DNA of 64,000 nt from Amycolatopsis umgeniensis. GTDB taxonomy: Bacteria > Actinomycetota > Actinomycetes > Mycobacteriales > Pseudonocardiaceae. The stretch is from the NCBI RefSeq assembly GCF_014205155.1, contig NZ_JACHMX010000001.1, forward strand, positions 1,426,001 through 1,490,000. Reading direction: 5' to 3'. Numbering within the stretch: the first letter of the stretch is position 1; each line of letters begins with the position of its first letter. The notes below the pieces were generated by a model, which ran no database searches, had not been told where the DNA came from, and worked only from the letters and a program-made list of their open reading frames with translations. Of this stretch, positions 1-64,000 are shown one piece after another. The translations under genes were made by a program, and so were the position numbers.

Positions 1-31
1 GGCCGCCGATGTAGCCGACGATTCCGCACAT
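1..31 (-). CDS. glmS: Glucosamine-6-phosphate synthase, first 10 codons only (gene runs off the window)
   Basis: The reverse strand reads ATG then MCGIVGYIGG, the invariant start of glutamine:fructose-6-phosphate aminotransferase, in which Cys2 (after Met removal) is the class II amidotransferase nucleophile. The enzyme makes glucosamine-6-phosphate, the entry to UDP-GlcNAc. A GAGG sits about 11 nt upstream of the ATG, after an A/T-rich stretch. UDP-GlcNAc is also the expected substrate of the wecB and GT2 genes 1.5-4.5 kb away. Only the N-terminus is visible, but the motif is very specific. Confidence 0.85.
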   Translation of the reverse strand, partial: MCGIVGYIGG

Positions 32-91
32 GACGAGTCAACCTCACAAAAGAAAACGGACGAATGGCACGCGAAGACCGGGCGTGCTCCG

Positions 92-367
92 TCAGCCGTA
101 GACGATGCGGCGCAGTTGCCGCTCGGACAGTTCGGGAGGCGCGACGAGCCGCGCGCCCAGTTCACCGGCGATGAGGGGGAAGATCTCGGGGTTCTTCCTG
201 CCTTCGCCCTGCAACCGGGCGTGCCGCGACCGGACGTACTGCTCGACCGGCTGCCGGTAGAACGCCAGGACGTCCTCGACGACACGGGCGGCGATGGCCG
301 TCGACAGACCCGTCGACAGGGCCACCTGCTCGACGATGTCCGCGTCCTCCACGCTCCCATCATGCAC
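92..367 (-). CDS. Small conserved-looking protein of unknown function, 91 aa
   Basis: I do not recognise this family. The product is mostly helical and charged, with no signal peptide or membrane segment. It begins VHDGSVEDADIVEQ and ends in RQLRRIVYG. I chose the GTG at 367, which has an AGG eight bases upstream. An in-frame TTG at 409 would give 105 aa, but its start would lie inside the perfect hairpin at 383-418. The gene lies 60 bp upstream of glmS on the same strand and downstream of the M20 peptidase. Confidence 0.6.
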   Translation of the reverse strand: MHDGSVEDADIVEQVALSTGLSTAIAARVVEDVLAFYRQPVEQYVRSRHARLQGEGRKNPEIFPLIAGELGARLVAPPELSERQLRRIVYG

Positions 368-382
368 AGCGAGGCCTTGAAG

Positions 383-418
383 CGCCAGTTCTTGCCCGAA
401 ATCGGGCAAGAACTGGCG
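383..418. terminator. Perfect 17-bp hairpin between the M20 peptidase and the small gene
   Basis: Arms CGCCAGTTCTTGCCCGA and its exact reverse complement are separated by only AA. It lies just past the stop of the peptidase gene (430) and before the GTG of the 91-aa gene. There is no T-tract, so it is either a GC-type terminator or attenuator, or a dimeric operator. Confidence 0.55.
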
Positions 419-429
419 TCTCGCTGAGA

Positions 430-1506
430 TCAGTCGCCTCGGATCGCCGCCACGAGTCCGGTGACGAGGTTCGCCCGCTCCATCATCGACCCCACCAGCA
501 GGTACTCGTGATCCGCGTGCGCGCCGCCGCCGACGGCGCCCAGCCCATCGAGCGTCGGCACGCCGACAGCGGCCGTGAGGTTGCCGTCACTCCCGCCGCC
601 GACGGCGACACCGGCGACGCCGGGCAGCAGCCGTTCCGCCACCGCGAAGAGGTCCGCGGCGGCGGACTCGGGCATCGGGGGACGGTGGATCCCGCCTCGC
701 ACCACGACTTCCGCCCCGTCGAGACGCGGGGTCAGCGCGGCGAAACCCGCTTCGACGCGCTCCTTCTCCGCGGCGGACTCGACACGGACGTCGACCACGA
801 CGGTCGCGGAGGCGGGAACGACGTTGCTCGCCGTTCCCGCCGAGGCGACGGTGGGAGTGACGCTCGTCCCCACCTCGGGCCGGTCGAGCGCGACGATGGC
901 CAGCACCTGATGCGCGGCCTCGGTCAGCGCGTTGATCCCGGCCTCGGGCTCGAGGCCTGCGTGCGACGCCCGACCGGTGATGACGACCTCGAAAGTGCCG
1001 CATCCCTTGCGGCCGATCTTGAGACCGCCGCCGTCGGCCGCTCCCTCGAACACGAGCACCGAGCCGCACGCGCGGGCGCGTTCCTCGATGAGCGCCCGGG
1101 ATTCGTGCGAGCCCGTTTCCTCGTCGGCCGTCACCAGGATCTCGACACCGGTCAGGTCCTCGAGCGCCGCCAGACCGTGGATCGCCTGCACCAGCCCGCC
1201 GAGCATGTCGAACACCCCGGGGCCGGTCACCCTGCCGTCGGATACGGCGAACGGGCGGCGGGCCAGCGTGCCGATCGGGAACACGGTGTCGTGATGCCCC
1301 AGGATCAGGATGCGAGGCTCACCGCCGCCGGACCACCGGACGTGCGGCCCCGCCGCGCTCTCCACCAGACTCGCCGTACCGCCGAGGCGGGTCTCGACGA
1401 GGGCGGCGACAGCCTGGGCCGAGACCGTCAAAGCCTCGAGATCACCGGAAGGCGACTCGATTTCGACGAGTGTCCTGAGGTCTTCGATCATCGCGTCCAC
1501 AGTCAT
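430..1506 (-). CDS. M20-family metallopeptidase, glutamate carboxypeptidase-like
   Basis: The 358-aa product belongs to the M20 di-zinc amidohydrolases (CPG2/ArgE/DapE type), which cleave acyl-amino acids or short peptides. The zinc and catalytic set is visible: HHDTVF near residue 71, FDMLGG with Asp near 100, ADEETGS with the Glu pair near 129, and a late HADHEY histidine. A small dimerisation domain sits between (about 170-280). There is no signal peptide, so it is cytosolic. I start at ATG 1506; a TTG six codons upstream is possible. It follows the GT2 gene by 24 nt and may be its last operon member. The exact substrate is unknown. Confidence 0.87.
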   Translation of the reverse strand: MTVDAMIEDLRTLVEIESPSGDLEALTVSAQAVAALVETRLGGTASLVESAAGPHVRWSGGGEPRILILGHHDTVFPIGTLARRPFAVSDGRVTGPGVFDMLGGLVQAIHGLAALEDLTGVEILVTADEETGSHESRALIEERARACGSVLVFEGAADGGGLKIGRKGCGTFEVVITGRASHAGLEPEAGINALTEAAHQVLAIVALDRPEVGTSVTPTVASAGTASNVVPASATVVVDVRVESAAEKERVEAGFAALTPRLDGAEVVVRGGIHRPPMPESAAADLFAVAERLLPGVAGVAVGGGSDGNLTAAVGVPTLDGLGAVGGGAHADHEYLLVGSMMERANLVTGLVAAIRGD

Positions 1507-1530
1507 CTCGCCACTTTCGCGCAAGCGCCC

Positions 1531-2832
1531 TCACGCCACTCCGGCGGGGACGGTCTCGTCCTCGCTCAGCCGCTCGGTTTTGGTCCAGCTGTTGCGACGG
1601 GCCAGCACGCGGAAGAGCGCCCGCCAGGTGGCGATCACGCCCAGCACCAGGAATCCCGGATAGAGAAGGCCCGCGAGCAGGCATCGGTGGAACGGTTCCT
1701 CACCGAGGCGCAGCCGGTGCACGATCGCCCACACCACACCGGGGACCAGCAACACGACCGCGCCGATCAGGGCCGCGCCCGGCAACGCCGACGGCGGCGC
1801 GATCAGCCCGCCCAAGGTGACGCCCGACCAGGAAGCGACGAGCGTGCCCACGAACAACAGCGAAACCACCAAGGACAACGGGACCGTCAACCAAGGCGTC
1901 ACGAGATAAGCGAGGAAGTCCAGGAGGCCGATACTGCCCACGTGACGCGAAGCCAGCAATTCCCGCAAATGCCTTGCGCATTGCAAATTGCCCTGCGCCC
2001 ACCGAGTGCGTTGCCGCAGCAACCTGCGCAGATCGACGAGACCTTGCTGGGTGACCCACGCCGATTTCACATAGCGCATCCGAATACCGGCGACATGCAG
2101 CCTCAGTCCGAGTTCGAGATCCTCCACCAGACAGTCCGACCAGGGGGCGGGATCGAAACGGCGCAGCACGACCAGTCTCGTGAATTGCCCGTTTCCGCCC
2201 ATTCCGACACTGCCCGCGAGATCGCGCAGGCTTTGTGACGCGTCGGCGACCGCGCCGAACTCCAAATCCTGCAGCAAGGCGAGAATGCTGCGGCGATTGT
2301 GAATACGCACCCGGCATTGCACGGCACCCACCCCTCGGTCGCCGAACACGTCGGCCACCTCGCGCAGCATGCCCGGGCTGCCCCGGCCGTCTCCGTCGAT
2401 GATGCCGACGATCGTCCTCGGCACGCTTCCCTCGGCCTCGCACAACCGGCGGATGTAGCGGTAGCCGGCGTTCAACGCCTCACCCTTGCCCTGGCGGGCG
2501 TGCGGGAGCTCACGGCGCAGGACGTGCAGACGCGGGTCTGCCACCTCGCGCAGGACGGCGGGAGTGCCGTCGTCCGAGCCGTCGTCGATGACCAGGACAC
2601 GGACCGGATTCCTTGTCGTACCAAGCGAAAGAGCGTTTCGGACGGTGTTGCCGACCACCCGTTCCTCGTTGAGCGCCGGGATGACGATCCAGAACTCCAG
2701 CCCCTCCCCGCGCGCGGCCACCGCCCGGCGCGGGCGCCCGGTACGCCACGCGAACGCCGCGAGCAGGATGTTGTGCGTCGGCCACCACAGGAGCAACAGC
2801 ATCATGGTCGCGGCGAAGGCGGGGTTCGTCAT
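1531..2832 (-). CDS. Processive GT2 glycosyltransferase, membrane-bound
   Basis: A 433-aa polysaccharide synthase-like enzyme. An N-terminal membrane helix (about 8-28) is followed by a GT-A domain with all four processive-GT2 motifs: DDGSDDG at 83, DGD at 146-148, the acceptor-base motif EDLELG at 237 and QRTRW at 274-278. Four membrane helices follow (about 300-420). This layout matches hyaluronan/chitin/PNAG-type synthases. It starts 11 nt after a 51-aa membrane peptide and has no purine-rich ribosome site of its own, so translational coupling is likely. WecB and a DUF2334 protein are encoded divergently. The sugar polymerised is not known; a GlcNAc or ManNAc polymer is inferred from the neighbours. 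Confidence 0.87.
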   Translation of the reverse strand: MTNPAFAATMMLLLLWWPTHNILLAAFAWRTGRPRRAVAARGEGLEFWIVIPALNEERVVGNTVRNALSLGTTRNPVRVLVIDDGSDDGTPAVLREVADPRLHVLRRELPHARQGKGEALNAGYRYIRRLCEAEGSVPRTIVGIIDGDGRGSPGMLREVADVFGDRGVGAVQCRVRIHNRRSILALLQDLEFGAVADASQSLRDLAGSVGMGGNGQFTRLVVLRRFDPAPWSDCLVEDLELGLRLHVAGIRMRYVKSAWVTQQGLVDLRRLLRQRTRWAQGNLQCARHLRELLASRHVGSIGLLDFLAYLVTPWLTVPLSLVVSLLFVGTLVASWSGVTLGGLIAPPSALPGAALIGAVVLLVPGVVWAIVHRLRLGEEPFHRCLLAGLLYPGFLVLGVIATWRALFRVLARRNSWTKTERLSEDETVPAGVA

Positions 2833-2843
2833 GGGAGGGCGGT

Positions 2844-2999
2844 TCAGTCCTTCAAACGAAGGTGCAGCGAACGCGCCATGAGCAGCAGGGCGATCGCGCC
2901 GATCACCATCGCGAGCACGGTGCTCACCGTCGCGCCTGCCATCGTCGCGCCGATTCCGAGCGCGGAAACCTTGACCGGGCCCACCGGCACCATCGACAT
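2844..2999 (-). CDS. 51-aa single-helix membrane peptide upstream of the glycosyltransferase
   Basis: This short frame starts ATG at 2999 with GAGGAA five bases upstream, and stops TGA 11 nt before the GT2 start. It encodes MSMVPVGPVKVSALG..., a long hydrophobic segment at about 12-42 rich in Gly/Ala/Val/Met, then a basic tail ARSLHLRLKD. That fits a one-helix inner-membrane peptide with a cytoplasmic C-terminus. By position it could be an accessory subunit of the synthase, as PgaD/IcaD are for PgaC/IcaA, but it is much shorter and no similarity is claimed. Confidence 0.68.
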   Translation of the reverse strand: MSMVPVGPVKVSALGIGATMAGATVSTVLAMVIGAIALLLMARSLHLRLKD

Positions 3000-3251
3000 G
3001 TCATTCCTCGGGGACGGAGGGCGCCACTAACGTCTACTCACAGTTTTCACACCGTGAGCTTCGGGTCACCCTGGGAAGCGATATTCAGCCTTTCGGGTGG
3101 GTACAGTACCCCGTCTGTGTTAACGTTCGCGGGCGACGATCCCCCGTAAAGGTGACCATCAGTTAGTGATCCTCGCCTCACCTACCACTCCTTCGTGACT
3201 TCAACGACGAATTCACGCCGTATCAAAGCGCGAACCCGGAAGAAGGATCAG
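3000..3251. promoter_or_regulatory. Divergent control region between the GT2 and wecB arms
   Basis: These 252 bp separate the two arms of the polysaccharide locus and are the most A/T-rich part of it. The clearest element is a perfect palindrome GGGTACaGTACCC at 3099-3111, which could be an operator for both arms. No confident -35/-10 pair could be assigned. Confidence 0.45.
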
Positions 3252-4466
3252 GTGCGTAACGCACAGAACGAGACCGACGTCATGCCCGAAATCTGGCTGG
3301 TCGCGGGAACCCGCCCGGAAGCCGTGAAACTGGCTCCGGTGGCGAGGGCATTGGCTTCCGAAGGCCGGATGCGGCCCGTGGTCATCGCCACGGGACAGCA
3401 TCCCGAAATGGTCGACCAGGCCTTGGCGACCTTCGGCTTGACGGCGGATGAACGGTTGACGCTGAATCGGCGAACGGGTTCCCAGCCGGAGCTCCTTTCC
3501 GGACTCCTGACGGGGCTGGAAGAAGTGGCCGAGCGGCGGCCGCCCGCCGCGGTGGTCGTCCAGGGCGACACGACGACGACCTTGGCCGGAGCGCTGGCCG
3601 CGTTCTGGCGGCGCGTCCCCGTCGCGCACCTCGAGGCGGGCCTGCGCTCGTTCGACCTGGGAGCGCCGTTTCCCGAGGAGCTCAACCGGAAACTGGTGAC
3701 CCAGGCGGCCGCGCTCCACCTCGCGCCGACCCCCGACGCCGCCGCGAATCTGCGAGCCGAAGGGGTGCCCGAGAGGAACGTCCTCGTCGCGGGGAACACC
3801 GTCGTCGACGCGATCCTCACGGTGACGGACAAATCCACCACGGTGCACGATCCCGAATTGGCGACGCTGCTCGAAAACGCGACCCGCGGCGCGGTCAAAC
3901 TGATGCTGGTCACCCTGCACCGCCGCGAATCCTGGGGCGAGCCGATGCGCCGTGTCCTGCGCTCGGTCGCCGAGCTGATGGCCACGGATCCGGAACTGCG
4001 GGTGGTGCTTCCCGCGCATCCGAATCCCGAAGTACGCCGCCTGGTCCGCGAGGAACTGGGCTCGACGCCGGGCGTGCTGATCACCGGTCCGCTGCCCTAT
4101 CCCGAGCTGGCGGCGACCCTGGCCGCCAGCACCCTGGTGCTCTCCGATTCGGGCGGTATCCAGGAAGAAGCCCCGACCTTCGGTGTCCCGGTGCTGGTGC
4201 TCCGCGACGTCACCGAGCGCATGGAGGCGGTGAACGCCGGCTGCGCGCTGCTCGTCGGCACGGACCCCGACCGGATCCTCCCTGCCGCGAAACGGCTGCT
4301 GAACGACCCGGCGGCGCGCACTCGGATGATGAGCAGCGGCAACCCTTTCGGCGACGGTGCCGCCGCGGAACGGACCGAGCAGGCGCTCGCCCATCTGCTG
4401 GGACTGGCCCCCGACCTGCCCGCCCCGTTCCGGCCCGCCGCCGCGAGCGATCTGGCCGAGGTCTGA
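3252..4466 (+). CDS. wecB: UDP-N-acetylglucosamine 2-epimerase (non-hydrolysing)
   Basis: The 404-aa enzyme interconverts UDP-GlcNAc and UDP-ManNAc in the cytosol. Visible family motifs are GTRPEAVKLAPV near the start, VQGDTTTTLAGALAA, VAHLEAGLRS, PFPEELNRKL, TLHRRESWG and the UDP-binding block DSGGIQEEAP with VLRDVTERME. Length is normal for WecB/MnaA. I chose GTG 3252, preceded by AGAAGGA, over the upstream GTG 3195, which would add a basic 19-residue tail. The next gene starts 4 nt after the stop. It should supply ManNAc units for the divergent synthase (inference). Confidence 0.92.
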   Translation: MRNAQNETDVMPEIWLVAGTRPEAVKLAPVARALASEGRMRPVVIATGQHPEMVDQALATFGLTADERLTLNRRTGSQPELLSGLLTGLEEVAERRPPAAVVVQGDTTTTLAGALAAFWRRVPVAHLEAGLRSFDLGAPFPEELNRKLVTQAAALHLAPTPDAAANLRAEGVPERNVLVAGNTVVDAILTVTDKSTTVHDPELATLLENATRGAVKLMLVTLHRRESWGEPMRRVLRSVAELMATDPELRVVLPAHPNPEVRRLVREELGSTPGVLITGPLPYPELAATLAASTLVLSDSGGIQEEAPTFGVPVLVLRDVTERMEAVNAGCALLVGTDPDRILPAAKRLLNDPAARTRMMSSGNPFGDGAAAERTEQALAHLLGLAPDLPAPFRPAAASDLAEV

Positions 4467-4470
4467 CCCG

Positions 4471-6180
4471 ATGACGAAGGACAAGGGCACGCAACGTTTT
4501 CGCCTGCCCGCTTGGTTCCGGCTCGCCGTCGCCGCGGTCGTCGCGATCACCGTCGCCGTGATCGTCCTGGTCCAGGTCACCGAGAAGACTCCGGTCATGG
4601 CGTCGCCGCCCGCCACGCCGGTGTCGCTCGCCAGTCGCGGCCTCGAAGCGGGCAAGGCGGGCCTGCCGGGCCCCGGCGGCGATCCGGACCGGCGGACCCT
4701 CGTGCTCTACGACGACGGGCGGAAGAAGGACGGGTCCGTTTCCCCGCCCGACGAGGTCAAGACGGCCGAGGCGTACGCGATGTTCACCGCGAACCTCGTT
4801 TCCCGGGGTACCGCTTGGACGATGCAGCCCGCCGCCGACTACCGGCCACGGCAGGCGGACGAGTTCCAGGCCATCGTGTATCTCGGCTCGGTCTACGACG
4901 CGTCCTTGCCGAAGGCGTTCCTGAACGATGTCACCACGGCTCGCGTCCCCGTGGTCTGGATCGGTGCCAACATCTGGCAGTTGCGCGCCGTCCCCGACTG
5001 GCGCGTGGAGGGCTATCGCGACGACAACCCCACCACCGTCACCTACAAGGGCACTCCCCTGCGCCGCGATCCCCGTTCGGGCACCGGGGTCGCCGCGATC
5101 GACGTCCGTGATCGGACCAAGGTCCAGATCCTGGCCAAGGCGAGCGCCCCGGGCGGCACACCGTCGCCCTGGGCGGTCCATTCAGGACAGTTGACGTACG
5201 TGGCCGAGGTTCCTTACGCGTACGCGGGAGCGCAGGATCGCTACCTCGCCGCGGCCGACATCCTGCTGGGCGTCCTGTCGCCACAGGCACCGGACAGGCA
5301 CCGCGCACTGATCCGGCTCGAAGACGTCGGCCCGCGGACGAAGCCGGAGGAACTCCGCCGGGTCACGGACTTCCTCATCCGGCAGCGGATCCCGTTCTCC
5401 CTCGCGGTCTACCCGTACTACTCGGATCCGCGGGGCCGGGCCAACGACGGCGATCCGACCTCCGCGCGGCTGGTGGACTCGCCGGAACTGGTCGGCGTGC
5501 TCAAGGACGCCGTCCAGGCGGGCGCGACGCTGGTCATGCACGGCTACAGCCACCAGAGCGACAGCGGCCCGAACCCGTACGACGGGGTGAGCGCGAGCGA
5601 TTTCGAGTTCTACAAGTCCAGTCTCGACGGCGAAGGCGTCGTACGCATGGACGGGCCGATGCCCGAGGACTCGGCGCGATGGTTCGACGAGCGCATCGCG
5701 ACCGGCCTCGGGGAGTTCCGGCGAGTGGGGCTGCCGGAGCCGACGATGTTCGAGTTCCCGCACTACGGCGGTTCCGCCGTGGACTACCAGCAGACCACCG
5801 GGATCTTCCAGGCACGCTACGACCGCGGCAGCTACTACGCGGGCTTCTGCCCCGGCGGCCGCTGCGGCTCGACGGCCACGGCGACTTCGGAACAGGTGTA
5901 CGGCCAGTTCTTCCCGTACCCGGTGCGCGACGTCTACGGCGCGAACGTCGTCCCCGAGAACATCGGCAACGTGGCGCCGATCGCGTTCAACCAGCACGCC
6001 GCCCGCACCGCCGTCGACATGCTCGCCGACGCGCAGAGCGCGCTCGTCGTCCGGGACAACGTCGCCAGCTTCTTCTACCACCCGTTCCTCGGCGAGGACG
6101 GCCTGCGAGATCTGGTGAACTCGTTGCGAGCGCAGGGGTACCGCTTCGCCACACCCGCGGAGATCCTCGGCGACCAGTGA
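4471..6180 (+). CDS. Membrane-anchored DUF2334 polysaccharide deacetylase-like protein
   Basis: A 569-aa protein with a cytoplasmic basic N-terminus, one membrane anchor (about 15-36) and a large extracellular part. Residues about 75-270 look like a glutamine-amidotransferase-like fold often found before DUF2334. From about 280 the DUF2334 deacetylase-like domain shows ALIRLEDVGP, a start block with acidic metal-ligand candidates, then VMHGYSHQSD with the metal histidines. Such domains remodel or deacetylate surface polysaccharides. It starts 4 nt after wecB, so the two are one operon. Catalytic activity is inferred from the motif, not proven. Confidence 0.8.
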   Translation: MTKDKGTQRFRLPAWFRLAVAAVVAITVAVIVLVQVTEKTPVMASPPATPVSLASRGLEAGKAGLPGPGGDPDRRTLVLYDDGRKKDGSVSPPDEVKTAEAYAMFTANLVSRGTAWTMQPAADYRPRQADEFQAIVYLGSVYDASLPKAFLNDVTTARVPVVWIGANIWQLRAVPDWRVEGYRDDNPTTVTYKGTPLRRDPRSGTGVAAIDVRDRTKVQILAKASAPGGTPSPWAVHSGQLTYVAEVPYAYAGAQDRYLAAADILLGVLSPQAPDRHRALIRLEDVGPRTKPEELRRVTDFLIRQRIPFSLAVYPYYSDPRGRANDGDPTSARLVDSPELVGVLKDAVQAGATLVMHGYSHQSDSGPNPYDGVSASDFEFYKSSLDGEGVVRMDGPMPEDSARWFDERIATGLGEFRRVGLPEPTMFEFPHYGGSAVDYQQTTGIFQARYDRGSYYAGFCPGGRCGSTATATSEQVYGQFFPYPVRDVYGANVVPENIGNVAPIAFNQHAARTAVDMLADAQSALVVRDNVASFFYHPFLGEDGLRDLVNSLRAQGYRFATPAEILGDQ

Positions 6181-6200
6181 CATTCGAGTGCGGCATCCAG

Positions 6201-6263
6201 TCACGTGAGTTCCGTGTCTGATCACGCGAGTCACGTCTCCGATCACGTGAGTCACGCCTTCGG
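6201..6263. repeat. Three 21-bp tandem direct repeats
   Basis: Units begin at 6201, 6222 and 6243, each opening TCACGYGAG and followed by a TCACGTCTCYGA-like half; units 2 and 3 match best. Each unit carries internal ACGTGA/TCACGT-like half-palindromes. The array lies downstream of the DUF2334 gene, before the XRE-like regulator. The remaining roughly 165 bp to the next gene hold nothing else I can name. Confidence 0.7.
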
Positions 6264-6429
6264 CAGGGCATTCACTTCTGCCTCGGCGCCCCGCTGGCGC
6301 GGCCTCGCGGGTCTGCGGCTCGAGTTCGCCTGACGGGGCGGAAAGTCCGGTTCTCGACCTTAGACGGTTGCCGTCCGCCACCGGACTGCAACATGCTGTG
6401 CGCCGACCCGGTCTCGGTGGGGGTGCCCT

Positions 6430-7380
6430 ATGTACCAGGAAACCAAGGAGCCCAGCACAAGGCGAGCGGTACCGGACGCCGTCCGGTCCGGCCCGTTCCA
6501 TCGCGCGCTCTCGGAAGCGGTGGACCTTCGCGGCCTTTCCCTGTCCCGGATCCGGGCGCATCTGTCGGCACGCGGGGTCTCCGTGGCCGAATCGACCCTG
6601 AGCTACTGGCAGCGCGGGCTCCGGCATCCCTCGACGCCACGATCGCTCGAAATCGTCCGCGCGCTCGAAGCGGTGCTGGGCCTGCCCGCGGACAGCCTGG
6701 TCGTCCTGATCGGCCCGCAGCGGCGGCCCCCCGGCGACGGCGACCGCAGGCCCTCGCTACCGGAACTGCGGCAGAGCTGGGCCGAAACCTGCTCGCTGCT
6801 GGACGAACTGAGCGAGTCACCCGGCGCGGTGGGCAACGCGAAGCTCGACGTCGTGACCGTCGTCGACGTGCTGACCATGACCGCGCAAGGGCGGATCTCG
6901 GAGATCACCTCGACCATGGTGGTGCGGGCCCGGGAGCCCGGCGCGGACGGTTTCGTGGTGACCCATCAGGACGAACCCGGCACCGACATGGAGGCCACGA
7001 CGGTCTCCGCCACCGATGGCTGCCGAAGAGGCAGGGTGCGCCGAAGCGCGTTGTCGCCGGGGATGGTTTTCGAGCTCCTCTTCGATCGTGGCCTGGCCGA
7101 GGGCGAGACGTACACCTTCGCGTTCACCCTGCGCCTGGCGGCGTCGGTCCGTTCGACCTGCTTCCACCGGACGGTGCGGTCTCGTATGTCGGCGTACCTG
7201 CTCAGGATGCGTTTCGACGCCGACGCGATCCCCGCCCGGTGCGTCAAAACCGTGCGGGAGCGCGAAGAACTCGACCCCGTGATCAGCGAGCCGCTGCATC
7301 CGGGGCCGGGTGCGACGGTCAGCGCCTACTTCGAGGACCTCGGCGTCGGGATAGCGGGGATCGACCTCATCTGGGAGTGA
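6430..7380 (+). CDS. XRE-like DNA-binding protein with unknown C-terminal domain
   Basis: A 316-aa cytosolic protein. The N-terminal 90 residues resemble a lambda-repressor-like helix-turn-helix (LSLSRIRAHLSARGVSVAESTLSYWQRG) of the type found in actinobacterial regulators. The rest is a beta-rich domain of about 200 residues that I do not recognise. Start ATG 6430 has GGTGGGGGTG just upstream. The gene overlaps the convergent 3' end of the next gene by 14 nt. The target is unknown. Confidence 0.7.
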   Translation: MYQETKEPSTRRAVPDAVRSGPFHRALSEAVDLRGLSLSRIRAHLSARGVSVAESTLSYWQRGLRHPSTPRSLEIVRALEAVLGLPADSLVVLIGPQRRPPGDGDRRPSLPELRQSWAETCSLLDELSESPGAVGNAKLDVVTVVDVLTMTAQGRISEITSTMVVRAREPGADGFVVTHQDEPGTDMEATTVSATDGCRRGRVRRSALSPGMVFELLFDRGLAEGETYTFAFTLRLAASVRSTCFHRTVRSRMSAYLLRMRFDADAIPARCVKTVREREELDPVISEPLHPGPGATVSAYFEDLGVGIAGIDLIWE

Positions 7381-8140
7381 GGCGGCGTTTGTGCCACACC
7401 ACGAACAGCACGAGTCCCGTCCCGGCGACCCCGGCGGCGATCAGGCCGGCCACGATCGAGACGGGCAGGCCGGTGTCGGCGGGCAGGGGCACCGCCTGCG
7501 CGAAGCCGATCCCGCGATCGCGCTGATAGTCCGATCCCGGCAGCTTGTCGGCGTAGCGGCCGTGTACTTCCCGCTGGTACTCGGAAAGCGGGACGAGCTT
7601 CCCGACCGGCGACTGCGGCAGGCTCGCCTGCAGGAGCACCACGCCGTCGGGGCCCAGTTCGTACCAGCCGTTGATCTGGGGCTCGTTGAGCAGGACCGAA
7701 CCGGGTTTGAGCCGTCCGCTCAGGGTTTCTTCGTCGTTCCCGGAGAACACGCTCGCCGCGACCCACTTCCCCGGGCTTTCCGGCATCGCCTGCAGTGTGG
7801 CCTTCTGACCGGAATCCGCGGTGGCCGTCACGGCGACGGATCTCAGCACACCGGCCGGTGCCCCGGCGATGCCCCTGACGAAATCGGGATTGAGGGTGTA
7901 GACCGCGAAACCCTTCTCCCCCATGGTGATCTGCTGCGGTTCGATATGGTCGACCTGCCGGAAGTTCGATTTCGCGAGACCGATCGCGTCCGGCTGACCG
8001 GCCACGCGCACGGCGGCCGCGAGTTCGTCGGCCGAGGGCGGGACGACTCCCTCACCGGCCGCGGCGGGCAGTGTGGCGGGCAGCAGCGTCGCGACCGCCA
8101 CCACGAAACAACCGGCGAACTTCCGGCAGATCTTGTCCAT
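7367..8140 (-). CDS. Exported, C-terminally anchored protein paired with the papain-like protease
   Basis: A 257-aa protein with a signal peptide (about 1-28, AxA-type cleavage near PAAAGEG), an extracellular beta-rich domain and a C-terminal membrane helix (about 226-248) with a basic tail HKRRLTPR, so it is held on the outer face. I recognise no family. It starts 9 nt after the secreted papain-like protease gene and is almost certainly co-transcribed. It could be a surface anchor, inhibitor or substrate for that enzyme (inference). Confidence 0.75.
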   Translation of the reverse strand: MDKICRKFAGCFVVAVATLLPATLPAAAGEGVVPPSADELAAAVRVAGQPDAIGLAKSNFRQVDHIEPQQITMGEKGFAVYTLNPDFVRGIAGAPAGVLRSVAVTATADSGQKATLQAMPESPGKWVAASVFSGNDEETLSGRLKPGSVLLNEPQINGWYELGPDGVVLLQASLPQSPVGKLVPLSEYQREVHGRYADKLPGSDYQRDRGIGFAQAVPLPADTGLPVSIVAGLIAAGVAGTGLVLFVVWHKRRLTPR

Positions 8141-8149
8141 GACCGCTTG

Positions 8150-8836
8150 TCAGCCCTTCCGGATGTTGACGATGGTGTCGTTCCAGCGGAACTGGCCGTT
8201 GCTGCGGTACTGGTTGTAGTTCCAGGTCTGGTAGCGCTGGTAAGTCGGCCACGGGTCGCCGACCATGATCGACTGGTTCGCCGAGTCGTAGCCGTAGATG
8301 ACCTCGGCGTGGCCGCCGCCGGAGGTCCAGTAGATCCCCGTCAGGTTCAGGATCCCGGCGTCGACCTGGCTGACGACCGAGTTGAACCCGATGGGCCCGC
8401 CCGCGTCCTGCGCGGAGAAGCCGGTACCGCGGAAACCGCGCACGATCTCGGGGATCTGGGCCGCCTGGTTCGGGCAGTACCCGGCCGACGTCCCCTTGCC
8501 CGCCGCGCAGAACTGGGCCTGCGTGGCGGTGCCGCCCTGCGACCGCTCGATGCTCGAACCGTCCGCGGCCCAGCACCACTGGTTCTGCTGCTGCACCTGC
8601 TGGGTGTAGTTCAGCTGCTTGGAGGCGGCCGTCGCGGCGACCGTCATCGCGGTCCCCGCCACCGGCGCGATTTCCCGCACCTGGGTGTGGGTCTGGGTCT
8701 GGATCAGGCCGTTCGGCCGGTCTCCGCCGGCGCCGGGCTGCGCGAGGGCGGTGGCGGGCAACATGCCGAGCACCAACACGGCGGCTCCGGTCGCCAGTAC
8801 GGCGCGGGTCACCCGCCCGCTCGATAGGCTCTTCAC
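8150..8836 (-). CDS. Secreted papain-like cysteine protease
   Basis: The 228-aa precursor has a clear signal peptide ending ATALAQPGA. The mature part shows the papain-like set used in bacterial C39/C70-like proteases: catalytic Cys in QQNQWCWAADG, His in GGGHAEVIYGYD, then GDPWP near the end. A second Cys pair (FCAAG, GYCPN) may form a disulfide. I start at GTG 8836, preceded by AAAGGAGACA; an upstream in-frame start would bury the signal peptide. It is first gene of a two-gene operon with the anchored partner downstream. Substrate unknown. Confidence 0.83.
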   Translation of the reverse strand: MKSLSSGRVTRAVLATGAAVLVLGMLPATALAQPGAGGDRPNGLIQTQTHTQVREIAPVAGTAMTVAATAASKQLNYTQQVQQQNQWCWAADGSSIERSQGGTATQAQFCAAGKGTSAGYCPNQAAQIPEIVRGFRGTGFSAQDAGGPIGFNSVVSQVDAGILNLTGIYWTSGGGHAEVIYGYDSANQSIMVGDPWPTYQRYQTWNYNQYRSNGQFRWNDTIVNIRKG

Positions 8837-9057
8837 AGATGTCTCCTTTGACAGGGGGATGGGGAGGGCACGGCGACCGGACGGACTGCTCCGGCCGTGA
8901 TCACCGTGCGCCGCCCCGTCTCCGGGGACAACGCCCTTGCCTGGCATGGGAGAAACGCTGTGATCGTTCACAGGGGCCCACGGCGGGGAAGACCCTGTCG
9001 TCGCGCAAGATTCACTGCCCGTTCACAAAGGATGTGAATCCGCCACGGAGCCTCGGC
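8837..9057. promoter_or_regulatory. Protease promoter region with two inverted repeats
   Basis: These 221 bp lie upstream of the protease and downstream of the cyclase stop. Two perfect palindromes are present: CTGTGA-N4-TCACAG at 8958-8973 and TTCACA-N5-TGTGAA at 9022-9038. Both carry TGTGA/TCACA half-sites but neither has the Crp spacing, so the binding protein is unknown. Confidence 0.45.
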
Positions 9058-10620
9058 TCAAGACCTCGGTGTCGCGAGGGTGGTGGGCCGGCTACGGCCA
9101 CGCAAGGTGACGTCCTCCGTCGCCTTCCACTGTCCGGCCTCGGCCTCGTCCGCCGACTCGATCGCCGTCCACGAGGCGAGCAGCCGGGCTTCGACGTTCT
9201 TCGCCAGTTCGGTCAGCCGGGCGGCTTCGTTGACCGGGTCGCCGATCACCGTGTACTCGAACCGCCGCGGGTCGCCGACGTTCCCGGCGACCACCTCGCC
9301 CGTCGCCACGCCGATCCCGGCCGGGCATTCCGGCACCTCCGCGGCCAGCCTGCGCCCGATCGCGCGGGCCGCGGACAGCGCGAGGGTCGCGTGGTCGTCC
9401 AGCCGCACCGGTGCGCCGAAGATCGCGAGCGCGGCGTCCCCGACGAACTTGTTGACCAGCCCGTGGTTGCGGTCGACCTCGTCGACCACCACCGCGAAAA
9501 ACCGGTTGAGCAGGCCGACGACCTCCTCGGGCGGACGGCTCGCGGCCAGCGCCGTCGAGCCGATCAGATCGACGAACAACACCGAAACCGTCCGCACCGT
9601 GCCGCCGAGTTCCGCGGACGTGCGCATCGCTTCGATCGCGACGTCCTCGCCGACATGCCTGCCGAACAGGTCCCGCAAACGTTCGCGTTCGGCGAGACCG
9701 ACGGCCATCCCGTTGAAACCCGCCTGCAGCAGACCGAGCTCGGTACCGTCGTAGACCGGGATCTCCACGGCGAAGTCACCGGCCCGCACCCGGCCGAGCG
9801 CGTGCTGCACCGACCGGATCGGGTTCACCACGGCGCGGGCGGTGAACACCGTCACCAGCAGGCCGAAGCACAGCACCACCAGACCGAGCGCGACGACCGA
9901 GACGGCGAGCTTCGTGGTCGACACGTCGCCGCGCGCCCACGCCAGCACCGCCGTGACCACCAGCCCGGCCACCGGCACCCCGGTGCCGAGGCACCAGAAC
10001 AGCAGCATCCGCAGGTTGACCCCGCCACTCAGCGGCCGCGCGGGCGAGGTCCCCGCCAAGGCCAGTGCCGCGTACGGCCGGAGGATGAACTCCCCGGCCA
10101 GATAAGCGATCGCGCAGACGACCACGCCCGCGAACGCGACGACGAGCAGCTCGGTCAGCACGACCCGCGGCTGCACCAGCGCGGCCAGCAGGCCGAACAC
10201 CCCGGTCGCCACACCCCACAGCACGGCCTGGACCAAGGTCAGGCGCAACGGGACACGGAGACTGGCGGCGCGCTCCGCGTCGGTCGGCGTCCGGCCCTCG
10301 GCCGCCCAGCGCAACGTCCGCAGCGCGCCGCGAGTGCCCCACAGCGCGCCCACGACCACGGCGGAGACGACATAGACGGGGACGGCGATCGCGGTGACCC
10401 GCACGAGCTCGCTGGACATGCCGGGCGACGGCATGAGCAGCACCGCCAGCCCGACCACGACCAGCGCGCCGATGACGTTGGTCGCGATCAGCGTCCCGGT
10501 GAGCAGTCCCTGGACGCGGCGGCGCAATACGGCCGTGTCCTGATCGAGCGGACCGAGCAGCCAGGAGCCGAACGGCCCTTGCCCGCGGTCCCGAGCAGTG
10601 GAGTCCTTGACTGGTCGCAC
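9058..10620 (-). CDS. Membrane class III adenylate/guanylate cyclase with HAMP domain
   Basis: The 520-aa protein has six predicted membrane helices in the first 250 residues, a HAMP linker (about 263-320) and a class III cyclase domain. Metal-binding aspartates are present in VLFVDLIGST (about 345) and FVGDAALAIFG (about 393), followed by GIGVATGEVVAGNVG and YTVIGDPVNEAARL, so it looks catalytically competent. The layout matches mycobacterial Rv1318c/Rv3645-type cyclases that make cAMP. I chose GTG 10620 (MRPVKDS), preceded by GGCGGG; several upstream starts are possible. It is separated from the methyltransferase gene by 59 bp. Confidence 0.88.
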   Translation of the reverse strand: MRPVKDSTARDRGQGPFGSWLLGPLDQDTAVLRRRVQGLLTGTLIATNVIGALVVVGLAVLLMPSPGMSSELVRVTAIAVPVYVVSAVVVGALWGTRGALRTLRWAAEGRTPTDAERAASLRVPLRLTLVQAVLWGVATGVFGLLAALVQPRVVLTELLVVAFAGVVVCAIAYLAGEFILRPYAALALAGTSPARPLSGGVNLRMLLFWCLGTGVPVAGLVVTAVLAWARGDVSTTKLAVSVVALGLVVLCFGLLVTVFTARAVVNPIRSVQHALGRVRAGDFAVEIPVYDGTELGLLQAGFNGMAVGLAERERLRDLFGRHVGEDVAIEAMRTSAELGGTVRTVSVLFVDLIGSTALAASRPPEEVVGLLNRFFAVVVDEVDRNHGLVNKFVGDAALAIFGAPVRLDDHATLALSAARAIGRRLAAEVPECPAGIGVATGEVVAGNVGDPRRFEYTVIGDPVNEAARLTELAKNVEARLLASWTAIESADEAEAGQWKATEDVTLRGRSRPTTLATPRS

Positions 10621-10679
10621 CCGTACCCGCCGTTCGCCTGGTTTGAGTGAACGACTGTACACCGAAAACGCCGCCGGAG

Positions 10680-11483
10680 TCAGCGGACGGTGCCGGAGCC
10701 GATCAGCGTGGTGGCGTCGAGCTCGGTCACGCCCCCTTCGCGCAAGGAATCGAGGTACCGCTCGCGCACCTGCTCGACGACGCCGGGTTCCAAATCGGAG
10801 AGAAGGCCCCGGAAGCCGGACCCGATGATGACCAGCCACGCCACTTCGGGCGTCATGGTCAGCCGCAGTTCGTCGACCACGACGTCCACATCGGACAAAC
10901 CACGCGCGGAAAGCCATTCGGCGTAGGCCCCGGCCTGGTTGATCCGGTCGATCAGCCCGGGCTCACGCTCCGGCGGCGGCGCGGAATCGGTCACCTCGGC
11001 CATCGCACGACCGACGTGGCGGCCCGCGGTCACCATGGATCCGCCGCGCCAGATGGTGAACACGGCCCGCCCGCCGGGCCGGACCCGGCTGATCAGCCGT
11101 TCGGTGCCGTCCGTCATGTCGGGGAAGAAGAAGATGCCGAGCGCGGACAGCACCGCGTCGTAACCGCCGGTTTCCCATGCCGTCGCGTCGGCTTCGTGCG
11201 CGCGAAGCTGCGGCAAGTCCGCCGACAGGCGGCGCAACTCGCCGATCATCGGACCGGAGAGGTCGAGCGCGTCGACCACGCCGCCCGCGCCGACCGCCCG
11301 CGCCGCCGGGATCGCCGACGCCCCGGTGCCACAACAGGCGTCGAGGACGCGGTTTCCCGGACCGAGTCCGGCGGCCGCCACCGTGGCCGCGCCGATCGGC
11401 TCCCACAGATGGCGTCCGAGCGCGGCGAAATCGGCCGCGGCCTCGTCGAAGGCGCGCTGCGTGCCGATCTTGCGAGAAGACAT
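10680..11483 (-). CDS. Class I SAM-dependent methyltransferase
   Basis: A 267-aa soluble enzyme with a Methyltransf_11/25-type Rossmann core: VLDACCGTGASAIPAA (motif I, about 45-60), VDALDLSGPMI (motif II), AHEADAT and FTIWRGG. The C-terminal 100 residues form a cap. Substrate cannot be read from the sequence. The start ATG 11483 lacks a ribosome site, and a TATCGT -10-like box lies about six bases upstream, so the mRNA may be leaderless. It is divergent from the small secreted protein gene. Confidence 0.82.
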   Translation of the reverse strand: MSSRKIGTQRAFDEAAADFAALGRHLWEPIGAATVAAAGLGPGNRVLDACCGTGASAIPAARAVGAGGVVDALDLSGPMIGELRRLSADLPQLRAHEADATAWETGGYDAVLSALGIFFFPDMTDGTERLISRVRPGGRAVFTIWRGGSMVTAGRHVGRAMAEVTDSAPPPEREPGLIDRINQAGAYAEWLSARGLSDVDVVVDELRLTMTPEVAWLVIIGSGFRGLLSDLEPGVVEQVRERYLDSLREGGVTELDATTLIGSGTVR

Positions 11484-11554
11484 GCCGCGACGATATCCGT
11501 TTTCGCCCGTACAGCGGGCGAAGCGCGCACCGCTTCCGCCCTAACGTGACCGGT
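11484..11554. promoter_or_regulatory. Short divergent promoter region with two leaderless-type starts
   Basis: Only 71 bp separate the two ATGs. A TATCGT box lies about six bases before the minus-strand ATG, and TAACGT at 11542-11547 lies seven bases before the plus-strand ATG. Neither gene has a Shine-Dalgarno sequence. Both spacings fit transcription starting at or next to the start codon. Confidence 0.4.
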
Positions 11555-11806
11555 ATGAGGAAAACACTGCTCGCGCTGCTCGGTGCGGCCGCCGTCCTGG
11601 GCACGATCGCCACCCCCGCCTCCGCGACCACTCGAGAGACCAGGGAGTTCGTCGGCCACGGGTCGAGCGACTTCGGCCTCGAACTCATCTACGCCAGACA
11701 TGACGCCAGGAACCGGGCGACCTGGGCCGGTTTCACGGACTGCGAGGAGTACGACAAGATCCTTTTCCCTTACAACGCGACGGTTTATTGGCGCTGTACG
11801 CGCTGA
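11555..11806 (+). CDS. Small secreted protein, 83 aa
   Basis: The sequence starts MRKTLLALLGAAAVLG with a signal peptide ending ATPASAT, leaving a mature protein of about 58 residues. The mature part carries two cysteines (FTDCEEYD and YWRCTR) that could form one disulfide, and several aromatic residues. I do not recognise the family. Start chosen at ATG 11555 because it begins exactly at the signal peptide. It ends 37 nt before the peroxiredoxin gene. Confidence 0.68.
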   Translation: MRKTLLALLGAAAVLGTIATPASATTRETREFVGHGSSDFGLELIYARHDARNRATWAGFTDCEEYDKILFPYNATVYWRCTR

Positions 11807-11843
11807 GACCAATCCGGCCGCCGCCGGGCTCCGAAAGCCGGAC

Positions 11844-12305
11844 ATGGACCAAGGAGACCTCGCCCCGGACTTCACCCTGCCCGACGACACCGGCCAGGAC
11901 CGCACACTGTCGGACTTTCTGTCCACCGGCCCGGTCGTGCTGTTCTTCTATCCCGCCGCGATGACCGGCGGCTGCACCGCGGAGAGCTGTCACTTCCGCG
12001 ACTTGGCCGCGGAATTCGGCGAGGTCGGCGCCCACCGCGTCGGGATCAGCCCGGACGGCGTCACCAAACAGCGTGAATTCTCGACCCTGCACGGTTTCGA
12101 CTACCCGTTGTTGTCCGATGTGGACGGTGCCGTCGCCAAGCAGTTCGGCGTCTGGCGCAGGTTCAGCCCGCTGCACGCCAAACGGCGCACCTTCGTGATC
12201 GACACCGACCGCAAGGTCCTCGAGGTGATCAAGAGCGAACTGAAGTTCGACGTCCACGCGGACAAGGCGCTCGCGGCCCTGCGCGAACGGACGACCACCG
12301 CCTAG
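11844..12305 (+). CDS. Peroxiredoxin, Bcp/PrxQ type
   Basis: The 153-aa thiol peroxidase contains the PrxQ arrangement: peroxidatic and resolving cysteines spaced C-x4-C in TGGCTAESCHF, the FFYP strand before them, and the C-terminal FVIDTDRKV. The usual TPGCT motif has Gly instead of Pro before the Gly-Cys. It reduces hydroperoxides in the cytosol using thioredoxin. Its TAG stop shares the tetranucleotide CTAG with the convergent MerR gene. An AAAGCCGGAC precedes ATG 11844. Confidence 0.88.
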   Translation: MDQGDLAPDFTLPDDTGQDRTLSDFLSTGPVVLFFYPAAMTGGCTAESCHFRDLAAEFGEVGAHRVGISPDGVTKQREFSTLHGFDYPLLSDVDGAVAKQFGVWRRFSPLHAKRRTFVIDTDRKVLEVIKSELKFDVHADKALAALRERTTTA

Positions 12306-12994
12306 GGCCTGTCCTGCGCGGCGATGAGCGAAAGCGCGGCGGTGCCGTCGAAAAGCGCTCGCGAGCGGGCCGTGATGCCGGCGTCCCGGACGGCGAGCGC
12401 GGAGGCGACGTCCTCCAGCCGCCGGGATCGCCGCAGCTCCGGCATGAGCGCGCGAAGGGGTGCGACGCGGTACCCGGCCAGCCTCAGCTGGTGCACGATC
12501 CGCGCGTCCCGCACCTGGGACGGCGTGTACCGCCGCGTCCCCCGCTGATCGCGGCCGGGGACGACGAGCCGCTCGGCGTCCCAGTGCCGCAGCGTCGACG
12601 GACGCAGGCCGAGCGCCGACGCGAGTTCGGAGACGCTCATCGAGTCCGAACCGCGCACGTCCTCGATCGGTTCGCCGGAGATCACCCGGACGGCTTCCCT
12701 CGCCTCTCGCAGGTCCGCTCGTTCGGCGTCGAGACCGGCGTGGGCCGCGTCGAGGAGCGCGAGCACCTCGGCGAACGGGCCGCGATGCAGGGCGCGGACG
12801 ATCTTCTTGGCCTCGACGGGCCCCACCCCGGCGGCGAGCGCGTGATAGGCCAGCGCGGACCGGAGATGGATCTCGCCGTAGCTCCGGTAACCCGTGTCCG
12901 ACCGCGTCGCCGCCGGGAGCACGCCGTCGCGTTCGAGGTTGCGGATCTGCTGGACGGAGTACCCCGCCCGCCGCGCGACAGCCGCGGTGCGCAT
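12302..12994 (-). CDS. Tandem-MerR transcriptional regulator (TioE-like), copy 1
   Basis: This 230-aa protein carries two MerR-type helix-turn-helix units in one chain: VARRAGYSVQQIRNLERDGVLPA at the N-terminus and MSVSELASALGLRPSTLRHW from about residue 123, each followed by the GYRSY/TRRYT wing. There is no metal-binding cysteine cluster, so it is not a metal sensor. I start at ATG 12994; GTG 13024 would add 10 residues. It shares layout and key residues with the protein at 13561-14292. It is divergent from the DUF6194 gene and probably controls it or itself. Confidence 0.8.
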   Translation of the reverse strand: MRTAAVARRAGYSVQQIRNLERDGVLPAATRSDTGYRSYGEIHLRSALAYHALAAGVGPVEAKKIVRALHRGPFAEVLALLDAAHAGLDAERADLREAREAVRVISGEPIEDVRGSDSMSVSELASALGLRPSTLRHWDAERLVVPGRDQRGTRRYTPSQVRDARIVHQLRLAGYRVAPLRALMPELRRSRRLEDVASALAVRDAGITARSRALFDGTAALSLIAAQDRP

Positions 12995-13080
12995 TCCGGC
13001 CGATTTGAGACTTGACACCTTCACCCCGTCGAAAACATCGCCGAACCCTCCACCAGCACTTTAATGTGACGCTTGAGTAC

Positions 13081-13557
13081 ATGACCATCGAAGAGATCAT
13101 CGGCTTCGTCTCCGGCCTCGACGGCGTCCTGGCCCTCACCCCGGCACCCGGCGACGACTGGCCGGAGCTCAGCTGGGGCGACGCGTTCTTCTACTACTCA
13201 CCCGATGGCGTCGTCCCTGCGAACGTCCAGCCCTTCGCGACTGTCGTGACCAAGAACTATCCCGGCGACGAGGCCTCGCGCCTGGACCGGCCGGACACAT
13301 TCCGCGTGAACATCCACGCCGGGAAGGAGGAGTTCACCCGGCGGCTCGGCCGGACACCTCGGGAACCGGCCGAAACCGACCCCGGCGTCGCCGACACCGT
13401 GATCGCCCATCCCGTGTACGGGACCGCGGGCTGGCTGGCGGTGGTGAACCCGGCATCGCGGACCGAAGAGGCCACCCGCGAACTACTCGGCACGGCGTAC
13501 GGGCTGGCCCGCGCCCGGTACGAACGACGGGCGGAGCCTGGTCGCGATTATCGTTGA
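13081..13557 (+). CDS. DUF6194 family protein
   Basis: A 158-aa soluble protein beginning MTIEEIIGFVSGLDGV, with the family-like pattern WGDAFFYYSPDG, PFATVVTKNYPGDEAS, FRVNIHAGKEEF and HPVYGTAGWLAVVNP. This matches the DUF6194 proteins of actinomycetes as I remember them; no activity is known to me. Two tandem-MerR regulators flank it: one divergent upstream, the other starting 3 nt after its stop. This suggests a small self-regulated module. Confidence 0.75.
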   Translation: MTIEEIIGFVSGLDGVLALTPAPGDDWPELSWGDAFFYYSPDGVVPANVQPFATVVTKNYPGDEASRLDRPDTFRVNIHAGKEEFTRRLGRTPREPAETDPGVADTVIAHPVYGTAGWLAVVNPASRTEEATRELLGTAYGLARARYERRAEPGRDYR

Positions 13558-13560
13558 CCG

Positions 13561-14292
13561 GTGGGCCGAAACCTTCAAACCCGCGAGCGGCTGAGGCCGG
13601 TCGATCTGGCGCGTGAGCACGGTCTGTCGACACAGGCCGTCCGCAACTACGAGGCGGACGGAATCCTGCCTGCCGCCGAACGCGGCCCGCACGGCTACCG
13701 CGCCTACACACCGTTGCACGCGCAGGCCTTGCGCGCGTTCCTCGCCCTGCTGCCGGGGCACGGCCACGCGACGGCGGCGTCGATCATGGAGGCGGTCAAC
13801 CGGGGCGCGATCGAGGAGGCGCTGCGGCTCGTCGACGAGAGTCACGCCCAGCTGCTCGACGACCGCCGCACCCTCCAGGCCGTCGCGGCCGCGCTCCGCG
13901 ATCTCGAGCCCGTGCCGCAGGAGCGGGGCGACCTGTTCGTCGGCCCGCTGTCGCGGAAACTCGGCGTCCGGCCCGCGACCCTGCGGAAATGGGAACACGC
14001 GGGCCTTCTCCGGCCAGAACGTGACCCGCGCACCGGTTACCGCGTCTACAGCGCGGCCGACGTGCGCGACGCCAAGCTGACCCATCAGCTCAGGCGGGGC
14101 GGCTATCTCCTGGAGCGGATCGCGCCGCTGATCGAGCAGGTCCGCTCGGCCGGAGGTGTCGTGCCGCTGGAGTCGACCCTGCACGACTGGCACACCCGGC
14201 TCGCGGCCAGGGGACGCGCCCTGCTCTCCGGTGCCGCCGCGCTGGACGCCTACCTCGACGAGGCGCGGCCAGCTCAGAGCGGCTCCAAATAG
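13561..14292 (+). CDS. Tandem-MerR transcriptional regulator (TioE-like), copy 2
   Basis: The 243-aa product has two MerR helix-turn-helix units: LAREHGLSTQAVRNYEADG near residue 20 and LSRKLGVRPATLRKWEHAG near 135, with HGYRAYT and TGYRVYS wings. It is a diverged paralogue of the protein at 12302-12994. GTG 13561 starts 3 nt after the DUF6194 stop, so it is translationally coupled. The 3' end overlaps the convergent gene at 14274 by 19 nt. The effector is unknown. Confidence 0.83.
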   Translation: MGRNLQTRERLRPVDLAREHGLSTQAVRNYEADGILPAAERGPHGYRAYTPLHAQALRAFLALLPGHGHATAASIMEAVNRGAIEEALRLVDESHAQLLDDRRTLQAVAAALRDLEPVPQERGDLFVGPLSRKLGVRPATLRKWEHAGLLRPERDPRTGYRVYSAADVRDAKLTHQLRRGGYLLERIAPLIEQVRSAGGVVPLESTLHDWHTRLAARGRALLSGAAALDAYLDEARPAQSGSK

Positions 14293-14684
14293 GTCCTCTC
14301 CGCCCAGTCGTCGTCACCGTCGTCGTCGGGGAGATCCCGGTGGCGGGTGGGCGCCGGGGTGGCCAGTTCGCGTAATTCGGCGACGGCGGCGTCGACGTCC
14401 ATCTCGGCGAGCTCGCCGACCTGCTGTTCCAACCCGGCCCAGGCGTCGGCGGTGAGCCGCTGCCGCTGTTCGGCGGGCACCGCGTCGATCACTCGCCACA
14501 GCTCTCGCGCGTCCTGGACGAATTCGTCCAGGACCGGGCCGTGCGCCAGCAGTTCGTGCGGCTGACGCCGTCCGGCGAGCACCTCCCCGGCGAAGTCGCC
14601 GGCGGCACCACCGGTCGCCGCCAGCAGCCGCATCATCGTCCGCCGGACCTGTTCGCCCCGCTCCGCTTCGAAAGGATCGTCCAT
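14274..14684 (-). CDS. Small acidic protein, second gene of an ESX-like pair
   Basis: A 136-aa soluble, strongly acidic protein (ending HRDLPDDDGDDDWAERTYLEPL) with a helical N-terminal two-thirds. I know no family. Its ATG lies 2 nt after the stop of the WXG-like gene upstream, so the two are translated together. That makes a partner, chaperone or co-secreted protein of the ESX-like product the most likely role (inference). Confidence 0.7.
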   Translation of the reverse strand: MDDPFEAERGEQVRRTMMRLLAATGGAAGDFAGEVLAGRRQPHELLAHGPVLDEFVQDARELWRVIDAVPAEQRQRLTADAWAGLEQQVGELAEMDVDAAVAELRELATPAPTRHRDLPDDDGDDDWAERTYLEPL

Positions 14685-14686
14685 CG

Positions 14687-15916
14687 TCACAGCAGCACTC
14701 GCTTGTCCTTGGCGGGGCATTTCGCGTCGCGGTGCTCGTAACCGCCCGGCCACTGCGGCGCTTCGCCCATGGCCCTGGTGGCTTCGAGGAGATCGTCGAT
14801 CGCCACTCCCCGCGCGAACTCGTGGGCCAGCCCGAGCAGGAGGCTGATCTCCGTCTGCAGGGCGCTGATGGTCTCGCTGAAGGACAGCACCAGGTGGATC
14901 AGCCCGAGGATCTCGCCGTCCTTGACGAACTTGACGAGATCGCCGCCTCGGCCGATCTCGGCGAGGACCTCGCTGATGACGTCCGCCAGCCGGAGCCCGC
15001 GCCGCACCGCGAGGCTCTTGCCCTTGGTGAGGATCAGCAGCGCGATGTCGATGGCCGAGCTGACGAAATGGCGGATGCCCTGCATCAGGTGGTAGGCGAC
15101 CCGTGCGAGCGCCTGGATGACCTGGCTCGCGCCGCTGAAGTAGCGCGCCAGTCCGACGACGCTGTCGTGATAGGCCGCCAGCCAGTTCTTGGCCTGGTCG
15201 GCCGCCTCCCCGGTCCACGGTTCCTGGATCCCGAACCGGCCCTGGTTGATGTTGAGCGCGATGTTCTCGAAGCCCGCCCCGGCGTCGGCGTAGAGCACGG
15301 CCTGCCGCTGCAGCAGGCTCCAATCGCCGACCAGCGCGTCGGCGATCATGGTGATGAAGTCCTTGTCGGCGCCGCTCAGTGTCTTGATCAGCTCGGCGAC
15401 GTCGCCCAGGGACCCGCCGAGACCCAGCAGTTCCTCGGCCTTCTTCTCCGCCTGCACCGGCCACCAGGCCGGATTGTCGATCTGCGCCTGATCGGGCCCG
15501 TTGTAGCCGACGGGGACCGCGTCGCGGAACGACGCCGCGCCCGCCGGGTCGCGCACTTCGTCCACCGGGACCCGCACGGCGTCCGGCTCCGGGTTGAGCC
15601 GGTCCAGCAGTTCCGCCGCCGTCCGGTCGACCACGCCGTACCAATGCGCCACGCAACGAAGCTCGTGCCCGACTCCGCTCGCGAGGTCGGCCGCGTACCG
15701 CGACTGGCTCATCGCCATCCGCTGCCACTCGTCGAGCTTCGGCCAGGCGTTGGCCAGGAACCCCTCCCCCCGTTCGGTGTCGAAGCCGCCCCCACCGCCG
15801 AGCACGCGGTCGAAACACTCGCGGAAGTCGTCGGCACCCGCCCCGGCCCGCACCACCAGATCACCGAGCCCCCGAACCGCCGCGGGGTCCACCGAGAACC
15901 CTTGTCCTGCTCGCAT
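14687..15916 (-). CDS. ESX-like (WXG-domain) secreted-protein candidate, 409 aa
   Basis: The product is largely helical. It begins with a roughly 100-residue helical bundle of the type seen at the N-terminus of T7SS-associated proteins, and has a second WXG-like hairpin with EPWTGEAADQAKNWLAAYHDS near residue 230. A hydrophobic stretch (about 280-310) could be membrane-associated. There is no Sec signal peptide and no toxin domain I recognise at the C-terminus. ATG 15916 is preceded by GAGGGG. It is first of a two-gene operon. Confidence 0.66.
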   Translation of the reverse strand: MRAGQGFSVDPAAVRGLGDLVVRAGAGADDFRECFDRVLGGGGGFDTERGEGFLANAWPKLDEWQRMAMSQSRYAADLASGVGHELRCVAHWYGVVDRTAAELLDRLNPEPDAVRVPVDEVRDPAGAASFRDAVPVGYNGPDQAQIDNPAWWPVQAEKKAEELLGLGGSLGDVAELIKTLSGADKDFITMIADALVGDWSLLQRQAVLYADAGAGFENIALNINQGRFGIQEPWTGEAADQAKNWLAAYHDSVVGLARYFSGASQVIQALARVAYHLMQGIRHFVSSAIDIALLILTKGKSLAVRRGLRLADVISEVLAEIGRGGDLVKFVKDGEILGLIHLVLSFSETISALQTEISLLLGLAHEFARGVAIDDLLEATRAMGEAPQWPGGYEHRDAKCPAKDKRVLL

Positions 15917-16256
15917 CCACGCCCCTCATTCCCCGGAAGTACCCGTTCGACGTCAGCGAAGCTTGACAGGTTGCCGTCAGATGTCACATCACTCGAACGG
16001 AGCAATCCGTCCGGCGACGCGGAATTCGACGATGACACCTTTGAGACAACGACACTTTCCACACAATCGAATACGCAGGCGATTCACGTTTTTCGCATAC
16101 GAAAGTAGGACCGGTTCGGCGGAACCTACTTTCGGCGCTACGACACGATAGTCAGCCGCTCGTAATCTGCGTGACGTCGAGATGAACCGCCCGGTCCCTG
16201 CCATTTCCAACTTATTCCGGCGGTTCGTCATTCCCTCCTTACCAAAGGAAATTCGC
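15917..16256. promoter_or_regulatory. 340-bp divergent intergenic region before the streptogrisin-type protease
   Basis: An A/T-rich stretch by local standards. For the rightward protease a candidate promoter is ACGACA at 16140-16145 and TAATCT at 16163-16168, with a 17-bp spacer. Upstream of it is a hairpin at 16100-16133, listed separately. A few start codons occur, but no convincing gene. Confidence 0.45.
16100..16133. promoter_or_regulatory. Hairpin CGAAAGTA...TACTTTCG upstream of the protease promoter
   Basis: Outer arms CGAAAGTAGG and CCTACTTTCG enclose an inner GGTTC-ggcg-GAACC stem; the two stems share the central CC bases. It could be an operator or a terminator for read-through into the protease gene. 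No T-tract follows. Confidence 0.5.
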
Positions 16257-17414
16257 ATGCGAATTCGCGGACCCGTCATGCTCACCCTGTTGAGCGTCTG
16301 CGCCGGAATAGGCGCGCTCGCCGTCCCGGCGACCGCCGCTCCCGTCACCGCCTACGACCAGACGATGCTCGAGACCCTCGCGGCTCAGCTCCGGGTCAGC
16401 CCGCTGCAGGCCGCGCAGAAGCTGGATCAGGAAAAAAGCCTGATCTCGTCGCTGGAGAGCATCAGAACACGGGGCCTGCACACCGACGGCGCGTATTTCG
16501 ACGACGCGGGCGCCCTCGTGGTGAACGCCGACGCCGGGTCCGCCCAGGCACTCCGTTCGGCGGGCCTGACCGCGCGCACCGGCGCCCGCGGCGAGAAGGC
16601 CCTGGACGCGCTGGCGGCCACCGTCGGCGGCGTGATCGGCAAGGATGTCACGCAGGTGCAGTCCTGGGGTCCGGAACTCGCGGCCGACCAGGTCGTCGTC
16701 ACCGTGCAGCCGAACGCCGACAGCGCCCTGGTGCGGCGGCTCTCGGCACTGTCCGGCGTGACCGTCAAGACCGGTGTCGCCAACGGCAACACGACGCAGG
16801 CCGACGTCATCCCCGGCCAGATCATGGACCTCGACCCGGGCACCAACTGCTCCCTCGGCTTCCCCGGTACCACCAGTGACGGCGACAACGTGCTGCTCAC
16901 CGCCGGGCACTGCGTCGAAGGCAACCCGGACATCCTCAACCGCAACGGCGTCCACATCGGACGGGGCGTCGCCACCGAGTTCCCGTCGATCGACATGGGC
17001 CTGATGGACATCGACGACGAGGACACCGGCCGCGGCTACGTGGACACCCGCAAGGGCACCACGGTGCGGATCACCGGCAGCTCGAAGGCGCCTGTCGGCA
17101 CCACGCTGTGCAAGGCGGGCAACACCACCGGCTGGACCTGCGGCAAGATCACCGCGTACAACCAGACCGTCCGCTACAGCGGTGAAAGCGTCGCCACCAC
17201 GGGCCTGGCCAAGTCGACCGTCTGCACCGAAGGCGGCGACAGCGGCGGCGCCTACATCGCGGGCAACACCGCGCAGGGCATGACCTCCGGTGGCCCCAAC
17301 GACGGGCACGACTGCGGCTTCAACCAGGGCTCCAACGCCACCGGTTCGTACTCCTTCTACCAGCCCGTCGTGGACGCGGCGAACAACTACGGGGTCACGC
17401 TGACCCGATCCTGA
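16257..17414 (+). CDS. Secreted S1 serine protease, streptogrisin/alpha-lytic type
   Basis: The 385-aa preproenzyme has a signal peptide (ending VPATAAP), a prodomain of about 150 residues and a chymotrypsin-fold domain. The triad is visible: His in LLTAGHC (about 214), Asp in SIDMGLM (about 244), Ser in GGDSGGAY (about 327). Cysteines at NCSLGF and AGHC and at LCKAG and WTCGK suggest two disulfides. Start ATG 16257 follows AAAGGA and sits exactly at the signal peptide. Extracellular protein degradation is the likely role. It is distinct from the second protease at 62096. Confidence 0.92.
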   Translation: MRIRGPVMLTLLSVCAGIGALAVPATAAPVTAYDQTMLETLAAQLRVSPLQAAQKLDQEKSLISSLESIRTRGLHTDGAYFDDAGALVVNADAGSAQALRSAGLTARTGARGEKALDALAATVGGVIGKDVTQVQSWGPELAADQVVVTVQPNADSALVRRLSALSGVTVKTGVANGNTTQADVIPGQIMDLDPGTNCSLGFPGTTSDGDNVLLTAGHCVEGNPDILNRNGVHIGRGVATEFPSIDMGLMDIDDEDTGRGYVDTRKGTTVRITGSSKAPVGTTLCKAGNTTGWTCGKITAYNQTVRYSGESVATTGLAKSTVCTEGGDSGGAYIAGNTAQGMTSGGPNDGHDCGFNQGSNATGSYSFYQPVVDAANNYGVTLTRS

Positions 17415-17440
17415 CCGATTCCTGGCCCCGCTTGAAGTAC

Positions 17441-17487
17441 GTGAAGGCCTCCTTGCCTACCCTGAGGGTAGTGAAGGAGGCCTTCAC
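17441..17487. repeat. 47-nt dispersed palindromic repeat, copy A
   Basis: Outer arms GTGAAGGCCTCCTT and AAGGAGGCCTTCAC enclose an inner perfect hairpin CTACCCT-G-AGGGTAG. It lies between two convergent genes, where it could work as a two-way terminator. A near-identical copy is at 26039-26085. Confidence 0.85.
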
Positions 17488-17501
17488 GGACCGGACGGGA
17501 A

Positions 17502-18350
17502 TCAAGGCTTACGAGCCACGCCCGCCAACCCACGAGACCTCACAGAATCGTCCTCGGGGAGCGGTTCGCCTTCCGGACGCCATTGCGGCAACCACACCAA
17601 ACCGGGTTCGACCGGCCGCATTCCGGTGAAGAACGCGGCGATTTCCTCCCGTCCGCGAAGTGTGATGGCGCTGTTGGTCCGACGGCGGTAGGAATCGACG
17701 ACGTTCGCCGATTGTGCCTGCATCGCGGTGTCTTCGGCCGGAACGTGGATATGCGAAAGCGCCATGAGACTGCCGGACGGCAGCTTCTCCAGGTAGCGGC
17801 CGAGGGTGGTGTGCGGGGCGGTGTCGTCGGGCATGAAATGCAGCAGCGCCACCACCAGCAGGCCGATCGGCCTGCCCGGATCGATCATCCCGGTGCCGAG
17901 CACCTGTTCCCACAGCCGCGCGCCGTCGTGGAAGTCGCCGTCCAGCGCCGTGTGCCGGGCCGGATCGGCCGTCTGCTCCAGCAGGATCTCCGCGTGGGCC
18001 TGCGCGATGGGCTCGTTGTCGATGTAGACGACCCGGCATTCGCCCGGCGCGACCTCCTCGGCGACCTCGTGCACGTTCCCCTGGGTCGGCAGCCCGGAAC
18101 CGATGTCCACGAACTGCCGGATCCCCTGATCGACCATGTAGCGAACGGCGCGGCCGAGGAAAGCCCGGTTGGCACGGGCGAAATCCCGCATCGACGGGAT
18201 CAGCCGTAGCTGTTCCTCGGCGAAATCCTGATCCACCGCGTAGTTGTGCACCCCGCCGAGCAGATAGTCGTACACGCGGCCGACCGAGACCTTGTTCACC
18301 GAATCCGCCAACCGCCGAGCCACGTCGTCGGCGTTCGTCTTCTCCCCCAT
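17502..18350 (-). CDS. SAM-dependent methyltransferase of the DUF574 (Methyltransf_19) type
   Basis: A 282-aa protein with the signature of this actinobacterial family: SVGRVYDYLLGGVHNYAVD near the N-terminus, RANRAFLGRAVRYM, FVDIGSGLPTQGNVHEVA (SAM motif I), VVYIDNEPIAQAHA and LLVVALLHFMPD. The family is abundant in actinomycetes and no general substrate is known to me. Length is typical. It is separated from the lipoprotein hydrolase by 25 bp. Confidence 0.9.
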   Translation of the reverse strand: MGEKTNADDVARRLADSVNKVSVGRVYDYLLGGVHNYAVDQDFAEEQLRLIPSMRDFARANRAFLGRAVRYMVDQGIRQFVDIGSGLPTQGNVHEVAEEVAPGECRVVYIDNEPIAQAHAEILLEQTADPARHTALDGDFHDGARLWEQVLGTGMIDPGRPIGLLVVALLHFMPDDTAPHTTLGRYLEKLPSGSLMALSHIHVPAEDTAMQAQSANVVDSYRRRTNSAITLRGREEIAAFFTGMRPVEPGLVWLPQWRPEGEPLPEDDSVRSRGLAGVARKP

Positions 18351-18375
18351 GGTCCGAAGATAGCGGAGCCACCCC

Positions 18376-19344
18376 CTACTTCAGGAACCCGACCAGCTCG
18401 GCGCTCACGAACTCCGGGTTCTCCTCGGCGAGCCAATGCCCTGCCCTGGGCACCTCCACGGCGCGGGCGAGATTGGCGACGCGAGGCGCCAGAGTCGCCT
18501 TCTGCGGTTCAAGCAGTCCTTCGGCCGTCATCAGCAGGGTGGGAGTGGTGATGGGCTTCGCATCGACATTGGCCGTCGCGTCCTGACCGAGTGTGCGGTA
18601 AAGCTCGAAACCGCCGTGCAGCACCTCCGGCCTGCTGTAGGTGCGGGCGTACTCGCCGATCTCGGCCTCGTCGAACGGCGATGGCGCCCCAGGCCCGCCG
18701 AAAGCCGTCCCCGAATAGGCGACTTGGGGATAGAAAAGGGAAAGATACTCGCGGACGTCGTCACCGACGACGGCTTCCGGAACCGTTTTCTGCGAGTGGA
18801 AGGCGATGTGCCAGCTCAGATTCCGGTACGCCGTCGCGTCGAGTGCGGGGCCCGGCAGCGGGAGGTCGAGATAGGCGAGCTTGGTGAGATCGCCCGGGAA
18901 CTGCGCGGCGTACTGGAAGGCGACGGCGGCACCGAGGTCGTGGCCGACGATCCGGGCGTCGCGCAGGCCCAGCCGTCCGGCGACGAGGCCGTGCACGTAG
19001 CGGGCGAGAGTCGCTTTGTCGTAGCTGGGCGGAGCGCCGGCGCTGTCCCCGAGGCCGGGGAGGTCGAGTGCGTACACGGTGAAATGCTCGGCCAGCGCGG
19101 GCATGACGCGATGCCAGCCGTACCAGGTCTGCGGCCAGCCGTGCAGCAGGACGAGCGGAGCACCCTTGCCGCCGGTGACGTAGTGCATCTTCACCCCGTC
19201 GACATCGGCGAACTCGTGACGGAACCGCTGCGCGAAACTCGCGTCACCGCGGGTGATCTCTTCGTGGGGTGGGGCGGCCGGTGGCGAACCGCAGGCCGTC
19301 ATCAGGACGAGGGCCGCGAGGAGCGCGGCGGCTCGGTGAAGCAT
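18376..19344 (-). CDS. Alpha/beta hydrolase lipoprotein, epoxide-hydrolase-like
   Basis: A 322-aa protein with a lipoprotein signal (LMTAC-G, lipid on Cys18), so it should be anchored to the outer face of the membrane. The fold motifs are HGWPQTWYGW (oxyanion), nucleophile elbow VGHDLGAAVAF with Asp near 135, and His in AGHWLAEENP near 303. An Asp nucleophile plus HGWP fits epoxide hydrolases and haloalkane dehalogenases. The substrate is unknown; an exported location is unusual for the family. Confidence 0.85.
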   Translation of the reverse strand: MLHRAAALLAALVLMTACGSPPAAPPHEEITRGDASFAQRFRHEFADVDGVKMHYVTGGKGAPLVLLHGWPQTWYGWHRVMPALAEHFTVYALDLPGLGDSAGAPPSYDKATLARYVHGLVAGRLGLRDARIVGHDLGAAVAFQYAAQFPGDLTKLAYLDLPLPGPALDATAYRNLSWHIAFHSQKTVPEAVVGDDVREYLSLFYPQVAYSGTAFGGPGAPSPFDEAEIGEYARTYSRPEVLHGGFELYRTLGQDATANVDAKPITTPTLLMTAEGLLEPQKATLAPRVANLARAVEVPRAGHWLAEENPEFVSAELVGFLK

Positions 19345-19357
19345 GGAAGTCTCCGTT

Positions 19358-19822
19358 TCAGCGCCCGGTGGCGCCGTCGATCAGTTCGCGCAGGATGTCG
19401 GCGTGTCCCGCGTGGCGCGCGGTTTCCTCGATCAGGTGGGTCAGCGTCCAGCGCCGTGATCCCCGGCGGGGGCCCGCCGCGGCCAGGTCGGTCCAGGACG
19501 CGATCTCGTCATTCGCTTCGGCGATGGTCTCCCGGTAGGCGGCGAGAAGTGACGCCGTCGTTTCGTCCGTGGCGGGATGGAACGTCGCTTTCCAGTCGGT
19601 GACGGCGTACCCGAGCAGCCAGTGCCGTTCCACCTGGGTCAGGTGCTTGATCAGGCCGAGCAGGTTCGTGCCGGAGGGCACACCGGGCATCCGGGCCCGA
19701 TCTTCGGGCGCCCCTTCGGCTTTGGCCACGACAGCGGCGCGCAGGTAGTCGAGGAAACCGGCGAGCACGTCCTTCTCACCGGCTCCCGTCGACGGCGGCC
19801 CGGCGTCGCGTTTCCGGCTCAT
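19358..19822 (-). CDS. DinB-family protein (DUF664-like)
   Basis: A 154-aa four-helix-bundle protein of the DinB/YfiT superfamily. Metal-ligand histidine candidates are in LIKHLTQVERHW, LTHLIEETARHAGHADILREL, and the tail resembles mycothiol-dependent or DUF664 members. Such proteins act as thiol-dependent transferases, but that is not shown here. ATG 19822 overlaps the stop of the upstream methyltransferase (ATGA), so the two form one operon. GGGAGG precedes the start. Confidence 0.85.
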   Translation of the reverse strand: MSRKRDAGPPSTGAGEKDVLAGFLDYLRAAVVAKAEGAPEDRARMPGVPSGTNLLGLIKHLTQVERHWLLGYAVTDWKATFHPATDETTASLLAAYRETIAEANDEIASWTDLAAAGPRRGSRRWTLTHLIEETARHAGHADILRELIDGATGR

Positions 19823-20415
19823 CGCCCCGCCTCCCGCCGGAGCACCAGGACGTGGTCGACGACGGTCGCGGTCCGGCCACCTGGGCCGGTGGCACGCCGG
19901 TCCAAAGCCTCCGCACGCTCGGCCGACCATTCCGCCGGATCGAGGGCCAGCTCAGCGGCCACTTCGAGGGGCGTGGGGTACCGAGCCTCCTGGTCCCACG
20001 ACCACGGCGCCGCCGAGCCGTGATCGACGACGGCCAGCCGTCCGCCGGGGTTCACCGAGTACGCGGCGGTCCGCAGCACGCGGCTCCGGTCCAGTTCGAA
20101 CGGTGTGTGGAAGTACTGCGCCGACACCAGGTCGAAGGTGCCGCCGGGGAAGTCTTCGGCGAGATCGACACGGAGCGCCGTGATCGGCCCACCGCGTTCT
20201 TTGAGCGAGCGCACGGCCGCTCCGGAGATGTCGACGGCGGTCACCCGCCACCCTCGGGCGGCCAGCCACAACGCGTCTCCCCCGCCGCCACAGCCGAGAT
20301 CGAGCGCCGCGCCAGGGGTCAGCGGGCCGGCGATCTCGGCCAGTCTCGCGTTCACCTTCGGCGTTCCGGCGGCACGCCGTTCGTGGAGTTCGTCCCAGAA
20401 TTTCGTCGCGTTCAT
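19819..20415 (-). CDS. Class I SAM methyltransferase, TehB-like
   Basis: A 198-aa enzyme starting MNATKFWDELHERR. The SAM-binding loop LDLGCGGGGDALWLAARGW is at about 40-58, with TAVDISGAAV and VDLAEDFPGGTFDLVSAQYFH following. Small size and the layout resemble TehB/thiopurine-type enzymes that methylate small toxic compounds; substrate not determinable. It is divergent from an XRE-cupin regulator, with a perfect palindrome between them, and coupled to a DinB gene. Confidence 0.85.
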   Translation of the reverse strand: MNATKFWDELHERRAAGTPKVNARLAEIAGPLTPGAALDLGCGGGGDALWLAARGWRVTAVDISGAAVRSLKERGGPITALRVDLAEDFPGGTFDLVSAQYFHTPFELDRSRVLRTAAYSVNPGGRLAVVDHGSAAPWSWDQEARYPTPLEVAAELALDPAEWSAERAEALDRRATGPGGRTATVVDHVLVLRREAGR

Positions 20416-20457
20416 GGTCGCCACCTTCGCCTCGGGCGGCGCGGGTTGGCACGAAAA

Positions 20458-20474
20458 CTTGCCGACCTGGCAAG
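20458..20474. promoter_or_regulatory. Operator candidate between the methyltransferase and XRE-cupin regulator
   Basis: Perfect inverted repeat CTTGCC-N5-GGCAAG in the 68-bp divergent gap, ten bases before the regulator's ATG. It is the obvious binding site for the adjacent XRE protein. Confidence 0.6.
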
Positions 20475-20483
20475 ATCGACGGC

Positions 20484-21056
20484 ATGGCGGACGAGACTGA
20501 CGAGGTGCTGGACGCTGTCGGCCCCCGGTTGCGCGCGCTGCGCAAACACCGTGGCCTGACCCTCGCCGAGGTGTCGGCGGCGACCGGGATCTCCGAAAGC
20601 ACCTTGTCCCGGCTGGAAAGCGGCGGGCGGCGCCCCACGCTCGAGCTACTGCTCCCGCTCGCCCGCGTGCACGGCGTTCCCCTCGACGACCTCGTCGGGG
20701 CACCTCGGACAGGCGATCCTCGGATCCATTTACAGCCGATCCACCGTCACGGCATGACCTTCCTGCCGCTCACCCGCCGCGCCGGCGGCGTGCAGGCCTT
20801 CAAGATGCTCATCCCCAGCCGTCCGGAACCGGCGGAACCGACGCCGCAGACCCACGGCGGCTACGAATGGGTGTATGTCCTCAATGGACGGCTCCGGCTG
20901 GTGGTCGGCGATCGCGACATGGTCCTGCCGCCCGGCGAGGCCGCCGAGTTCGACACCGCGCTGCCGCATTGGCTCGGCTCGGCCGACGGCCACGCCGTCG
21001 AGACCCTTGTCCTTTTCGGACCGCAGGGCGAACGCGCCCACATCCGGGCGAACTAG
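20484..21056 (+). CDS. XRE-family regulator with cupin sensor domain
   Basis: The 190-aa product has an N-terminal lambda-type helix-turn-helix (LTLAEVSAATGISESTLSRLESGGRRPTL, residues 24-52) and a C-terminal cupin_2 barrel (GGYEWVYVLNGRLRL, LPPGEAAEFDT, PHWLGSAD). This class usually senses small metabolites. It is divergent from the methyltransferase-DinB operon and likely controls it through the palindrome at 20458. The stop shares CTAG with the convergent response regulator. Confidence 0.88.
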   Translation: MADETDEVLDAVGPRLRALRKHRGLTLAEVSAATGISESTLSRLESGGRRPTLELLLPLARVHGVPLDDLVGAPRTGDPRIHLQPIHRHGMTFLPLTRRAGGVQAFKMLIPSRPEPAEPTPQTHGGYEWVYVLNGRLRLVVGDRDMVLPPGEAAEFDTALPHWLGSADGHAVETLVLFGPQGERAHIRAN

Positions 21057-21655
21057 AGCCAGTCGTGCTCACGCGCGTACCTGGCCGCCTCGTGCCTGGT
21101 CTGCGTCTGGGTCTTCTGCATGGCGTTCGAGAGATAGTTGCGCACCGTGCCCTGCGCGAGGTGGAGCTGGGCGGCGATCTCGGCGACGGAATACCCCTCA
21201 CCGGTCACCCGCAGCACCTCGAGCTCCCGCTCGGTGAGGGGGCAGTCGTCGACGACGGCGAGTGCGGAGACGTCCGGGTCGATCCAGCGTTTGCCCTGGT
21301 GCAGGGCGGCGATGACGAACGTGATGTGCGACGGTTCGGCCGCCTTGCTGACGAACCCCTGGACGCCGAGTTTGAGGGCTTTGCGGAGCACACCGGGTTT
21401 CGCGTGCCTGGTCAGCATGAGGATGACCTGGTTCGGCCGCGTGCGGCGGATCTCCGCGACAGCGCCGAGCCCGTCGACGCCGGGCATTTCGAGGTCGATG
21501 ACGAGGACGTCGGGCTCGTGCCGCAGGGTGGCCTCGACGGCCTCCTCGCCGTTCTCCGCTTCCGCCAGGACGGTGATCTCGCCTTCGAGCGGGAGCAACG
21601 CGGCCATCGCCTTGCGGAGCAGGGCTTCGTCGTCGGCGAGCACCACCGTGGTCAT
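21053..21655 (-). CDS. NarL/DesR-type response regulator
   Basis: A 200-aa two-domain protein: receiver with acidic pocket LADDEALLRK, phospho-acceptor Asp in VLVIDLEMPGVDG (near 54), the Thr of MLTRHA and Lys of FVSKAAE; then a LuxR helix-turn-helix LTERELEVLRVTGEGYSVAEIAAQL. Its ATG overlaps the kinase stop (ATGA). It should receive phosphate from the adjacent kinase and act on the divergent ABC operon. Confidence 0.92.
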   Translation of the reverse strand: MTTVVLADDEALLRKAMAALLPLEGEITVLAEAENGEEAVEATLRHEPDVLVIDLEMPGVDGLGAVAEIRRTRPNQVILMLTRHAKPGVLRKALKLGVQGFVSKAAEPSHITFVIAALHQGKRWIDPDVSALAVVDDCPLTERELEVLRVTGEGYSVAEIAAQLHLAQGTVRNYLSNAMQKTQTQTRHEAARYAREHDWL

Positions 21656-22779
21656 CGTTTCTCCGTAGCTTCGGAACTCCGGCCGGGGAAGGACGCGGCC
21701 GTGACGAACTGTCCGTCTTCCTGTTGCACCGTCAGCTCGCCGCCTTCCGCGACGACGCGCTGCTCGAGCGCGGCGAGCCCGCGGAGTTCGGGTAGCGGTG
21801 AGTGCTGGGCGCCGTCGTTGACGATGCCGATACTCCATTCCGAAAGGGTGATCCGCACCCGCGTCGCCTGGGCGTGACGCAGGATGTTGGTCGTGGTCTC
21901 GCGGAGGACCTGGCCGAGCAGCCTTCCCGCCTCAGGATCGACATCCCCCTCCCGGTTGATCCGCACGCGGATCCCCGCGGCCTCGAAAAGGTTCCTCGCG
22001 TTCTCCAGCTCGGCGGAGAGGTTGAGCCGCCGCTGAGCATAGGCGAGTTCCTTCGTCTGGGTGATCGTGTCACTGACGAGCGCGTGGATCTCCCCCAGCT
22101 CCTGTTTGGCCCGCTCGGCGTCGATGTCCACCAGTTTCGTGGCGAGCGCTGTCTTCAGCTTCACCACGTGGAGGGTATGGCCTTGGATGTCGTGCAGATC
22201 GCTGGCGAAGCGGACGCGTTCGCGGATGACGGCCAATTCCGCCTCCCGTTCCCGCGACTCCTCGAGTTCGTGGACGACGTCGTAGAAGCGCTTGTTGGGG
22301 AACATGAGCCCGAGCACGATGGCGGTGACCGCGGCGGGGACGAAGACGAATCTGATCAGCTCTTCGGAGACGTCCTCGTGGGAGACCAGCAGCCTCGTCG
22401 CGCCCACCGCCGCGATGTACGCGACGAGCGCGATCGCGGCCGCGACCCGGTGGCGGGGAAGCTGGGGAACGACGAAGGAACCCACGAGGAGGATCCCGAA
22501 GAACGCCGAACCGCCGCCGATCACCAGTACGGAAAACGGCCACACGAGGCCTGTGACGGCCAGACACGGGATCGCGACCCGCAGGAGCTCGCCCGACGTC
22601 CACCGCACGAAGGCGATCAAGGCCGCCAGCGCACTCGCGCTCAGGACGACGGCGTGCCACCAGGTCCGCGCGTCCGACGCCACCACGATCACCCCGGCGA
22701 CGGTGAAGAGCGGGATGAACATGGTGAGGTTGAGCTTGCGCAGCTTTCCCCGCGCCGGCTCGGTGTCCACATCAGACAT
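21652..22779 (-). CDS. DesK-type sensor histidine kinase
   Basis: The 375-aa kinase has about five membrane helices in residues 15-165, a dimerisation helix with the phospho-site HDIQGHTL (HisKA_3, H near 205), and a degenerate HATPase_c domain (LRETTTNILRHAQATRVRITL, GIVNDGA, LRGLAALEQRV). No extracytoplasmic domain is present, so it probably senses membrane state. ATG 22779 (MSDVDTEP) was chosen. The layout of kinase/regulator divergent from an ABC exporter is typical of membrane-stress systems. Confidence 0.9.
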   Translation of the reverse strand: MSDVDTEPARGKLRKLNLTMFIPLFTVAGVIVVASDARTWWHAVVLSASALAALIAFVRWTSGELLRVAIPCLAVTGLVWPFSVLVIGGGSAFFGILLVGSFVVPQLPRHRVAAAIALVAYIAAVGATRLLVSHEDVSEELIRFVFVPAAVTAIVLGLMFPNKRFYDVVHELEESREREAELAVIRERVRFASDLHDIQGHTLHVVKLKTALATKLVDIDAERAKQELGEIHALVSDTITQTKELAYAQRRLNLSAELENARNLFEAAGIRVRINREGDVDPEAGRLLGQVLRETTTNILRHAQATRVRITLSEWSIGIVNDGAQHSPLPELRGLAALEQRVVAEGGELTVQQEDGQFVTAASFPGRSSEATEKR

Positions 22780-22821
22780 GGTCCCAGTATCGGCCCTGGG
22801 CGACGGTGGGCAACAGTGACA

Positions 22822-22870
22822 CCACGTCATGGGTTCGCCCGAAGAATGTCACGGCCCGATCATGACGTGG
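22822..22870. promoter_or_regulatory. Long-spaced inverted repeat in the kinase/ABC divergent promoter
   Basis: CCACGTCATG at 22822-22831 and its exact complement CATGACGTGG at 22861-22870 are 29 nt apart. They lie between the two-component operon and the ABC operon, well placed as a paired binding site for the response regulator. Confidence 0.5.
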
Positions 22871-22911
22871 CCGCACTGGCCGTTCCCGGCCGGAGCGGTT
22901 GAGATCGAGGT

Positions 22912-23796
22912 ATGACTTCGACACCAGTGATCGACGTTGACCGCCTGAACCTGAAGTACGGCGACTTCCACGCCGTGAAGGATCTGTCCTTTCAGGTCGG
23001 GCGAGGCGAATTCTACGCCCTGCTGGGCACCAACGGGGCAGGGAAGACCTCGACCTTGGAAACCCTCGAAGGGCACCGGACCCCGACGTCGGGCACGGTG
23101 CGCGTCCTGGGAAAGAGCCCGCGGGACCGCGCCGCCGTACGGCCCAAAATGGGCATCATGTTGCAGGAGAGTGGTTTCTCACCGGATCTGACGGTGAAGG
23201 AGTCGATCCGCCTGATCGGGACGCTGACCCACCGCACGGACCGGCTCGAACGGGTGCTCGGCATCGTGGATCTCACCCGCAAGGCGAACACCAAGGTCTC
23301 GCAGCTTTCCGGCGGCGAGAAGCGGCGGCTCGACTTCGCGACCGCGGTGTACGGCTCGCCGGAACTGGTGTTCCTGGACGAGCCGACGACCGGTCTGGAC
23401 ATCCAGTCGCGGGACGCGCTGTGGGACGCGGTCGACAAACTGCGCGAGGACGGCTCCACGATCGTGCTCACCACGCACTACCTCGAGGAAGCCCAGCAGC
23501 GCGCCGACCGCATCGGCCTGATGCACCGGGGGACCTTCCACCAGGAGGGCACGGTCTCCGAACTCACGCGGACGCTGCCCGCCGTGATCCGCTTCGCCCT
23601 CCCCGCCCCGGCCCCGGCGCTGCCGTTGCAGGGCAGGCGGGAGCACGACGGGAAGTTCGTCATCGAGACCTTCGGCCTGCAGAAGGATCTGCACACCCTG
23701 TTGCGGTGGGCGCAGGACAACGCGATCGAACTGCAGGACCTCGAAGCGGGCCCGACGCGGCTCGACGACGTGTTCCGCGCCATCGACGACCACTAG
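22912..23796 (+). CDS. ABC-2 type exporter ATPase
   Basis: A 294-aa ATP-binding subunit: Walker A GTNGAGKT (about 39-46), Q-loop MLQESGF, signature LSGGEKRR, Walker B LVFLDEPTTGLD, and switch H in TTHYLEEA. The C-terminal 80 residues form a regulatory tail seen in DrrA/YadG-like ATPases. It is first gene of a rightward operon with a permease 27 nt downstream. The cargo is unknown; a lipid, antibiotic or peptide is usual. Confidence 0.92.
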   Translation: MTSTPVIDVDRLNLKYGDFHAVKDLSFQVGRGEFYALLGTNGAGKTSTLETLEGHRTPTSGTVRVLGKSPRDRAAVRPKMGIMLQESGFSPDLTVKESIRLIGTLTHRTDRLERVLGIVDLTRKANTKVSQLSGGEKRRLDFATAVYGSPELVFLDEPTTGLDIQSRDALWDAVDKLREDGSTIVLTTHYLEEAQQRADRIGLMHRGTFHQEGTVSELTRTLPAVIRFALPAPAPALPLQGRREHDGKFVIETFGLQKDLHTLLRWAQDNAIELQDLEAGPTRLDDVFRAIDDH

Positions 23797-23823
23797 CCAT
23801 TCACTCCACAAAGGACTCCAGCC

Positions 23824-24543
23824 ATGCTTTCGATCGCCCACAGCGAGCTGATCCAGATCTTCCGGAACCGCTCGGTCCTGATCACCAGTTTCGTGATGCC
23901 GATCGCGATCTGCGCGTTCTTCGTCTACCAGCACGAGACCTTCGCGAAGATCGGCAGTCTCGGTTACATCGCGGCGATCGTGATGTTCACCGTATGCGCG
24001 TTCGGCCTCTACGCCAGTTCGGTGACCACGCTCGCCTCGCGACGGCAGAACCTGTTCCTCAAGCGGCTGCGCTCGACGGCGGCCGGTGACGCGTCCATCC
24101 TGATCGGGCTGGTGCTGCCGGTCACCGTCATCGCGCTCGTCCAGGTGGCCGTGATCATGACCGTGCTGGGCGTCGTCACCGGTACGCCCGCGAACATCGG
24201 CCTGCTGGTGCTGGCCGTCCTCGCCACCGTCGCCATGATGATCGGCCTCGGGCTGGCCACCGCGGGCCTGACCAACTCCCCCGAGCACGCCCAGGTCACC
24301 ACGCTGCCGGTGAGCCTCGGTGTCATCGCTGTCGCTTCCTGGGTCGGCATCTCCGGCACCGAGGACCTGACCCTGCTCAAGCGCCTGCTGCCGGGTGGTT
24401 CGGCCACCGAACTCGCGGTCAACGCCTGGAACGGCGGCGTCGCCGTCTCCGAATCGTTGCTCCTGCTCGCCCCGACCCTGGCGTGGGTCGTCGTCGCCGT
24501 GGTCCTCGCCTCCCGGCTCTTCCGCTGGGAACCGCGCCGGTGA
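23824..24543 (+). CDS. ABC-2 type exporter permease
   Basis: A 239-aa integral membrane protein with six predicted helices and the ABC-2 layout: an N-terminal coupling segment (ELIQIFRNRSVLITSFVMP) and the NSPEHAQVTTLPVSL loop before helix 5. AAAGGA lies before ATG 23824. It should form a homodimer with the ATPase encoded just upstream, under control of the divergent two-component system. Confidence 0.9.
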   Translation: MLSIAHSELIQIFRNRSVLITSFVMPIAICAFFVYQHETFAKIGSLGYIAAIVMFTVCAFGLYASSVTTLASRRQNLFLKRLRSTAAGDASILIGLVLPVTVIALVQVAVIMTVLGVVTGTPANIGLLVLAVLATVAMMIGLGLATAGLTNSPEHAQVTTLPVSLGVIAVASWVGISGTEDLTLLKRLLPGGSATELAVNAWNGGVAVSESLLLLAPTLAWVVVAVVLASRLFRWEPRR

Positions 24544-24569
24544 CCCTGTCGATCCGAGGAGGAAAACCC

Positions 24570-26003
24570 ATGCGCAAAGCCATGATCCCCGTTCTCGCGG
24601 CCACCTTGATGACCGCGGTGACCCCGGCGGTCGCGTCGGCGGCGCCCCCGCCGAAATGGGGGCCGTGCCCGGAGGAGGCGGCGGGCCTCGGCCTGGAGTG
24701 TGGCACCCTCGAGGTCCCGCTGGACTACCGCGATCCCGGCGGGAAGACCATCGAGATCGCGATCTCGCGGCTGGCGAGCACCAAACCGGAGAAGCGCCGC
24801 GGCGTGCTGCTGACGAACACCGGCGGCCCCGGCGGTGAGGGGCTCGCCTATCCGGACACCCTCAAGAAGCTGAACATCCCGCAGGAGGTGCTGGACGGCT
24901 ACGACGTGATCGGGATGGACCCGCGAGGGGTCCACAACAGCACCCCGGTGACGTGCGGGCTGACCCTCGAAGAGCATCCGACCAACATCCCGAGGTACGC
25001 CCGTGACTCCGCCGACGTGACGAGCGAGGCCCAGCGGGTCGCCGCCGTCGCCGCGAAATGCGGGTCCTCGGCCACGGCGCCGCTCCTGCCGTACATGACC
25101 ACCGCCAACACCGCCCGTGACATGGACCGCGTCCGCGAAGCGCTCGGCGAGCGGAAGGTGAACTACTTCGGCATCTCCTACGGCACCTACCTCGGTTCGG
25201 TGTACACCTCGTTGTTCCCCGAGCGCAGCGACCGGTTCCTGCTCGACAGCGCGACCGGCCCCGGCGGCTGGGACGCCTCCTTCTCGCGGCTGTTCGGGCA
25301 AGGCGTCGAAGATCGCTTCCCCGACTTCGCGAAGTTCGCCGCCTCGAAACCCGAGTACGGCTTGGGCCGGACGCCGGCGGAGGTGACCGCGAAGTACTTC
25401 GAGCTCGCCGCGCGGCTGGACAAGACACCGAGCCCAGAGGGCTACAACGGTCAGGTGTTCCGCCACGTCACGTTCGCCGATCTCTACTACGACAAGAAGC
25501 TGCCGCATCTCGCCGAGACCTGGCGCGCGCTCGACACCGGGAAACCCGTGCCGACGGCCGCCTCCGCCGGTGCCGGTTTCCCTTCGGACAACTACATCGC
25601 GAGCCAGCTGCACGTGATCTGCAACGACTCCGACTGGCCGGAGAGCGTCGGGACGTACCGGCGCAACGTGGCGATCGACCGGTTCCGGCATCCGCTGTTC
25701 GGCGCGGCGGCCGCGGACATCACGCCGTGCGCGTTCTGGCCGTCCGAGCCGGTCGAACCGCCGGTGAAGATCACCGACCGCGGTCCGTCGAATCTGCTGA
25801 TCGTGCAGAACCTCCGCGACCCGGCCACGCCGCTGGCGGGCGCGCGGAAACTGCGTGAGGCCTTCGGCGACCGCGCCAGGATGGTCACCGTCGACCAGGG
25901 CGGGCATCTGGCGTACCTGTTCAAGGACAACAAGTGCGCCAACGACCTCGCGACGGGCTTCCTGGTCACCGGCGCGCGGCCGCGGCACGATCTCGCCTGC
26001 TGA
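24570..26003 (+). CDS. Secreted tripeptidyl aminopeptidase-like alpha/beta hydrolase (S33)
   Basis: The 477-aa exported enzyme has a signal peptide ending AVASAAPP and the SlpD/TAP fold. TNTGGPGGEGL is the oxyanion segment; the triad is Ser in GISYGTY (about 204), Asp in NLRDPATP (about 416) and His in DQGGHLAY (about 445), in the TAP C-terminal domain. It likely trims peptides outside the cell. GAGGAGG lies before ATG 24570, 26 nt after the permease stop, so it is probably third in the ABC operon. Confidence 0.9.
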   Translation: MRKAMIPVLAATLMTAVTPAVASAAPPPKWGPCPEEAAGLGLECGTLEVPLDYRDPGGKTIEIAISRLASTKPEKRRGVLLTNTGGPGGEGLAYPDTLKKLNIPQEVLDGYDVIGMDPRGVHNSTPVTCGLTLEEHPTNIPRYARDSADVTSEAQRVAAVAAKCGSSATAPLLPYMTTANTARDMDRVREALGERKVNYFGISYGTYLGSVYTSLFPERSDRFLLDSATGPGGWDASFSRLFGQGVEDRFPDFAKFAASKPEYGLGRTPAEVTAKYFELAARLDKTPSPEGYNGQVFRHVTFADLYYDKKLPHLAETWRALDTGKPVPTAASAGAGFPSDNYIASQLHVICNDSDWPESVGTYRRNVAIDRFRHPLFGAAAADITPCAFWPSEPVEPPVKITDRGPSNLLIVQNLRDPATPLAGARKLREAFGDRARMVTVDQGGHLAYLFKDNKCANDLATGFLVTGARPRHDLAC

Positions 26004-26038
26004 ACCCTGGTGGTTGCGGTGGGTCGCAGGCCCGGTCC

Positions 26039-26085
26039 GTGAAGGCCTCCTTGCCTACCCTGAAGGTAGTGAAGGAGGCCTTCAC
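26039..26085. repeat. 47-nt dispersed palindromic repeat, copy B
   Basis: Same outer arms as copy A (17441-17487). The inner hairpin differs by one base (CTACC-CTGAA-GGTAG), which breaks one pair. Again it lies at the 3' end of an exported-enzyme gene. It overlaps the stop of the adjacent peptidase remnant. Confidence 0.85.
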
Positions 26086-26250
26086 GGACTTGCGCGGCAG
26101 GTCCGGTCCGCGGGGAGCTCTCCGCTCAGCAGGTAGTCCCGCGCAGCCGTGTCGACGCACTTGTCGCCCTTCAAGAACACGGCGTGCCGGAACGCTCCCT
26201 TCACCGTCACCAGCCGCGAACCGCCGAACGTCCTGAGGTTGACGGCCCGG
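26082..26250 (-). pseudogene. C-terminal remnant of a TAP-like peptidase
   Basis: The minus strand encodes about 56 residues: ...RTFGGSRLVTVKGAFRHAVF then LKGDKCVDTAARDYLLSGE and LPADRTCRASP, then TGA. This matches the C-terminus of S33 tripeptidyl aminopeptidases, including the late Lys-Cys-Val-Asp and the final Cys. The expected GGH/GGS histidine block is changed to AFRHAV. No 5' part, start codon or catalytic Ser exists upstream; the hairpin at 26278 marks the break. Confidence 0.7.
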
Positions 26251-26277
26251 CTGTCGGCGGACCGGTGACGCCCGACC

Positions 26278-26316
26278 GTGTGGATTTTGGGACGTCAGAT
26301 GTCCAAAAATCCACAC
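26278..26316. repeat. Near-perfect 16-bp palindrome GTGTGGATTTT...AAAATCCACAC
   Basis: Arms GTGTGGATTTTgGGAC and GTCCaAAAATCCACAC pair 15 of 16 positions around a 7-nt loop. The T and A runs on either side would let it terminate transcription in both directions. It bounds the peptidase remnant. Confidence 0.75.
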
Positions 26317-26356
26317 AGTGCCGCGTGACCGGTCCGGTCGTGACGGCCAAAACCAA

Positions 26357-26393
26357 CGTCCCGGGCCGGAGCGCGACGCTCCGGCCCGGGACG
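26357..26393 (-). terminator. Terminator hairpin of the RHH-DUF4097-ABC operon
   Basis: Perfect 16-bp GC-rich stem CGTCCCGGGCCGGAGC with loop GCGAC, 21 nt past the permease stop on the minus strand. No long T-tract follows. Confidence 0.75.
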
Positions 26394-26413
26394 ACCCCCG
26401 GTCCAGGTCCGGC

Positions 26414-27202
26414 TCAGCGGTCGCGTTCCTTGGCGAACAAGGACTTCGACCACAGGTACCCGACGATCGACAACACCGCGCACCAGCCGATGGCGAGCCA
26501 AGCGCTGCCGCCGATCGGGGTGCCGAGCAGGAGTCCTCGCAGCGTCTCGATGACCGGCGTGAACGGCTGGTAGTCGGCGAACCAGCGCAGCCAGGCGGGC
26601 ATGGAGTCGGTGGGCACGAAACCGCTGCCGAGGAAGGGAAGCAGCATGAACACCATGGGGGTGTTGCTCGCCGTCTCCACGCTCTTGGCGGCCAGTCCCA
26701 GCGCCACCGACAGCCAGGTGAGCGCGATGGTCAGCAACAACAGCACGCCGACGGCCGCGAACCATTCGCCGACACCCGCCGTCGGCGAGAAGCCGACGAG
26801 AAGCGCGACCCCGAACACGACGGCGAGCGCGAACGCGGTCTGGATGAACGCGCCGACGACGTGACCGGTCAGCACGGACGCCTTGCTGATCGCCATCGTG
26901 CGGAACCGGGCGATGATGCCCTCGGTCATGTCCGTCGCCACGGAGATGGCGGTGCCGAGGGCCGCGCTGCACACGGTGATGAGCAGGATGGCGGGCGTCA
27001 CGTAGCCGACGTACTCGGCGCGGCCGCCTCCGCCGCCGAGGCCGTTCCCGAGGGTGCCGCCGAAGACGTAGACGAACAGCAGCAGGAACACGATCGGCTG
27101 GCCGATCAGCATGATGGTGAGTGACGGATAGCGTTGCATATGTCTGATGTTGCGGCGCAGCATGGTCGCCGAGTCGCGCATCGAGAGGGTCAGGCTGGTC
27201 AT
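26414..27202 (-). CDS. ABC-2 type exporter permease, DrrB-like
   Basis: The 262-aa protein has six predicted membrane helices with the DrrB-type pattern: LRRNIRHMQRYPSLTIMLIGQP before helix 1, a glycine-rich external loop (about 55-66), and FLLPFLGSGFVP-like PMVFMLLPFLGSGFVPTD near helix 5. ATG 27202 overlaps the ATPase stop as ATGA. With the ATPase it forms an exporter of the daunorubicin-resistance type; cargo unknown. Confidence 0.9.
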   Translation of the reverse strand: MTSLTLSMRDSATMLRRNIRHMQRYPSLTIMLIGQPIVFLLLFVYVFGGTLGNGLGGGGGRAEYVGYVTPAILLITVCSAALGTAISVATDMTEGIIARFRTMAISKASVLTGHVVGAFIQTAFALAVVFGVALLVGFSPTAGVGEWFAAVGVLLLLTIALTWLSVALGLAAKSVETASNTPMVFMLLPFLGSGFVPTDSMPAWLRWFADYQPFTPVIETLRGLLLGTPIGGSAWLAIGWCAVLSIVGYLWSKSLFAKERDR

Positions 27203-28149
27203 CGGGCCAACTCCTTGGTCGCTTCGGTCCGGTGACCGGTGAGGCTGAGGAACACGTCGTCGAGATCCGGGTTGTGCACGGTGAGGCTGTCGACGGCGAC
27301 GGCTTCGGCGTCGAGCCGGTCCAGCACCGCGCGGAGAGCGGTGACGGTGCCGTCGGTCGGCACGCGGAGCGCCAGGCTTTCTTCGTCCGAAGTGGACACT
27401 TGCAGCACGCGGGTCGCGTCGCGCAGCGAGACCGCGTCGGGGAACTTCAGCTGCATGTGCCCGCCGGGGACGCGCCGCTTGAGTTCGTCGGGCGTGCCCA
27501 GTGCGACGATCCGGCCGCCGTCGAGCACGGCGACGCGATCGGCGAGCTGATCGGCCTCCTCCAGGTACTGCGTGGTGAGGAAGATCGTCACGCCGTCGGA
27601 GACGAGGTCGCGGATGATCTGCCACATCGTGCGACGGCTGCGCGGGTCGAGGCCGGTGGTCGGCTCGTCGAGGAAGATGACCTCGGGGTCGCCGATCAGG
27701 GTCATCGCCAGATCGAGCTTGCGGCGCATGCCGCCCGAGAAGGTGGCCGGTGTCTTCTTCGCCGCGTCGGTCAGTTCGAACCGTTCCAGCAGTTCGGCGG
27801 CGCGCACGCGTCCCGTACGCCGCGGCAGATGGTGCAGATCCGCCATGAGGAACAGGTTTTCCTCGCCGGTGAGCAGATTGTCGACCGCGGAGAACTGACC
27901 GGTGAGGCCGATGGAGGCGCGGACGCCGTCCGGATCGGTGGCCAGATCGGCTCCGGCGATGGTCGCTCCCCCGGCGTCCGGACTGACCAAAGTGGACAGG
28001 ATGTTGACCGTGGTGGTCTTGCCCGCGCCGTTGGGGCCGAGCAACGAGAAGACGGTGCCGGGCGGGACGTGCAGGTCGACGCCGTCCAGAACGACCTTGT
28101 CGCCGTAGGACTTGCGCAGTCCGGTCGCGGAAATGGCCGGGTGTCTCAT
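27199..28149 (-). CDS. ABC exporter ATPase, daunorubicin-resistance type
   Basis: A 316-aa ATPase: Walker A GPNGAGKT near 40, signature FSGGMRRKLD, Walker B EVIFLDEPTTGLDPRS, switch TTQYLEEAD (Gln replacing His in the usual TTHY, as in DrrA). The C-terminal 90 residues are the DrrA-type regulatory domain. GGGGAAT precedes ATG 28149. It is third in an operon with the RHH regulator and DUF4097 protein, 33 nt after the latter. Confidence 0.92.
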   Translation of the reverse strand: MRHPAISATGLRKSYGDKVVLDGVDLHVPPGTVFSLLGPNGAGKTTTVNILSTLVSPDAGGATIAGADLATDPDGVRASIGLTGQFSAVDNLLTGEENLFLMADLHHLPRRTGRVRAAELLERFELTDAAKKTPATFSGGMRRKLDLAMTLIGDPEVIFLDEPTTGLDPRSRRTMWQIIRDLVSDGVTIFLTTQYLEEADQLADRVAVLDGGRIVALGTPDELKRRVPGGHMQLKFPDAVSLRDATRVLQVSTSDEESLALRVPTDGTVTALRAVLDRLDAEAVAVDSLTVHNPDLDDVFLSLTGHRTEATKELAR

Positions 28150-28182
28150 GTGGATTCCCCTGGGGTGTGTGGACCGGACGGG

Positions 28183-29028
28183 TCAGGAGCGGTGGACGAG
28201 GATGTCGCCGACGGAGGTGCCGGCGCGAACCTGGACCTTGTCGGTCGTGGCGTCGGGGGCGGAGGCGGCGGTCATGTCGTTGACGACGCGGCCGAAGCGG
28301 GTGTTCACGTCGAGCCAGGCAGCGCTGCCCTCGCGGATGCCGACCTCGATGTCCCCCATCGAAGTGTCGAGGTCGAGGGTGCCCCTGGCGGCGTCGAGTA
28401 CGCGGACGGAACCGTTGGCGGTCTTGGCTTCGACGTCGCCCTCGGCCTGTTCGACGGTGATGTCGCCGTTGGCCGAGCGGAGGCGGATCGAGTCGCCCGC
28501 CGCCCCGATCGTGGTGGCGCCGTTGGAGTTCTTCACCACCGCGGTGCCCGTGATCCCGCCGATGTGCACGCGGCCGGAGCTCGTGCTGATGTCGGCGTTG
28601 CCGTCGACGTGCTCGACGACGATGTTCCCGGAGGCGGAGTGCGCTTTCAGTTCACCGGTCCGGTCGAGCCGGATGTGCCCGGTCCCGGACTTGTAGCGGC
28701 AGGAGCCGAGCCGCCCTGTCGCGGTGAGGTCGCCGAGGCCGGTGCTCCCCTGCACCCGGGAACCGGCGGGCAGTTCGATGGTCACGTCGATCGACCTCGT
28801 CTTGTGGGAGAAGTCGAGCAGACGCATTTTCGGGGCGCGGACGGTGAGCGTGCCGCCGGAGAACTCGACGACGGTCCGCCTCGCGGCGTCGACGTCGGAG
28901 TCGTTGTTTTCGTCCATCGGGGCGACTTCGACGACCGTGTCCGTGCGGTCGCCGGCGACGATGCGGACGTAGCCGACGACCGGCTCGAGGTCCGCGAGAA
29001 TGGGTTCCGGGGTGGCGAAAGTAGGCAT
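28183..29028 (-). CDS. DUF4097 (adhesin-like beta-helix) protein
   Basis: A 281-aa protein made of repeating short strands of the DUF4097/putative-adhesin kind, seen as GTGHIRLDRTGELKAHSASGN, HVDGNADISTSSGRVHI, RSANGDITVEQAEGDV and TANGSVRVLDAARGT. There is no signal peptide, so it is probably cytosolic despite the family name. The gene always seems to sit with ABC exporters in actinomycetes, as here. Its job is unknown. GAGGGG lies ahead of ATG 29028. Confidence 0.87.
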   Translation of the reverse strand: MPTFATPEPILADLEPVVGYVRIVAGDRTDTVVEVAPMDENNDSDVDAARRTVVEFSGGTLTVRAPKMRLLDFSHKTRSIDVTIELPAGSRVQGSTGLGDLTATGRLGSCRYKSGTGHIRLDRTGELKAHSASGNIVVEHVDGNADISTSSGRVHIGGITGTAVVKNSNGATTIGAAGDSIRLRSANGDITVEQAEGDVEAKTANGSVRVLDAARGTLDLDTSMGDIEVGIREGSAAWLDVNTRFGRVVNDMTAASAPDATTDKVQVRAGTSVGDILVHRS

Positions 29029-29079
29029 GGTTGTCCCCTCAAAGGTGGCGTGATCGGTGTTTGTGCTGGTCGGGAGGGT

Positions 29080-29607
29080 CTAGCTGACCCAGCCGGTGTA
29101 GCGCTGCGCGACGCGGTGACCGCTGCTCGCCGACGTGGGCGGAGCGGGCGGTTCCGACGGCCGCAGCGCGGCGGACGCGGCCCGCACGAGCCAAGCGTTG
29201 ACCGAGCGGCCTTGCGCGGCCGCGGCCTCCTCGACGCGGGCCTTGAGTTGTTCCGGCAGCCGGAAGTTGATCCGCGCGGTGGCGCCTTCTTCGTCCGGAA
29301 GCGGTGGCGTCGGGGGCATCGGCGGCTCCGGCACCGATGCCGCGACGGGTCCGGACGGCTCGGCCGCGGGAAGCGTGACGGCGAAGCTGGCTTCGCCGGC
29401 ACGCAGCCGGACCTCGACCGAACCGGGCGCGAGATCCCGGGTGATCTCGTCCGACGCCGCGGACAACGCGTCCAGCAGCGCGAGACGGATGGCCGACGCG
29501 AGCGGCGCGGTCAGGCGTTCGGCGAGGGCGCTCGCCTCGTCTCCACCCGCCTCGGCGGCGACGGCGAGTTCCCGGCGAACGTTGTCCACAAAGGGCGTCA
29601 AATCCAT
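29080..29607 (-). CDS. HicB-like ribbon-helix-helix regulator
   Basis: The 175-aa product has a helical N-terminal half, a proline-rich linker (PEPPMPPTPPLPDEE, about 95-110) and an RHH domain ATARINFRLPEQLKARVEEA with AQGRSVNAWLVRAASAAL behind it. It heads the operon with DUF4097 and an ABC exporter. No HicA-like toxin gene is adjacent, so it is more likely the operon's repressor than an antitoxin. Three copies of TGGCGCCA directly upstream of its ATG are the expected autoregulatory operators. Confidence 0.82.
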   Translation of the reverse strand: MDLTPFVDNVRRELAVAAEAGGDEASALAERLTAPLASAIRLALLDALSAASDEITRDLAPGSVEVRLRAGEASFAVTLPAAEPSGPVAASVPEPPMPPTPPLPDEEGATARINFRLPEQLKARVEEAAAAQGRSVNAWLVRAASAALRPSEPPAPPTSASSGHRVAQRYTGWVS

Positions 29608-29628
29608 GACACCATCATGGCACCGCGA

Positions 29629-29676
29629 TGGCGCCACCGCAAGTACAACTTGGCGCCAAGTGGCGCCAAAGTGGCG
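29629..29676. promoter_or_regulatory. Array of TGGCGCCA operator boxes upstream of the RHH regulator
   Basis: Self-complementary TGGCGCCA occurs at 29629-29636, 29651-29658 and 29661-29668, with a half-site TGGCG at 29672-29676. Spacings of 22, 10 and 11 bp are one or two helical turns, as RHH dimers need. The middle box extends to a perfect 12-bp palindrome CTTGGCGCCAAG. Confidence 0.7.
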
Positions 29677-29873
29677 TATCCGCAGGTCAGATGCGGAAAA
29701 TTCGCCATACATGCCCCTTCGGCCATGTTCCGCTGGCGGGGCAAGCAGACCCGGCCCGACACGTTGCCGCGGCCATTCCACCGGGGCGAGGATTGCGTTG
29801 AGCCGCAAGAAAAAGGGAGCGACCCACCGTCCGGTGTGGGGGTCACCGGGGTGAGTCGCTTCCCGAACTCCAC

Positions 29874-29918
29874 GGTACAAGAACTCCCCTCGCGCAGAGG
29901 GGCAAGGCTTTCTGTACC
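29874..29918. other. Long stem-loop in the leader of the first LuxR-type gene
   Basis: Inner hairpin CCCCTC-gcgca-GAGGGG (29886-29902) is framed by GGTACA and TGTACC (29874 and 29913). It sits 60-100 bp upstream of the regulator start, near a TTGACA at about 29930. The rest of the 372-bp gap from 29608 holds the operator boxes and nothing else I can identify. Confidence 0.45.
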
Positions 29919-29979
29919 GGCGGCCCTTGACAAGCAGGATCCACAGTGGACACGGGCGTCCATGGCAGAAGAGGAACGC

Positions 29980-30603
29980 ATGCAAGCAGTTCGGGTGAGC
30001 GTCTGCGCCCTGGACCCCATCACGAAGGCCGGAATGGCCGACCTCCTCGGGACACGGGTGTCCGTGAAGGTGGTCGACGGCCGGGCGCGGGACGAAACCG
30101 ATGTCGTCGTCGCGGCCTTCGAGCGGCTTTCGGCCGACGCGGCCACCGCGTTGCGCGAAGTCACCGCCGAACTCGGCAAGCCGATCGTCCTGGTGACCGA
30201 CCGGATCGAGGAAGGCGGGCTCGCGGTCGCGGTGGAGTGCCGGGTGGTCGCCATCCTGCCGCGGTCGGCGGCGACCGACTCCCGGGTGACCGACAGCGTC
30301 CGGCTCGCCGCGTCGGGTGCCGTGACCCCGCCGTCCACCCTGCTCGGCAGGCTCTCCGAACACGCCGCGCGGCTCCACCGGGAGATGCTCGCGCCGAGCG
30401 AGCCCGCCGGGGCGGCGCTTTCCTCGCGCGAGATCGACGTCCTGCGCCTGATGGCCGACGGGCTCGACACCCAGGAGATCGCCACCGAACTCTCCTACTC
30501 GGAGCGAACGGTGAAGAACATCATCTACGCGGTCACGGACAGGCTGCGACTGCGGAACCGGTCGCACGCGGTGGCGTACGCGATCCGGGAAGGCGTCATC
30601 TGA
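29980..30603 (+). CDS. Orphan LuxR-type regulator A (pseudo-receiver plus HTH)
   Basis: The 207-aa product has an N-terminal receiver-like region (VRVSVCALDPITKAGMADLL) without a recognisable phospho-acceptor Asp, an amphipathic linker (LSEHAARLHREMLAP) and a strong LuxR helix-turn-helix LSSREIDVLRLMADGLDTQE ending SHAVAYAIREGVI. No sensor kinase is adjacent. ATG 29980 with GAGGAA nine bases upstream was preferred to ATG 29962. It is paralogous to the regulators at 30613 and 36061. Confidence 0.85.
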   Translation: MQAVRVSVCALDPITKAGMADLLGTRVSVKVVDGRARDETDVVVAAFERLSADAATALREVTAELGKPIVLVTDRIEEGGLAVAVECRVVAILPRSAATDSRVTDSVRLAASGAVTPPSTLLGRLSEHAARLHREMLAPSEPAGAALSSREIDVLRLMADGLDTQEIATELSYSERTVKNIIYAVTDRLRLRNRSHAVAYAIREGVI

Positions 30604-30612
30604 ACGCGCTCG

Positions 30613-31257
30613 TCAAATGAGGCCTTCCCGGAGCGCGTAGGCCACGACGTGTGTGCGGTTGCGCAAGCCGAACCGGCTGAGCAGGCCGTGGAGGATGTTC
30701 TTCACGGTCCGGTCGGAATAGGCCACCCGCCGGGCGATCTCGCCGGTGTCGAATCCCTCCGCGAGCAGCCGGAGCACTTCGGTCTCGCGGGGTGAAAGGC
30801 CGCTGAGTGTGAGCTCGCGCGGCTCGAGGACTTCCTTGTGCAGCCGCGAAATCCCCCGGAGCAGGCTGCCGAGCTGATCCGCGGGCAGATCGCCCCGGCC
30901 GGCGTGCGCGTCGGCGACGGCGCGCAGCAGACGTCCGGGCGTCGCCTCGGAGCGCGCGACGACGACGGCGAGCCCGCGTTCCACCGCGGCCCACAGTTCG
31001 GCCTGGTTGGGCTTGTCGGCGACCAGCACCAGCCGCGCGGGTCCGGCCGGGATCCGGTGCGGCTCGTTCCCCGCGACCGCGACGAGGACGTCGGCCGTCG
31101 CCGGATCGTCCCGCAAGGTGATGCCAGGGCCGGCGCCGAGAGCACTGCGCAGGCCCGCCAGGACGAGCGGGTCGCCGGCGTGGACCGCGACCCGGATCTC
31201 CCGGCGCTCGTCGGCCCGGACGACCGGCCGGACGGGCGTCGTCATGATCGTCGACAT
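30613..31257 (-). CDS. Orphan LuxR-type regulator B (pseudo-receiver plus HTH)
   Basis: A 214-aa protein like regulator A: N-terminal IRVAVHAGDPLVLAGLRSAL without the acidic/phospho-Asp set, linker ISRLHKEVLEPRELTLSG, then LSPRETEVLRLLAEGFDTGE and ending THVVAYALREGLI. It converges on regulator A with 9 nt between stops and is divergent from the STAND ATPase, 93 bp apart. GGAAAG precedes ATG 31257. Confidence 0.87.
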   Translation of the reverse strand: MSTIMTTPVRPVVRADERREIRVAVHAGDPLVLAGLRSALGAGPGITLRDDPATADVLVAVAGNEPHRIPAGPARLVLVADKPNQAELWAAVERGLAVVVARSEATPGRLLRAVADAHAGRGDLPADQLGSLLRGISRLHKEVLEPRELTLSGLSPRETEVLRLLAEGFDTGEIARRVAYSDRTVKNILHGLLSRFGLRNRTHVVAYALREGLI

Positions 31258-31350
31258 GCTTTCCAGGTAACCGGCCACCGAGAAGGCGGGACAAGCAGAA
31301 GAAGGGGGCAGCTTTTCGCCGCCGGAAGCCTGCCGGTTGAATGGAGCGCG

Positions 31351-33594
31351 GTGAAACCGGTGGAGGCGAGTGAGAAGCGGTCGGTGTTCGGAAAGCTCCT
31401 GCTCGAACACCGGCGGGCCGCGGGCTGGACACAGGAGCGGCTGGCCGAGGCCTCCGGTCTCAGCGTCCGCGCCCTGCGCGAACTGGAACACGGCCGCGCA
31501 CGAGCCGCCCAGCAGCGTTCCTCGGAAGTGCTCGCGGACGCGCTCGGCCTGACCGGCGGCGACCGGGAGTTCTTCCTGACCGTCGCGAAACAGGGGCGGC
31601 GCCGGAACCCCGCGCTGGCCGCCCAGGTCGCCGCGACCTGCTCGCTGCCCGCGCCCGTCGCGGATCTGTCCGGCCGGGAAAGCGAACTGGACCAGCTGTC
31701 CGCGAAGGTCGCCGAGGGTGGCGGCGTGGTCGCGATCGTCGGGCAGGCCGGGGTCGGGAAGACCGCGCTCGCGGTGACGGCGGCCGACCGGTGGCGCGTC
31801 GATTTCCCGGACGGGAGCTACGCGGTCGACCTGCGCGGGATGGACGAAGAACCGCTGAGCCCCCGTGCCGCGCTCGACAGGCTGTTGCGCGCGCTGGACG
31901 TCGCGCCGGGGCAGGTGCCCGCCTCCGAAAGCGAACGGTCGGCGTTGCTGCGGATGCTTCTCGCAGGCCGGAAGGTGTTGCTGCTGCTCGACAACGCGGC
32001 CGACGAGGCGCAGGTCCGGCCGCTGCTGGTCACCGGGCCCGGCTGTCTCACGCTGATCACCTGCCGCCGGACGCTCGCCGGACTCGAAGGCGCCCGCTGG
32101 CTGGGGCTCGAGCCGCTTTCTGACGGCGGCGCGACCGGCCTGCTCGCCAAGATCATCGGCGCGGACCGGGTGCGCGCGGAACCCGGCGCGGCGCGGGAAC
32201 TCGTCGAACTGTGCGGATACCTGCCGCTCGCGGTCCGGATCGCGGGCAACCGGCTCGCCACCCGGCCGCAGTGGTCCCTCGCCCACCTGGCCGACAGGCT
32301 GCGCGACGAAGGCACCCGCCTGCGCGCGCTCGCGGCGGGCGATCTGCAACTGCGGTCGGCGTTCGACCTGTCCTATCGCGCGGTTTCGGCCGGGGCACGA
32401 CGGTTGTTCCGGCGGCTGGCGACCGTTCCGGGTGCCGACTTCGGTCTCGAACTCGCGGGTGTCGTGTCCGGCGCGAGCGACGCCGACGTCCGTGAGCACC
32501 TCGACGAACTCGTCGACGCCAGCCTCCTGCAGGCCACCGCCGAACCGGAACGTCACCAGTTCCACGACCTGATCCGCTTGTTCGCCGAGGAACGGTTCGA
32601 GGCGGAGGAGGACCCGGCCGCGCGGGACACCGTGCTCGTCCACCTGCTCGACAAGGCGGCCGACGCGGCCCGGTTGTTCTACCCGGAGGCACCGGAGACC
32701 GGACGCTTCGGCTCGCGGGACGAGGGCGCCCGCTGGCTGGACGTCGAAGGCGAGAACTGGATCGCCGCGCAACGGGTGGCGGCGCGGAAGGGCTGGCACC
32801 GGGAAGTCAGTGATCTCGCCGTCGCGCTGCACTGGTACTCCGACGGACGGAGCGCGCAGCGGCCGTGGCTGGAGATCTTCTCGCTCGGCGCGGCCGCGGC
32901 GAGCGAACTCGGCAACGCCGGGGACGAGGCGAAGCTGCTCAACTTCGTCGGCTGGGCGTGCAGCGTCTGTCTCGACGACGAGGAAGGCGCCGTGGCGGCG
33001 CACCGGCGCGCGCTGGAGATCGCCACCCGGATCGGCGATCGCACCGAGCAGGCCTGGGCGTCCATCTATCTCGGCCAGGTGCTGCGGTACGTCGGGCGGA
33101 GCGACGAAGCCTTCGAATACGCGAAGCGCGGGTACGAGTCGGCGGACGAACTGCCGTTCTGGGACGGGCAGAACTCGGCGCGGAACGCCTACGGACGTTC
33201 GCTGCTCGCGGCCGGGCGGCAGTCCGAAGCGCTCGCCGTCCACCGCGCCGTCCTCGCCGACGCCGAACGGCTGGCGGCCGACACGTACCCGGGTCTCCAC
33301 CGGATGCTGAAGGCGCTGACCCTGCGCGCGATCGGCGACGTGCTCGGGGATCTCGCCGAATGGCGGGAAGCGGCGGGCTACTACCGCACCAGCCGGTGGC
33401 TCTCGTGGGAAGGCGGATTCGCCTCGATGGAAGCGATCTGCGCGTTCCGTGAGGGACGTGCGTGGCGGGAAGCGGGCGCCTTCGAGGAGGCGAGGGAGTG
33501 TCTCGCCCTGGCCGTCGAACTCTCCCCCGAGCCGTCGTTCAGCGCCCGGAGGGAACAGGCGCTGGCCGAACTGGCACTCCTTCCGGACGCCTAG
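31351..33594 (+). CDS. XRE-NB-ARC-TPR (STAND) ATPase regulator
   Basis: The 747-aa protein joins a helix-turn-helix (GWTQERLAEASGLSVRALRELEHGRA, about 25-60), an NB-ARC ATPase with Walker A GQAGVGKTAL near 131, Walker B KVLLLLDNA and the GYLPLAVR (GLPLA-type) motif, and about six TPR-like repeats (about 480-740). It resembles AfsR without the SARP domain. Such proteins oligomerise on a signal and switch transcription. GTG 31351 has GGAG upstream. Its 3' end overlaps the convergent amidase gene by 56 nt. Confidence 0.9.
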   Translation: MKPVEASEKRSVFGKLLLEHRRAAGWTQERLAEASGLSVRALRELEHGRARAAQQRSSEVLADALGLTGGDREFFLTVAKQGRRRNPALAAQVAATCSLPAPVADLSGRESELDQLSAKVAEGGGVVAIVGQAGVGKTALAVTAADRWRVDFPDGSYAVDLRGMDEEPLSPRAALDRLLRALDVAPGQVPASESERSALLRMLLAGRKVLLLLDNAADEAQVRPLLVTGPGCLTLITCRRTLAGLEGARWLGLEPLSDGGATGLLAKIIGADRVRAEPGAARELVELCGYLPLAVRIAGNRLATRPQWSLAHLADRLRDEGTRLRALAAGDLQLRSAFDLSYRAVSAGARRLFRRLATVPGADFGLELAGVVSGASDADVREHLDELVDASLLQATAEPERHQFHDLIRLFAEERFEAEEDPAARDTVLVHLLDKAADAARLFYPEAPETGRFGSRDEGARWLDVEGENWIAAQRVAARKGWHREVSDLAVALHWYSDGRSAQRPWLEIFSLGAAAASELGNAGDEAKLLNFVGWACSVCLDDEEGAVAAHRRALEIATRIGDRTEQAWASIYLGQVLRYVGRSDEAFEYAKRGYESADELPFWDGQNSARNAYGRSLLAAGRQSEALAVHRAVLADAERLAADTYPGLHRMLKALTLRAIGDVLGDLAEWREAAGYYRTSRWLSWEGGFASMEAICAFREGRAWREAGAFEEARECLALAVELSPEPSFSARREQALAELALLPDA

Positions 33595-35014
33595 CCGACC
33601 ACGGCGCGGCTTCCTCCAGCTGGGCGGCCAGCCGGATGAGGACGTCCTCGCGATCCTGTGCGGCGACGAGCTGGACGCCGATCGGCAACCCCTCGGCGTT
33701 CCAGTGCAGGGGCAAGGAGATCGCGGGCTGTCCGGTGATGTTGAACGGCGCCGTGAACGCCGCGCCCGTGGCGATGCCGGCGGCCAGTTCCCCTGGCGAC
33801 TTCGCGTCCGGGGCCAGCTCGCCGAGCGCGGCGGGCGGCGCGGGTGACGTCGGGGTGAGGAGGACGTCCAGTTCGTCCTCCCAGAGCGCCGCCACCCCGC
33901 GTGCCCACCGCTGCGACGAGAGCGATCCGGCGAGCCACTGCACGGCGGTGACCGATCGGCCCGCTTCGGCGAGCATCGCGTTCATCGGCTCCAGAACGGA
34001 CGTGGGCAGCTGTTCCCCGAGGCGCTCGGACCAGGCGTCGAGTTCCCAGGCGACCGCGGCCGCGAGCAACGGGGGCATGGCGTCGAACATCCCGGGCGCG
34101 TCCAGTGCGGCCGCCGCGGTGGGCGCGACCTGGTGGCCGAGGGATTCGAGCAGACGGGCGGTGCGTTCGACGGCGGCGACACAATCGGCGTGCGCGGTTT
34201 CGCAGGTGCCCGGCGCGGTGATCCGGTACCCGATCCGCAGACGGCCGGGATCCGCGCCGACCTCCGTCCGATAAGGACGTTCGGGCGGCGGTGCGGCATA
34301 GGGGTCGCCCGGAGCGGCTCCCGCCGTGACATCGAGAACGGCCGCCGTGTCCCGGACCGACCGGGTCAGGACGTGTTCGTGGGTGACCTGTCCCCAGTAT
34401 TCGCCGAAGTCCGGACCGAGGCTGGTCCGCGCGCGGCTCGGCTTCAGCCCGACCAGCCCGCAGGCCGCCGCCGGGATCCGGATCGAGCCCGCCATGTCGT
34501 TGCCGTGGGCGACGGGGACCATGCCCGAGGCCACCGCGGCGGCCGAACCGCCACTCGATCCGCCGGGCGAGCGCGCCGGATCCCACGGATTCCGTGTCGC
34601 GCCGTGGAGGAGCGGTTCGGTGGTGATGCTCGTCGCCAGTTCCGGCGTGTTCGTCCTGCCGCAGAACAGGAAACCCGCCGCCCGCAGGCGTGCGGCGAGG
34701 TACGAGTCCGACCGCGCGCGCCAGTCGCGGTCCCGAAGCACGCGCATGCCGCCGTGCACCGGATCGCCCGCGGTGTGGCAGAGGAAATCCTTCAGCAGCA
34801 TCGGCACGCCACGGAACGGCCCCTGTCCCCGCGACGTCACCGCCTCACGCCGCGCCTGCTCGAACCGCCTGCTGACCACGGCGTTGAGTTCGCCGTCGAG
34901 CCTTTCGATACGCGCGATCGCCGCGTCGAGCAGTTCCAGCGGTGACACCTGCCGGGTGCGGACCAGTTCCGCCTGAGCCGTCGCGTCCAGCCAGGTGAAA
35001 TCATCGCCAGCCAT
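33539..35014 (-). CDS. Amidase-signature family enzyme
   Basis: A 491-aa hydrolase with the Ser-Ser-Lys triad: Lys in MLLKDFLCHT (near 73), Ser in PGGSSGGSAAAVASG (near 157) and nucleophile Ser in DMAGSIRIPAAACG (near 181). It cleaves amides, possibly short acyl or aryl amides, in the cytosol. GAGGAGGA lies before ATG 35014. It is divergent from a TetR regulator that likely controls it. The 56-nt overlap with the STAND gene codes for the variable C-terminus. Confidence 0.9.
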   Translation of the reverse strand: MAGDDFTWLDATAQAELVRTRQVSPLELLDAAIARIERLDGELNAVVSRRFEQARREAVTSRGQGPFRGVPMLLKDFLCHTAGDPVHGGMRVLRDRDWRARSDSYLAARLRAAGFLFCGRTNTPELATSITTEPLLHGATRNPWDPARSPGGSSGGSAAAVASGMVPVAHGNDMAGSIRIPAAACGLVGLKPSRARTSLGPDFGEYWGQVTHEHVLTRSVRDTAAVLDVTAGAAPGDPYAAPPPERPYRTEVGADPGRLRIGYRITAPGTCETAHADCVAAVERTARLLESLGHQVAPTAAAALDAPGMFDAMPPLLAAAVAWELDAWSERLGEQLPTSVLEPMNAMLAEAGRSVTAVQWLAGSLSSQRWARGVAALWEDELDVLLTPTSPAPPAALGELAPDAKSPGELAAGIATGAAFTAPFNITGQPAISLPLHWNAEGLPIGVQLVAAQDREDVLIRLAAQLEEAAPWSARRPEGVPVRPAPVPSGR

Positions 35015-35176
35015 CCGGCACGTCCTCCTCCGCGGATGAAGATCAACGGGTCCATTGTCGATCAGCGGCGACCGGGCGCCCGGCGATTCCGGCGGATCAG
35101 GGCGGTTCGTGCAACGGATCATGCCCCTTCGATTCCTCGTCAACTAAGCTGCGGGCTCGACGGAGCGGGAGGGCCG

Positions 35177-35824
35177 ATGACGGACGCGGACGGGCAGAGC
35201 CCGCGGGAGCGCTACCGCGACCAGGTGCGCGCGGAGATCAAGCAGCGCGCGTGGGAGCAGATCGCCGCCGCCGGTGTCCCCGCGCTGTCGCTCAACGCGA
35301 TCGCCAAGCAGGTGGGCATGAGCGGCCCGGCGCTGTACCGGTACTTCGCCAGCCGAGACGACCTCATCACCGCGCTCATCCGCGACGCCTACCGAAGCCT
35401 CGCCGACACCGTCCGGGCGGCGTTCGACTCCGGCGCCGACTTGGCCGGCCTCGCCGTCACCATCCGGGACTGGGCCCGGAGCGACCCTCAGCGCTACTTC
35501 CTCATCTACGGCACGCCCGTCCCCGGCTACCACGCGCCCGAAGACACCACCGCGATCTCGGCCGAAGTCATGGCCGTCCTGCTCGAAGCGTGCCGAGCGA
35601 TCACCGTGGAGAAGCCGGAAACCCCGTTCGACAAGCATCTGGAAGGCCACCGCGACTGGGCGGGCGACGATCCGGCCACGTCCGCGACCCTGCACCGCGC
35701 GCTCGCCTTCTGGACCCGTCTGCACGGCGTGCTCTCGCTCGAACTCGCCGGCCACTTCACCGGTATGAAGTTCGATTCCGATCTGCTGATCGCGGACGAA
35801 TTGGACGACCTCACGAAGCGATGA
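35177..35824 (+). CDS. TetR/AcrR regulator, WHG-domain type
   Basis: The 215-aa protein has a TetR helix-turn-helix ALSLNAIAKQVGMSGPALYRYFASRDDL (about 35-63) and a TetR_C_33/WHG-like ligand domain. GGGAGG lies before ATG 35177, and a TAAGCT -10-like box is at about 35146. Divergent placement makes the amidase gene its probable target, though no perfect palindrome was found in the 162-bp gap. Confidence 0.87.
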   Translation: MTDADGQSPRERYRDQVRAEIKQRAWEQIAAAGVPALSLNAIAKQVGMSGPALYRYFASRDDLITALIRDAYRSLADTVRAAFDSGADLAGLAVTIRDWARSDPQRYFLIYGTPVPGYHAPEDTTAISAEVMAVLLEACRAITVEKPETPFDKHLEGHRDWAGDDPATSATLHRALAFWTRLHGVLSLELAGHFTGMKFDSDLLIADELDDLTKR

Positions 35825-35920
35825 TCGGCCTTCGCCAAGACCGATCACGTTCGCACTGAACCTTTCACGCCCTTCGGGCGTCTTGCCCTGTGACGCTGAC
35901 GGCATCCGCGACTTCCGCGG

Positions 35921-35948
35921 TTGACATGCAACGTTGTAACGTTATAGC
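35921..35948 (+). promoter_or_regulatory. Promoter with embedded AACGTT palindromes before LuxR-type gene C
   Basis: TTGACA at 35921-35926 and TATAGC at 35943-35948 are 16 bp apart. The spacer contains two palindromic AACGTT boxes (35930-35935 and 35938-35943) separated by GT, so a repressor could sit between -35 and -10. The rest of the 236-bp gap shows nothing more. Confidence 0.6.
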
Positions 35949-36060
35949 CTCTAAGTAAAGCAAGAACTACTCACTGCGGATCGGCGGCCCTACGGCACCC
36001 GACGCCCGGTCCGCCTGCCCGTTTCCGGGTTTCCGACGTTTTCGGATGGGGACTTCGATC

Positions 36061-36726
36061 ATGAATCGCGGAGGCAAGAGCACCAGGGGGACCGACCGCG
36101 TCAGAGTCGCCGTGCACGCCCCGGATCTCCTGGCCGGGCTCGGCACGACGAGCATTCTCGGCGCCGACGAACGACTGAACGTGCTGTCCGACACCGACCT
36201 CGGACGGGCCGAGGTGATCGTGACGGTCGGGGATTCGATCGGCGACGGCGTTTTCACGTTCCTGCGCCAGGTTCGCGCCGCGTCGTCGCTCGCGTCACCG
36301 CCGAGGTGCGTGATCGTCACCGACCATTTCCCGGTCCAGGTCCTGATGACGGCGATCGAATGCGGCATGGCCGCGTTGCTGCCGCGGCGCGACCTCGACA
36401 GCGAGCATCTGGTGCGGACGATTCTCGCGGTCAGCCAAGGCGCGGGCGCGCTGCCACCGCGACTGCAGGGCAGCCTGCTCTCCCAGCTCGAGCGAATACA
36501 GGAAGACCTGCTGGTGCCCAACGGTCTCGCGTTGTCCGGGCTGTCCGACCGGGAGCGGGAAGTCCTCCGGCTGCTGGCCGATGGCCATGGCACGGAAGAG
36601 ATCGCGGCCAAACTCGCCTATTCGGAGAGCACGGTGAAGAACGTCCTCCATCGGGTCATGGCGAGGTACGGACTCCACAACCGGACGCACGCGGTCGCGT
36701 TCGCCCTGCGGACCGGCTCGATCTGA
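36061..36726 (+). CDS. Orphan LuxR-type regulator C (pseudo-receiver plus HTH)
   Basis: A 221-aa paralogue of regulators A and B: VRVAVHAPDLLAGLGTTSIL at the N-terminus, then a receiver-like fold lacking the canonical Asp cluster, a LERIQEDLLVPNG linker and helix-turn-helix LSDREREVLRLLADGHGTEE, ending THAVAFALRTGSI. ATG 36061 was chosen (GGGGA nine bases upstream); ATG 36046 adds five residues. A good promoter lies about 120 bp upstream. Confidence 0.85.
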   Translation: MNRGGKSTRGTDRVRVAVHAPDLLAGLGTTSILGADERLNVLSDTDLGRAEVIVTVGDSIGDGVFTFLRQVRAASSLASPPRCVIVTDHFPVQVLMTAIECGMAALLPRRDLDSEHLVRTILAVSQGAGALPPRLQGSLLSQLERIQEDLLVPNGLALSGLSDREREVLRLLADGHGTEEIAAKLAYSESTVKNVLHRVMARYGLHNRTHAVAFALRTGSI

Positions 36727-36796
36727 GGCGGGCCTCCGCGAGTGGTACGGACGGTTCCAAAGGAACGCGAGGCGCGTCTTGGTCGTGGATGCGGTC

Positions 36797-36854
36797 GTGA
36801 ACGTGTTGCGAAAGTCGCTTTCGCAACGGTGAAGGTTGCGAAAGTGGCGTTCAC
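36797..36854. repeat. Compound palindromic repeat between convergent genes
   Basis: Outer GTGAACG...CGTTCAC (36797 and 36848-36854) encloses a perfect hairpin GTTGCGAAAG-tcg-CTTTCGCAAC (36805-36827) and a further GTTGCGAAAG copy at 36835. It lies in the 221-bp gap between LuxR-type gene C and the TetR gene, a likely two-way terminator. Confidence 0.7.
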
Positions 36855-36947
36855 AACGCCTCACCCGTGTCGGCACAGGACTGACACCCGGATCGACACT
36901 CCAGCAAAGCAAACACCCGACGACCGGTCCGCGGCCTTCGCCTTCGG

Positions 36948-37529
36948 TCACCGGAGCTGAACGCGGCTCAGCACCCTGTCCACGACGTCGGGAAGCGGCT
37001 GATCGTCCGGACCTTCCAGCCACAGCACGTTCCCGGTCCGCAGAGTGGCGAGGAACGTCGCCGCCGTGAGCCGGGCCAACTCCTGGTCGAGACCGTGCCC
37101 CCTGGCGAGCAGCACCGCCGTCAGGTCACGCTCCAGGGCGAACTGGTCGCTGGCCTGCTGCGCGAGCAGCGACGGATGCCGACGCAGCAGCCGTAGCTGC
37201 GCCACCCATTCGCGGTCGGGGACGGGATGCGCCCGGTACAGCTCCCGGCACGCGGCGCGCAGCGCTTCCCACGGCTTCTCGCCGGACGGCCTGCCTTCGA
37301 CCAGCGACACCAGCAGCCCGGTCCGCTCGCGGTCGGCGTGCAGGATCGCGTCTTCCTTGTTCGCGAAGTAGTTCGAGAACGTCCGCCGGGACACCCCGAC
37401 CGCGTCGGCGATGTCCTCGACGGTCACCCCGTCGAGACCGTGCTCCATCGCCAGGCGCAGCGCGGCCTCGTGCAGGGAGTGCCGCGTCGCCGCCTTCTTG
37501 CGGGTGCGGAGCGTGTCGAGGGTGTCCAC
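36948..37529 (-). CDS. TetR-family repressor of the adjacent MFS exporter
   Basis: The 193-aa protein carries the TetR helix-turn-helix VTVEDIADAVGVSRRTFSNYFANKED (about 38-63) and a C-terminal MftR/TetR_C-type domain. GTG 37529 was used; no earlier in-frame ATG is near. It is divergent from an MFS drug exporter, and a perfect 26-bp palindrome lies between them, giving the usual QacR/TetR-like circuit. Confidence 0.88.
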   Translation of the reverse strand: MDTLDTLRTRKKAATRHSLHEAALRLAMEHGLDGVTVEDIADAVGVSRRTFSNYFANKEDAILHADRERTGLLVSLVEGRPSGEKPWEALRAACRELYRAHPVPDREWVAQLRLLRRHPSLLAQQASDQFALERDLTAVLLARGHGLDQELARLTAATFLATLRTGNVLWLEGPDDQPLPDVVDRVLSRVQLR

Positions 37530-37558
37530 CAGGACAGCGTAGCGAGGGGAATAAAGTT

Positions 37559-37584
37559 CCCACTGTGCAAGTTTGCACAGTGGG
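37559..37584. promoter_or_regulatory. Operator of the TetR/MFS divergon
   Basis: Perfect inverted repeat CCCACTGTGCAA-GT-TTGCACAGTGGG, 30 bp upstream of the repressor start and 33 bp upstream of the exporter ATG. Length and symmetry suit a TetR dimer or pair of dimers. Confidence 0.75.
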
Positions 37585-37617
37585 CAATAATTGCTCCCGA
37601 ACGCTCGAAGGGACGCC

Positions 37618-39192
37618 ATGAAGACCGATGGAACGACGGCGGCGGCGCCGTCCGGCGCGATGGGGCACCGCCAGGTGCTCGAGTCGCTGTCCGGGCTGCT
37701 GCTCGCGCTGCTCGTGGCGATGATCAGCTCGACGGTCGTGTCGACCGCCCTGCCGTTGATCATCGGCTCGCTGAACGGCACGCAGACGCAGTACACGTGG
37801 GTGGTCACGGCCACCCTGCTGGCGGCGACGGCCACCACCCCGATCTGGGGCAAACTCGCCGACCTGTTCAACAAGAAGACGCTGGTCCAGATCGCGATCG
37901 TGATCTTCGTGATCGGCTCGACGATCAGCGGGTTCAGCCAGAACACCGGACAGCTGATCGCCGCCCGCGCGTTCCAGGGCATCGGCGTCGGCGGTCTGCA
38001 GGCGCTGGTCCAGGTCGTGATCGCGGCGATCATCCCGCCGCGTGAGCGCGGCCGCTACAACGGCTACCTCGGCGCGGTCATGGCTGTCGCCACGGTCGGC
38101 GGGCCGCTCCTCGGCGGCCTGATCGTGGACGTGCCGTGGCTGGGCTGGCGGTGGTGCTTCTTCGTCGGCGTCCCGATCGCGGTGCTCGCGTTCGCCGTGC
38201 TGCAACGCACCCTGAAACTGGAAACCGTGCGCCGCGAGAACGTGCGCGTCGACTACCTCGGCGCCGGTCTCATCGCCGCGGGCGTGAGTGTCCTGCTGAT
38301 CTGGGTTTCCTTCGTCGGCAACACCTTCGACTGGCTGTCGTGGCAGACGGCCGTCATGGTGGTGGGCGGTGCCGTGCTCCTCGTGTTCGCGGTGATGGTG
38401 GAGCGGAAGGTCCGCGAACCCGTCGTCCCGCTGCACATCATCACCCAGCGCACCCCCGCGCTGGCGATCGTCGCGAGCCTCGCCGTCGGCATGGCGATGT
38501 TCGGCGGCGCGGTCTTCCTCGGCCAGTACTTCCAGGTCGGCCGCGGCTACTCCCCCACCGAAGCCGGTCTGCTGACCATCCCGCTGATGGCGGGTGTACT
38601 CGTCTCCTCGACCCTGTCCGGCCGCCTGATCAGCCGGACGGGGCGGATCAAGCCGTACATCGTGGCGGGCACGATCACCCTGGTGATCGGGTTCCTCGGA
38701 CTGGGCACGGTCGACCACGCGTCGCCGCTGTGGCTGGTCGGCGTCGCGATGGCGATCGTCGGCATCGGTGTCGGCATGACGATGCAGAACCTCGTGCTCG
38801 CCGTGCAGAACACGGTTCCGTTGCGGGATCTGGGCTCGGCGAGCGCTTCGGTCACGTTCTTCCGGTCGCTCGGCGGCACCATCGGGGTCTCGGTGCTCGG
38901 CGCGGTGCTCGCGAACCGGGTCACCGCCGATCTGTCCACCGCGCTGCACGTGCCGGCGGGACAGGCGTCGACGGGCAGCGTCAGCGCGCTGAACCTCAAG
39001 ACGCTGCCGCCGGAGGTCCAGACGATCGTGCACACCGTGTACGGCGACGCGACCGCGCACATCTTCCTGATCTCCGCGGCGGTCGGCGTCGTGGGCGTGA
39101 TCGCGGCCCTGCTGCTCAAGCCGCTCACCCTGCGCACCACCCTCGACGTGGAGACGAAGACGGAAACCCCGGCCGACCAGGTCGCGGGATGA
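37618..39192 (+). CDS. MFS multidrug exporter, DHA2 (14-TM) family
   Basis: The 524-aa transporter shows the EmrB/QacA layout with 14 predicted helices. Motif A is GKLADLFNKK (near 80), motif B-like ARAFQGIGVGGLQAL, and motif C in VGGPLLGGLIVD. Drug/proton antiport is the family role. AGGGA lies before ATG 37618. Repression by the divergent TetR is likely. Its stop overlaps the universal stress protein start (ATGA). Confidence 0.92.
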   Translation: MKTDGTTAAAPSGAMGHRQVLESLSGLLLALLVAMISSTVVSTALPLIIGSLNGTQTQYTWVVTATLLAATATTPIWGKLADLFNKKTLVQIAIVIFVIGSTISGFSQNTGQLIAARAFQGIGVGGLQALVQVVIAAIIPPRERGRYNGYLGAVMAVATVGGPLLGGLIVDVPWLGWRWCFFVGVPIAVLAFAVLQRTLKLETVRRENVRVDYLGAGLIAAGVSVLLIWVSFVGNTFDWLSWQTAVMVVGGAVLLVFAVMVERKVREPVVPLHIITQRTPALAIVASLAVGMAMFGGAVFLGQYFQVGRGYSPTEAGLLTIPLMAGVLVSSTLSGRLISRTGRIKPYIVAGTITLVIGFLGLGTVDHASPLWLVGVAMAIVGIGVGMTMQNLVLAVQNTVPLRDLGSASASVTFFRSLGGTIGVSVLGAVLANRVTADLSTALHVPAGQASTGSVSALNLKTLPPEVQTIVHTVYGDATAHIFLISAAVGVVGVIAALLLKPLTLRTTLDVETKTETPADQVAG

Positions 39193-39668
39193 GCACCCCA
39201 GGGGCCTTCGAGTCCACAGTGGAGCGTTTCGGCCCGCCCCGGAGGACTTCGGGGCGGGCCATCCTGGCCGGGGTCGACGGCTCCGACACGGCGATGCGGG
39301 CGGCCGCTTTCGCCTTCGGCATGGCACGGCGCGAGGGCGGCAGGCTGATCGTCGCCTTCGTCGTCTGCCGCACGGCTTTGACCAACCTCGGGCCTGCCGT
39401 CGCGGCGACGGTCGAACACGACACGACCTTGCAGCTGTACGCCGAGCTTCGCGAACAGATCCGCGAGGCCGCCGAAGAGCTGGAAGTGCCGGTCAGTTTC
39501 CTGAAGACCTACGGCGATCCGTACACCGCGCTCCGCGACACCGCCGACCGCAACCAGGTCGACACGGTGGTGGTCGGCGCCTCACAGAAGGCGGGCCACC
39601 GGTTCGCGGGCTCCGTCGCGACGAAGCTCATCAAGGCCGGGCACTGGCCGGTGCTCGTGGTCCCTTGA
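39189..39668 (+). CDS. Universal stress protein (UspA family)
   Basis: A 159-aa single-domain protein: AILAGVDGSDTAMRAAAFA at the start of the fold and VVVGASQKAGHRFAGSVATKLI with the G-2x-G-9x-G(S) ATP-binding pattern at the end. It is translationally coupled to the MFS exporter (ATGA). The last 87 nt are overlapped on the other strand by the EamA transporter gene. Confidence 0.9.
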   Translation: MSTPGAFESTVERFGPPRRTSGRAILAGVDGSDTAMRAAAFAFGMARREGGRLIVAFVVCRTALTNLGPAVAATVEHDTTLQLYAELREQIREAAEELEVPVSFLKTYGDPYTALRDTADRNQVDTVVVGASQKAGHRFAGSVATKLIKAGHWPVLVVP

Positions 39669-40547
39669 CGACCGGCCGCCGAGGAACGAGACGGCTCCCA
39701 CCGCGGCGACGACGAGCGCACAGCCCGCCAGTTGCAGCGGCGTGGGCCACTGGCCGAGCAGGAGGGCCCCGAACAGGATCGCGGCGGCGGGTTGCAGCAT
39801 GAGCACGGCGGACCCGCCGCTCGCGGGCAGGGCGGACAGCGCCTTCCCGATCAGGAGCCAGCCGACCACCTGCCCGGTCATGGCCAGCACGAGCAGCCAC
39901 ACCAGCGCCGAAACCGGCGGCGTCACGTCGAGGTTTCCGGCCAGCAGCCCCGAAACGCCACCCACACTCGCGGAGGCCGCGGTCACGGTGGCGAGCATCG
40001 TCGTGCGGCCGCCTTCGGTTCCGGCGCGCCGCAACAGGAGGAGGTAACCGGCGTAGGCCACGCCCGCCAGCAACGCCATGACGGTGCCGTACCAGGGATC
40101 GCTGCCCGCGGCGCCGCCGTCCGCGAGTCCCCCGGCCAGCGCCGTCCCCGCCAGCATGAGCGGGATCGACAGCCAGAAGAGCCGTGACGGCCGCTCGCCG
40201 AACCACAGCAGCCCGGCGAGCGGGACCAGGACGACCTGGACGTTGACCAGCGCGGTCGCGACACCCGCGCCGACGGAGAGGATCGCCTCGCTCCACAGCA
40301 CCATGTCGATGCCGAGCAGGACACCCGCCAGCACGTGCCGCCGCCGCGCGGCCGGGGTGGGACGGTGCCCGCGCTCTCGCGTTCGCGCCAGCGCCACGAG
40401 GATCGGCAACGCGAACAGGCAGCGGAAGAACGTCGCCGTCGTCGAACTCGTGCCGGACAGGGCGACGAGCGGGGCGGACAGGGCGATCGCGAGGGCACCG
40501 AGTACTCCTTGTGCGCGCGGATCGGCGAAAACTCTCTGGCGGGCCAT
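39582..40547 (-). CDS. EamA/DMT-family transporter
   Basis: A 321-aa membrane protein with ten predicted helices in two EamA halves (GIDMVLWSEAILSVGAGVATAL and LVLAMTGQVVGWLLIGKALS). The family exports amino acids or metabolites. It is divergent from a LysR regulator. The last 28 residues (GRSSRDHEHRPVPGLDE...) are encoded opposite the Usp gene and look like an extension past the normal end, probably after loss of an earlier stop. Confidence 0.9.
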   Translation of the reverse strand: MARQRVFADPRAQGVLGALAIALSAPLVALSGTSSTTATFFRCLFALPILVALARTRERGHRPTPAARRRHVLAGVLLGIDMVLWSEAILSVGAGVATALVNVQVVLVPLAGLLWFGERPSRLFWLSIPLMLAGTALAGGLADGGAAGSDPWYGTVMALLAGVAYAGYLLLLRRAGTEGGRTTMLATVTAASASVGGVSGLLAGNLDVTPPVSALVWLLVLAMTGQVVGWLLIGKALSALPASGGSAVLMLQPAAAILFGALLLGQWPTPLQLAGCALVVAAVGAVSFLGGRSSRDHEHRPVPGLDELRRDGAREPVARLL

Positions 40548-40592
40548 GGATTCGATTCGACCGCACGACGACGGGGAGGACCAGCGAGATCC

Positions 40593-40611
40593 TCTTACCC
40601 CGAGGGTTAAG
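40593..40611. promoter_or_regulatory. LysR-type box between the EamA and LysR genes
   Basis: Near-palindrome CTTACCC-CGA-GGGTTAAG directly before the LysR ATG (one base short of perfect), in the 72-bp divergent gap. Confidence 0.5.
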
Positions 40612-40619
40612 CTCGGCTA

Positions 40620-41534
40620 ATGAGTGGCGATCTGTCCAATGTGGAGCGGCTGCGGATGCTGCACGCGGTGTGGCGGCGGGGATCGCTCGCCGCGGCGGCC
40701 GAATTGCTGCACGTGACCCCGTCGGCGATCTCCCAGCAGCTGACCAAACTGGAACGGGAGGCGGGCACCCGGCTCCTCGTCCGGCACGGCCGCGGCGTGC
40801 GGCTCACCCCGGCGGGGCTGCTGCTCGCGCAGCGTTCGGACCGGGTCCTCGCCGAACTCCGGGCCGCCCGCGCCGATCTGGACTCGCTCACCGGCGAGAC
40901 GACCGGTGTCGTCGAGATCGGCGCCATCCCCTCCGGGGTGCACACGTTCATCACGCCCGCGCTCACCGGCCTCGCCGTACGCCACCCCGGCATCGAGGCC
41001 CGGCTGCACGAGGTCGAACCGGAAGTGGCCCTCCCCGCGCTCGCCGACGGCGTCTTCGACGTCGTGGTCGTCGAGAGCTGGGAGAACCTGCCGCTCACCC
41101 GGCCGCCGGACACCCGCTGGACCGTCCTGCGCGACGACTCGGCGATGATCGTGCTCCCGGCCGGGCACCGGCTGGCGACCGCGGAGTCGGTTCTCGCCGA
41201 AGACCTCGCGGACGAGATCTGGGTCGCCTGGGCCCGGCCCACCCTGGCGAACGCCTGGCTCCGGCAAACCCTGCGCGAACGCGGGATCGAACCGACGGTG
41301 CGGCATACGGTCAGCGGTTTCGGCACCCAGTTCGCCGTCGTCGCCGGGCTCGGCGCTGTCACGCTGGTGCCGAGCATGGCCACCACGATCGCCCCGCCGA
41401 CCGTGGTGTGCACCGCGCTCGGACCCCCGCTGCACCGTCAGCTCTACGCCGTGCAGCCCCAGGGTGAAACCCGGCCGGCGGTCGCCGAATGCGTCACGGC
41501 CCTGGTCGAGGCGGCCCGGTCTTGGGGCGGCTGA
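40620..41534 (+). CDS. LysR-family transcriptional regulator
   Basis: The 304-aa protein has the N-terminal winged helix (LRMLHAVWRRGSLAAAAELL, then LHVTPSAISQQLTKLERE) and a periplasmic-binding-like effector domain from about 90. The divergent EamA transporter is the likely target, as in ArgP/LysG-type export circuits. The ligand is unknown. It is followed directly (no gap) by the convergent serine hydrolase gene. Confidence 0.9.
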   Translation: MSGDLSNVERLRMLHAVWRRGSLAAAAELLHVTPSAISQQLTKLEREAGTRLLVRHGRGVRLTPAGLLLAQRSDRVLAELRAARADLDSLTGETTGVVEIGAIPSGVHTFITPALTGLAVRHPGIEARLHEVEPEVALPALADGVFDVVVVESWENLPLTRPPDTRWTVLRDDSAMIVLPAGHRLATAESVLAEDLADEIWVAWARPTLANAWLRQTLRERGIEPTVRHTVSGFGTQFAVVAGLGAVTLVPSMATTIAPPTVVCTALGPPLHRQLYAVQPQGETRPAVAECVTALVEAARSWGG

Positions 41535-42692
41535 TCAGCCGCGACCGCAGAGGGCGTGATCGATCACGGGGGCCAGCGGGTTTCCCTCCGGCAGTTCGGC
41601 GCCGGGGTGGTACGGCGTGAGGGTGTTGAGCGACACCATCACGCTGCGCTTGCCGTCCTCGGTCACGCCGTTGCCCGTGAGGTAGCCGGGCAGCGCGCCG
41701 CCGTGGCCCCAGTAGTCGCCGCAAGAGCTGGTCAGCTTCATGAGCCCCAGCCCGTACGCCCCGAGCCCCGGCGCGGGCACGGTCTTTTTCATTTCGGCCA
41801 GCAGCTCGGGTTCGAGCACCTCACCGCCCAGCAGTGCCCGGAGGAACTTGTTGCCGTCCGCGGTGGTGCTGTTGATCGAACCGTCCGCTCCCCCGCCCGC
41901 CGACGGGTTCATCAGCGTCACGTCCACCCGCCGTCCGAGCCGCGGCGGATTCGAGCCCTCCACGACGAACCGGTCGTAACCCCGCGCGTGCGGGGCGGGG
42001 ATGAACGGCGACGTGTAGGGGTGGGAGGTTTCCCGCAGGTCCAGCGGCCGGATGATCCGGTCGGTGATCTCCTTTTGCCAGTCCCTACCGGTCACCTTCT
42101 CGGTCACCATCCCGGCGAGCACGTAGTTGGTGTTGGAGTAGCCCCAGCTCGAACCCGGCGCGAACTCCGGCGGCTTGCCGACGGCCAGTTTCACCGCCTC
42201 GGACGCGCTGAGCCTGTCGAACCGATGGCGAAGAAAACCTTCCTCGGTGAAGAGATCCAGCTCCGCCAGATAGTCGTGCAGACCGCTGGTGTGCTGCAGC
42301 AGCTGCCGGACGGTGATGGCGCGGCCGTCGTTGCCGTTCCCGCTCACCACCCCGGGCAGCCATCGATCGACCTTGTCCTCCAAGGAAAGCCGGCCCTCAC
42401 CGACGAGCTGGAGCATCGTCGCGGACAGGAAGGTCTTGCTGAAACTGGCGATCCGGAAATGCGCGTTCCACGGGACCGGGGTCTTGATCCGAAGATCGCC
42501 ATGGCCGCTGCGCACCTTGACGCCGCCTCCGGGCGTACTCACTTCGACGAGAGCGCCCGGCGAACCGTCCGCCACGAGTTTGTCGGCGTCGCGCTGCAGA
42601 GTCCGTTGCAGCTGCGGGGTCGCGGACGCGACGGCCGGGGAAACGAGCGTTGCCGCGCAAAGTGCGGCGATGACCACTGAAGTTCGTTTCAT
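41535..42692 (-). CDS. Secreted serine hydrolase, class C beta-lactamase/DD-carboxypeptidase fold
   Basis: The 385-aa exported protein starts MKRTSVVIAALCAATLVSP with a cleavage site near AVASATP. The three active-site motifs are SFSK (near 82), YSNTN (near 185) and GHGGALPG (near 330), as in Streptomyces R61 DD-peptidase. It may trim cell-wall stem peptides or hydrolyse esters. ATG 42692 was chosen since it begins the signal peptide. Confidence 0.9.
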   Translation of the reverse strand: MKRTSVVIAALCAATLVSPAVASATPQLQRTLQRDADKLVADGSPGALVEVSTPGGGVKVRSGHGDLRIKTPVPWNAHFRIASFSKTFLSATMLQLVGEGRLSLEDKVDRWLPGVVSGNGNDGRAITVRQLLQHTSGLHDYLAELDLFTEEGFLRHRFDRLSASEAVKLAVGKPPEFAPGSSWGYSNTNYVLAGMVTEKVTGRDWQKEITDRIIRPLDLRETSHPYTSPFIPAPHARGYDRFVVEGSNPPRLGRRVDVTLMNPSAGGGADGSINSTTADGNKFLRALLGGEVLEPELLAEMKKTVPAPGLGAYGLGLMKLTSSCGDYWGHGGALPGYLTGNGVTEDGKRSVMVSLNTLTPYHPGAELPEGNPLAPVIDHALCGRG

Positions 42693-42792
42693 ACCGGTAA
42701 AACTACGAAGCATCGCCTCGTCCGGGCATCGGCTTCGAGGACGATGCCGCATACCTCCATGGTACTAACCCCGGGGCGGGGCGTCTCAGGGT

Positions 42793-43155
42793 TCACCCCG
42801 GGACCAGATCCATCCGGAGGAATTCGGTGACCCGGAGCAGCTTGGGCGGACGGGTCACCTCGGCGGGGAGTTCGTCCTCCCCGACCAGCCGCGGAGCGGT
42901 GAGGTCCACCTCCCGCCCGTCGATCCGAAGCCGCGCTCCCCGCGCCGCCAGCACGTTGCGCACCCAGTCCGAATCCGCGCCGTACACCGGGATGAACAGG
43001 TAGCCGCCCTCGACGGGATGCGCGTCGAGCGGTGTGCGGTGGGTCTTCCCCGAGGTACGGCCGACGTGGATCAGCACCGGATACTTCCCACTGGCGATCG
43101 CGCGCGGGTTGAACAGCCGCTTGGTGACACGGCCCCATCGTCTCGGTATCGGCAT
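42793..43155 (-). CDS. Deazaflavin (F420)-dependent nitroreductase-family protein
   Basis: A 120-aa split-barrel protein of the DDN family: GRVTKRLFNPRAIASGKYPV, HVGRTSGKTHRTPLDAHPVEG and ADSDWVRNVLAARGARLRI, the residues that hold F420 and the small-molecule substrate. GGAGAGGAG precedes ATG 43155. It lies 22 nt downstream of a TetR gene, so the two are probably one operon. Confidence 0.87.
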   Translation of the reverse strand: MPIPRRWGRVTKRLFNPRAIASGKYPVLIHVGRTSGKTHRTPLDAHPVEGGYLFIPVYGADSDWVRNVLAARGARLRIDGREVDLTAPRLVGEDELPAEVTRPPKLLRVTEFLRMDLVPG

Positions 43156-43177
43156 CGAGTGCTCCTCTCCTGGATTT

Positions 43178-43825
43178 TCAGAGGTTCATGCCCGGCGGAG
43201 CCACGAGAGCCAGCCGCGCCACCGGCGGCAGCGGCGCCTGTTCCGGTGCGGCCCGGAAAGCCTGGATCACGAGCGCCGCGAAGCGCCGGGACGCCGCGAC
43301 CTGCGCGGCGGGCGAAGTGGCCTGGATCCCGTTGTTGGCCATGAGCATGAGGATCAGGTCTTCGAGGACGAAGTCGGGGCGCAGGTTCCCGCTGTCCTTG
43401 GCCCGGCCAGCCAGCTCGGCGATCGCCTTGAGCGCGTAGTCGCGGTCCGTGGTGAAGTCGATCGCCTTGGGAAAGGCCGAGACGAAGGCCGCGGTGAAGC
43501 CCCTGTCGCGGGCGTGCAGCTCGCAGATCTTCTCGACCACGGAACAGAAGCCGAGCCACGGATCCGGGTCCGCGAGCCCTTCGTCCACGACGAGGTGACA
43601 CAAACGCATCTGGTCGGCGAAGGCCTCCGTCGCCAGGATCTCCTTGGTCGGGAAATGGCGGTACAGCGTGGCGGGGCCGACATCGGCGCGGCGTGCGACC
43701 TCCCTCAGCGGCACGTTCAGTCCTTCGGTGGCGAACAACGCGCGGGCCGCTTCGAGGATGCGTTCGCGGTTGTCCAGGGCGTCGGAGCGCGGGATCCGAG
43801 GCAAACGGCTGGTCACCACTCTCAC
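43178..43825 (-). CDS. TetR-family regulator
   Basis: A 215-aa protein with helix-turn-helix VPLREVARRADVGPATLYRHFPTKEIL (about 38-64) and a TetR_C-type domain common in actinobacterial oxidoreductase regulators. Starts GTG 43825 or GTG 43816 are both possible. A perfect palindrome lies just upstream in the gap to the divergent quinone oxidoreductase, so it likely represses that gene and its own operon. Confidence 0.88.
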   Translation of the reverse strand: MRVVTSRLPRIPRSDALDNRERILEAARALFATEGLNVPLREVARRADVGPATLYRHFPTKEILATEAFADQMRLCHLVVDEGLADPDPWLGFCSVVEKICELHARDRGFTAAFVSAFPKAIDFTTDRDYALKAIAELAGRAKDSGNLRPDFVLEDLILMLMANNGIQATSPAAQVAASRRFAALVIQAFRAAPEQAPLPPVARLALVAPPGMNL

Positions 43826-43834
43826 TTTAGCGAA

Positions 43835-43854
43835 AACGGACGGGGGCGTCCGTT
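43835..43854. promoter_or_regulatory. Operator of the TetR/quinone-oxidoreductase divergon
   Basis: Perfect inverted repeat AACGGAC-N6-GTCCGTT, ten bases before the regulator start and 42 bp before the reductase ATG. A further GTCCG half-site follows. Confidence 0.7.
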
Positions 43855-43896
43855 AACGTCCGCCCGGCCAGCGAACGAAGTACTCAGGGAGATGCA

Positions 43897-44853
43897 ATGC
43901 GAGCAGTCGAGATCCGGGCGTTCGGCGGCCCGGAGGGTCTGGCGGTCGTCGACCGCCCCGAGCCCGTTCCTGTCGCGGGAGAAGTGCTGATCGACGTCGA
44001 AGCGATCGGTGTCGGCGGCGTCGACACCGTGATCCGGAGCGGGGCTCTCGCCGGCTTCGGCTTCCAGGAAGGACATGTTCCCGGCAACGAGGTGGCCGGG
44101 ACCGTCGCCTCGGTCGGCGACGGCGTCGATCCGGTCTGGGTCGGGCAGCGCGTCTGGGCCTTCACCGGCGAGGGCGGCGGCTACGTCGAGCGCACGGCCG
44201 TCCCCGTCGAGCGGATAGTGGCCCTCCCCGAAGGTCTGGCCGCCACCGACGCGGTGGCCCTCGGGACTTCCGGCGTGGTGGCGCATTTCGCGCTCGCCCG
44301 CGCGCCTTTCGCCGCAGGCGAGTCGGTGCTGGTGCGCGGGGCGGCGGGCAGCATCGGGATCATGGCGGTGCAGCTCGCGGCGGCCGGTGGCGCGAGCGCC
44401 GTGGCGGTCACGACGTCTTCGGCCGAGCGTGGCGAACGTCTGCGCGCACTGGGCGCGACCCACGTGCTCGACCGCTCCGGCGACGGGGACGGTCCGGCGG
44501 CTTACGACGTCGTCATCGACGTCGTGTCCGGTGTGGACATGCCTTCGTTCTTGGACAGGCTCGAGCCGAACGGCCGCATGGTGGCTGTCGGCGTGGTCGC
44601 GGGTATGCCGCCGGCGGACTTCGGCGCCAAGTTCATCGCGGCGTTCCGGAAGTCCCTGTCGTTCGCCACCCTCAGCGCGGACACGGTGCCCCGTCCCGAT
44701 CAGCGGGCGGTGGAAGCGGCGCAGTTCGCCGCCGCGGCCCGCGGTGAACTGCGCCCGGTGGTGCACGAGCTGCTGCCGCTGGAGAAAGCCGTTCTGGCGC
44801 ACCGGAAGATGGACGACGGCGAAGTGTTCGGCAGGATCGTGCTGACCCCCTAG
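43897..44853 (+). CDS. NADPH:quinone oxidoreductase, zinc-independent MDR family
   Basis: The 318-aa enzyme has the GroES-like N-domain (GGPEGLAVVDRPEPVPVAGEV abridged by a variable loop) and a Rossmann domain with VRGAAGSIGIMAVQLA (GxxGxxG). The catalytic and structural zinc cysteines of alcohol dehydrogenases are absent. It likely reduces quinones or enones with NADPH. AGGGAGA precedes ATG 43897. A terminator follows. Confidence 0.9.
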   Translation: MRAVEIRAFGGPEGLAVVDRPEPVPVAGEVLIDVEAIGVGGVDTVIRSGALAGFGFQEGHVPGNEVAGTVASVGDGVDPVWVGQRVWAFTGEGGGYVERTAVPVERIVALPEGLAATDAVALGTSGVVAHFALARAPFAAGESVLVRGAAGSIGIMAVQLAAAGGASAVAVTTSSAERGERLRALGATHVLDRSGDGDGPAAYDVVIDVVSGVDMPSFLDRLEPNGRMVAVGVVAGMPPADFGAKFIAAFRKSLSFATLSADTVPRPDQRAVEAAQFAAAARGELRPVVHELLPLEKAVLAHRKMDDGEVFGRIVLTP

Positions 44854-44870
44854 CCGGTCCTTTGTGGAGC

Positions 44871-44899
44871 GCGGTGTCCGGTTCCGATGAGGACACCGC
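44871..44899 (+). terminator. Hairpin terminator after the quinone oxidoreductase
   Basis: Perfect 9-bp stem GCGGTGTCC...GGACACCGC with an 11-nt loop, 17 nt past the stop codon. Confidence 0.65.
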
Positions 44900-44959
44900 G
44901 TCACCCGGTCAGTGCAATTTTCGGCGCCGCAAGCGTTCTTCGCACTAGGCTGCCCACTC

Positions 44960-46021
44960 GTGCCCGATCCGACATCCGAGGGACCCGGTTTCACGGCGGT
45001 CGACCTGCGGCCGCTCGCCGCGGGTGAGGGCACCGGCGCCTACTGCGTGAGCGACGCCGGGATGATCGTGGGCGAGTCGGGTTCGCGGCCGGTGCGCTGG
45101 GACGACGACGGACGGCCCTCACCGTTGCCGATCCTCGACGGCTATTCCGGCGGCCGCGCCGTCAGCGCCAACACCGCCGGTGTCGTCGCCGGCGCGCTCT
45201 ACACCGGCGAGAACCTCCGGCCGGTGTGCTGGCAACCCGATGGCCGGGTGCGGGTGCTCGAACTCCCCTCCGGAATGGTCTCCGGCACGGCGTGCCGGGT
45301 GAACGAACGCGGGTCGATACTGGGGAACGCGATGCGGCCGGGGTACCGCTGGCGGGCTCTGCGCTGGGAACCCGGCGGCGAGGCCGTCGAACTCGGCGCC
45401 CTGCCCGGCGGCGGCGATACCCAGGGCCACGACCTGAACGCGCTGGACGAGGTCGTCGGATCCGCCAAGGACGGCACGGGCGCCCGGACCGCGGTGCGCT
45501 GGACGCCCTCGGGGAAGATCAGCAAACTGCCGCCGCCCCGCCGCGCGACCGCCTGCGGTATCACCGATTCCGGCGCCATCCTCGGCGACGGGGTGGTGTG
45601 GAACCGCGACGGCGGGACGGTCCTGCTCACCGGGGAACCGGAGTTCGTCGCGGGACAGGTCGTCCGGATCACCGGACCCGGTGTCGCGATCGGCTGGGGC
45701 GTGACACCGGACCGGCGCGGCACCTGCGCGCGCTGGGATCGCGACGGGCGGCCCACCGTGCTCCGGCCCTTGCCCTCGGACATCGCCAGTACGTGTTTCG
45801 ACATCGATGACGCCGGGACGGTCGTCGGCGAGTCGTTGAACCAGGGAACGGCCCGCCCCGTCCGCTGGGGCGCCGACGCGACACCGTCCGCGCTCCCGTC
45901 GCCCCGCGCTCTCACGGCGATCGTGGCCCAGCACATCAACGCGGCGGGCGCCGTCATCATCGGCTACGGCTTCGCCACGGACAGCTCCACTTATCGCGGG
46001 ATCGCTTGGCACCGCTCGTGA
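44960..46021 (+). CDS. HAF-repeat-like beta-propeller protein, cytosolic
   Basis: A 353-aa protein built from about seven repeats of the pattern G-x-A-x2-V/I-N/S-D/E-x-G-x-I/V-V-G with RPVRW / RALRW / TAVRW / RPVRWG strands, like HAF-repeat and propeller proteins. No signal peptide is seen from GTG 44960; an upstream ATG at 44912 would not add one. A TAGGCT -10-like box nine bases before the GTG and no ribosome site suggest a leaderless mRNA. Function unknown. Confidence 0.7.
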   Translation: MPDPTSEGPGFTAVDLRPLAAGEGTGAYCVSDAGMIVGESGSRPVRWDDDGRPSPLPILDGYSGGRAVSANTAGVVAGALYTGENLRPVCWQPDGRVRVLELPSGMVSGTACRVNERGSILGNAMRPGYRWRALRWEPGGEAVELGALPGGGDTQGHDLNALDEVVGSAKDGTGARTAVRWTPSGKISKLPPPRRATACGITDSGAILGDGVVWNRDGGTVLLTGEPEFVAGQVVRITGPGVAIGWGVTPDRRGTCARWDRDGRPTVLRPLPSDIASTCFDIDDAGTVVGESLNQGTARPVRWGADATPSALPSPRALTAIVAQHINAAGAVIIGYGFATDSSTYRGIAWHRS

Positions 46022-46033
46022 ACCGGCGGCTCG

Positions 46034-46627
46034 TCAGGCCGTCGCGAGATCGATCGCCCGCCGCATCGCGTCGTCGAGTGGAAGCCCCTCTCGCACGGCC
46101 GTTTGCCCGGCGGCGAAGACGGCACCAGTGACGGCGCCGACGATCGCCGCGGCGTCGATCTCGTCCAGTTCACCGTCGCAGGAGTGGCACAGCGCGGCCG
46201 AAAGCCGCTGCTGAGCGTCGAACGCCCGCTGCAACATCGTCGCGCGCAACGACGGCACCGACGTGATCAGGTCCAGCCGGATCCGCTCCGGCTCGGCCGC
46301 CGGGTCGCGGATCCCGGTCCCCGCCTCGGCAAGCATCCGGTGCATCGCGCGCCGCAGAAGCCCCGCCGCCGTCTCGCCTGGCTCTCGTGCCGCGACCACG
46401 TCCAACCCGGCACGCAGGATGTGCTCGCCGTCCTCGGTGAGGAGGAGGTCCTCCTTCGTCGCGAAGTGATTGAAGAACGTCGCGGTGGACACCTCGGCGG
46501 CGGCGGCGATCTCGGCGGTGGTCGTCCGGTCGTAGCCCTGCTGCTCGAAGAGCCGGTACGCCGTCTCGATCAACGCCTTCCGGGTGCGCCACTTCTTCCG
46601 TTCCCGCAAGCCCACCGGTTCGGTCAT
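46034..46627 (-). CDS. TetR-family repressor of the arylamine N-acetyltransferase gene
   Basis: A 197-aa protein with helix-turn-helix TTTAEIAAAAEVSTATFFNHFATKEDLL (about 36-63) and a TetR_C domain. ATG 46627 was selected over a TTG upstream. It is divergent from the NAT gene with a 76-bp gap full of TTAGAGT/ACTCTAA half-sites. Confidence 0.87.
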   Translation of the reverse strand: MTEPVGLRERKKWRTRKALIETAYRLFEQQGYDRTTTAEIAAAAEVSTATFFNHFATKEDLLLTEDGEHILRAGLDVVAAREPGETAAGLLRRAMHRMLAEAGTGIRDPAAEPERIRLDLITSVPSLRATMLQRAFDAQQRLSAALCHSCDGELDEIDAAAIVGAVTGAVFAAGQTAVREGLPLDDAMRRAIDLATA

Positions 46628-46655
46628 GGGCCCAGCATACTGGAGCCGAGTCAAA

Positions 46656-46689
46656 CTTAGAGCTACTCTAATCTTAGAGTCAGTCTAAG
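46656..46689. promoter_or_regulatory. Operator cluster of the TetR/NAT divergon
   Basis: Core palindrome ACTCTAA-TC-TTAGAGT (46665-46680) is flanked by CTTAGAG (46656-46662) and TCTAAG (46684-46689), so four half-sites stand in tandem. It overlaps where both promoters must be. Confidence 0.7.
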
Positions 46690-46703
46690 ATGATGGAGGC
46701 GGC

Positions 46704-47528
46704 ATGACACTCGACGCGTTCCTCGACCGGTTGGAGTACCGCGACCCTGTCCGGCCCGATCTGGCGACGCTGCGGAACCTGCACCGGGCGTGGCGGCTGC
46801 GGATCCCCTACGAGAACCTCGACATCCAGCTCGGCAGGCCGATCCTGCTCACCCCGGACGCACTGCTCGACAAGTTCACGCGTCGTGGCCGCGGCGGGCT
46901 CTGCTACGAAATGAACGGCGCGCTCGCCCTCCTGCTACGGGCAGCCGGATTCACGGTGACGATCGCGGAAGCCGCGGTACAGCGCGCGACCCGCGGCGAC
47001 GGTCAATGGGGCAACCACATCGCCCTGCTGATCGATGTCGACGGCGAGTCCTGGCTCGCCGACACCGGCATCGGGGACGCGTTCCTCGAGCCGCTACCGT
47101 TACAGGAAGGCACACACTGGCAAGGAAAACTGCCCTACCGGATGGAACGTCTCGACTCCGACACCTGGCGAGTGCACCATCATCCGAACGGCACGATCGC
47201 CTCCTGCGATTTCCGCACCACGCCCCGCGAACTCGCCGAATTCGCCGACCGCGCCCTGACCAGGGACCCGGCCTCCCCGTTCGTCAGAGTGCTTGTGGCA
47301 CAACACCATCGCGACGGTCACGAACTGGCCCTCCGCGCGCGCACGGTCACGCGCGACGGCACCGATCGCCGCACACTGTCCACACTGGGCGAATTCGCGA
47401 GTGCGCTGACGGAATTCCGCGTCCCGCTGGCGGACATCGGCACCGGCGAACTGGCCGTGCTCTGGGACAGGACGAAAGGGCAGCACGAAGCCTGGCTGGC
47501 CATCCAGGCCGACGCCGCGCGAAGGTGA
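46704..47528 (+). CDS. nat: Arylamine N-acetyltransferase
   Basis: The 274-aa acetyl-CoA-dependent enzyme has the complete NAT triad: Cys67 in RGRGGLCYEMN, His105 in WGNHIALL and Asp120 in WLADTGIGD, with IPYENLDIQLGRP at residues 34-46. It acetylates arylamines, hydrazines or aromatic acyl acceptors. GGAGG lies before ATG 46704. Control by the divergent TetR is likely. Confidence 0.92.
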   Translation: MTLDAFLDRLEYRDPVRPDLATLRNLHRAWRLRIPYENLDIQLGRPILLTPDALLDKFTRRGRGGLCYEMNGALALLLRAAGFTVTIAEAAVQRATRGDGQWGNHIALLIDVDGESWLADTGIGDAFLEPLPLQEGTHWQGKLPYRMERLDSDTWRVHHHPNGTIASCDFRTTPRELAEFADRALTRDPASPFVRVLVAQHHRDGHELALRARTVTRDGTDRRTLSTLGEFASALTEFRVPLADIGTGELAVLWDRTKGQHEAWLAIQADAARR

Positions 47529-47554
47529 GTGACACCCCGCCCTACCCTGGCACG

Positions 47555-47982
47555 ATGGACCACAGCGAGATGATCGAGTACGTGCGCGCGCAGCGGACGG
47601 GTGTCGTGTCCACGCTCGGCCCCGGCGGCACACCCCAAGCCGCGTACCTCACGCTCGCGGTGACCGATCGCGGCGAGCTCGTGTTCGACGCGAGCCGGAC
47701 TCCCGCAAGGTCGCGAACCTGCGCCGTGACGGGCGGATCGCGATCGTCGTCGGCGGCCCGGACGGCACGACGCTGCAAGCCGAAGGTGTCGCCGACACTC
47801 CGGCCGGAGACGAGCTCGATCGGTGCCAGGCCGCCTATCTGGCGGCGTACCCGGAGTTCGCGGACTCGATCGGCGGCGGGGGCGTGGTCGTCCTGCGCGT
47901 CGTGCTTCGTTGGGCGAGGTATGGCGATTTTCGTGACGGGGCAGCGGAACTGCGGGAAATCAGGCTGCCTCGGTCCGAGTGA
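47555..47982 (+). pseudogene. PPOX-class F420-dependent oxidoreductase, broken by a 1-nt frameshift
   Basis: The first 48 codons (MDHSEMIEYVRAQRTGVVST ... ELVFDAS) are a typical pyridoxamine-phosphate-oxidase-fold start. Near 47696 the frame shifts; the other frame continues DSRKVANLRRDGRIAIVVGG, PDGTTLQAEGVADTPAGDEL and ends RLPRSE-stop at 47982. Inserting one C in the CC at 47695-47696 restores the usual FDASPDSRKV. Total length is 428 nt, not a multiple of three. It is a recent pseudogene or a sequence error. It begins 26 nt after the NAT gene. Confidence 0.85.
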
Positions 47983-48165
47983 GGAAGGCACGAAAGCGTC
48001 CTTCGCCACGGCCCTGCGCGGCGTGAGCATGGTCGCCCTGCGCATCGTGCTTCAGTGAGCGAGGTATGGCGATTTTCGTGACAGGGCAACGGAACTGCGG
48101 GAAATCAGGCTGCCTCGATCCGGCCGAGGAAGGCACGAGAGCGCCCTTCACCGCAGCCCTGCGCA
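47880..48165. repeat. Imperfect 145-bp tandem duplication of the PPOX gene 3' end
   Basis: The block from about 47880 to 48020 (last 35 codons, stop and trailer) is repeated at 48025-48165, offset 145 bp. GAGGTATGGCGATTTTCGTGA occurs at 47916 and 48061, for example. In copy 2 an upstream TGA and several substitutions make it noncoding. Confidence 0.85.
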
Positions 48166-48279
48166 TTTAGTCGACCGAATGCGGTGGTCGACGGTCGATG
48201 TCACGTCGAGTAGCAGCGACGTTTTGATGGATTCACCTGTCAGTGGTGAATGTGCCGGTTGCGTTGTTGCTTAAAATTA

Positions 48280-48293
48280 CGAACACCTGTTCG
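48280..48293 (+). promoter_or_regulatory. Actinobacterial SOS (LexA) box before the DUF222-HNH gene
   Basis: CGAAC-ACCT-GTTCG matches the actinobacterial SOS box CGAAC-N4-GTTCG exactly. It ends 24 bp before the GTG start; a TATTGT -10-like box at 48306 lies six bases before the start, so LexA would block the promoter. Confidence 0.8.
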
Positions 48294-48317
48294 ACAGTTG
48301 TGCGGTATTGTTGTGGG

Positions 48318-49655
48318 GTGTCCGAGACCTTTCTCCCCGAACTGCCGCAGGAGCTGTGGCGCGCCGGCAAGCTGGAGCTTGCCCACGGCGTGCAGCAGTT
48401 CCTGCAGATGATGCGGATCGCCTCCGCCGGACTGGGGCGGTATCTGGCGGAGATCGAATCCCGAGGCGCAAAAGACCTCTACGGCTACGGTTCCACGGCG
48501 GCATGGTTCGCTGATGTGGCCGGACTGTCGCGGGGCGAGGCCAGCCCGATCGTGAGTCAGGCGATCGCGCTGAACCCGACCCGAGCGTTGGACGGCACGG
48601 AGGTTCCGGCGGTCGCTCCCGCTACCGGCGTGGCTGCCGCTGAGGGCGCTATCGGGAGTGAACGGATCAAGCAGATCTTGGAGATTCTGGCTCGGATTCC
48701 GTCGGATGTGTCGGTGGAGGATCGGGAGTGTGCGGAGAAGACCCTCGCCGATCTGGCCCGCGACGCGGGTCCCCGGCAGGTGTCGAAGCTCGGGGACAAC
48801 CCCCTGCTGGCCTGGCTCGACCCTGATGGGAACGAGCCAAAAGACCCGGAACCGAAGCAGCCCTGTCGTGAAGTCACGCTGGAGCGCCGTAAGGACGGGT
48901 TCTGGACACTGAACGGCCTCCTCGACGATGAACTCGGTGCCCGCACCGCCGCCGCCCTCGAGGCCTACGCGGCACCACGGTCGGTGGACGAATCCGGCCA
49001 AGCCGATCTGCGCACCAAAGCCGAACGTCAAGGCGATGCGTGGGCCGAACTCCTGGACTTGGCGGTCGCGTGTCCTGATCAGCCTGGGACCAACGGCTAC
49101 CGGACTCTGATCCACGTGACCATCGGGCTCGAGGAACTCAAGACCGGGCTCGGCACCGCCTGCGTGGACTTCATCGGCACGATGACCGCCCGCGAAGCCA
49201 GGATGGCCGCCTGCGATTGCCTGATGTTGCCGGTCGTGATGAACGCGGCGGGTGAGCCGTTGGATGTGGGACGGTTGAAGCGGTTCGTCACCCCAGCGCA
49301 ACGCCGAGCACTCAACATCCGCGACCGAGGCTGCGCCTTCCCGGGCTGTCATCGGCGGCCCAGGAACTGTCACGCCCACCATATTGATCACTGGGCAGAC
49401 GGCGGACCCACCGACCTCCGCAACCTCGTCCTGCTCTGCGGCTTCCACCACCGCCTGATCCACCACGGCGACTGGCAAGTCCGCATGGCCACCGACGGAC
49501 TACCCGAATTCATCCCACCCCAATACCTGGACCCGCTACGAAAACCCCGGCGCACACACTCCACCGCGCCACCGCCTGACCCGAGGAGCCCGCCACCCAC
49601 ACGGCGACGGGCCCCTCGGCATGCCCACACCACCCGAGAGCCGAGCAGTTCTTGA
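48318..49655 (+). CDS. DUF222/HNH nuclease-domain protein (REP13E12-like)
   Basis: The 445-aa product has an N-terminal DUF222 domain (about 20-300) and a C-terminal HNH nuclease motif: RDRGCAFPGCHRRPRNCHAHH followed by IDHWADGG and LLCGFHHRLIH, with the two zinc Cys pairs and HH catalytic residues intact. A Pro/Arg-rich tail ends the protein. GTG 48318 is likely leaderless. These mobile-like multicopy genes resemble mycobacterial REP13E12 elements, whose members can be DNA-damage induced; the SOS box agrees. Confidence 0.87.
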   Translation: MSETFLPELPQELWRAGKLELAHGVQQFLQMMRIASAGLGRYLAEIESRGAKDLYGYGSTAAWFADVAGLSRGEASPIVSQAIALNPTRALDGTEVPAVAPATGVAAAEGAIGSERIKQILEILARIPSDVSVEDRECAEKTLADLARDAGPRQVSKLGDNPLLAWLDPDGNEPKDPEPKQPCREVTLERRKDGFWTLNGLLDDELGARTAAALEAYAAPRSVDESGQADLRTKAERQGDAWAELLDLAVACPDQPGTNGYRTLIHVTIGLEELKTGLGTACVDFIGTMTAREARMAACDCLMLPVVMNAAGEPLDVGRLKRFVTPAQRRALNIRDRGCAFPGCHRRPRNCHAHHIDHWADGGPTDLRNLVLLCGFHHRLIHHGDWQVRMATDGLPEFIPPQYLDPLRKPRRTHSTAPPPDPRSPPPTRRRAPRHAHTTREPSSS

Positions 49656-49920
49656 TCAACAGAAGATTCCGGACGGTCAACGTCCGCAAGCCTCCCCGCT
49701 CAACCACACCAGAAACCAGCACGAACCCCACAAGGTCACCCAGACAGGACCCGACCTAACGGACAACCAAATACCGGTCCACCAGAACGCGACTCACCAC
49801 TCACGACCACCCGGATGCCGCGAAACCGACCCGGACACCTCACCCCTCGCTAGAAGGTCTTCAAGAATTTTCCCGCAGCCCGATCCTCCGATAGAAGCAC
49901 ACCCGATCGCGACCAGAACC

Positions 49921-50269
49921 GCCGCCCGCGACCACCTCATACTCCCCATCATGCTCAACGCGGCGGGTCAACCCCTGGACGTGGGACGGCTAAAGCGGTT
50001 CGTCACCCCAGCCCAACGCCGAACCCTCGACATCCGCAACCGAGGCTGCGCCTTCCCCGCTGCCACCGCAGACCACGGAACTGCCACGCAAGCTTGCCCC
50101 GGTCAAGCGCGGACCCACCAACCCCCGGCAACCTCGTGCTGCTCTGCGGCTTCCACCACCGCATGGCCGCCAAGGGACTACCGGAGTTCACCCCACCCCA
50201 ACACCCTCCGCCACCCCATCGGCGACGGACCCCTCGGCATGCCCACGAATCAAACCCACGCCAGGCACC
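49921..50269 (+). pseudogene. Degraded second copy of the DUF222-HNH 3' end
   Basis: Residues LNAAGQPLDVGRLKRFVTPA then QRRTLDIRNRGCAFP match the intact gene at 49241-49340 almost word for word. After that, small deletions shift the frame; later pieces (LVLLCGFHHR, GLPEFTPPQ, and the CCCCTCGGCATGCCCAC trailer) recur in other frames. It is 3'-only. The 265 bp between the two copies (49656-49920) contain no gene I can support. Confidence 0.8.
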
Positions 50270-50272
50270 TGG

Positions 50273-51343
50273 CTACGAGGCACCGCGCCCGCCGATCCGC
50301 TCCAGCACCTCACGCGTGTACCCGGCGGTGTCCGCGGTTCCGCCGAGATCGACGGTGCTGACGCCATCGGCCAGCGCACCGAAAGCGGCGGCGAGCACTT
50401 CCTCGCTCGCTTCGGGGTGTCCCAGGTGGTCGAGCATCATGGCCGCGGACCACAAGGCGCCCAACGGGTTGGCCTTGCCCTGCCCGGCGATGTCGGGAGC
50501 GGAGCCGTGCACCGGCTCGAACATCGACGGGAATTCCCGCTCCGGGTTGAGGTTCGCCGCCGGGGCGACGCCGATGCTCCCGGCAACGGCGGCGGCCAGG
50601 TCGCTGAGGATGTCACCGAAGAGGTTGGAGCCGACGATCACGTCGAACCGCTCCGGCGCCAGGACGAGTTTGGCGGCGAGCGCGTCGATGTGTTCCTTGG
50701 TGGTGCGCACGCCGTGGTGTCGTGCCGACACTTCTTCGACCAGTTCGTCCCAGAACGGCATCGTGTGGACGATCCCGTTGCTCTTCGTCGCCGAGGTCAC
50801 GTGGTTCCGTCGGCTCCCGGCCAGGGTGTACGCGTACTCGACGACGCGGGTGACTCCCTTGCGGGTGAACACCGCCTCCTGCACGGCCAGTTCGTCCTCG
50901 GTGCCCCGGCCGAGCCGCCCGCCGATCTCGGAGTACTCGCCCTCGACGTTTTCCCGCACCACGACGAGGTCGACGTCTCCGGCGCCCACGTCGCGCAGCG
51001 GGCCGGGCACACCGGCGAGTACCTTGACCGGCCGCAGGTTGACGTACTGCCGGAAGCCACGCCGGATGGGGATCAGCAGCCCCCACAGCGACACGTGGTC
51101 CGGCACACCAGGCCAGCCGACCGCGCCCAGTAGCACCGCGTCGTGCCGCCGGATCCGGTCGAGGCCGTCGGACGGCATCATCGCGCCCTCGGCGAGGTAG
51201 CGCTCGCATGACCAGTCGAAGGAGTCGTAGGTGAATTCGATCCCGTGGCGCTTGCCGACGGCGGCGAGCACGGCCTGGGCCGGGGGCAGCACTTCGGTGC
51301 CGATGCCGTCGCCGGGGATGAGCGCGATGCGGTAGCTGGTCAT
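50273..51343 (-). CDS. Tartrate dehydrogenase/decarboxylase-type beta-decarboxylating dehydrogenase
   Basis: The 356-aa enzyme belongs to the isocitrate/isopropylmalate dehydrogenase superfamily: PGDGIGTEVLPPAQ at the N-terminus, NLRPVKVLAGVPGP, RENVEGEYSEIGG (TDH/D-malate subgroup), SATKSNGI, GSNLFGDILSDLAAA (metal Asp) and FEPVHGSAPDIAGQGKANP (NAD loop). It oxidises and decarboxylates tartrate or D-malate with NAD. Its neighbours are a LysR regulator and a GntP permease, which fits hydroxy-acid use. Confidence 0.9.
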   Translation of the reverse strand: MTSYRIALIPGDGIGTEVLPPAQAVLAAVGKRHGIEFTYDSFDWSCERYLAEGAMMPSDGLDRIRRHDAVLLGAVGWPGVPDHVSLWGLLIPIRRGFRQYVNLRPVKVLAGVPGPLRDVGAGDVDLVVVRENVEGEYSEIGGRLGRGTEDELAVQEAVFTRKGVTRVVEYAYTLAGSRRNHVTSATKSNGIVHTMPFWDELVEEVSARHHGVRTTKEHIDALAAKLVLAPERFDVIVGSNLFGDILSDLAAAVAGSIGVAPAANLNPEREFPSMFEPVHGSAPDIAGQGKANPLGALWSAAMMLDHLGHPEASEEVLAAAFGALADGVSTVDLGGTADTAGYTREVLERIGGRGAS

Positions 51344-51400
51344 GGGTCCAGTGGACGTCGAGCCGGGCCTCCGCGTCCAAGACGCAGTTCTTGCCGCGAT

Positions 51401-51417
51401 GAAAGGCTGTGCCTATC
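51401..51417. promoter_or_regulatory. LysR box upstream of the tartrate dehydrogenase
   Basis: GAAAG-N7-CTATC, i.e. GATAG-N7-CTTTC on the dehydrogenase strand, one base off the perfect site at 52318-52334, and 58 bp before the dehydrogenase ATG. It overlaps the end of the LysR gene. Confidence 0.45.
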
Positions 51418-52297
51418 AGCGTCCGGACTCCAACTGGCTGTGGAAGGCCACCGCGGCGGGGCTCAAGCGCCCCGGCCGGGACACCAAGGACACCTCCAAG
51501 GAATCGGAGGTGTCCAGTGCCCGGACGGCGGCGCCCGCCGATTTCGCCAGTGCGCGCCAGGAGTCGCTGACCACCGCGATGCCCACCCCGGCGAGGACGA
51601 GGGGCAGGACGGCTTCCCGGTGTTCCACTTCGACCGCGAACCGGCTGCCGGGAGCCTGACGAAGCACGGCGTCGGCCACGCGCCGCATACCCGTGCCCTG
51701 CTGGCCGACGATGAGCGCGGCTCCGGCGAGATCGGCGGGATGGACGGGATCGGCAGGGGGCAGTGCCGCTTCGTCACGACCCAGCAGGGCGAAGCGCTGG
51801 GTCTCCAGCGGCATCGCCTCCAAACCGGGCAGCGCGGCGGCCGTCGGCGAGGCCGCCACCACGCCGAGTTCGGCGTCGCCGGTCGTGAGCATCTTCAGCA
51901 CGTCGCCGGGTGTGCTCGCCGCGCGCACGCAAATCCGCACGAACGGGTTGACCGCGGCGAAGGCGGCGATCAGATCCGTGAGCGGGCTGACCGACTGCGA
52001 CGGCATCGAGGCGATGACCAGTTCCCCGCCGAGGAGACCGTCGACGGCCTCCACCGTGGCCCGGGCGAGGTCCAGTCCGCGCAGGACCTCCCGCGCGGGC
52101 GCCACGAGCGCGTGTCCCGCCGCGGTCAGCACCAGACGGCGGCCGGTCCGGTGGAACAGCAGGCTCCCCAGATCCCGCTCGAGGGTGCGCAGGGCCTGGG
52201 AAACCGAGGGCTGGGCGACATAGAGCAGCTCGGCGGCACGGTGGACGCTTCCCGCGTCGACGACGGCAAGGAAGTACTTCAACTGACGAGCATCCAC
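51416..52297 (-). CDS. LysR regulator of the tartrate/hydroxy-acid locus
   Basis: A 293-aa protein: winged helix RQLKYFLAVVDAGSVHRAAE and YVAQPSVSQALRTLERDLGS at the N-terminus, effector-binding domain from about 90. GTG 52297 was chosen as it gives the standard VDARQLKYF start. It stands between a divergent GntP permease and the dehydrogenase downstream on its own strand, so it likely controls both. Confidence 0.9.
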   Translation of the reverse strand: MDARQLKYFLAVVDAGSVHRAAELLYVAQPSVSQALRTLERDLGSLLFHRTGRRLVLTAAGHALVAPAREVLRGLDLARATVEAVDGLLGGELVIASMPSQSVSPLTDLIAAFAAVNPFVRICVRAASTPGDVLKMLTTGDAELGVVAASPTAAALPGLEAMPLETQRFALLGRDEAALPPADPVHPADLAGAALIVGQQGTGMRRVADAVLRQAPGSRFAVEVEHREAVLPLVLAGVGIAVVSDSWRALAKSAGAAVRALDTSDSLEVSLVSRPGRLSPAAVAFHSQLESGR

Positions 52298-52317
52298 TCC
52301 GCGATCCCTTCGTGGTC

Positions 52318-52334
52318 GATAGCCGGCGCCTATC
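52318..52334. promoter_or_regulatory. LysR box in the LysR/GntP divergent promoter
   Basis: Perfect GATAG-N7-CTATC with the T-N11-A core of LysR sites, 21 bp before the regulator start. A weaker match stands before the dehydrogenase gene at 51401. Confidence 0.65.
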
Positions 52335-52442
52335 ACCTTGCCAGCAACCCGGTCTTGGACCGGCCACCCATCGACGGGGCTTACTGAGTCGCTACGAGGG
52401 ACGGCACCGGCGCCGTCCCGCCGCGAGTCCGAGGAGGGCACC

Positions 52443-53795
52443 GTGTCCGATGCCTGGCTCCTTGCCCACACCGGCATCGCCATCGTGGGCATCGTCGTGA
52501 TGATCACCTGGCTCAAGACACCGCCGATCTTCGGCCTGCTGATCGGCGCCACCTACCTGGGGCTGGCCACGGGCCTCGGGGTGAGCGGCACGACCGAAGC
52601 GCTCGCCACCGGATTCGGTGACGTGATGGCCGAGATCGGCATGCTCATCACCTTCGGCGTCGTCATCGGCTCGCTGCTCACCGCCACGAACACCTTGCAT
52701 CGTGTCCTGGAACGGTTGCTGGGCGTCTTCGGGGAAAAGCGCGTGCCGATGGTGTTCGCCGTCTCGCTGTCGACGGTGTTCACCTCGATCTATTCCGACG
52801 TCGTCCTGGTGCTCACCGCACCGCTGGCCCGGCGTCTCGGCGCCCGTCTGGGCCCGCGGGGTGTCGCGCTCATGGGCGGCGCGCTGACCGCGGGGATCGA
52901 GGTCGGTCTGGTCTTCGTCGTCCCCGGGGTCGCCGCGCTCGCCGTCGCGGGCCTTCTCGGGGTGTCGCTCGGTGAGATGTTCCTGTTCGGGCTGGCCGTC
53001 GGCCTTCCCACCGCCGTGCTCACCACGCTGGTCTTCACGGTGCTCCTGCCGCGGCTGCTGCGCTGGGATCCGGCGGCGGACGAGTTGGAGCGCGATGACG
53101 AAAGCGGTGCCGCGGAGGTCTCGAGTTCTCCGGCGCCCACGACGGTCCGGCACCTGCCCCTGTCGCTGGCCGTGTCCCCGGTGCTGCTGACGCTGTCGCT
53201 GATCGCGTCGGGCGCGCTCGCCAACGCCTTCCGCTTCCCGCTGGGCCCGGTCTCGCTGCTGAGCGAGCCGGTGATCGCGATGGCGATCGGCGCGGGCCTC
53301 GCACATCTGCTGGCCCGGCGCGTCCTTCCCCGCCAAGAGGTCAACGCGGCCGTGGGCAAGGCACTCGCGCTGGCCGGACCCATTCTCGTCCTGTCCGGGC
53401 TCTCCGGCTCCGTCGCCGAGGTGATCGGCAAGTCGGGACTGCGTGACGTGCTGGCGAGCTCGTTCGGCACCGGTTTCCTGCCGCCGTTGGTGCTCGTCTG
53501 GCTGATCGCCGCCGTCCTGCACATCGCGATGGGGTCCATCTCGATCTCCGCGATCACCGCGGCGGGCATCCTCGCGCCGATCGCGGGCTCACTCGGCGTC
53601 CCGGTGGTGCTGGTCGCCCTCGCCGCCTGCTCGGGCGCGCTGTTCCTTCCTCACGTCAGCAGCAACTTCTTCTGGATGTTCCAGTCGCTGCTCGGGCTGA
53701 GCACACGAGGCACGTTCAAAACCCACACCGTCGCCATGTCACTGGCGTCGGTGATCTCACTCCCGCTCGTGCTGCTGCTCGCTCTCGTCGTCTGA
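52443..53795 (+). CDS. GntP-family permease (hydroxy-acid/gluconate:H+ symporter)
   Basis: A 450-aa membrane protein with about 12 helices in the GntP pattern (TSIYSDVVLVLTAPLARRL, SISISAITAAGILAPIAG, LPHVSSNFFWMFQSLLGL). The family imports gluconate, D-glycerate, tartrate-like hydroxy acids. A charged cytoplasmic loop (about 222-240) is present. GTG 52443 is preceded by GAGGAGG. It should feed the dehydrogenase encoded 1.1 kb away. Confidence 0.9.
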   Translation: MSDAWLLAHTGIAIVGIVVMITWLKTPPIFGLLIGATYLGLATGLGVSGTTEALATGFGDVMAEIGMLITFGVVIGSLLTATNTLHRVLERLLGVFGEKRVPMVFAVSLSTVFTSIYSDVVLVLTAPLARRLGARLGPRGVALMGGALTAGIEVGLVFVVPGVAALAVAGLLGVSLGEMFLFGLAVGLPTAVLTTLVFTVLLPRLLRWDPAADELERDDESGAAEVSSSPAPTTVRHLPLSLAVSPVLLTLSLIASGALANAFRFPLGPVSLLSEPVIAMAIGAGLAHLLARRVLPRQEVNAAVGKALALAGPILVLSGLSGSVAEVIGKSGLRDVLASSFGTGFLPPLVLVWLIAAVLHIAMGSISISAITAAGILAPIAGSLGVPVVLVALAACSGALFLPHVSSNFFWMFQSLLGLSTRGTFKTHTVAMSLASVISLPLVLLLALVV

Positions 53796-53803
53796 CGGCG
53801 GGA

Positions 53804-54190
53804 TCACTCGCGCCAGCGGTTGTTGAGGAAGGCGTCGTCCTCGTCGTCCACCGGTGCCGGACGACGAGGAGCGCGCCGGGGCGAGTCCCGCCGCTCCGGG
53901 GTGAACGGAGCCGCCGGCGCGTCGAAGGCGGGAGCCTCGTCGAACGCCGACGTGTTCCCCGGCTCGGCGTGTGACCGGTCGGTGCTCCAGCCGGACTTCG
54001 TCTTGCGCTCCCCCAGCTCCCGCCGATGCTCGACGTAGCGCTGGGCGGTCATGACCTGCTTGGTCATGAACTCCTGCGAGCTGGCCTTGATCTCGTCGGC
54101 CTTCTGGTCCCGCAGCACCCGGCGCTCCGCCTGCTCGCGGACGAGACCGTCCAGGGTCGCCTTCATACCGGCGGTGTCGTCGACGCTCAT
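53804..54190 (-). CDS. Small ESX-operon protein, basic/acidic, 128 aa
   Basis: The last gene of the five-gene FAAL-ACP-ESX operon. The N-terminal 75 residues form a coiled-coil-like helical stretch (LVREQAERRVLRDQKADEIK); the rest is disordered and rich in Pro/Arg/Asp, ending DDAFLNNRWRE. No signal peptide. I recognise no family. AGGGGAGA precedes ATG 54190. The YbaB-like helical start suggests an EspL/EspH-type accessory, but that is only a guess. Confidence 0.7.
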   Translation of the reverse strand: MSVDDTAGMKATLDGLVREQAERRVLRDQKADEIKASSQEFMTKQVMTAQRYVEHRRELGERKTKSGWSTDRSHAEPGNTSAFDEAPAFDAPAAPFTPERRDSPRRAPRRPAPVDDEDDAFLNNRWRE

Positions 54191-54211
54191 CTGCTTCTCC
54201 CCTGCCTCGGA

Positions 54212-57193
54212 CTACCGCCTGCGCGTGACCGGCTGATCCTCATCGTCCAGCAACGAACCGGTGATCCGGCCGGTGGGTTCGTTGATCTGGTCGAACACCT
54301 CGCCCTCGATCCGGTACGCCCGGTTGCTCCGTTCCTGGTCACCGCCGCCGCCCTGGCCACCGCCGCCCATGCCGCCCATCGGTGGCATCGCGCCACCGCC
54401 GAACGACTGACCGGCAGGCCCGCCCATCGGGGCGGCCGGGGCGGCCGAAGCCAAGGGTTGCGGCTGGTGCGCCCCGCCGCCGGTGTGCACGCCTTCGGTC
54501 AACGACGACGGTTGCCCACTCACGGGGGTCGCGGATTCGAACGGAGCCGTGATCCCCGCGCCACCGCCGCCGGCGTGGCCGCCGCCTCCGCCTCCACCGT
54601 GGCTGCCGCCGCCTCCCTCGAGGTCACCGGCGCGGATGCCGTCGGGAACGGTTCCGCCGCCACCGTGGTGCGGGGTGACCGGCATCCGGTGCTCGGGCTG
54701 CGTCGTCCCGGTGAGGGGCTTGGCCTCATGCGAGGGCTTGTGCGTGTCCGAGGGATCCTTGTCCTCGCCGAGGGTGTACGTGGTCGGTTTGCCGGTGCCG
54801 TCGTCGACGGTGACGACCGTCGGCCCGGACGGGCCGTCGGGACGTTCGGCGGTGATCTTCACATCGCCGTCCTGGATGTGGATCTTGCCGTCCGCCCCGG
54901 GGCGGTGCACGTCGTCCTTCTTGCCGTCGCCGTCGGGAGCGTCACCCAGCTTGGACTCGTCGCCGGTCCAGTCGAGTTTGAAGTCCTTGGCCGGTCCGGA
55001 ACCGTCGCCGACCTTGATCTCCATCTCGCCGTCTTTGTCCGGCTCGGTCATCTCGAAGGTCTTGTCACCCTGCTTGACCTTGAGGGTCTCGCGTTCGCCG
55101 TCCTCGGCCTTGTCCTTGTCGTCCTTGTCCTCGGTCAGCTTGTCGCCGTCCGCGCCCGGCATGTCTTCGCCGAGCTTGTCCAGCGCTTCGGAGGCCTTCT
55201 TCTTGGCGTCCTCGGCGGCCTTGTCGGCGGCTTCCTTGGAGTCGCCGTCCTTGGAGTCGGTGTCGCCCAGGCCGCCGCCGGGGGCGTCGCCCATCTTGTC
55301 GAGGGCTTCGGACGCCTGCTTCTTCGCGTCCTCCGCGGCCTTTTCCGCCGCTGCCTTGGCTTCGGAGGCCGCGTCCGTGCTGCCGCCGCCGGGACCGCCA
55401 CCGGTTCCGCCGCCGCCAGGGCCGGAGCCGCCGGGACCGGAGCCGGAACCGCCGAGTTCGCCGCCGCCGGGGCCGTCGCCCAACTTGCTCAGCGCTTCCG
55501 ACGCCTGCTTCTTCGCGTTCTCGGCAGCGGCCGCGGCCTGCTTCTTGGCCTCTTCGGCCGCGGCTTTCTGCTCGTCGCCGGAGGACGGCGGCGGAGCAGA
55601 GCCCGAAGGCGACGTCTGGTCCTTGCTCGGGTCGGGACCACCGCCACCGGGGCCACCACCGCCCGGGCCGGAGCCACCGGCGCCACTGTCGGGGATCTTC
55701 ACATCCGGGACCGGCGGGGGCTTCTGATCGCCCGACGGACCGGTGCCGGAGCCCGAGCCGCCCGGACCGCCGCCGGGGCCACCACCGGAACCGCCCTCGG
55801 GGATCTTCACATCCGGAACCGGCGGAGGCTTCTGGCCCGATGAGCCGGTGCCATCGCCGGAGCCGCCACCAGGACCGCCGCCGGGGCCACCGGTACCCGA
55901 GCCGCCGCCGTTCCCGCCGCCCTGGCCGCCGCCTTGACCGCCGCCGTTCCCGCCACCTTGACCGCCGGTGAAGTCCGGTCCGCCATTGCCCGGGCCGCCG
56001 GGGCCGCCCGCGCCGCCCTTGCCGTCCGCGCCCGCGCCTTCGAACTCGTTCTTGACCTTGCCCATGACCTTGTCGAGCTCGTCGTAGGCCTGGTTGACGA
56101 AGTCCTTGGTCTCCTTGCAGTTCTTCTCGAAGCCCAGGTAGATGGCGGTCCACATCTCCGGGATGAACTGCTTCTGGATCCACTGCTTGGCGAGGTTCTG
56201 GCCCGCCTTCTTGAACTCGTCGTCGTCGCAGCAGCCGTCGTTGTTCAGCTGCTGAACGAGGTTGGAGCCGAAGTTGGCGTCCATCCAGCCCGCGATCGCG
56301 CCGAGGTCTTCCTTGCCGCTCTTCTCACCGGCGGCGATGGCGACGACCTTCTGCGCCATCGCGAAGTCGGCCTTGCCGACGATCTCCTTGTACCCCTTGA
56401 CGACCTCGTCGGCCTTCTCCTTGCAGAGCTTGAACACCGTGGTGGTGGTGTGCAGCGTCGCTTCGCTCGCGGTGTTCAGCGTCTGGGAGAGTTTCTTGGC
56501 CTTGGGAAGGATCTTCTCCTTGTAGTTCTCGGACGAAGCGTCCGCGGCCTTCCCGGTCCAGGTCCCGTACAGGGTGTTCAGCTGGGACCCTGTGTCGTCC
56601 ATGGCCTTCTCGACGGTCTTCGAGCCCGTCTTGAAGTGCGCGGCGTCGTCGACGAAGTTCTTGAAGTTGATGCCGCGCTGCTCGTCGAACGGCTTCTTGA
56701 TGTCCTTCTCGAAGTCGAGCGCGCGGCTGGTCCCCCGGCAGTCCTCCGGGAGCTTCGCCAGCAGCGAACCGAAGGTCTGGAAGACCTTGAGCGCGGGTAC
56801 GGCGGCGTCGAAGATCTCGTCCGAAGTCTTGGTGCCGCCGCCTTCCGGCGTGGGTTCCTTTGTGCCGTCGAGCTTCTTGTCGCCGTCGTTGACGGCCTTC
56901 GTCTCTTCCTTCTGGGTGAAGCTGGCCTGATCGCCGGCTGCCTTCGCGCCGCCGTAGATCTTCTTGGTGTCGCTGTCATACGGAAGGAACGGAAGGGCGT
57001 TGAACGTCTGCGCGTACTTTTCGGCTTCTTTGCGCTTCTGCTTGATCTCTTCCGGCTCCTCGACCCCGCCCCACGGGGGAGGTGCCGGATGCGTCTTGAT
57101 CCACGAGCCGATGAGCGCGGTCTTGTTACCGGGCGGGACGCTCGGGTCATCGAGGACGGCTTTGACCTCGGTCCAGGTGAGTTCGTCGGCCAC
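54212..57193 (-). CDS. Large ESX-like protein with Gly/Pro-rich repeats, 993 aa
   Basis: Residues about 1-400 are helical and contain a WXG-like hairpin (LYGTWTGKAADASSENY near 230) plus cysteines (DGCCDDDE, NCKETK). Residues about 410-560 are Gly/Pro-rich with PPPVPDVKIP twice. Three copies of an Ala/Lys helical repeat (NAKKQASEALSKLGD, DAKKQASEALDKMGD, DAKKKASEALDKLGE) follow, then an acidic beta-rich segment and a Gly-rich tail ending in a RIEGEVFDQINEPTGR motif. GTG 57193 overlaps the upstream stop (TAGTG). A secreted or surface role through an ESX system is inferred. Confidence 0.72.
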   Translation of the reverse strand: MADELTWTEVKAVLDDPSVPPGNKTALIGSWIKTHPAPPPWGGVEEPEEIKQKRKEAEKYAQTFNALPFLPYDSDTKKIYGGAKAAGDQASFTQKEETKAVNDGDKKLDGTKEPTPEGGGTKTSDEIFDAAVPALKVFQTFGSLLAKLPEDCRGTSRALDFEKDIKKPFDEQRGINFKNFVDDAAHFKTGSKTVEKAMDDTGSQLNTLYGTWTGKAADASSENYKEKILPKAKKLSQTLNTASEATLHTTTTVFKLCKEKADEVVKGYKEIVGKADFAMAQKVVAIAAGEKSGKEDLGAIAGWMDANFGSNLVQQLNNDGCCDDDEFKKAGQNLAKQWIQKQFIPEMWTAIYLGFEKNCKETKDFVNQAYDELDKVMGKVKNEFEGAGADGKGGAGGPGGPGNGGPDFTGGQGGGNGGGQGGGQGGGNGGGSGTGGPGGGPGGGSGDGTGSSGQKPPPVPDVKIPEGGSGGGPGGGPGGSGSGTGPSGDQKPPPVPDVKIPDSGAGGSGPGGGGPGGGGPDPSKDQTSPSGSAPPPSSGDEQKAAAEEAKKQAAAAAENAKKQASEALSKLGDGPGGGELGGSGSGPGGSGPGGGGTGGGPGGGSTDAASEAKAAAEKAAEDAKKQASEALDKMGDAPGGGLGDTDSKDGDSKEAADKAAEDAKKKASEALDKLGEDMPGADGDKLTEDKDDKDKAEDGERETLKVKQGDKTFEMTEPDKDGEMEIKVGDGSGPAKDFKLDWTGDESKLGDAPDGDGKKDDVHRPGADGKIHIQDGDVKITAERPDGPSGPTVVTVDDGTGKPTTYTLGEDKDPSDTHKPSHEAKPLTGTTQPEHRMPVTPHHGGGGTVPDGIRAGDLEGGGGSHGGGGGGGHAGGGGAGITAPFESATPVSGQPSSLTEGVHTGGGAHQPQPLASAAPAAPMGGPAGQSFGGGAMPPMGGMGGGGQGGGGDQERSNRAYRIEGEVFDQINEPTGRITGSLLDDEDQPVTRRR

Positions 57194-57504
57194 TAGCGCA
57201 TCCCCGTCTTGGTGATCTTGTTCTTCGTCTCGTCCTCGTTGGTGCCGTAGGTGGTGCCCGCGGTGCCGAGGTTCGTGCCGAACGAGCCGAGAGTCTTGCT
57301 GTATCCCTGGACCGAGGCCCACAGCGCGGCCACACCGTCGGTGTACTTCTTCGAGTGGTCACCGTGTGCCTGACCGAAGCCGGCCGCGTTCACGGGCGTG
57401 CTCGACAGATCGGGATTGTCTTCGAGCAACTGCTCCGTCAGCTTTCCGATGTTCTTCGACGCCGATGAAAGCGCATCGGTCGCCGCGGTGAAGCCCCCGC
57501 TCAT
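57193..57504 (-). CDS. EspC-like ESX secretion-associated protein
   Basis: A 103-aa protein, helical, with the features of small T7SS substrates: no Sec signal, a helical hairpin (residues 1-30 and 55-95), an ALWASVQGY turn and the terminal secretion motif Y-x3-E in TTYGTNEDE. The pattern resembles the EspC family (PF10824). It starts 5 nt after the ACP stop and its own stop overlaps the next start, so it is translated with both. Confidence 0.68.
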   Translation of the reverse strand: MSGGFTAATDALSSASKNIGKLTEQLLEDNPDLSSTPVNAAGFGQAHGDHSKKYTDGVAALWASVQGYSKTLGSFGTNLGTAGTTYGTNEDETKNKITKTGMR

Positions 57505-57509
57505 TCTGC

Positions 57510-57773
57510 TCAGCGCCTTTCGTCGGATCCGTCGGCCTTACCGTCGAGTGCCTCGGTGAGCACTTCCGCCACCGACCCGATGTCGGTGAACCGGTCCAGC
57601 TGGTCCAGATCAATCCTCACGTCGTGGTAGATCTCCAGCGCCGACAGGAGTTTTATCCGTCCTTTGGAGTCGATACCCAGCTCTTCGAGCGGTGCGTCGA
57701 ACTCGATTTCGGCGGGATCAAGCCGAAAAGTCTCGCTGACGACCTTCACGACCTCCGCGCGGTGATCACCCAC
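57510..57773 (-). CDS. Acyl carrier protein
   Basis: An 87-aa ACP with the phosphopantetheine attachment Ser in LEELGIDSKGRIKLLSALE. The usual DSL is DSK here. Helix II and the hydrophobic faces are otherwise normal. GTG 57773 overlaps the end of the fatty acyl-AMP ligase gene by 8 nt, so the two are made together. The ligase is expected to load it with a fatty acid. Confidence 0.85.
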   Translation of the reverse strand: MGDHRAEVVKVVSETFRLDPAEIEFDAPLEELGIDSKGRIKLLSALEIYHDVRIDLDQLDRFTDIGSVAEVLTEALDGKADGSDERR

Positions 57774-59415
57774 GGGGCCGACTATAACGCGCCTTCGCGG
57801 CCGCTCGCGCAACCTTGCCACTGGAAGTGCGCGGAAGGTCACCGGAGGGAACCAGAAGGACCGATCGCAACGTCAGATCATGTTCACGTGACACCGCACG
57901 CAATACCACTCTGGTGACTTCTTTGACATCGGCTTCGGCGTTCTTTGCCCATTCGGCTACCAACATCGCCCCTTCACCCATTTCGTCCGACACGCCGAAA
58001 GCGGCGACCCGGTCGCGGCGGACGGCCGGATGCGCTTCCCCCGCCACCGCCTCGATGTCCTGCGGATGGAAGTTACGGCCGTCGATGACGATGAGATCCT
58101 TGAGCCTGCCGGTGATGTAGAGGTCCCCTCCATGGAACAGGCCGAGGTCACCGGTGCGCAACCAGCCGCCGTCGCCCTCGAGTTCGCCGCCGAACGCGGC
58201 GGCGTCCCCGCGGCCCCAGTAACCGGCCGCGACGTTCGGGCCGCGGATCCAGATCTCGCCTGCCAGTCCGTCGGGCTGCGCCATCCCGTCACGGACGATC
58301 CGCACCCGCTGGCCGAGCGGGCGGCCGACCGAGACCAGTTCCTGACCGTCCGGCACCTCGATCGCCCGGCCCTGCGCGAGGGCTTCCCTGTCGAACACCG
58401 CACCTCGCGGCCCCTCCGCGCCCGCGCTCGCCACGTACACGGTGGCCTCGGCAAGGCCGTACGACGGGCGGTGGGCTTCGGGCCGGAATCCGCGCGGGCC
58501 GAAGACCTCCCGGAAGCGCGCGACCGTGCGCGGCTGGATCGGCTCGGCGCCGTTGAGCGCGACCCGGACGTCGGAGAGGTCGAGGTCGTCCCCGGCCTCC
58601 CCGGCGGCGTCCGCGGCCAGGTCGAACGCGAAGTTCGGCGCGGCGGTGAACACGGCCGGGTGATCCGCCAGTTGACGCAGCCACCTCGCGGGCCGCTGCA
58701 CGAACTCCGCGGGCGACATGAAAACCGACCGCGCTCCGGCGAAGACCGGCAGGCACAGGAGCTGGATGAGGCCCATGTCGTGGAAGAACGGGATCCAGCC
58801 CGCGCAGGTCGTCCCCTCGTCGACCGCGTAGGCCTGACTCGCCTGCCAGCAGGCCGCGGTGACCGCCCGGTGCGGGATCACGGCACCGGCCGGCTCCCGC
58901 GTCGACCCGGACGTGTACTGCAGGTACGCGGGACTCTCGGGGGCCACCGGGAGGGGGTCGGCACCCGGCCCGGAAAGCTCGTCGACCACAAGCAGATGTT
59001 CGGGCTCGCCCGCTTCCCGCGTTTTCGCGGCGGCGGCAGACGAGGTCAGCCAGACCCGGGCACCGCAGTCCTCCAGCACACCGGCGAGCCTGCCGCGCTG
59101 GGACGGACTGCCCGGCGTCATCAACGGCACGGCCACCAGGCCGGCGGCGAGCGCTCCGAAGAACGCCAGGGGGTAGTTCAGGTCCTGGCCGGTCAGCACG
59201 GCGACGCGATCGCCCGGACGCGTGACCCGGCCCAGCGCGCCCGCGACTTCCCGGACCCGGGAGGCGAACCCTGTCCAGGTGACCGTGTTGTCCACACCGG
59301 CGCTGTGGTCCTGATGTGTGAACAGCGGGCGCGGGTCGGTCTCGCGAGCGAACAACCGCTCGACGATCGAGGTGCGCAGCACCTGCTCCGGAACTTCCAC
59401 CGGCGACGCGGTCAT
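57766..59415 (-). CDS. Fatty acyl-AMP ligase (FAAL, FadD-like)
   Basis: The 549-aa ANL enzyme shows FAAL hallmarks: P-loop YTSGSTREPAGAVIPHR, IPFFHDMGLIQ, FMSPAEFVQRPARWLRQL, ALNGAEPIQPRTVARF, YGLAEATVYVA, then TGDLGLFHGGDLYITGRLKD and IVIDGRNFHPQDIE. Catalytic Lys is in SSGKVARAA near the end. It adenylates a fatty acid and passes it to an ACP rather than CoA. ATG 59415 was used. It is first gene of the ESX-linked operon. Confidence 0.9.
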   Translation of the reverse strand: MTASPVEVPEQVLRTSIVERLFARETDPRPLFTHQDHSAGVDNTVTWTGFASRVREVAGALGRVTRPGDRVAVLTGQDLNYPLAFFGALAAGLVAVPLMTPGSPSQRGRLAGVLEDCGARVWLTSSAAAAKTREAGEPEHLLVVDELSGPGADPLPVAPESPAYLQYTSGSTREPAGAVIPHRAVTAACWQASQAYAVDEGTTCAGWIPFFHDMGLIQLLCLPVFAGARSVFMSPAEFVQRPARWLRQLADHPAVFTAAPNFAFDLAADAAGEAGDDLDLSDVRVALNGAEPIQPRTVARFREVFGPRGFRPEAHRPSYGLAEATVYVASAGAEGPRGAVFDREALAQGRAIEVPDGQELVSVGRPLGQRVRIVRDGMAQPDGLAGEIWIRGPNVAAGYWGRGDAAAFGGELEGDGGWLRTGDLGLFHGGDLYITGRLKDLIVIDGRNFHPQDIEAVAGEAHPAVRRDRVAAFGVSDEMGEGAMLVAEWAKNAEADVKEVTRVVLRAVSREHDLTLRSVLLVPSGDLPRTSSGKVARAAAKARYSRPRG

Positions 59416-59451
59416 GTCCGGCAACCTACTTGAGCCGATGATCACCCGCTT

Positions 59452-59481
59452 GGCGCCCCTGCGGGTGCCCGCAGGGGCGCC
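59452..59481 (-). terminator. Terminator hairpin of the DUF6801 gene orientation
   Basis: Perfect 14-bp stem GGCGCCCCTGCGGG with a 2-nt loop, 11 nt past the stop of the gene at 59492 and 37 bp before the FAAL start, so it also insulates the ESX operon. Confidence 0.75.
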
Positions 59482-59491
59482 CGGTGCCGGG

Positions 59492-60112
59492 TCAGCTCAC
59501 CGTCACGGTCGCGAGCGCGGGGTTCTGGCCGGGGTCGATGCCGCACGGCAGATCGAACGTGCCGAGGTCCGTCGGCGTGCCGTCCGCCCGCCTCGGCGTG
59601 ACCTTCCCGGTGAAGGTGCCGCCCACGGCGAAGGCGACCGAACCGGGCTTCTTCACGGTGAGCCCGGGGATCGGGCCGGTGATGGCGAGCGCCAGCGGGC
59701 CGTCCTGCGGTACGGCGGTGACCGGGAAACCCAGGCCGTTGAGCGTGACACCGAGTTCGGTGCCGTTGTAGTCGACGTCGACGTTCGCCGACGCGGTTCC
59801 TTCGATGGTCGCCGCGCCGATCAGGTTCAGCGCGGTGACGCTGTCCCCTTCGAGGGAAACGGCCACGGAAAAGCCGGTGACGTCGATCGGGGATCCGGCG
59901 GTCACCGTTTCGGGGAAGGTCGCGGTCACTTTCGCGGCGACCTGCTGTGCGCCGATGAGCGGCATTTCGCAGGTGAAGGTCAGATCCTTGACCACCGGCC
60001 CGGCGAGCGGAGCGGCGGAAACGGCACCGGACGGCAGCGTGACCGCCGCTCCGGCGATGACCAGCGCGGTCGCGATCCGGACAACGGGTCTCAAAGAAGA
60101 AAAGCGCGCCAT
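59492..60112 (-). CDS. Secreted DUF6801-like protein
   Basis: The 206-aa exported protein has a signal peptide (ending AVSAAPL) and an Ig-like beta domain: FTCEMPLIGAQQVAAKVTAT, TVTAGSPIDVTGFSVAV and a final PCGIDPGQNPALATVTVS with the partner Cys. The first and last cysteines could form a disulfide. I link it to DUF6801 from memory of the TCxxPLIG pattern. GGAGGA precedes ATG 60112. Function unknown. Confidence 0.75.
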   Translation of the reverse strand: MARFSSLRPVVRIATALVIAGAAVTLPSGAVSAAPLAGPVVKDLTFTCEMPLIGAQQVAAKVTATFPETVTAGSPIDVTGFSVAVSLEGDSVTALNLIGAATIEGTASANVDVDYNGTELGVTLNGLGFPVTAVPQDGPLALAITGPIPGLTVKKPGSVAFAVGGTFTGKVTPRRADGTPTDLGTFDLPCGIDPGQNPALATVTVS

Positions 60113-60285
60113 GGAAATCCTCCGACGGGGAATTCGGGAAAGGAATGACGAAATCCGGGAAAACGTTACGACCAACCGAACCGGTCAACAACACACCAAC
60201 TCGGTGGTATCGATTCAGCCGGATTGTTCTTGTCATTCGAGGACGATTCCAGGGCAGCGTTCTTGCCAGATCGGTAATCGTCGGT

Positions 60286-60677
60286 TCAGCTCAGCGCGTC
60301 CAGTCCTTCTTGCCAGCGTCGCCGCCGCTCGGCGGAATCCTGTTCCCACCAGGGAGTGCCGCGTTCGCCCAAGGCGACCTTCGCGAGGTGCACCCGCGAG
60401 CGGGCGTCTCGTTCCGCCTCGGTGTCCTGACCACGGCGGGCGGCCCCGACGTCGCGCCGGGCACGCATCAGCAGGCTGCGGAGCCGGGCCGCTGCTTCCT
60501 CCGGGATTTCGGGATCGGTCGCCCGCCAGCGCCGTCCGTCGATCACGACGAAGTGCCCGTCCGGCGTCCTGTCCGGCTCAGCCTCTGCGGTCAACGCGAT
60601 CCTCGCCTGGTCCGCACCGGGGCCGTCACCGTCCCGGATCCGCTCCAGTTCTCGCCGCGGGCAGGCAGATCGGTCAT
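60286..60677 (-). pseudogene. Tol biopolymer-transporter-like gene, frameshifted near its start
   Basis: The main frame ELERIRDGDGPGADQARIAL, DGHFVVIDGRRWRATDPEIP, KVALGERGTPWWEQD matches proteins annotated 'biopolymer transporter Tol' in actinomycetes. The natural start ATG 60677 (MTDLPARGE) is in another frame; GGCGAGAACTGG has an extra GA compared with the expected GGCGAACTGG. Length 392 nt is not a multiple of three. A TTG inside the gene could still give a shortened product. The ATG overlaps the upstream stop (ATGA). Confidence 0.65.
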
Positions 60678-61463
60678 CGGACCAGGGTCGCACCGATCGG
60701 CCCTCCCCGCTCGGCGTGCAGGCCTCCCGCGAGTTCGTGCAGGAAACGGCCAGCGTGACGCGCTCGCCCGGCGCGACCAGCGGCGGCTCGGCCGGTTTGA
60801 AGGTCAGCCCGCCCCTGTTCAGCCGGGCGAGACTGAACGTGCCGACGACCTTGGTGCCGTGCCGGATCTGGATCTGCCCGGCGTCCGCGCGGGGATTGCG
60901 CAGCAGCACCGAAGTGACCTGGTACCGCGGGCCGGGCGGGACGACATAGGAGAACAGCTGGGGCCCGCCGCCCACGTTGGGATAGGCCTCGGCGGCGATG
61001 GGGAACGTGGCCGTACCCGGTGAGCCGGATCCCGTACCGTCCGCCCCGTCGGTGCCATCGGCCGACGAGTCCGTCGCGGCGGCCGCTGCGGTCGAGCTCG
61101 CCGCGGTGCTTTGACTCGCGGAAGTGCTCGGTGGGGCCGAGGAGGACGTCGGCGAGGCTGACGGGGTGGTGCTGCCCGGCGGCGACGTGGTCGCGATCGA
61201 GACCGGGCGTTGCCGCGGCGATCTCGATCGGGTCGGCGTCCGGCGCGCGCACCTGGACCGTGAACGGCAGCTGCCGGTTCTGCCCCTTCCAGAAGCACCT
61301 CTTCGGCCGGGCGACGATCCGGATGAAATTCGCGGCGCCGGGTTCCAGCACCGGGCTGTGCGGGCGCAGCCGGAAGGACAGTTTGGCGTCCGGGTCGCTC
61401 GCGGTGATCTCCACCGGATGCGGCTGGTTCCCCAGGTTGTCCACGGCGAGCGTGTGCTTGCGC
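60674..61463 (-). pseudogene. 5'-truncated, frameshifted 'hydrolytic protein' (Ig-like extracellular domain family)
   Basis: From 61463 the minus strand reads HTLAVDNLGNQPHPVEITAS, LEPGAANFIRIVARPKRCFW, then shifts frame near 61205 into a Pro/Ser-rich linker and a C-terminal domain YVVPPGPRYQVTSVLLRNPR; near 60710 it shifts back to end GATLVR-stop at 60674. The family normally has about 300 more N-terminal residues. None are upstream; the plus-strand remnant starts there instead. Confidence 0.65.
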
Positions 61464-61465
61464 CG

Positions 61466-61966
61466 TACTGGCGGGCTGGCTCCTCGCCGTCGGCAAGCTG
61501 CGGGCCGGGTTGCTGACGGTTTTGCGGACCAGGGTGACGCCGTGTCCGCGAGTGGCCGTGGTGGTTCCGGAGCCGCCCGCGTCGGTCGAGCTGCGCTGCC
61601 TGGGCAGCCACACCCTGACGGTGTCCGGGAGCGACGTCGACCTGAGCGGCCTGCGCGCCCAAGCCCGCCGGCTCCGGCGTCCTCCGTCACGGCAACGCCT
61701 ACCTGTTGCACCTGCCGCCCGGCAGCCTCGTGGACGTGGTCGACTTCGCCGACACCGTCCGGCAATGGCGGATGGCGCGGCAAAGCGGGGACTCCGTGGC
61801 CGTCACGCGTCTCGGGCACCGGATCCTCGATCTGTACCGGGGCGAACTGCTCACCGAAGAAGGCCCCGCCGAGTGGATCCTCGCCAAACGCGAGGCCGTC
61901 CGGGGAGAAGCCGCGAGCGCGGCCGCGGCCAGGGCCGAGCAGACATACCGGGCACTGCTGGCTTAG
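61466..61966 (+). pseudogene. BTAD/SARP-type regulator remnant, 5'-truncated with an internal deletion
   Basis: Plus-strand reading AVLAGWLLAVGKLRAGLLTV (a membrane helix), SVELRCLGSHTLTVSGSDVD, LSGLRAQARRL, then after a frame change near 61675 GVLRHGNAYLLHLPPGSLVD and LYRGELLTEEGPAEWILAKR. This is the typical end of a LysM/BTAD regulator. About 35 codons between the two blocks are missing, and no start region exists. The stop at 61966 is natural. Confidence 0.68.
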
Positions 61967-62095
61967 ACAGCTGTTCGAGTTCGTTTACTCTTGTGAATTT
62001 CGGACAGAAGACCGGACATTTCTCGCCCATCCTCCAACCTCGGCCGCACACTCGTCGGGCAGTGTGTTTCTTTCCCCCGGCCTTGGAGGATTACC

Positions 62096-63220
62096 ATGCG
62101 TCGAAGAATCGCCCTGGCACTCGGCGGCGCCGCCGTCCTGACCGCGAGCCTCACTTCCGCCGCCCTCGCCCCCGTCGCGCTGGCGTCCCCCGGACTGATC
62201 ACCGCCATGCAGCGAGATCTGGGACTCACCGCCGCACAGGCGGAAACCCGGCTGACCCAGGAAATGACCGCCTCACGCGTGATGCCCGCCGCCCAGCAGG
62301 CCGCCGGTGCGGCGTTCGGCGGAGCCTGGTTCGACCCGGCGCGCGGCAAACTCGTCGTCGGGGTGACCGACCCCGCGGCGGCGTCCGCCGTCCGGCAGGC
62401 AGGTGCCGAACCCGCCACCGTCGCGATCAGCGCGACGAAACTCGACGCGGCGAAGGCCGAAATCGACTTGTCGGCCAAGACGCGGCCCGCCCCCGCGGCC
62501 GTCAGCGGCTGGCGCGCCGACCCGCGCAGCGGGAGTGTCGTGGTCGCCGTGCAGCCGGGCGCGCACGGCTCCGACATCGATGACTTCCTGGCCAGGGCAA
62601 GGAAAGCCGGCCCGGTCACCGTGGTCTCCGCGCCGAAGGCCGAACCGTTCGCGGCGGGCACCGTCGGCGGCGACCCGTACTACATCAACGGGAACACCCG
62701 CTGCTCGATCGGGTTCTCCGTCAACGGCGGGTTCGTCAGCGCCGGGCACTGCGGCGGCTCCGGCAGCTCCGTCGTCGGCTGGGACGGCTCGGCGATGGGC
62801 AGCTTCGCCGGTTCTTCCTTCCCCGGCAACGACTACGCGTTCATCCGGATCGGCAACGGCTGGTGGACCGCGCCGGTCGTCCTCGGCTGGGGCACGGTGA
62901 GCGACGCGCTCGTCCGCGGATCGTGGGTCGCCCCCGTCGGCACCTCGGTGTGCCGGTCCGGCTCGACGACGCATTGGCACTGCGGCACCGTGCTGGGACA
63001 CAACGAGACCGTCAACTACTCGCAAGGCGCGGTCCACCAGATGACGCGCACCAACGTCTGCGCGGAACCCGGCGACTCCGGCGGCTCCTTCATCACCGGC
63101 GACCAGGCACAGGGCGTCACCTCCGGCGGCTGGGGGAACTGCGGTTCCGGCGGCGAAACCTGGTTCCAGCCGGTGAACGAGATCCTGCAGACCTACGGTT
63201 TGTCACTCGTCACCGCGTGA
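62096..63220 (+). CDS. Secreted S1 serine protease, streptogrisin/alpha-lytic type (second)
   Basis: A 374-aa preproenzyme: signal peptide (ending VALASPG), prodomain of about 155 residues and chymotrypsin domain with His in FVSAGHCG (about 216), Asp in GNDYAFIRI (about 245) and Ser in PGDSGGSF (about 326). Disulfide candidates CSIGF-GHC and CRSG-HCG and CAEP-NCGSG. GGAGGA precedes ATG 62096. It is closer to streptogrisins C/D than the protease at 16257, with the shorter loop. Confidence 0.93.
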   Translation: MRRRIALALGGAAVLTASLTSAALAPVALASPGLITAMQRDLGLTAAQAETRLTQEMTASRVMPAAQQAAGAAFGGAWFDPARGKLVVGVTDPAAASAVRQAGAEPATVAISATKLDAAKAEIDLSAKTRPAPAAVSGWRADPRSGSVVVAVQPGAHGSDIDDFLARARKAGPVTVVSAPKAEPFAAGTVGGDPYYINGNTRCSIGFSVNGGFVSAGHCGGSGSSVVGWDGSAMGSFAGSSFPGNDYAFIRIGNGWWTAPVVLGWGTVSDALVRGSWVAPVGTSVCRSGSTTHWHCGTVLGHNETVNYSQGAVHQMTRTNVCAEPGDSGGSFITGDQAQGVTSGGWGNCGSGGETWFQPVNEILQTYGLSLVTA

Positions 63221-64000
63221 CCTGCCCAGACGGGTCGTGAGTGGTGAGGGGCGGTTTTAACCGTCCCTCACCACTCACGATGGCGGGAAGCGCGTCGAGA
63301 CTGTGCCGCACGGCCTCGGCGCCATACTCGAACATCTGCCGCTCGTAGTCACCGACAGCGTCGAGGAGGCCCTTGCGCCCCTCCGCCGCCTCGATCAGGC
63401 GGCGGCGCAACAGATCGGCGTCACGCAAGGCCGTGTTCGCGCCGTTGCCGCCGGTCGGCGAGGTGGCGTGGATCGCGTCGCCGAGCAGCGTGACCGGACC
63501 CGGTGCCCACCGCTCGCGGGGTTCGACCACGCGGATGGACAGGAGGGTGCTGTTGTCCGGATCGGACTGCTCGACGAGCGCCCGGAGATCGGGATGCCAA
63601 CCGTCCATTCTGGACAATGCGGCCTCCTGCGGGGTCGACGTGCCGAGCGAGCCGTCCGGCAGGATCATCGCCCAGCGCACATAGTCACGGACGTCGGGAA
63701 GGGTCACCTCGGGCGCCAGTTCCTCGGCCGCCTCCTTCGGCGGGGTACGGAAACGCATCGCTCCGAGCAGCAGGCTCACCCCGTTCCCGGCGATCTTCGA
63801 GCCGAAGGCCTGCTTCAACCCGGCGAAGCGTTCGGTCAGCGGTGTGCGGCCGATGACGAACCGGACGCCGGTGTCGGTCGGGGTGGTCAGTGGTGACAAC
63901 GTCGCGCGGACCGCGGAGCCGACCCCGTCCGCCCCGACCAGCAGGTCCGCGATCACCGGGTCACCGTGCGCGAACCGGGCGGAGACCTTGCCGTCGGGCA
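63210..64000 (-). CDS. FAD-dependent monooxygenase, C-terminal part (5' end outside window)
   Basis: The visible 263 residues carry the flavoprotein hydroxylase (PHBH-like) motifs ADLLVGADGVGSAVR and VTLLGDAIHATSPTGGNGAN, the second binding the FAD ribityl chain. The N-terminal GxGxxG is outside the window. The substrate is unknown. The 3' end overlaps the convergent protease gene by 11 nt and the hairpin. Confidence 0.88.
   Translation of the reverse strand, partial: PDGKVSARFAHGDPVIADLLVGADGVGSAVRATLSPLTTPTDTGVRFVIGRTPLTERFAGLKQAFGSKIAGNGVSLLLGAMRFRTPPKEAAEELAPEVTLPDVRDYVRWAMILPDGSLGTSTPQEAALSRMDGWHPDLRALVEQSDPDNSTLLSIRVVEPRERWAPGPVTLLGDAIHATSPTGGNGANTALRDADLLRRRLIEAAEGRKGLLDAVGDYERQMFEYGAEAVRHSLDALPAIVSGEGRLKPPLTTHDPSGQVTR
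63236..63279. terminator. 21-bp hairpin terminator between the protease and FAD enzyme genes
   Basis: Arms CGTGAGTGGTGAGGG and complement, then CGGTT/AACCG around a TT loop, one G-T wobble, 16 nt past the protease stop. It lies inside the last codons of the convergent FAD monooxygenase gene. T and A runs in the loop suit two-way termination. Confidence 0.75.

Follow-up and report, generated by a model that had tools for sequence, protein, structure and literature searches.

The window, meaning here the whole 64-kb stretch of DNA analysed, is part of a 9.2 Mb genome held in a single contig and contains a minus-strand set of five genes, all of whose reading frames are open. The first (57766..59415, ATG at 59415 and TGA at 57766) encodes a fatty acyl-AMP ligase (FAAL) of 549 aa and overlaps by 8 nt the gene for an acyl carrier protein (ACP) of 87 aa (57510..57773, GTG at 57773 and TGA at 57510). 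The gene for an EspC-like, or PE-like, partner of 103 aa (57193..57504, ATG at 57504 and TAG at 57193) begins 5 nt beyond the stop codon of the ACP gene, and its own stop overlaps, as TAGTG, the GTG at 57193 of the gene for a 993-aa PPE/WXG-like protein (54212..57193). The gene for a 128-aa accessory protein (53804..54190) follows after 21 nt. The close packing described in an earlier, sequence-only reading of this DNA is confirmed to the base, overlaps and spacings included. Gene calls, where used below, come from a small caller of our own, whose starts may be off by codons. The same reading called the FAAL and ACP fused, which stands here in the sense that the two genes overlap; a real FAAL-ACP fusion occurs in a relative (L076). 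In pairwise comparisons with five relatives, dN/dS is below 1 for all five genes (range 0.00 to 0.61), and lies between 0.08 and 0.19 for the FAAL.

The FAAL matches the AMP-binding Pfam family (8.1e-59) and carries the catalytic lysine, Lys534. Its closest solved chain is 5d6j, named Acyl-CoA synthase (4.5e-113), and the solved FAALs FadD32 (1.4e-102), FadD23 (3.6e-93) and FadD28 (8.9e-76) are also related; the fold, these relatives and the lysine together place the protein among the FAALs. The active-site motifs, including K534 of PRTSSGK, are invariant in 18 aligned ESX-linked FAALs. FAALs carry an insertion that acyl-CoA ligases lack; in a comparison with a FadD32-like chain, the stretch expected to hold it aligns without loss. 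The best named match is a protein of Amycolatopsis azurea (91% identity), from which the host was assigned to the genus Amycolatopsis. The ACP matches the PP-binding family (1.3e-10) and has the carrier serine, Ser36 in the motif GIDSK, which is invariant in 30 of 30 aligned sequences. This FAAL probably loads this ACP, as is supported by L076, in which the two form one reading frame, a natural fusion found in one species.

The window was also examined for a polyketide synthase (PKS) or nonribosomal peptide synthetase (NRPS). The genome has 107 AMP-binding places, of which only that of the FAAL lies in the window; the longest of the 61 called window genes after that of the 993-aa protein encodes 747 residues, and a ketosynthase profile found no match among the 61. 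These three observations mean that the 64 kb hold no PKS or NRPS, which bears out, for the whole window, the absence claimed from the sequence; the companion claim, that no acyltransferase is present, holds for the five-gene set. A role of the FAAL as loader of a nearby PKS or NRPS was accordingly rejected, also because the FAALs of PKS loci group apart, on a weakly supported branch (55/100) that separates 24 ESX-linked from 19 PKS-associated FAALs.

The three remaining products resemble type VII secretion substrates to different degrees. The EspC-like protein of the window has no significant Pfam match, and 24 of 42 members of its family match T7SS_ESX_EspC at E <= 0.1 (best 7e-08). The motif YxxxD/E is a type VII secretion signal. 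It lies at one place in all 42 aligned EspC-like partners (Y86-E90 in the window protein, near the C-terminus), and is found in the last 45 residues of 32/32 linked and 48/63 unlinked proteins, compared with 13% of shuffled tails; a helical partner with this motif near its C-terminus is what a type VII pair has. The 993-aa protein consists of a helical N-terminal part (residues 1 to about 390) with W212-x-G214, a Gly-rich linker and a C-terminal part. The WXG100 family scores 26.9 bits, just below its cut-off of 27.3. W212 and G214 are invariant in 55 aligned proteins and are flanked by the long helices 177-211 and 215-266, which together form a WXG hairpin. The PPE family profile gave no match to the protein up to an E value of 1, so that it is not PPE proper; the PPE likeness of its N-terminus is seen in the model only, where helical proteins score high by arrangement. 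BAR domains head the list of matches to this N-terminus and were set aside as a common arrangement of long helices. The 128-aa protein has no Pfam match, conserves an acidic C-terminal tail, and keeps His55 in 28 of 30 linked sets and in one of nine unlinked ones. The starts of PPE-like genes are coupled to the EspC-like genes before them, with a gap of -4 or -1 in 81 of 100 pairs.

The gene order is widely conserved. In 80 Amycolatopsis genomes there are 135 FAAL places (matches at E <= 1e-140), and at least 119 of them have an EspC-like match within 1 kb downstream on the same strand; the weakest 15 EspC-like matches were left out of this count, and by reading none of these adjoins an unlinked FAAL. 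All 63 FAALs of the window type (at least 65% identity) are linked, and the 249-280 nt in between just accommodate an ACP. At least 72 of the 80 genomes have a linked set and at least 47 have two; A. azurea, A. vastitatis, A. kentuckyensis and A. rifamycinica are among the named species. Of the eight genomes without a linked set, five have no FAAL match at the threshold of E <= 1e-140 and three have FAALs only beside PKS-like genes (L097-L099). Among the best 80 of a larger number of named FAAL loci, eight have EspC-like genes, all in Amycolatopsis, and 52 of the other 72 adjoin a ketosynthase-bearing gene. When flanks were compared (few flanking genes per locus, at 50% identity), the window set had flanks in common with L072 and L152 and one gene in common with L083. 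Other sets share flanks as pairs (L077/L153, L080/L081 and L082/L083), and L073-L076, L078, L079, L049 and L050 share none. The order of the cassette is thus kept although few flanking genes are shared, meaning that the genes have stayed together at several addresses.

These counts bear on the possibility that the FAAL and ACP genes are passengers, placed at the locus by chance or hitch-hiking. The eight of 80 Amycolatopsis genomes that have no linked set among the matches listed, and the lack of any acyl module in most other genera read, are as a passenger would leave them. Against this, the order is kept in at least 119 places, twice in at least 47 genomes and at several genomic addresses, and two different acyl modules accompany one PPE-like clade (see below), making the passenger explanation very improbable. 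That the order recurs genus-wide and again in a second set of the window genome is more than chance would give. The synteny of FAAL, ACP and EspC-like genes proposed for checking is strongly positive within Amycolatopsis and in one more genus, and the random placement of FAAL-ACP pairs beside ESX-like genes, named as the outcome that would count against the proposal, is not what is seen. That the acyl genes are associated with, and dedicated to, the genes for the predicted export pair is highly probable.

The second set of the window genome (L046) lies between glmM and glmS and has the order FAAL-ACP-EspC-like-805-aa-178-aa. Upstream of it, past rplM-rpsI, are esxT, esxU and an ESX-4 machine consisting, by Pfam, of EccC (FtsK/SpoIIIE), EccD, an S8 protease (mycosin-like), EccB and EccE. 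Pseudonocardiales have been described as carrying ESX-4 clusters (PMC4791881). The window set itself does not adjoin EccC-type machinery; given the position of its paralogue at the ESX-4 locus, it is most readily taken for an ESX-4 substrate operon that was copied to another place. The type VII link is hence stronger than the sequence of the window could tell, both through this paralogue and through a second acyl module in eight other genera. At seven ESX-4-site loci (L046, L047, L048, L049, L086, L090 and L155) a short P450-like gene stands beside the FAAL; three of these genes were checked against the p450 Pfam family, and two score just above its cut-off and one below it.

The placement of the paralogue also fits an arrangement in which the acyl-ACP acylates a part of the ESX-4 machine, or another protein or glycan of the envelope, and the secreted pair merely shares the operon. 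A precedent for envelope acylation exists in Corynebacterium, of the same order, in which proteins are O-mycoloylated; the proteins concerned are porins, for which type VII secretion is not required (PMC12632848). The window-type cassette, on the other hand, stands whole and away from the ESX-4 machine, and the linkage follows one clade of PPE-like proteins, so that acylation of the machine or envelope is considered quite improbable.

The second acyl module emerged from a survey of the region between glmM and glmS, which was read in 56 genomes (45 genera) from a sample of 80 (46 genera). Four of the 56 loci contain FAAL-ACP, ten contain ACP-KS-CLF and 42 contain neither. The FAAL-ACP genes lie upstream of the trio of EspC-like, PPE-like and 128-like genes (three loci of Amycolatopsis and one of a second genus), and ACP-KS-CLF lies downstream of this trio, in ten genomes of eight other genera, where the 128-like gene overlaps that of the ACP by 4 nt (gap -4) in six of seven measured cases. 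A PPE-like gene is present in 50 of the 56 loci; it accompanies all 14 acyl modules, and none of the six loci without it has a module. Since 36 of the 42 module-free loci still have the PPE-like gene, the trio as such does not need a module. The proportion of 14 in 56 is not an unbiased rate, because 16 of the 56 loci had been chosen by their match to the window EspC-like protein. The ketosynthases (KS) of the ESX-linked modules keep their catalytic residues, the Cys, both His and the Lys, in 10 of 10 cases, and their CLF partners lack them in 10 of 10.

Eleven ESX-linked KS form one branch (94/99), and 13 KS from free-standing ACP-KS-CLF sets fall outside it. Relatives of the ESX-linked sets are also found at a distance from ESX genes (G032, G066, G131 and G129), and this module is therefore not exclusive to ESX loci. 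The free-standing relatives carry a ketoreductase (KR) gene, and one of two scanned has a FabA-like gene; a Pfam check confirmed two KR genes and one FabA-like gene. Such neighbours suggest that the ACP-KS-CLF module was taken over from small-molecule biosynthesis. On the gene maps of the ten ESX-linked KS sets, judged by gene size and place, nothing resembling a KR or dehydratase gene was seen; L106 is cut by a contig end.

An ACP profile gave 29 matches in 150 genomes of the order, and all of the 18 strongest have an EspC-like match at most 3.5 kb away, while the 11 weaker ones have none at that distance; proximity was read by eye, and several of the genomes had also fed the profiles. Among 13 chosen genomes, additional ACP matches away from EspC-like genes occur in G032, G066, G131, G058 and G082. 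The loci of the first three, together with G129 and G216 from the scan of the order, are ACP-KS sets. From where the matches fall, the FAAL-linked ACP is specific to ESX loci in these samples and the KS-linked kind is not. A single ESX-specific origin of both kinds was considered and dropped, as an outgroup row (L236) joins the KS-linked group in the ACP tree.

A tree of 94 PPE-like N-termini (rows shorter than 450 aa were left out) shows which proteins go with an acyl module. A row was counted as linked when a FAAL is among the three genes upstream on the same strand or an ACP is among the two genes downstream; many ESX-4 loci hold two trios, and the linked one is the trio with FAAL-ACP ahead of its EspC-like gene or an ACP after its 128-like gene. 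This gave 33 linked rows (24 FAAL, 9 KS) and 61 unlinked ones. L106, where the call for the PPE-like gene beside the module covers no more than its C-terminal part, is among the ten ACP-KS-CLF loci and is absent from the nine KS rows. By this adjacency rule, all 33 linked proteins fall into one clade of 44 rows (support 100/99), which includes 11 unlinked rows, and none of the 50 rows outside is linked. Four first-trio rows that run into a same-strand FAAL were not counted as linked, two inside the clade (L084_10 and L085_6) and two outside (L088_8, which precedes a FAAL set, and L089_8); eight further unlinked rows have an acyl module elsewhere in their locus. Within the tree the FAAL-linked rows form two branches and the KS-linked rows one, which suggests that the source of the acyl chain changed while the PPE-like subfamily stayed.

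Pairs of FAAL and ACP, like KS-CLF-ACP sets, commonly serve small-molecule pathways. The acyl-ACP of the cassette might likewise be used to make a small lipid or lipopeptide-like metabolite, which the PE/PPE-like pair would export, bind or deliver. The KR genes of the free-standing KS-CLF relatives, with the FabA-like gene in one of two scanned, point in this direction, as does the P450-like gene beside the FAAL at seven ESX-4 sites. In the window set, however, neither an enzyme for release or tailoring nor a PKS or NRPS is kept, and the ten ESX-linked KS sets have no KR- or dehydratase-like gene on their gene maps. A small-molecule product is a possible outcome, though an unlikely one.

The explanation preferred here, to which we give about an even chance, is that the chain on the acyl-ACP is passed to the two export proteins made alongside it, most likely to the 993-aa protein, and that the five genes form one ESX-4 cassette. 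The FAAL would adenylate a free fatty acid and attach it to the phosphopantetheine of the ACP encoded with it. An export pair would consist of the EspC-like (PE-like) and 993-aa (PPE/WXG-like) proteins, made together, with the 128-aa protein as accessory of the pair. The acyl-ACP would meet the freshly made pair and hand over the chain before export, and the pair would then leave through ESX-4, lipid-anchored or membrane-active. The loading step follows from the enzyme families and the export step from the signals and the locus; the step between them is what we infer. The transferase could be a protein of the cassette or an enzyme encoded elsewhere, or transfer could occur by direct thioester exchange. 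A search of the genome for HlyC gave no match, and neither did its control search; Acetyltransf_8, the MbtK type, has four places in the genome, none of them near either cassette.

The two modules obtain the chain from different enzymes and have only an ACP in common, and residues of the 128-aa protein such as His55 go with linkage. Both observations would also suit an acyl-ACP that transfers nothing and serves as a sensor or scaffold, binding the 128-aa or the 993-aa protein and gating export by fatty-acid status. A sensor of the general pool would need no loading enzyme of its own, and such gating is regarded as improbable.

Under transfer to the 993-aa protein, a residue that tracks linkage to an acyl-ACP module is Cys321 (codon at 56231..56233, minus strand), which lies in a loop between helices 312-317 and 324-378. 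In a comparison that ignores relatedness, 44 positions of the N-terminal part are conserved in 31 or more of the 33 linked PPE-like proteins; C321 and K336, each lost in 7 of the 11 unlinked members of the clade, are those most often lost, and C359 is lost in none. One genome, G014, does not have the ACP-KS-CLF module of its relatives, nor any such ACP at E <= 1e-6, and its PPE-like protein has phenylalanine in place of C321 as the sole substitution among the 44 positions, with one more position gapped. There are exceptions on both sides. Linked proteins have Lys at 321 in L090 and L155 and Cys one place further on in L160 and L161, whereas the unlinked proteins of L050, L104, L127, L134 and L156 keep Cys at this position, as do 37% of 19 rows outside the clade. 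Two of the seven losses (L084 and L085) concern first trios directly before a FAAL. As relatedness is uncorrected, the pattern nominates C321 as a candidate acyl acceptor and proves nothing. A disulphide between C321 and C359 was rejected as the whole reason for C321, since C359 stays in seven unlinked proteins that are without C321, although such a bond may form in other members. The EspC-like protein has no Cys or Ser position that is kept in both FAAL- and KS-linked sets, and such a residue was therefore rejected as common acceptor. A fully specified scheme, in which the ACP passes the chain to C321 by thioester exchange with no classical acyltransferase, the 128-aa protein docks and ESX-4 exports the pair in its S-acylated form, is put forward tentatively and is in itself unlikely.

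ESX-4 is described as the ancestral ESX system, present in many actinomycetes that have no mycomembrane, where its role was not known to the authors in 2016 (PMC4791881). If the preferred explanation is true, a dedicated acyl supply built into ESX-4 substrate operons, as FAAL-ACP in some and as ACP-KS-CLF in others, would make lipidated proteins of some type VII substrates; fatty-acid or polyketide genes would have been recruited into protein export, and the function of ESX-4 substrates at the envelope would become directly open to test. The open-licence literature searched contained no report of FAAL, ACP or ketosynthase genes tied to ESX-4 or type VII substrates.

The nearest functional parallels are the RTX toxins and class IV CdiA, both of which undergo acylation; for the toxins, acyl-ACP donates the lipid (PMC8510554). 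A related enzyme acylates class IV CdiA, and where the acylation gene cdiC is absent another residue takes the place of the acceptor lysine (PMC8510554). The RTX (HlyC/CyaC) and class IV CdiA/CdiC systems resemble the cassette in that the gene for a secreted protein travels with that for acylation; they encode a transferase, whereas the cassette encodes an ACP and its loading enzyme and no transferase, and the secretion system and host differ. 

Among ESX substrates, the comparison is with the mycobacterial PE/PPE and WXG100 pairs (PE25-PPE41, EspB). The window proteins have no PE or PPE family match, and differ from these pairs in the Gly-rich linker, the extra C-terminal region and the dedicated supply of acyl-ACP. 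FadD32-Pks13 and MbtM-MbtL are FAAL-carrier pairs of lipid and siderophore pathways. With these the window shares a FAAL of the FadD32/FadD23/FadD28 kind and a carrier, but the PKS or NRPS that would follow is absent. Finally, the module of the eight other genera has the same parts as the minimal set of a type II PKS (KS, CLF and ACP); in contrast to a type II PKS, the ESX-linked module is stripped to ACP-KS-CLF and placed in an ESX-4 substrate operon.

Directly upstream of the FAAL gene in the window, on the minus strand, lies a gene for a DUF6801 protein (59492-60175). The same label recurs at one further locus (L072) and is absent from the remaining FAAL loci mapped in the same comparison; because of this narrow distribution, the protein was rejected as a cassette member. 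Elsewhere in the window, two adjoining minus-strand genes (14274-15892) encode proteins of 136 and 401 aa, for which the Pfam scan gave no match. Since the 401-aa protein weakly matches our PPE-like profile (5.9e-06), this site may hold another type VII-like protein.

At the ESX-4 site, the FAAL of the second cassette of the same genome (L046) is adjoined by a short P450-like gene (9133-10065), which is also present beside the FAAL of ESX-4-site cassettes in L047, L048, L049, L086, L090 and L155. The encoded proteins are 253-339 aa in size and, in the three checked, the Pfam p450 match is confined to the C-terminal part. The acyl-ACP could be the target of their action. At another locus (L103), a 413-aa gene (5976-7217) is placed between glmM and the EspC-like gene; judged by eye, its product resembles the C-terminal part of PPE-like proteins and lacks their N-terminus.

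The EspC-like/1036-aa/144-aa set of L050 (G026:C40) includes neither FAAL nor ACP, yet belongs to the FAAL-linked clade. An Acyl_transf_3 gene (10228-11406; Pfam, 6e-33) is oriented divergently from it.

ACP-KS-CLF sets also occur away from ESX genes. One of them (L241, G032:C55:178000-196000, about 8815-11299) lies within a ribosomal-protein operon, flanked by an L15-like gene and secY (both identified by Pfam), with glmM ~30 kb distant. Three bigger clusters (L243, L244 and L245, in G066 and G131) combine an ACP with multiple KS and CLF genes, and are likely type II polyketide clusters.
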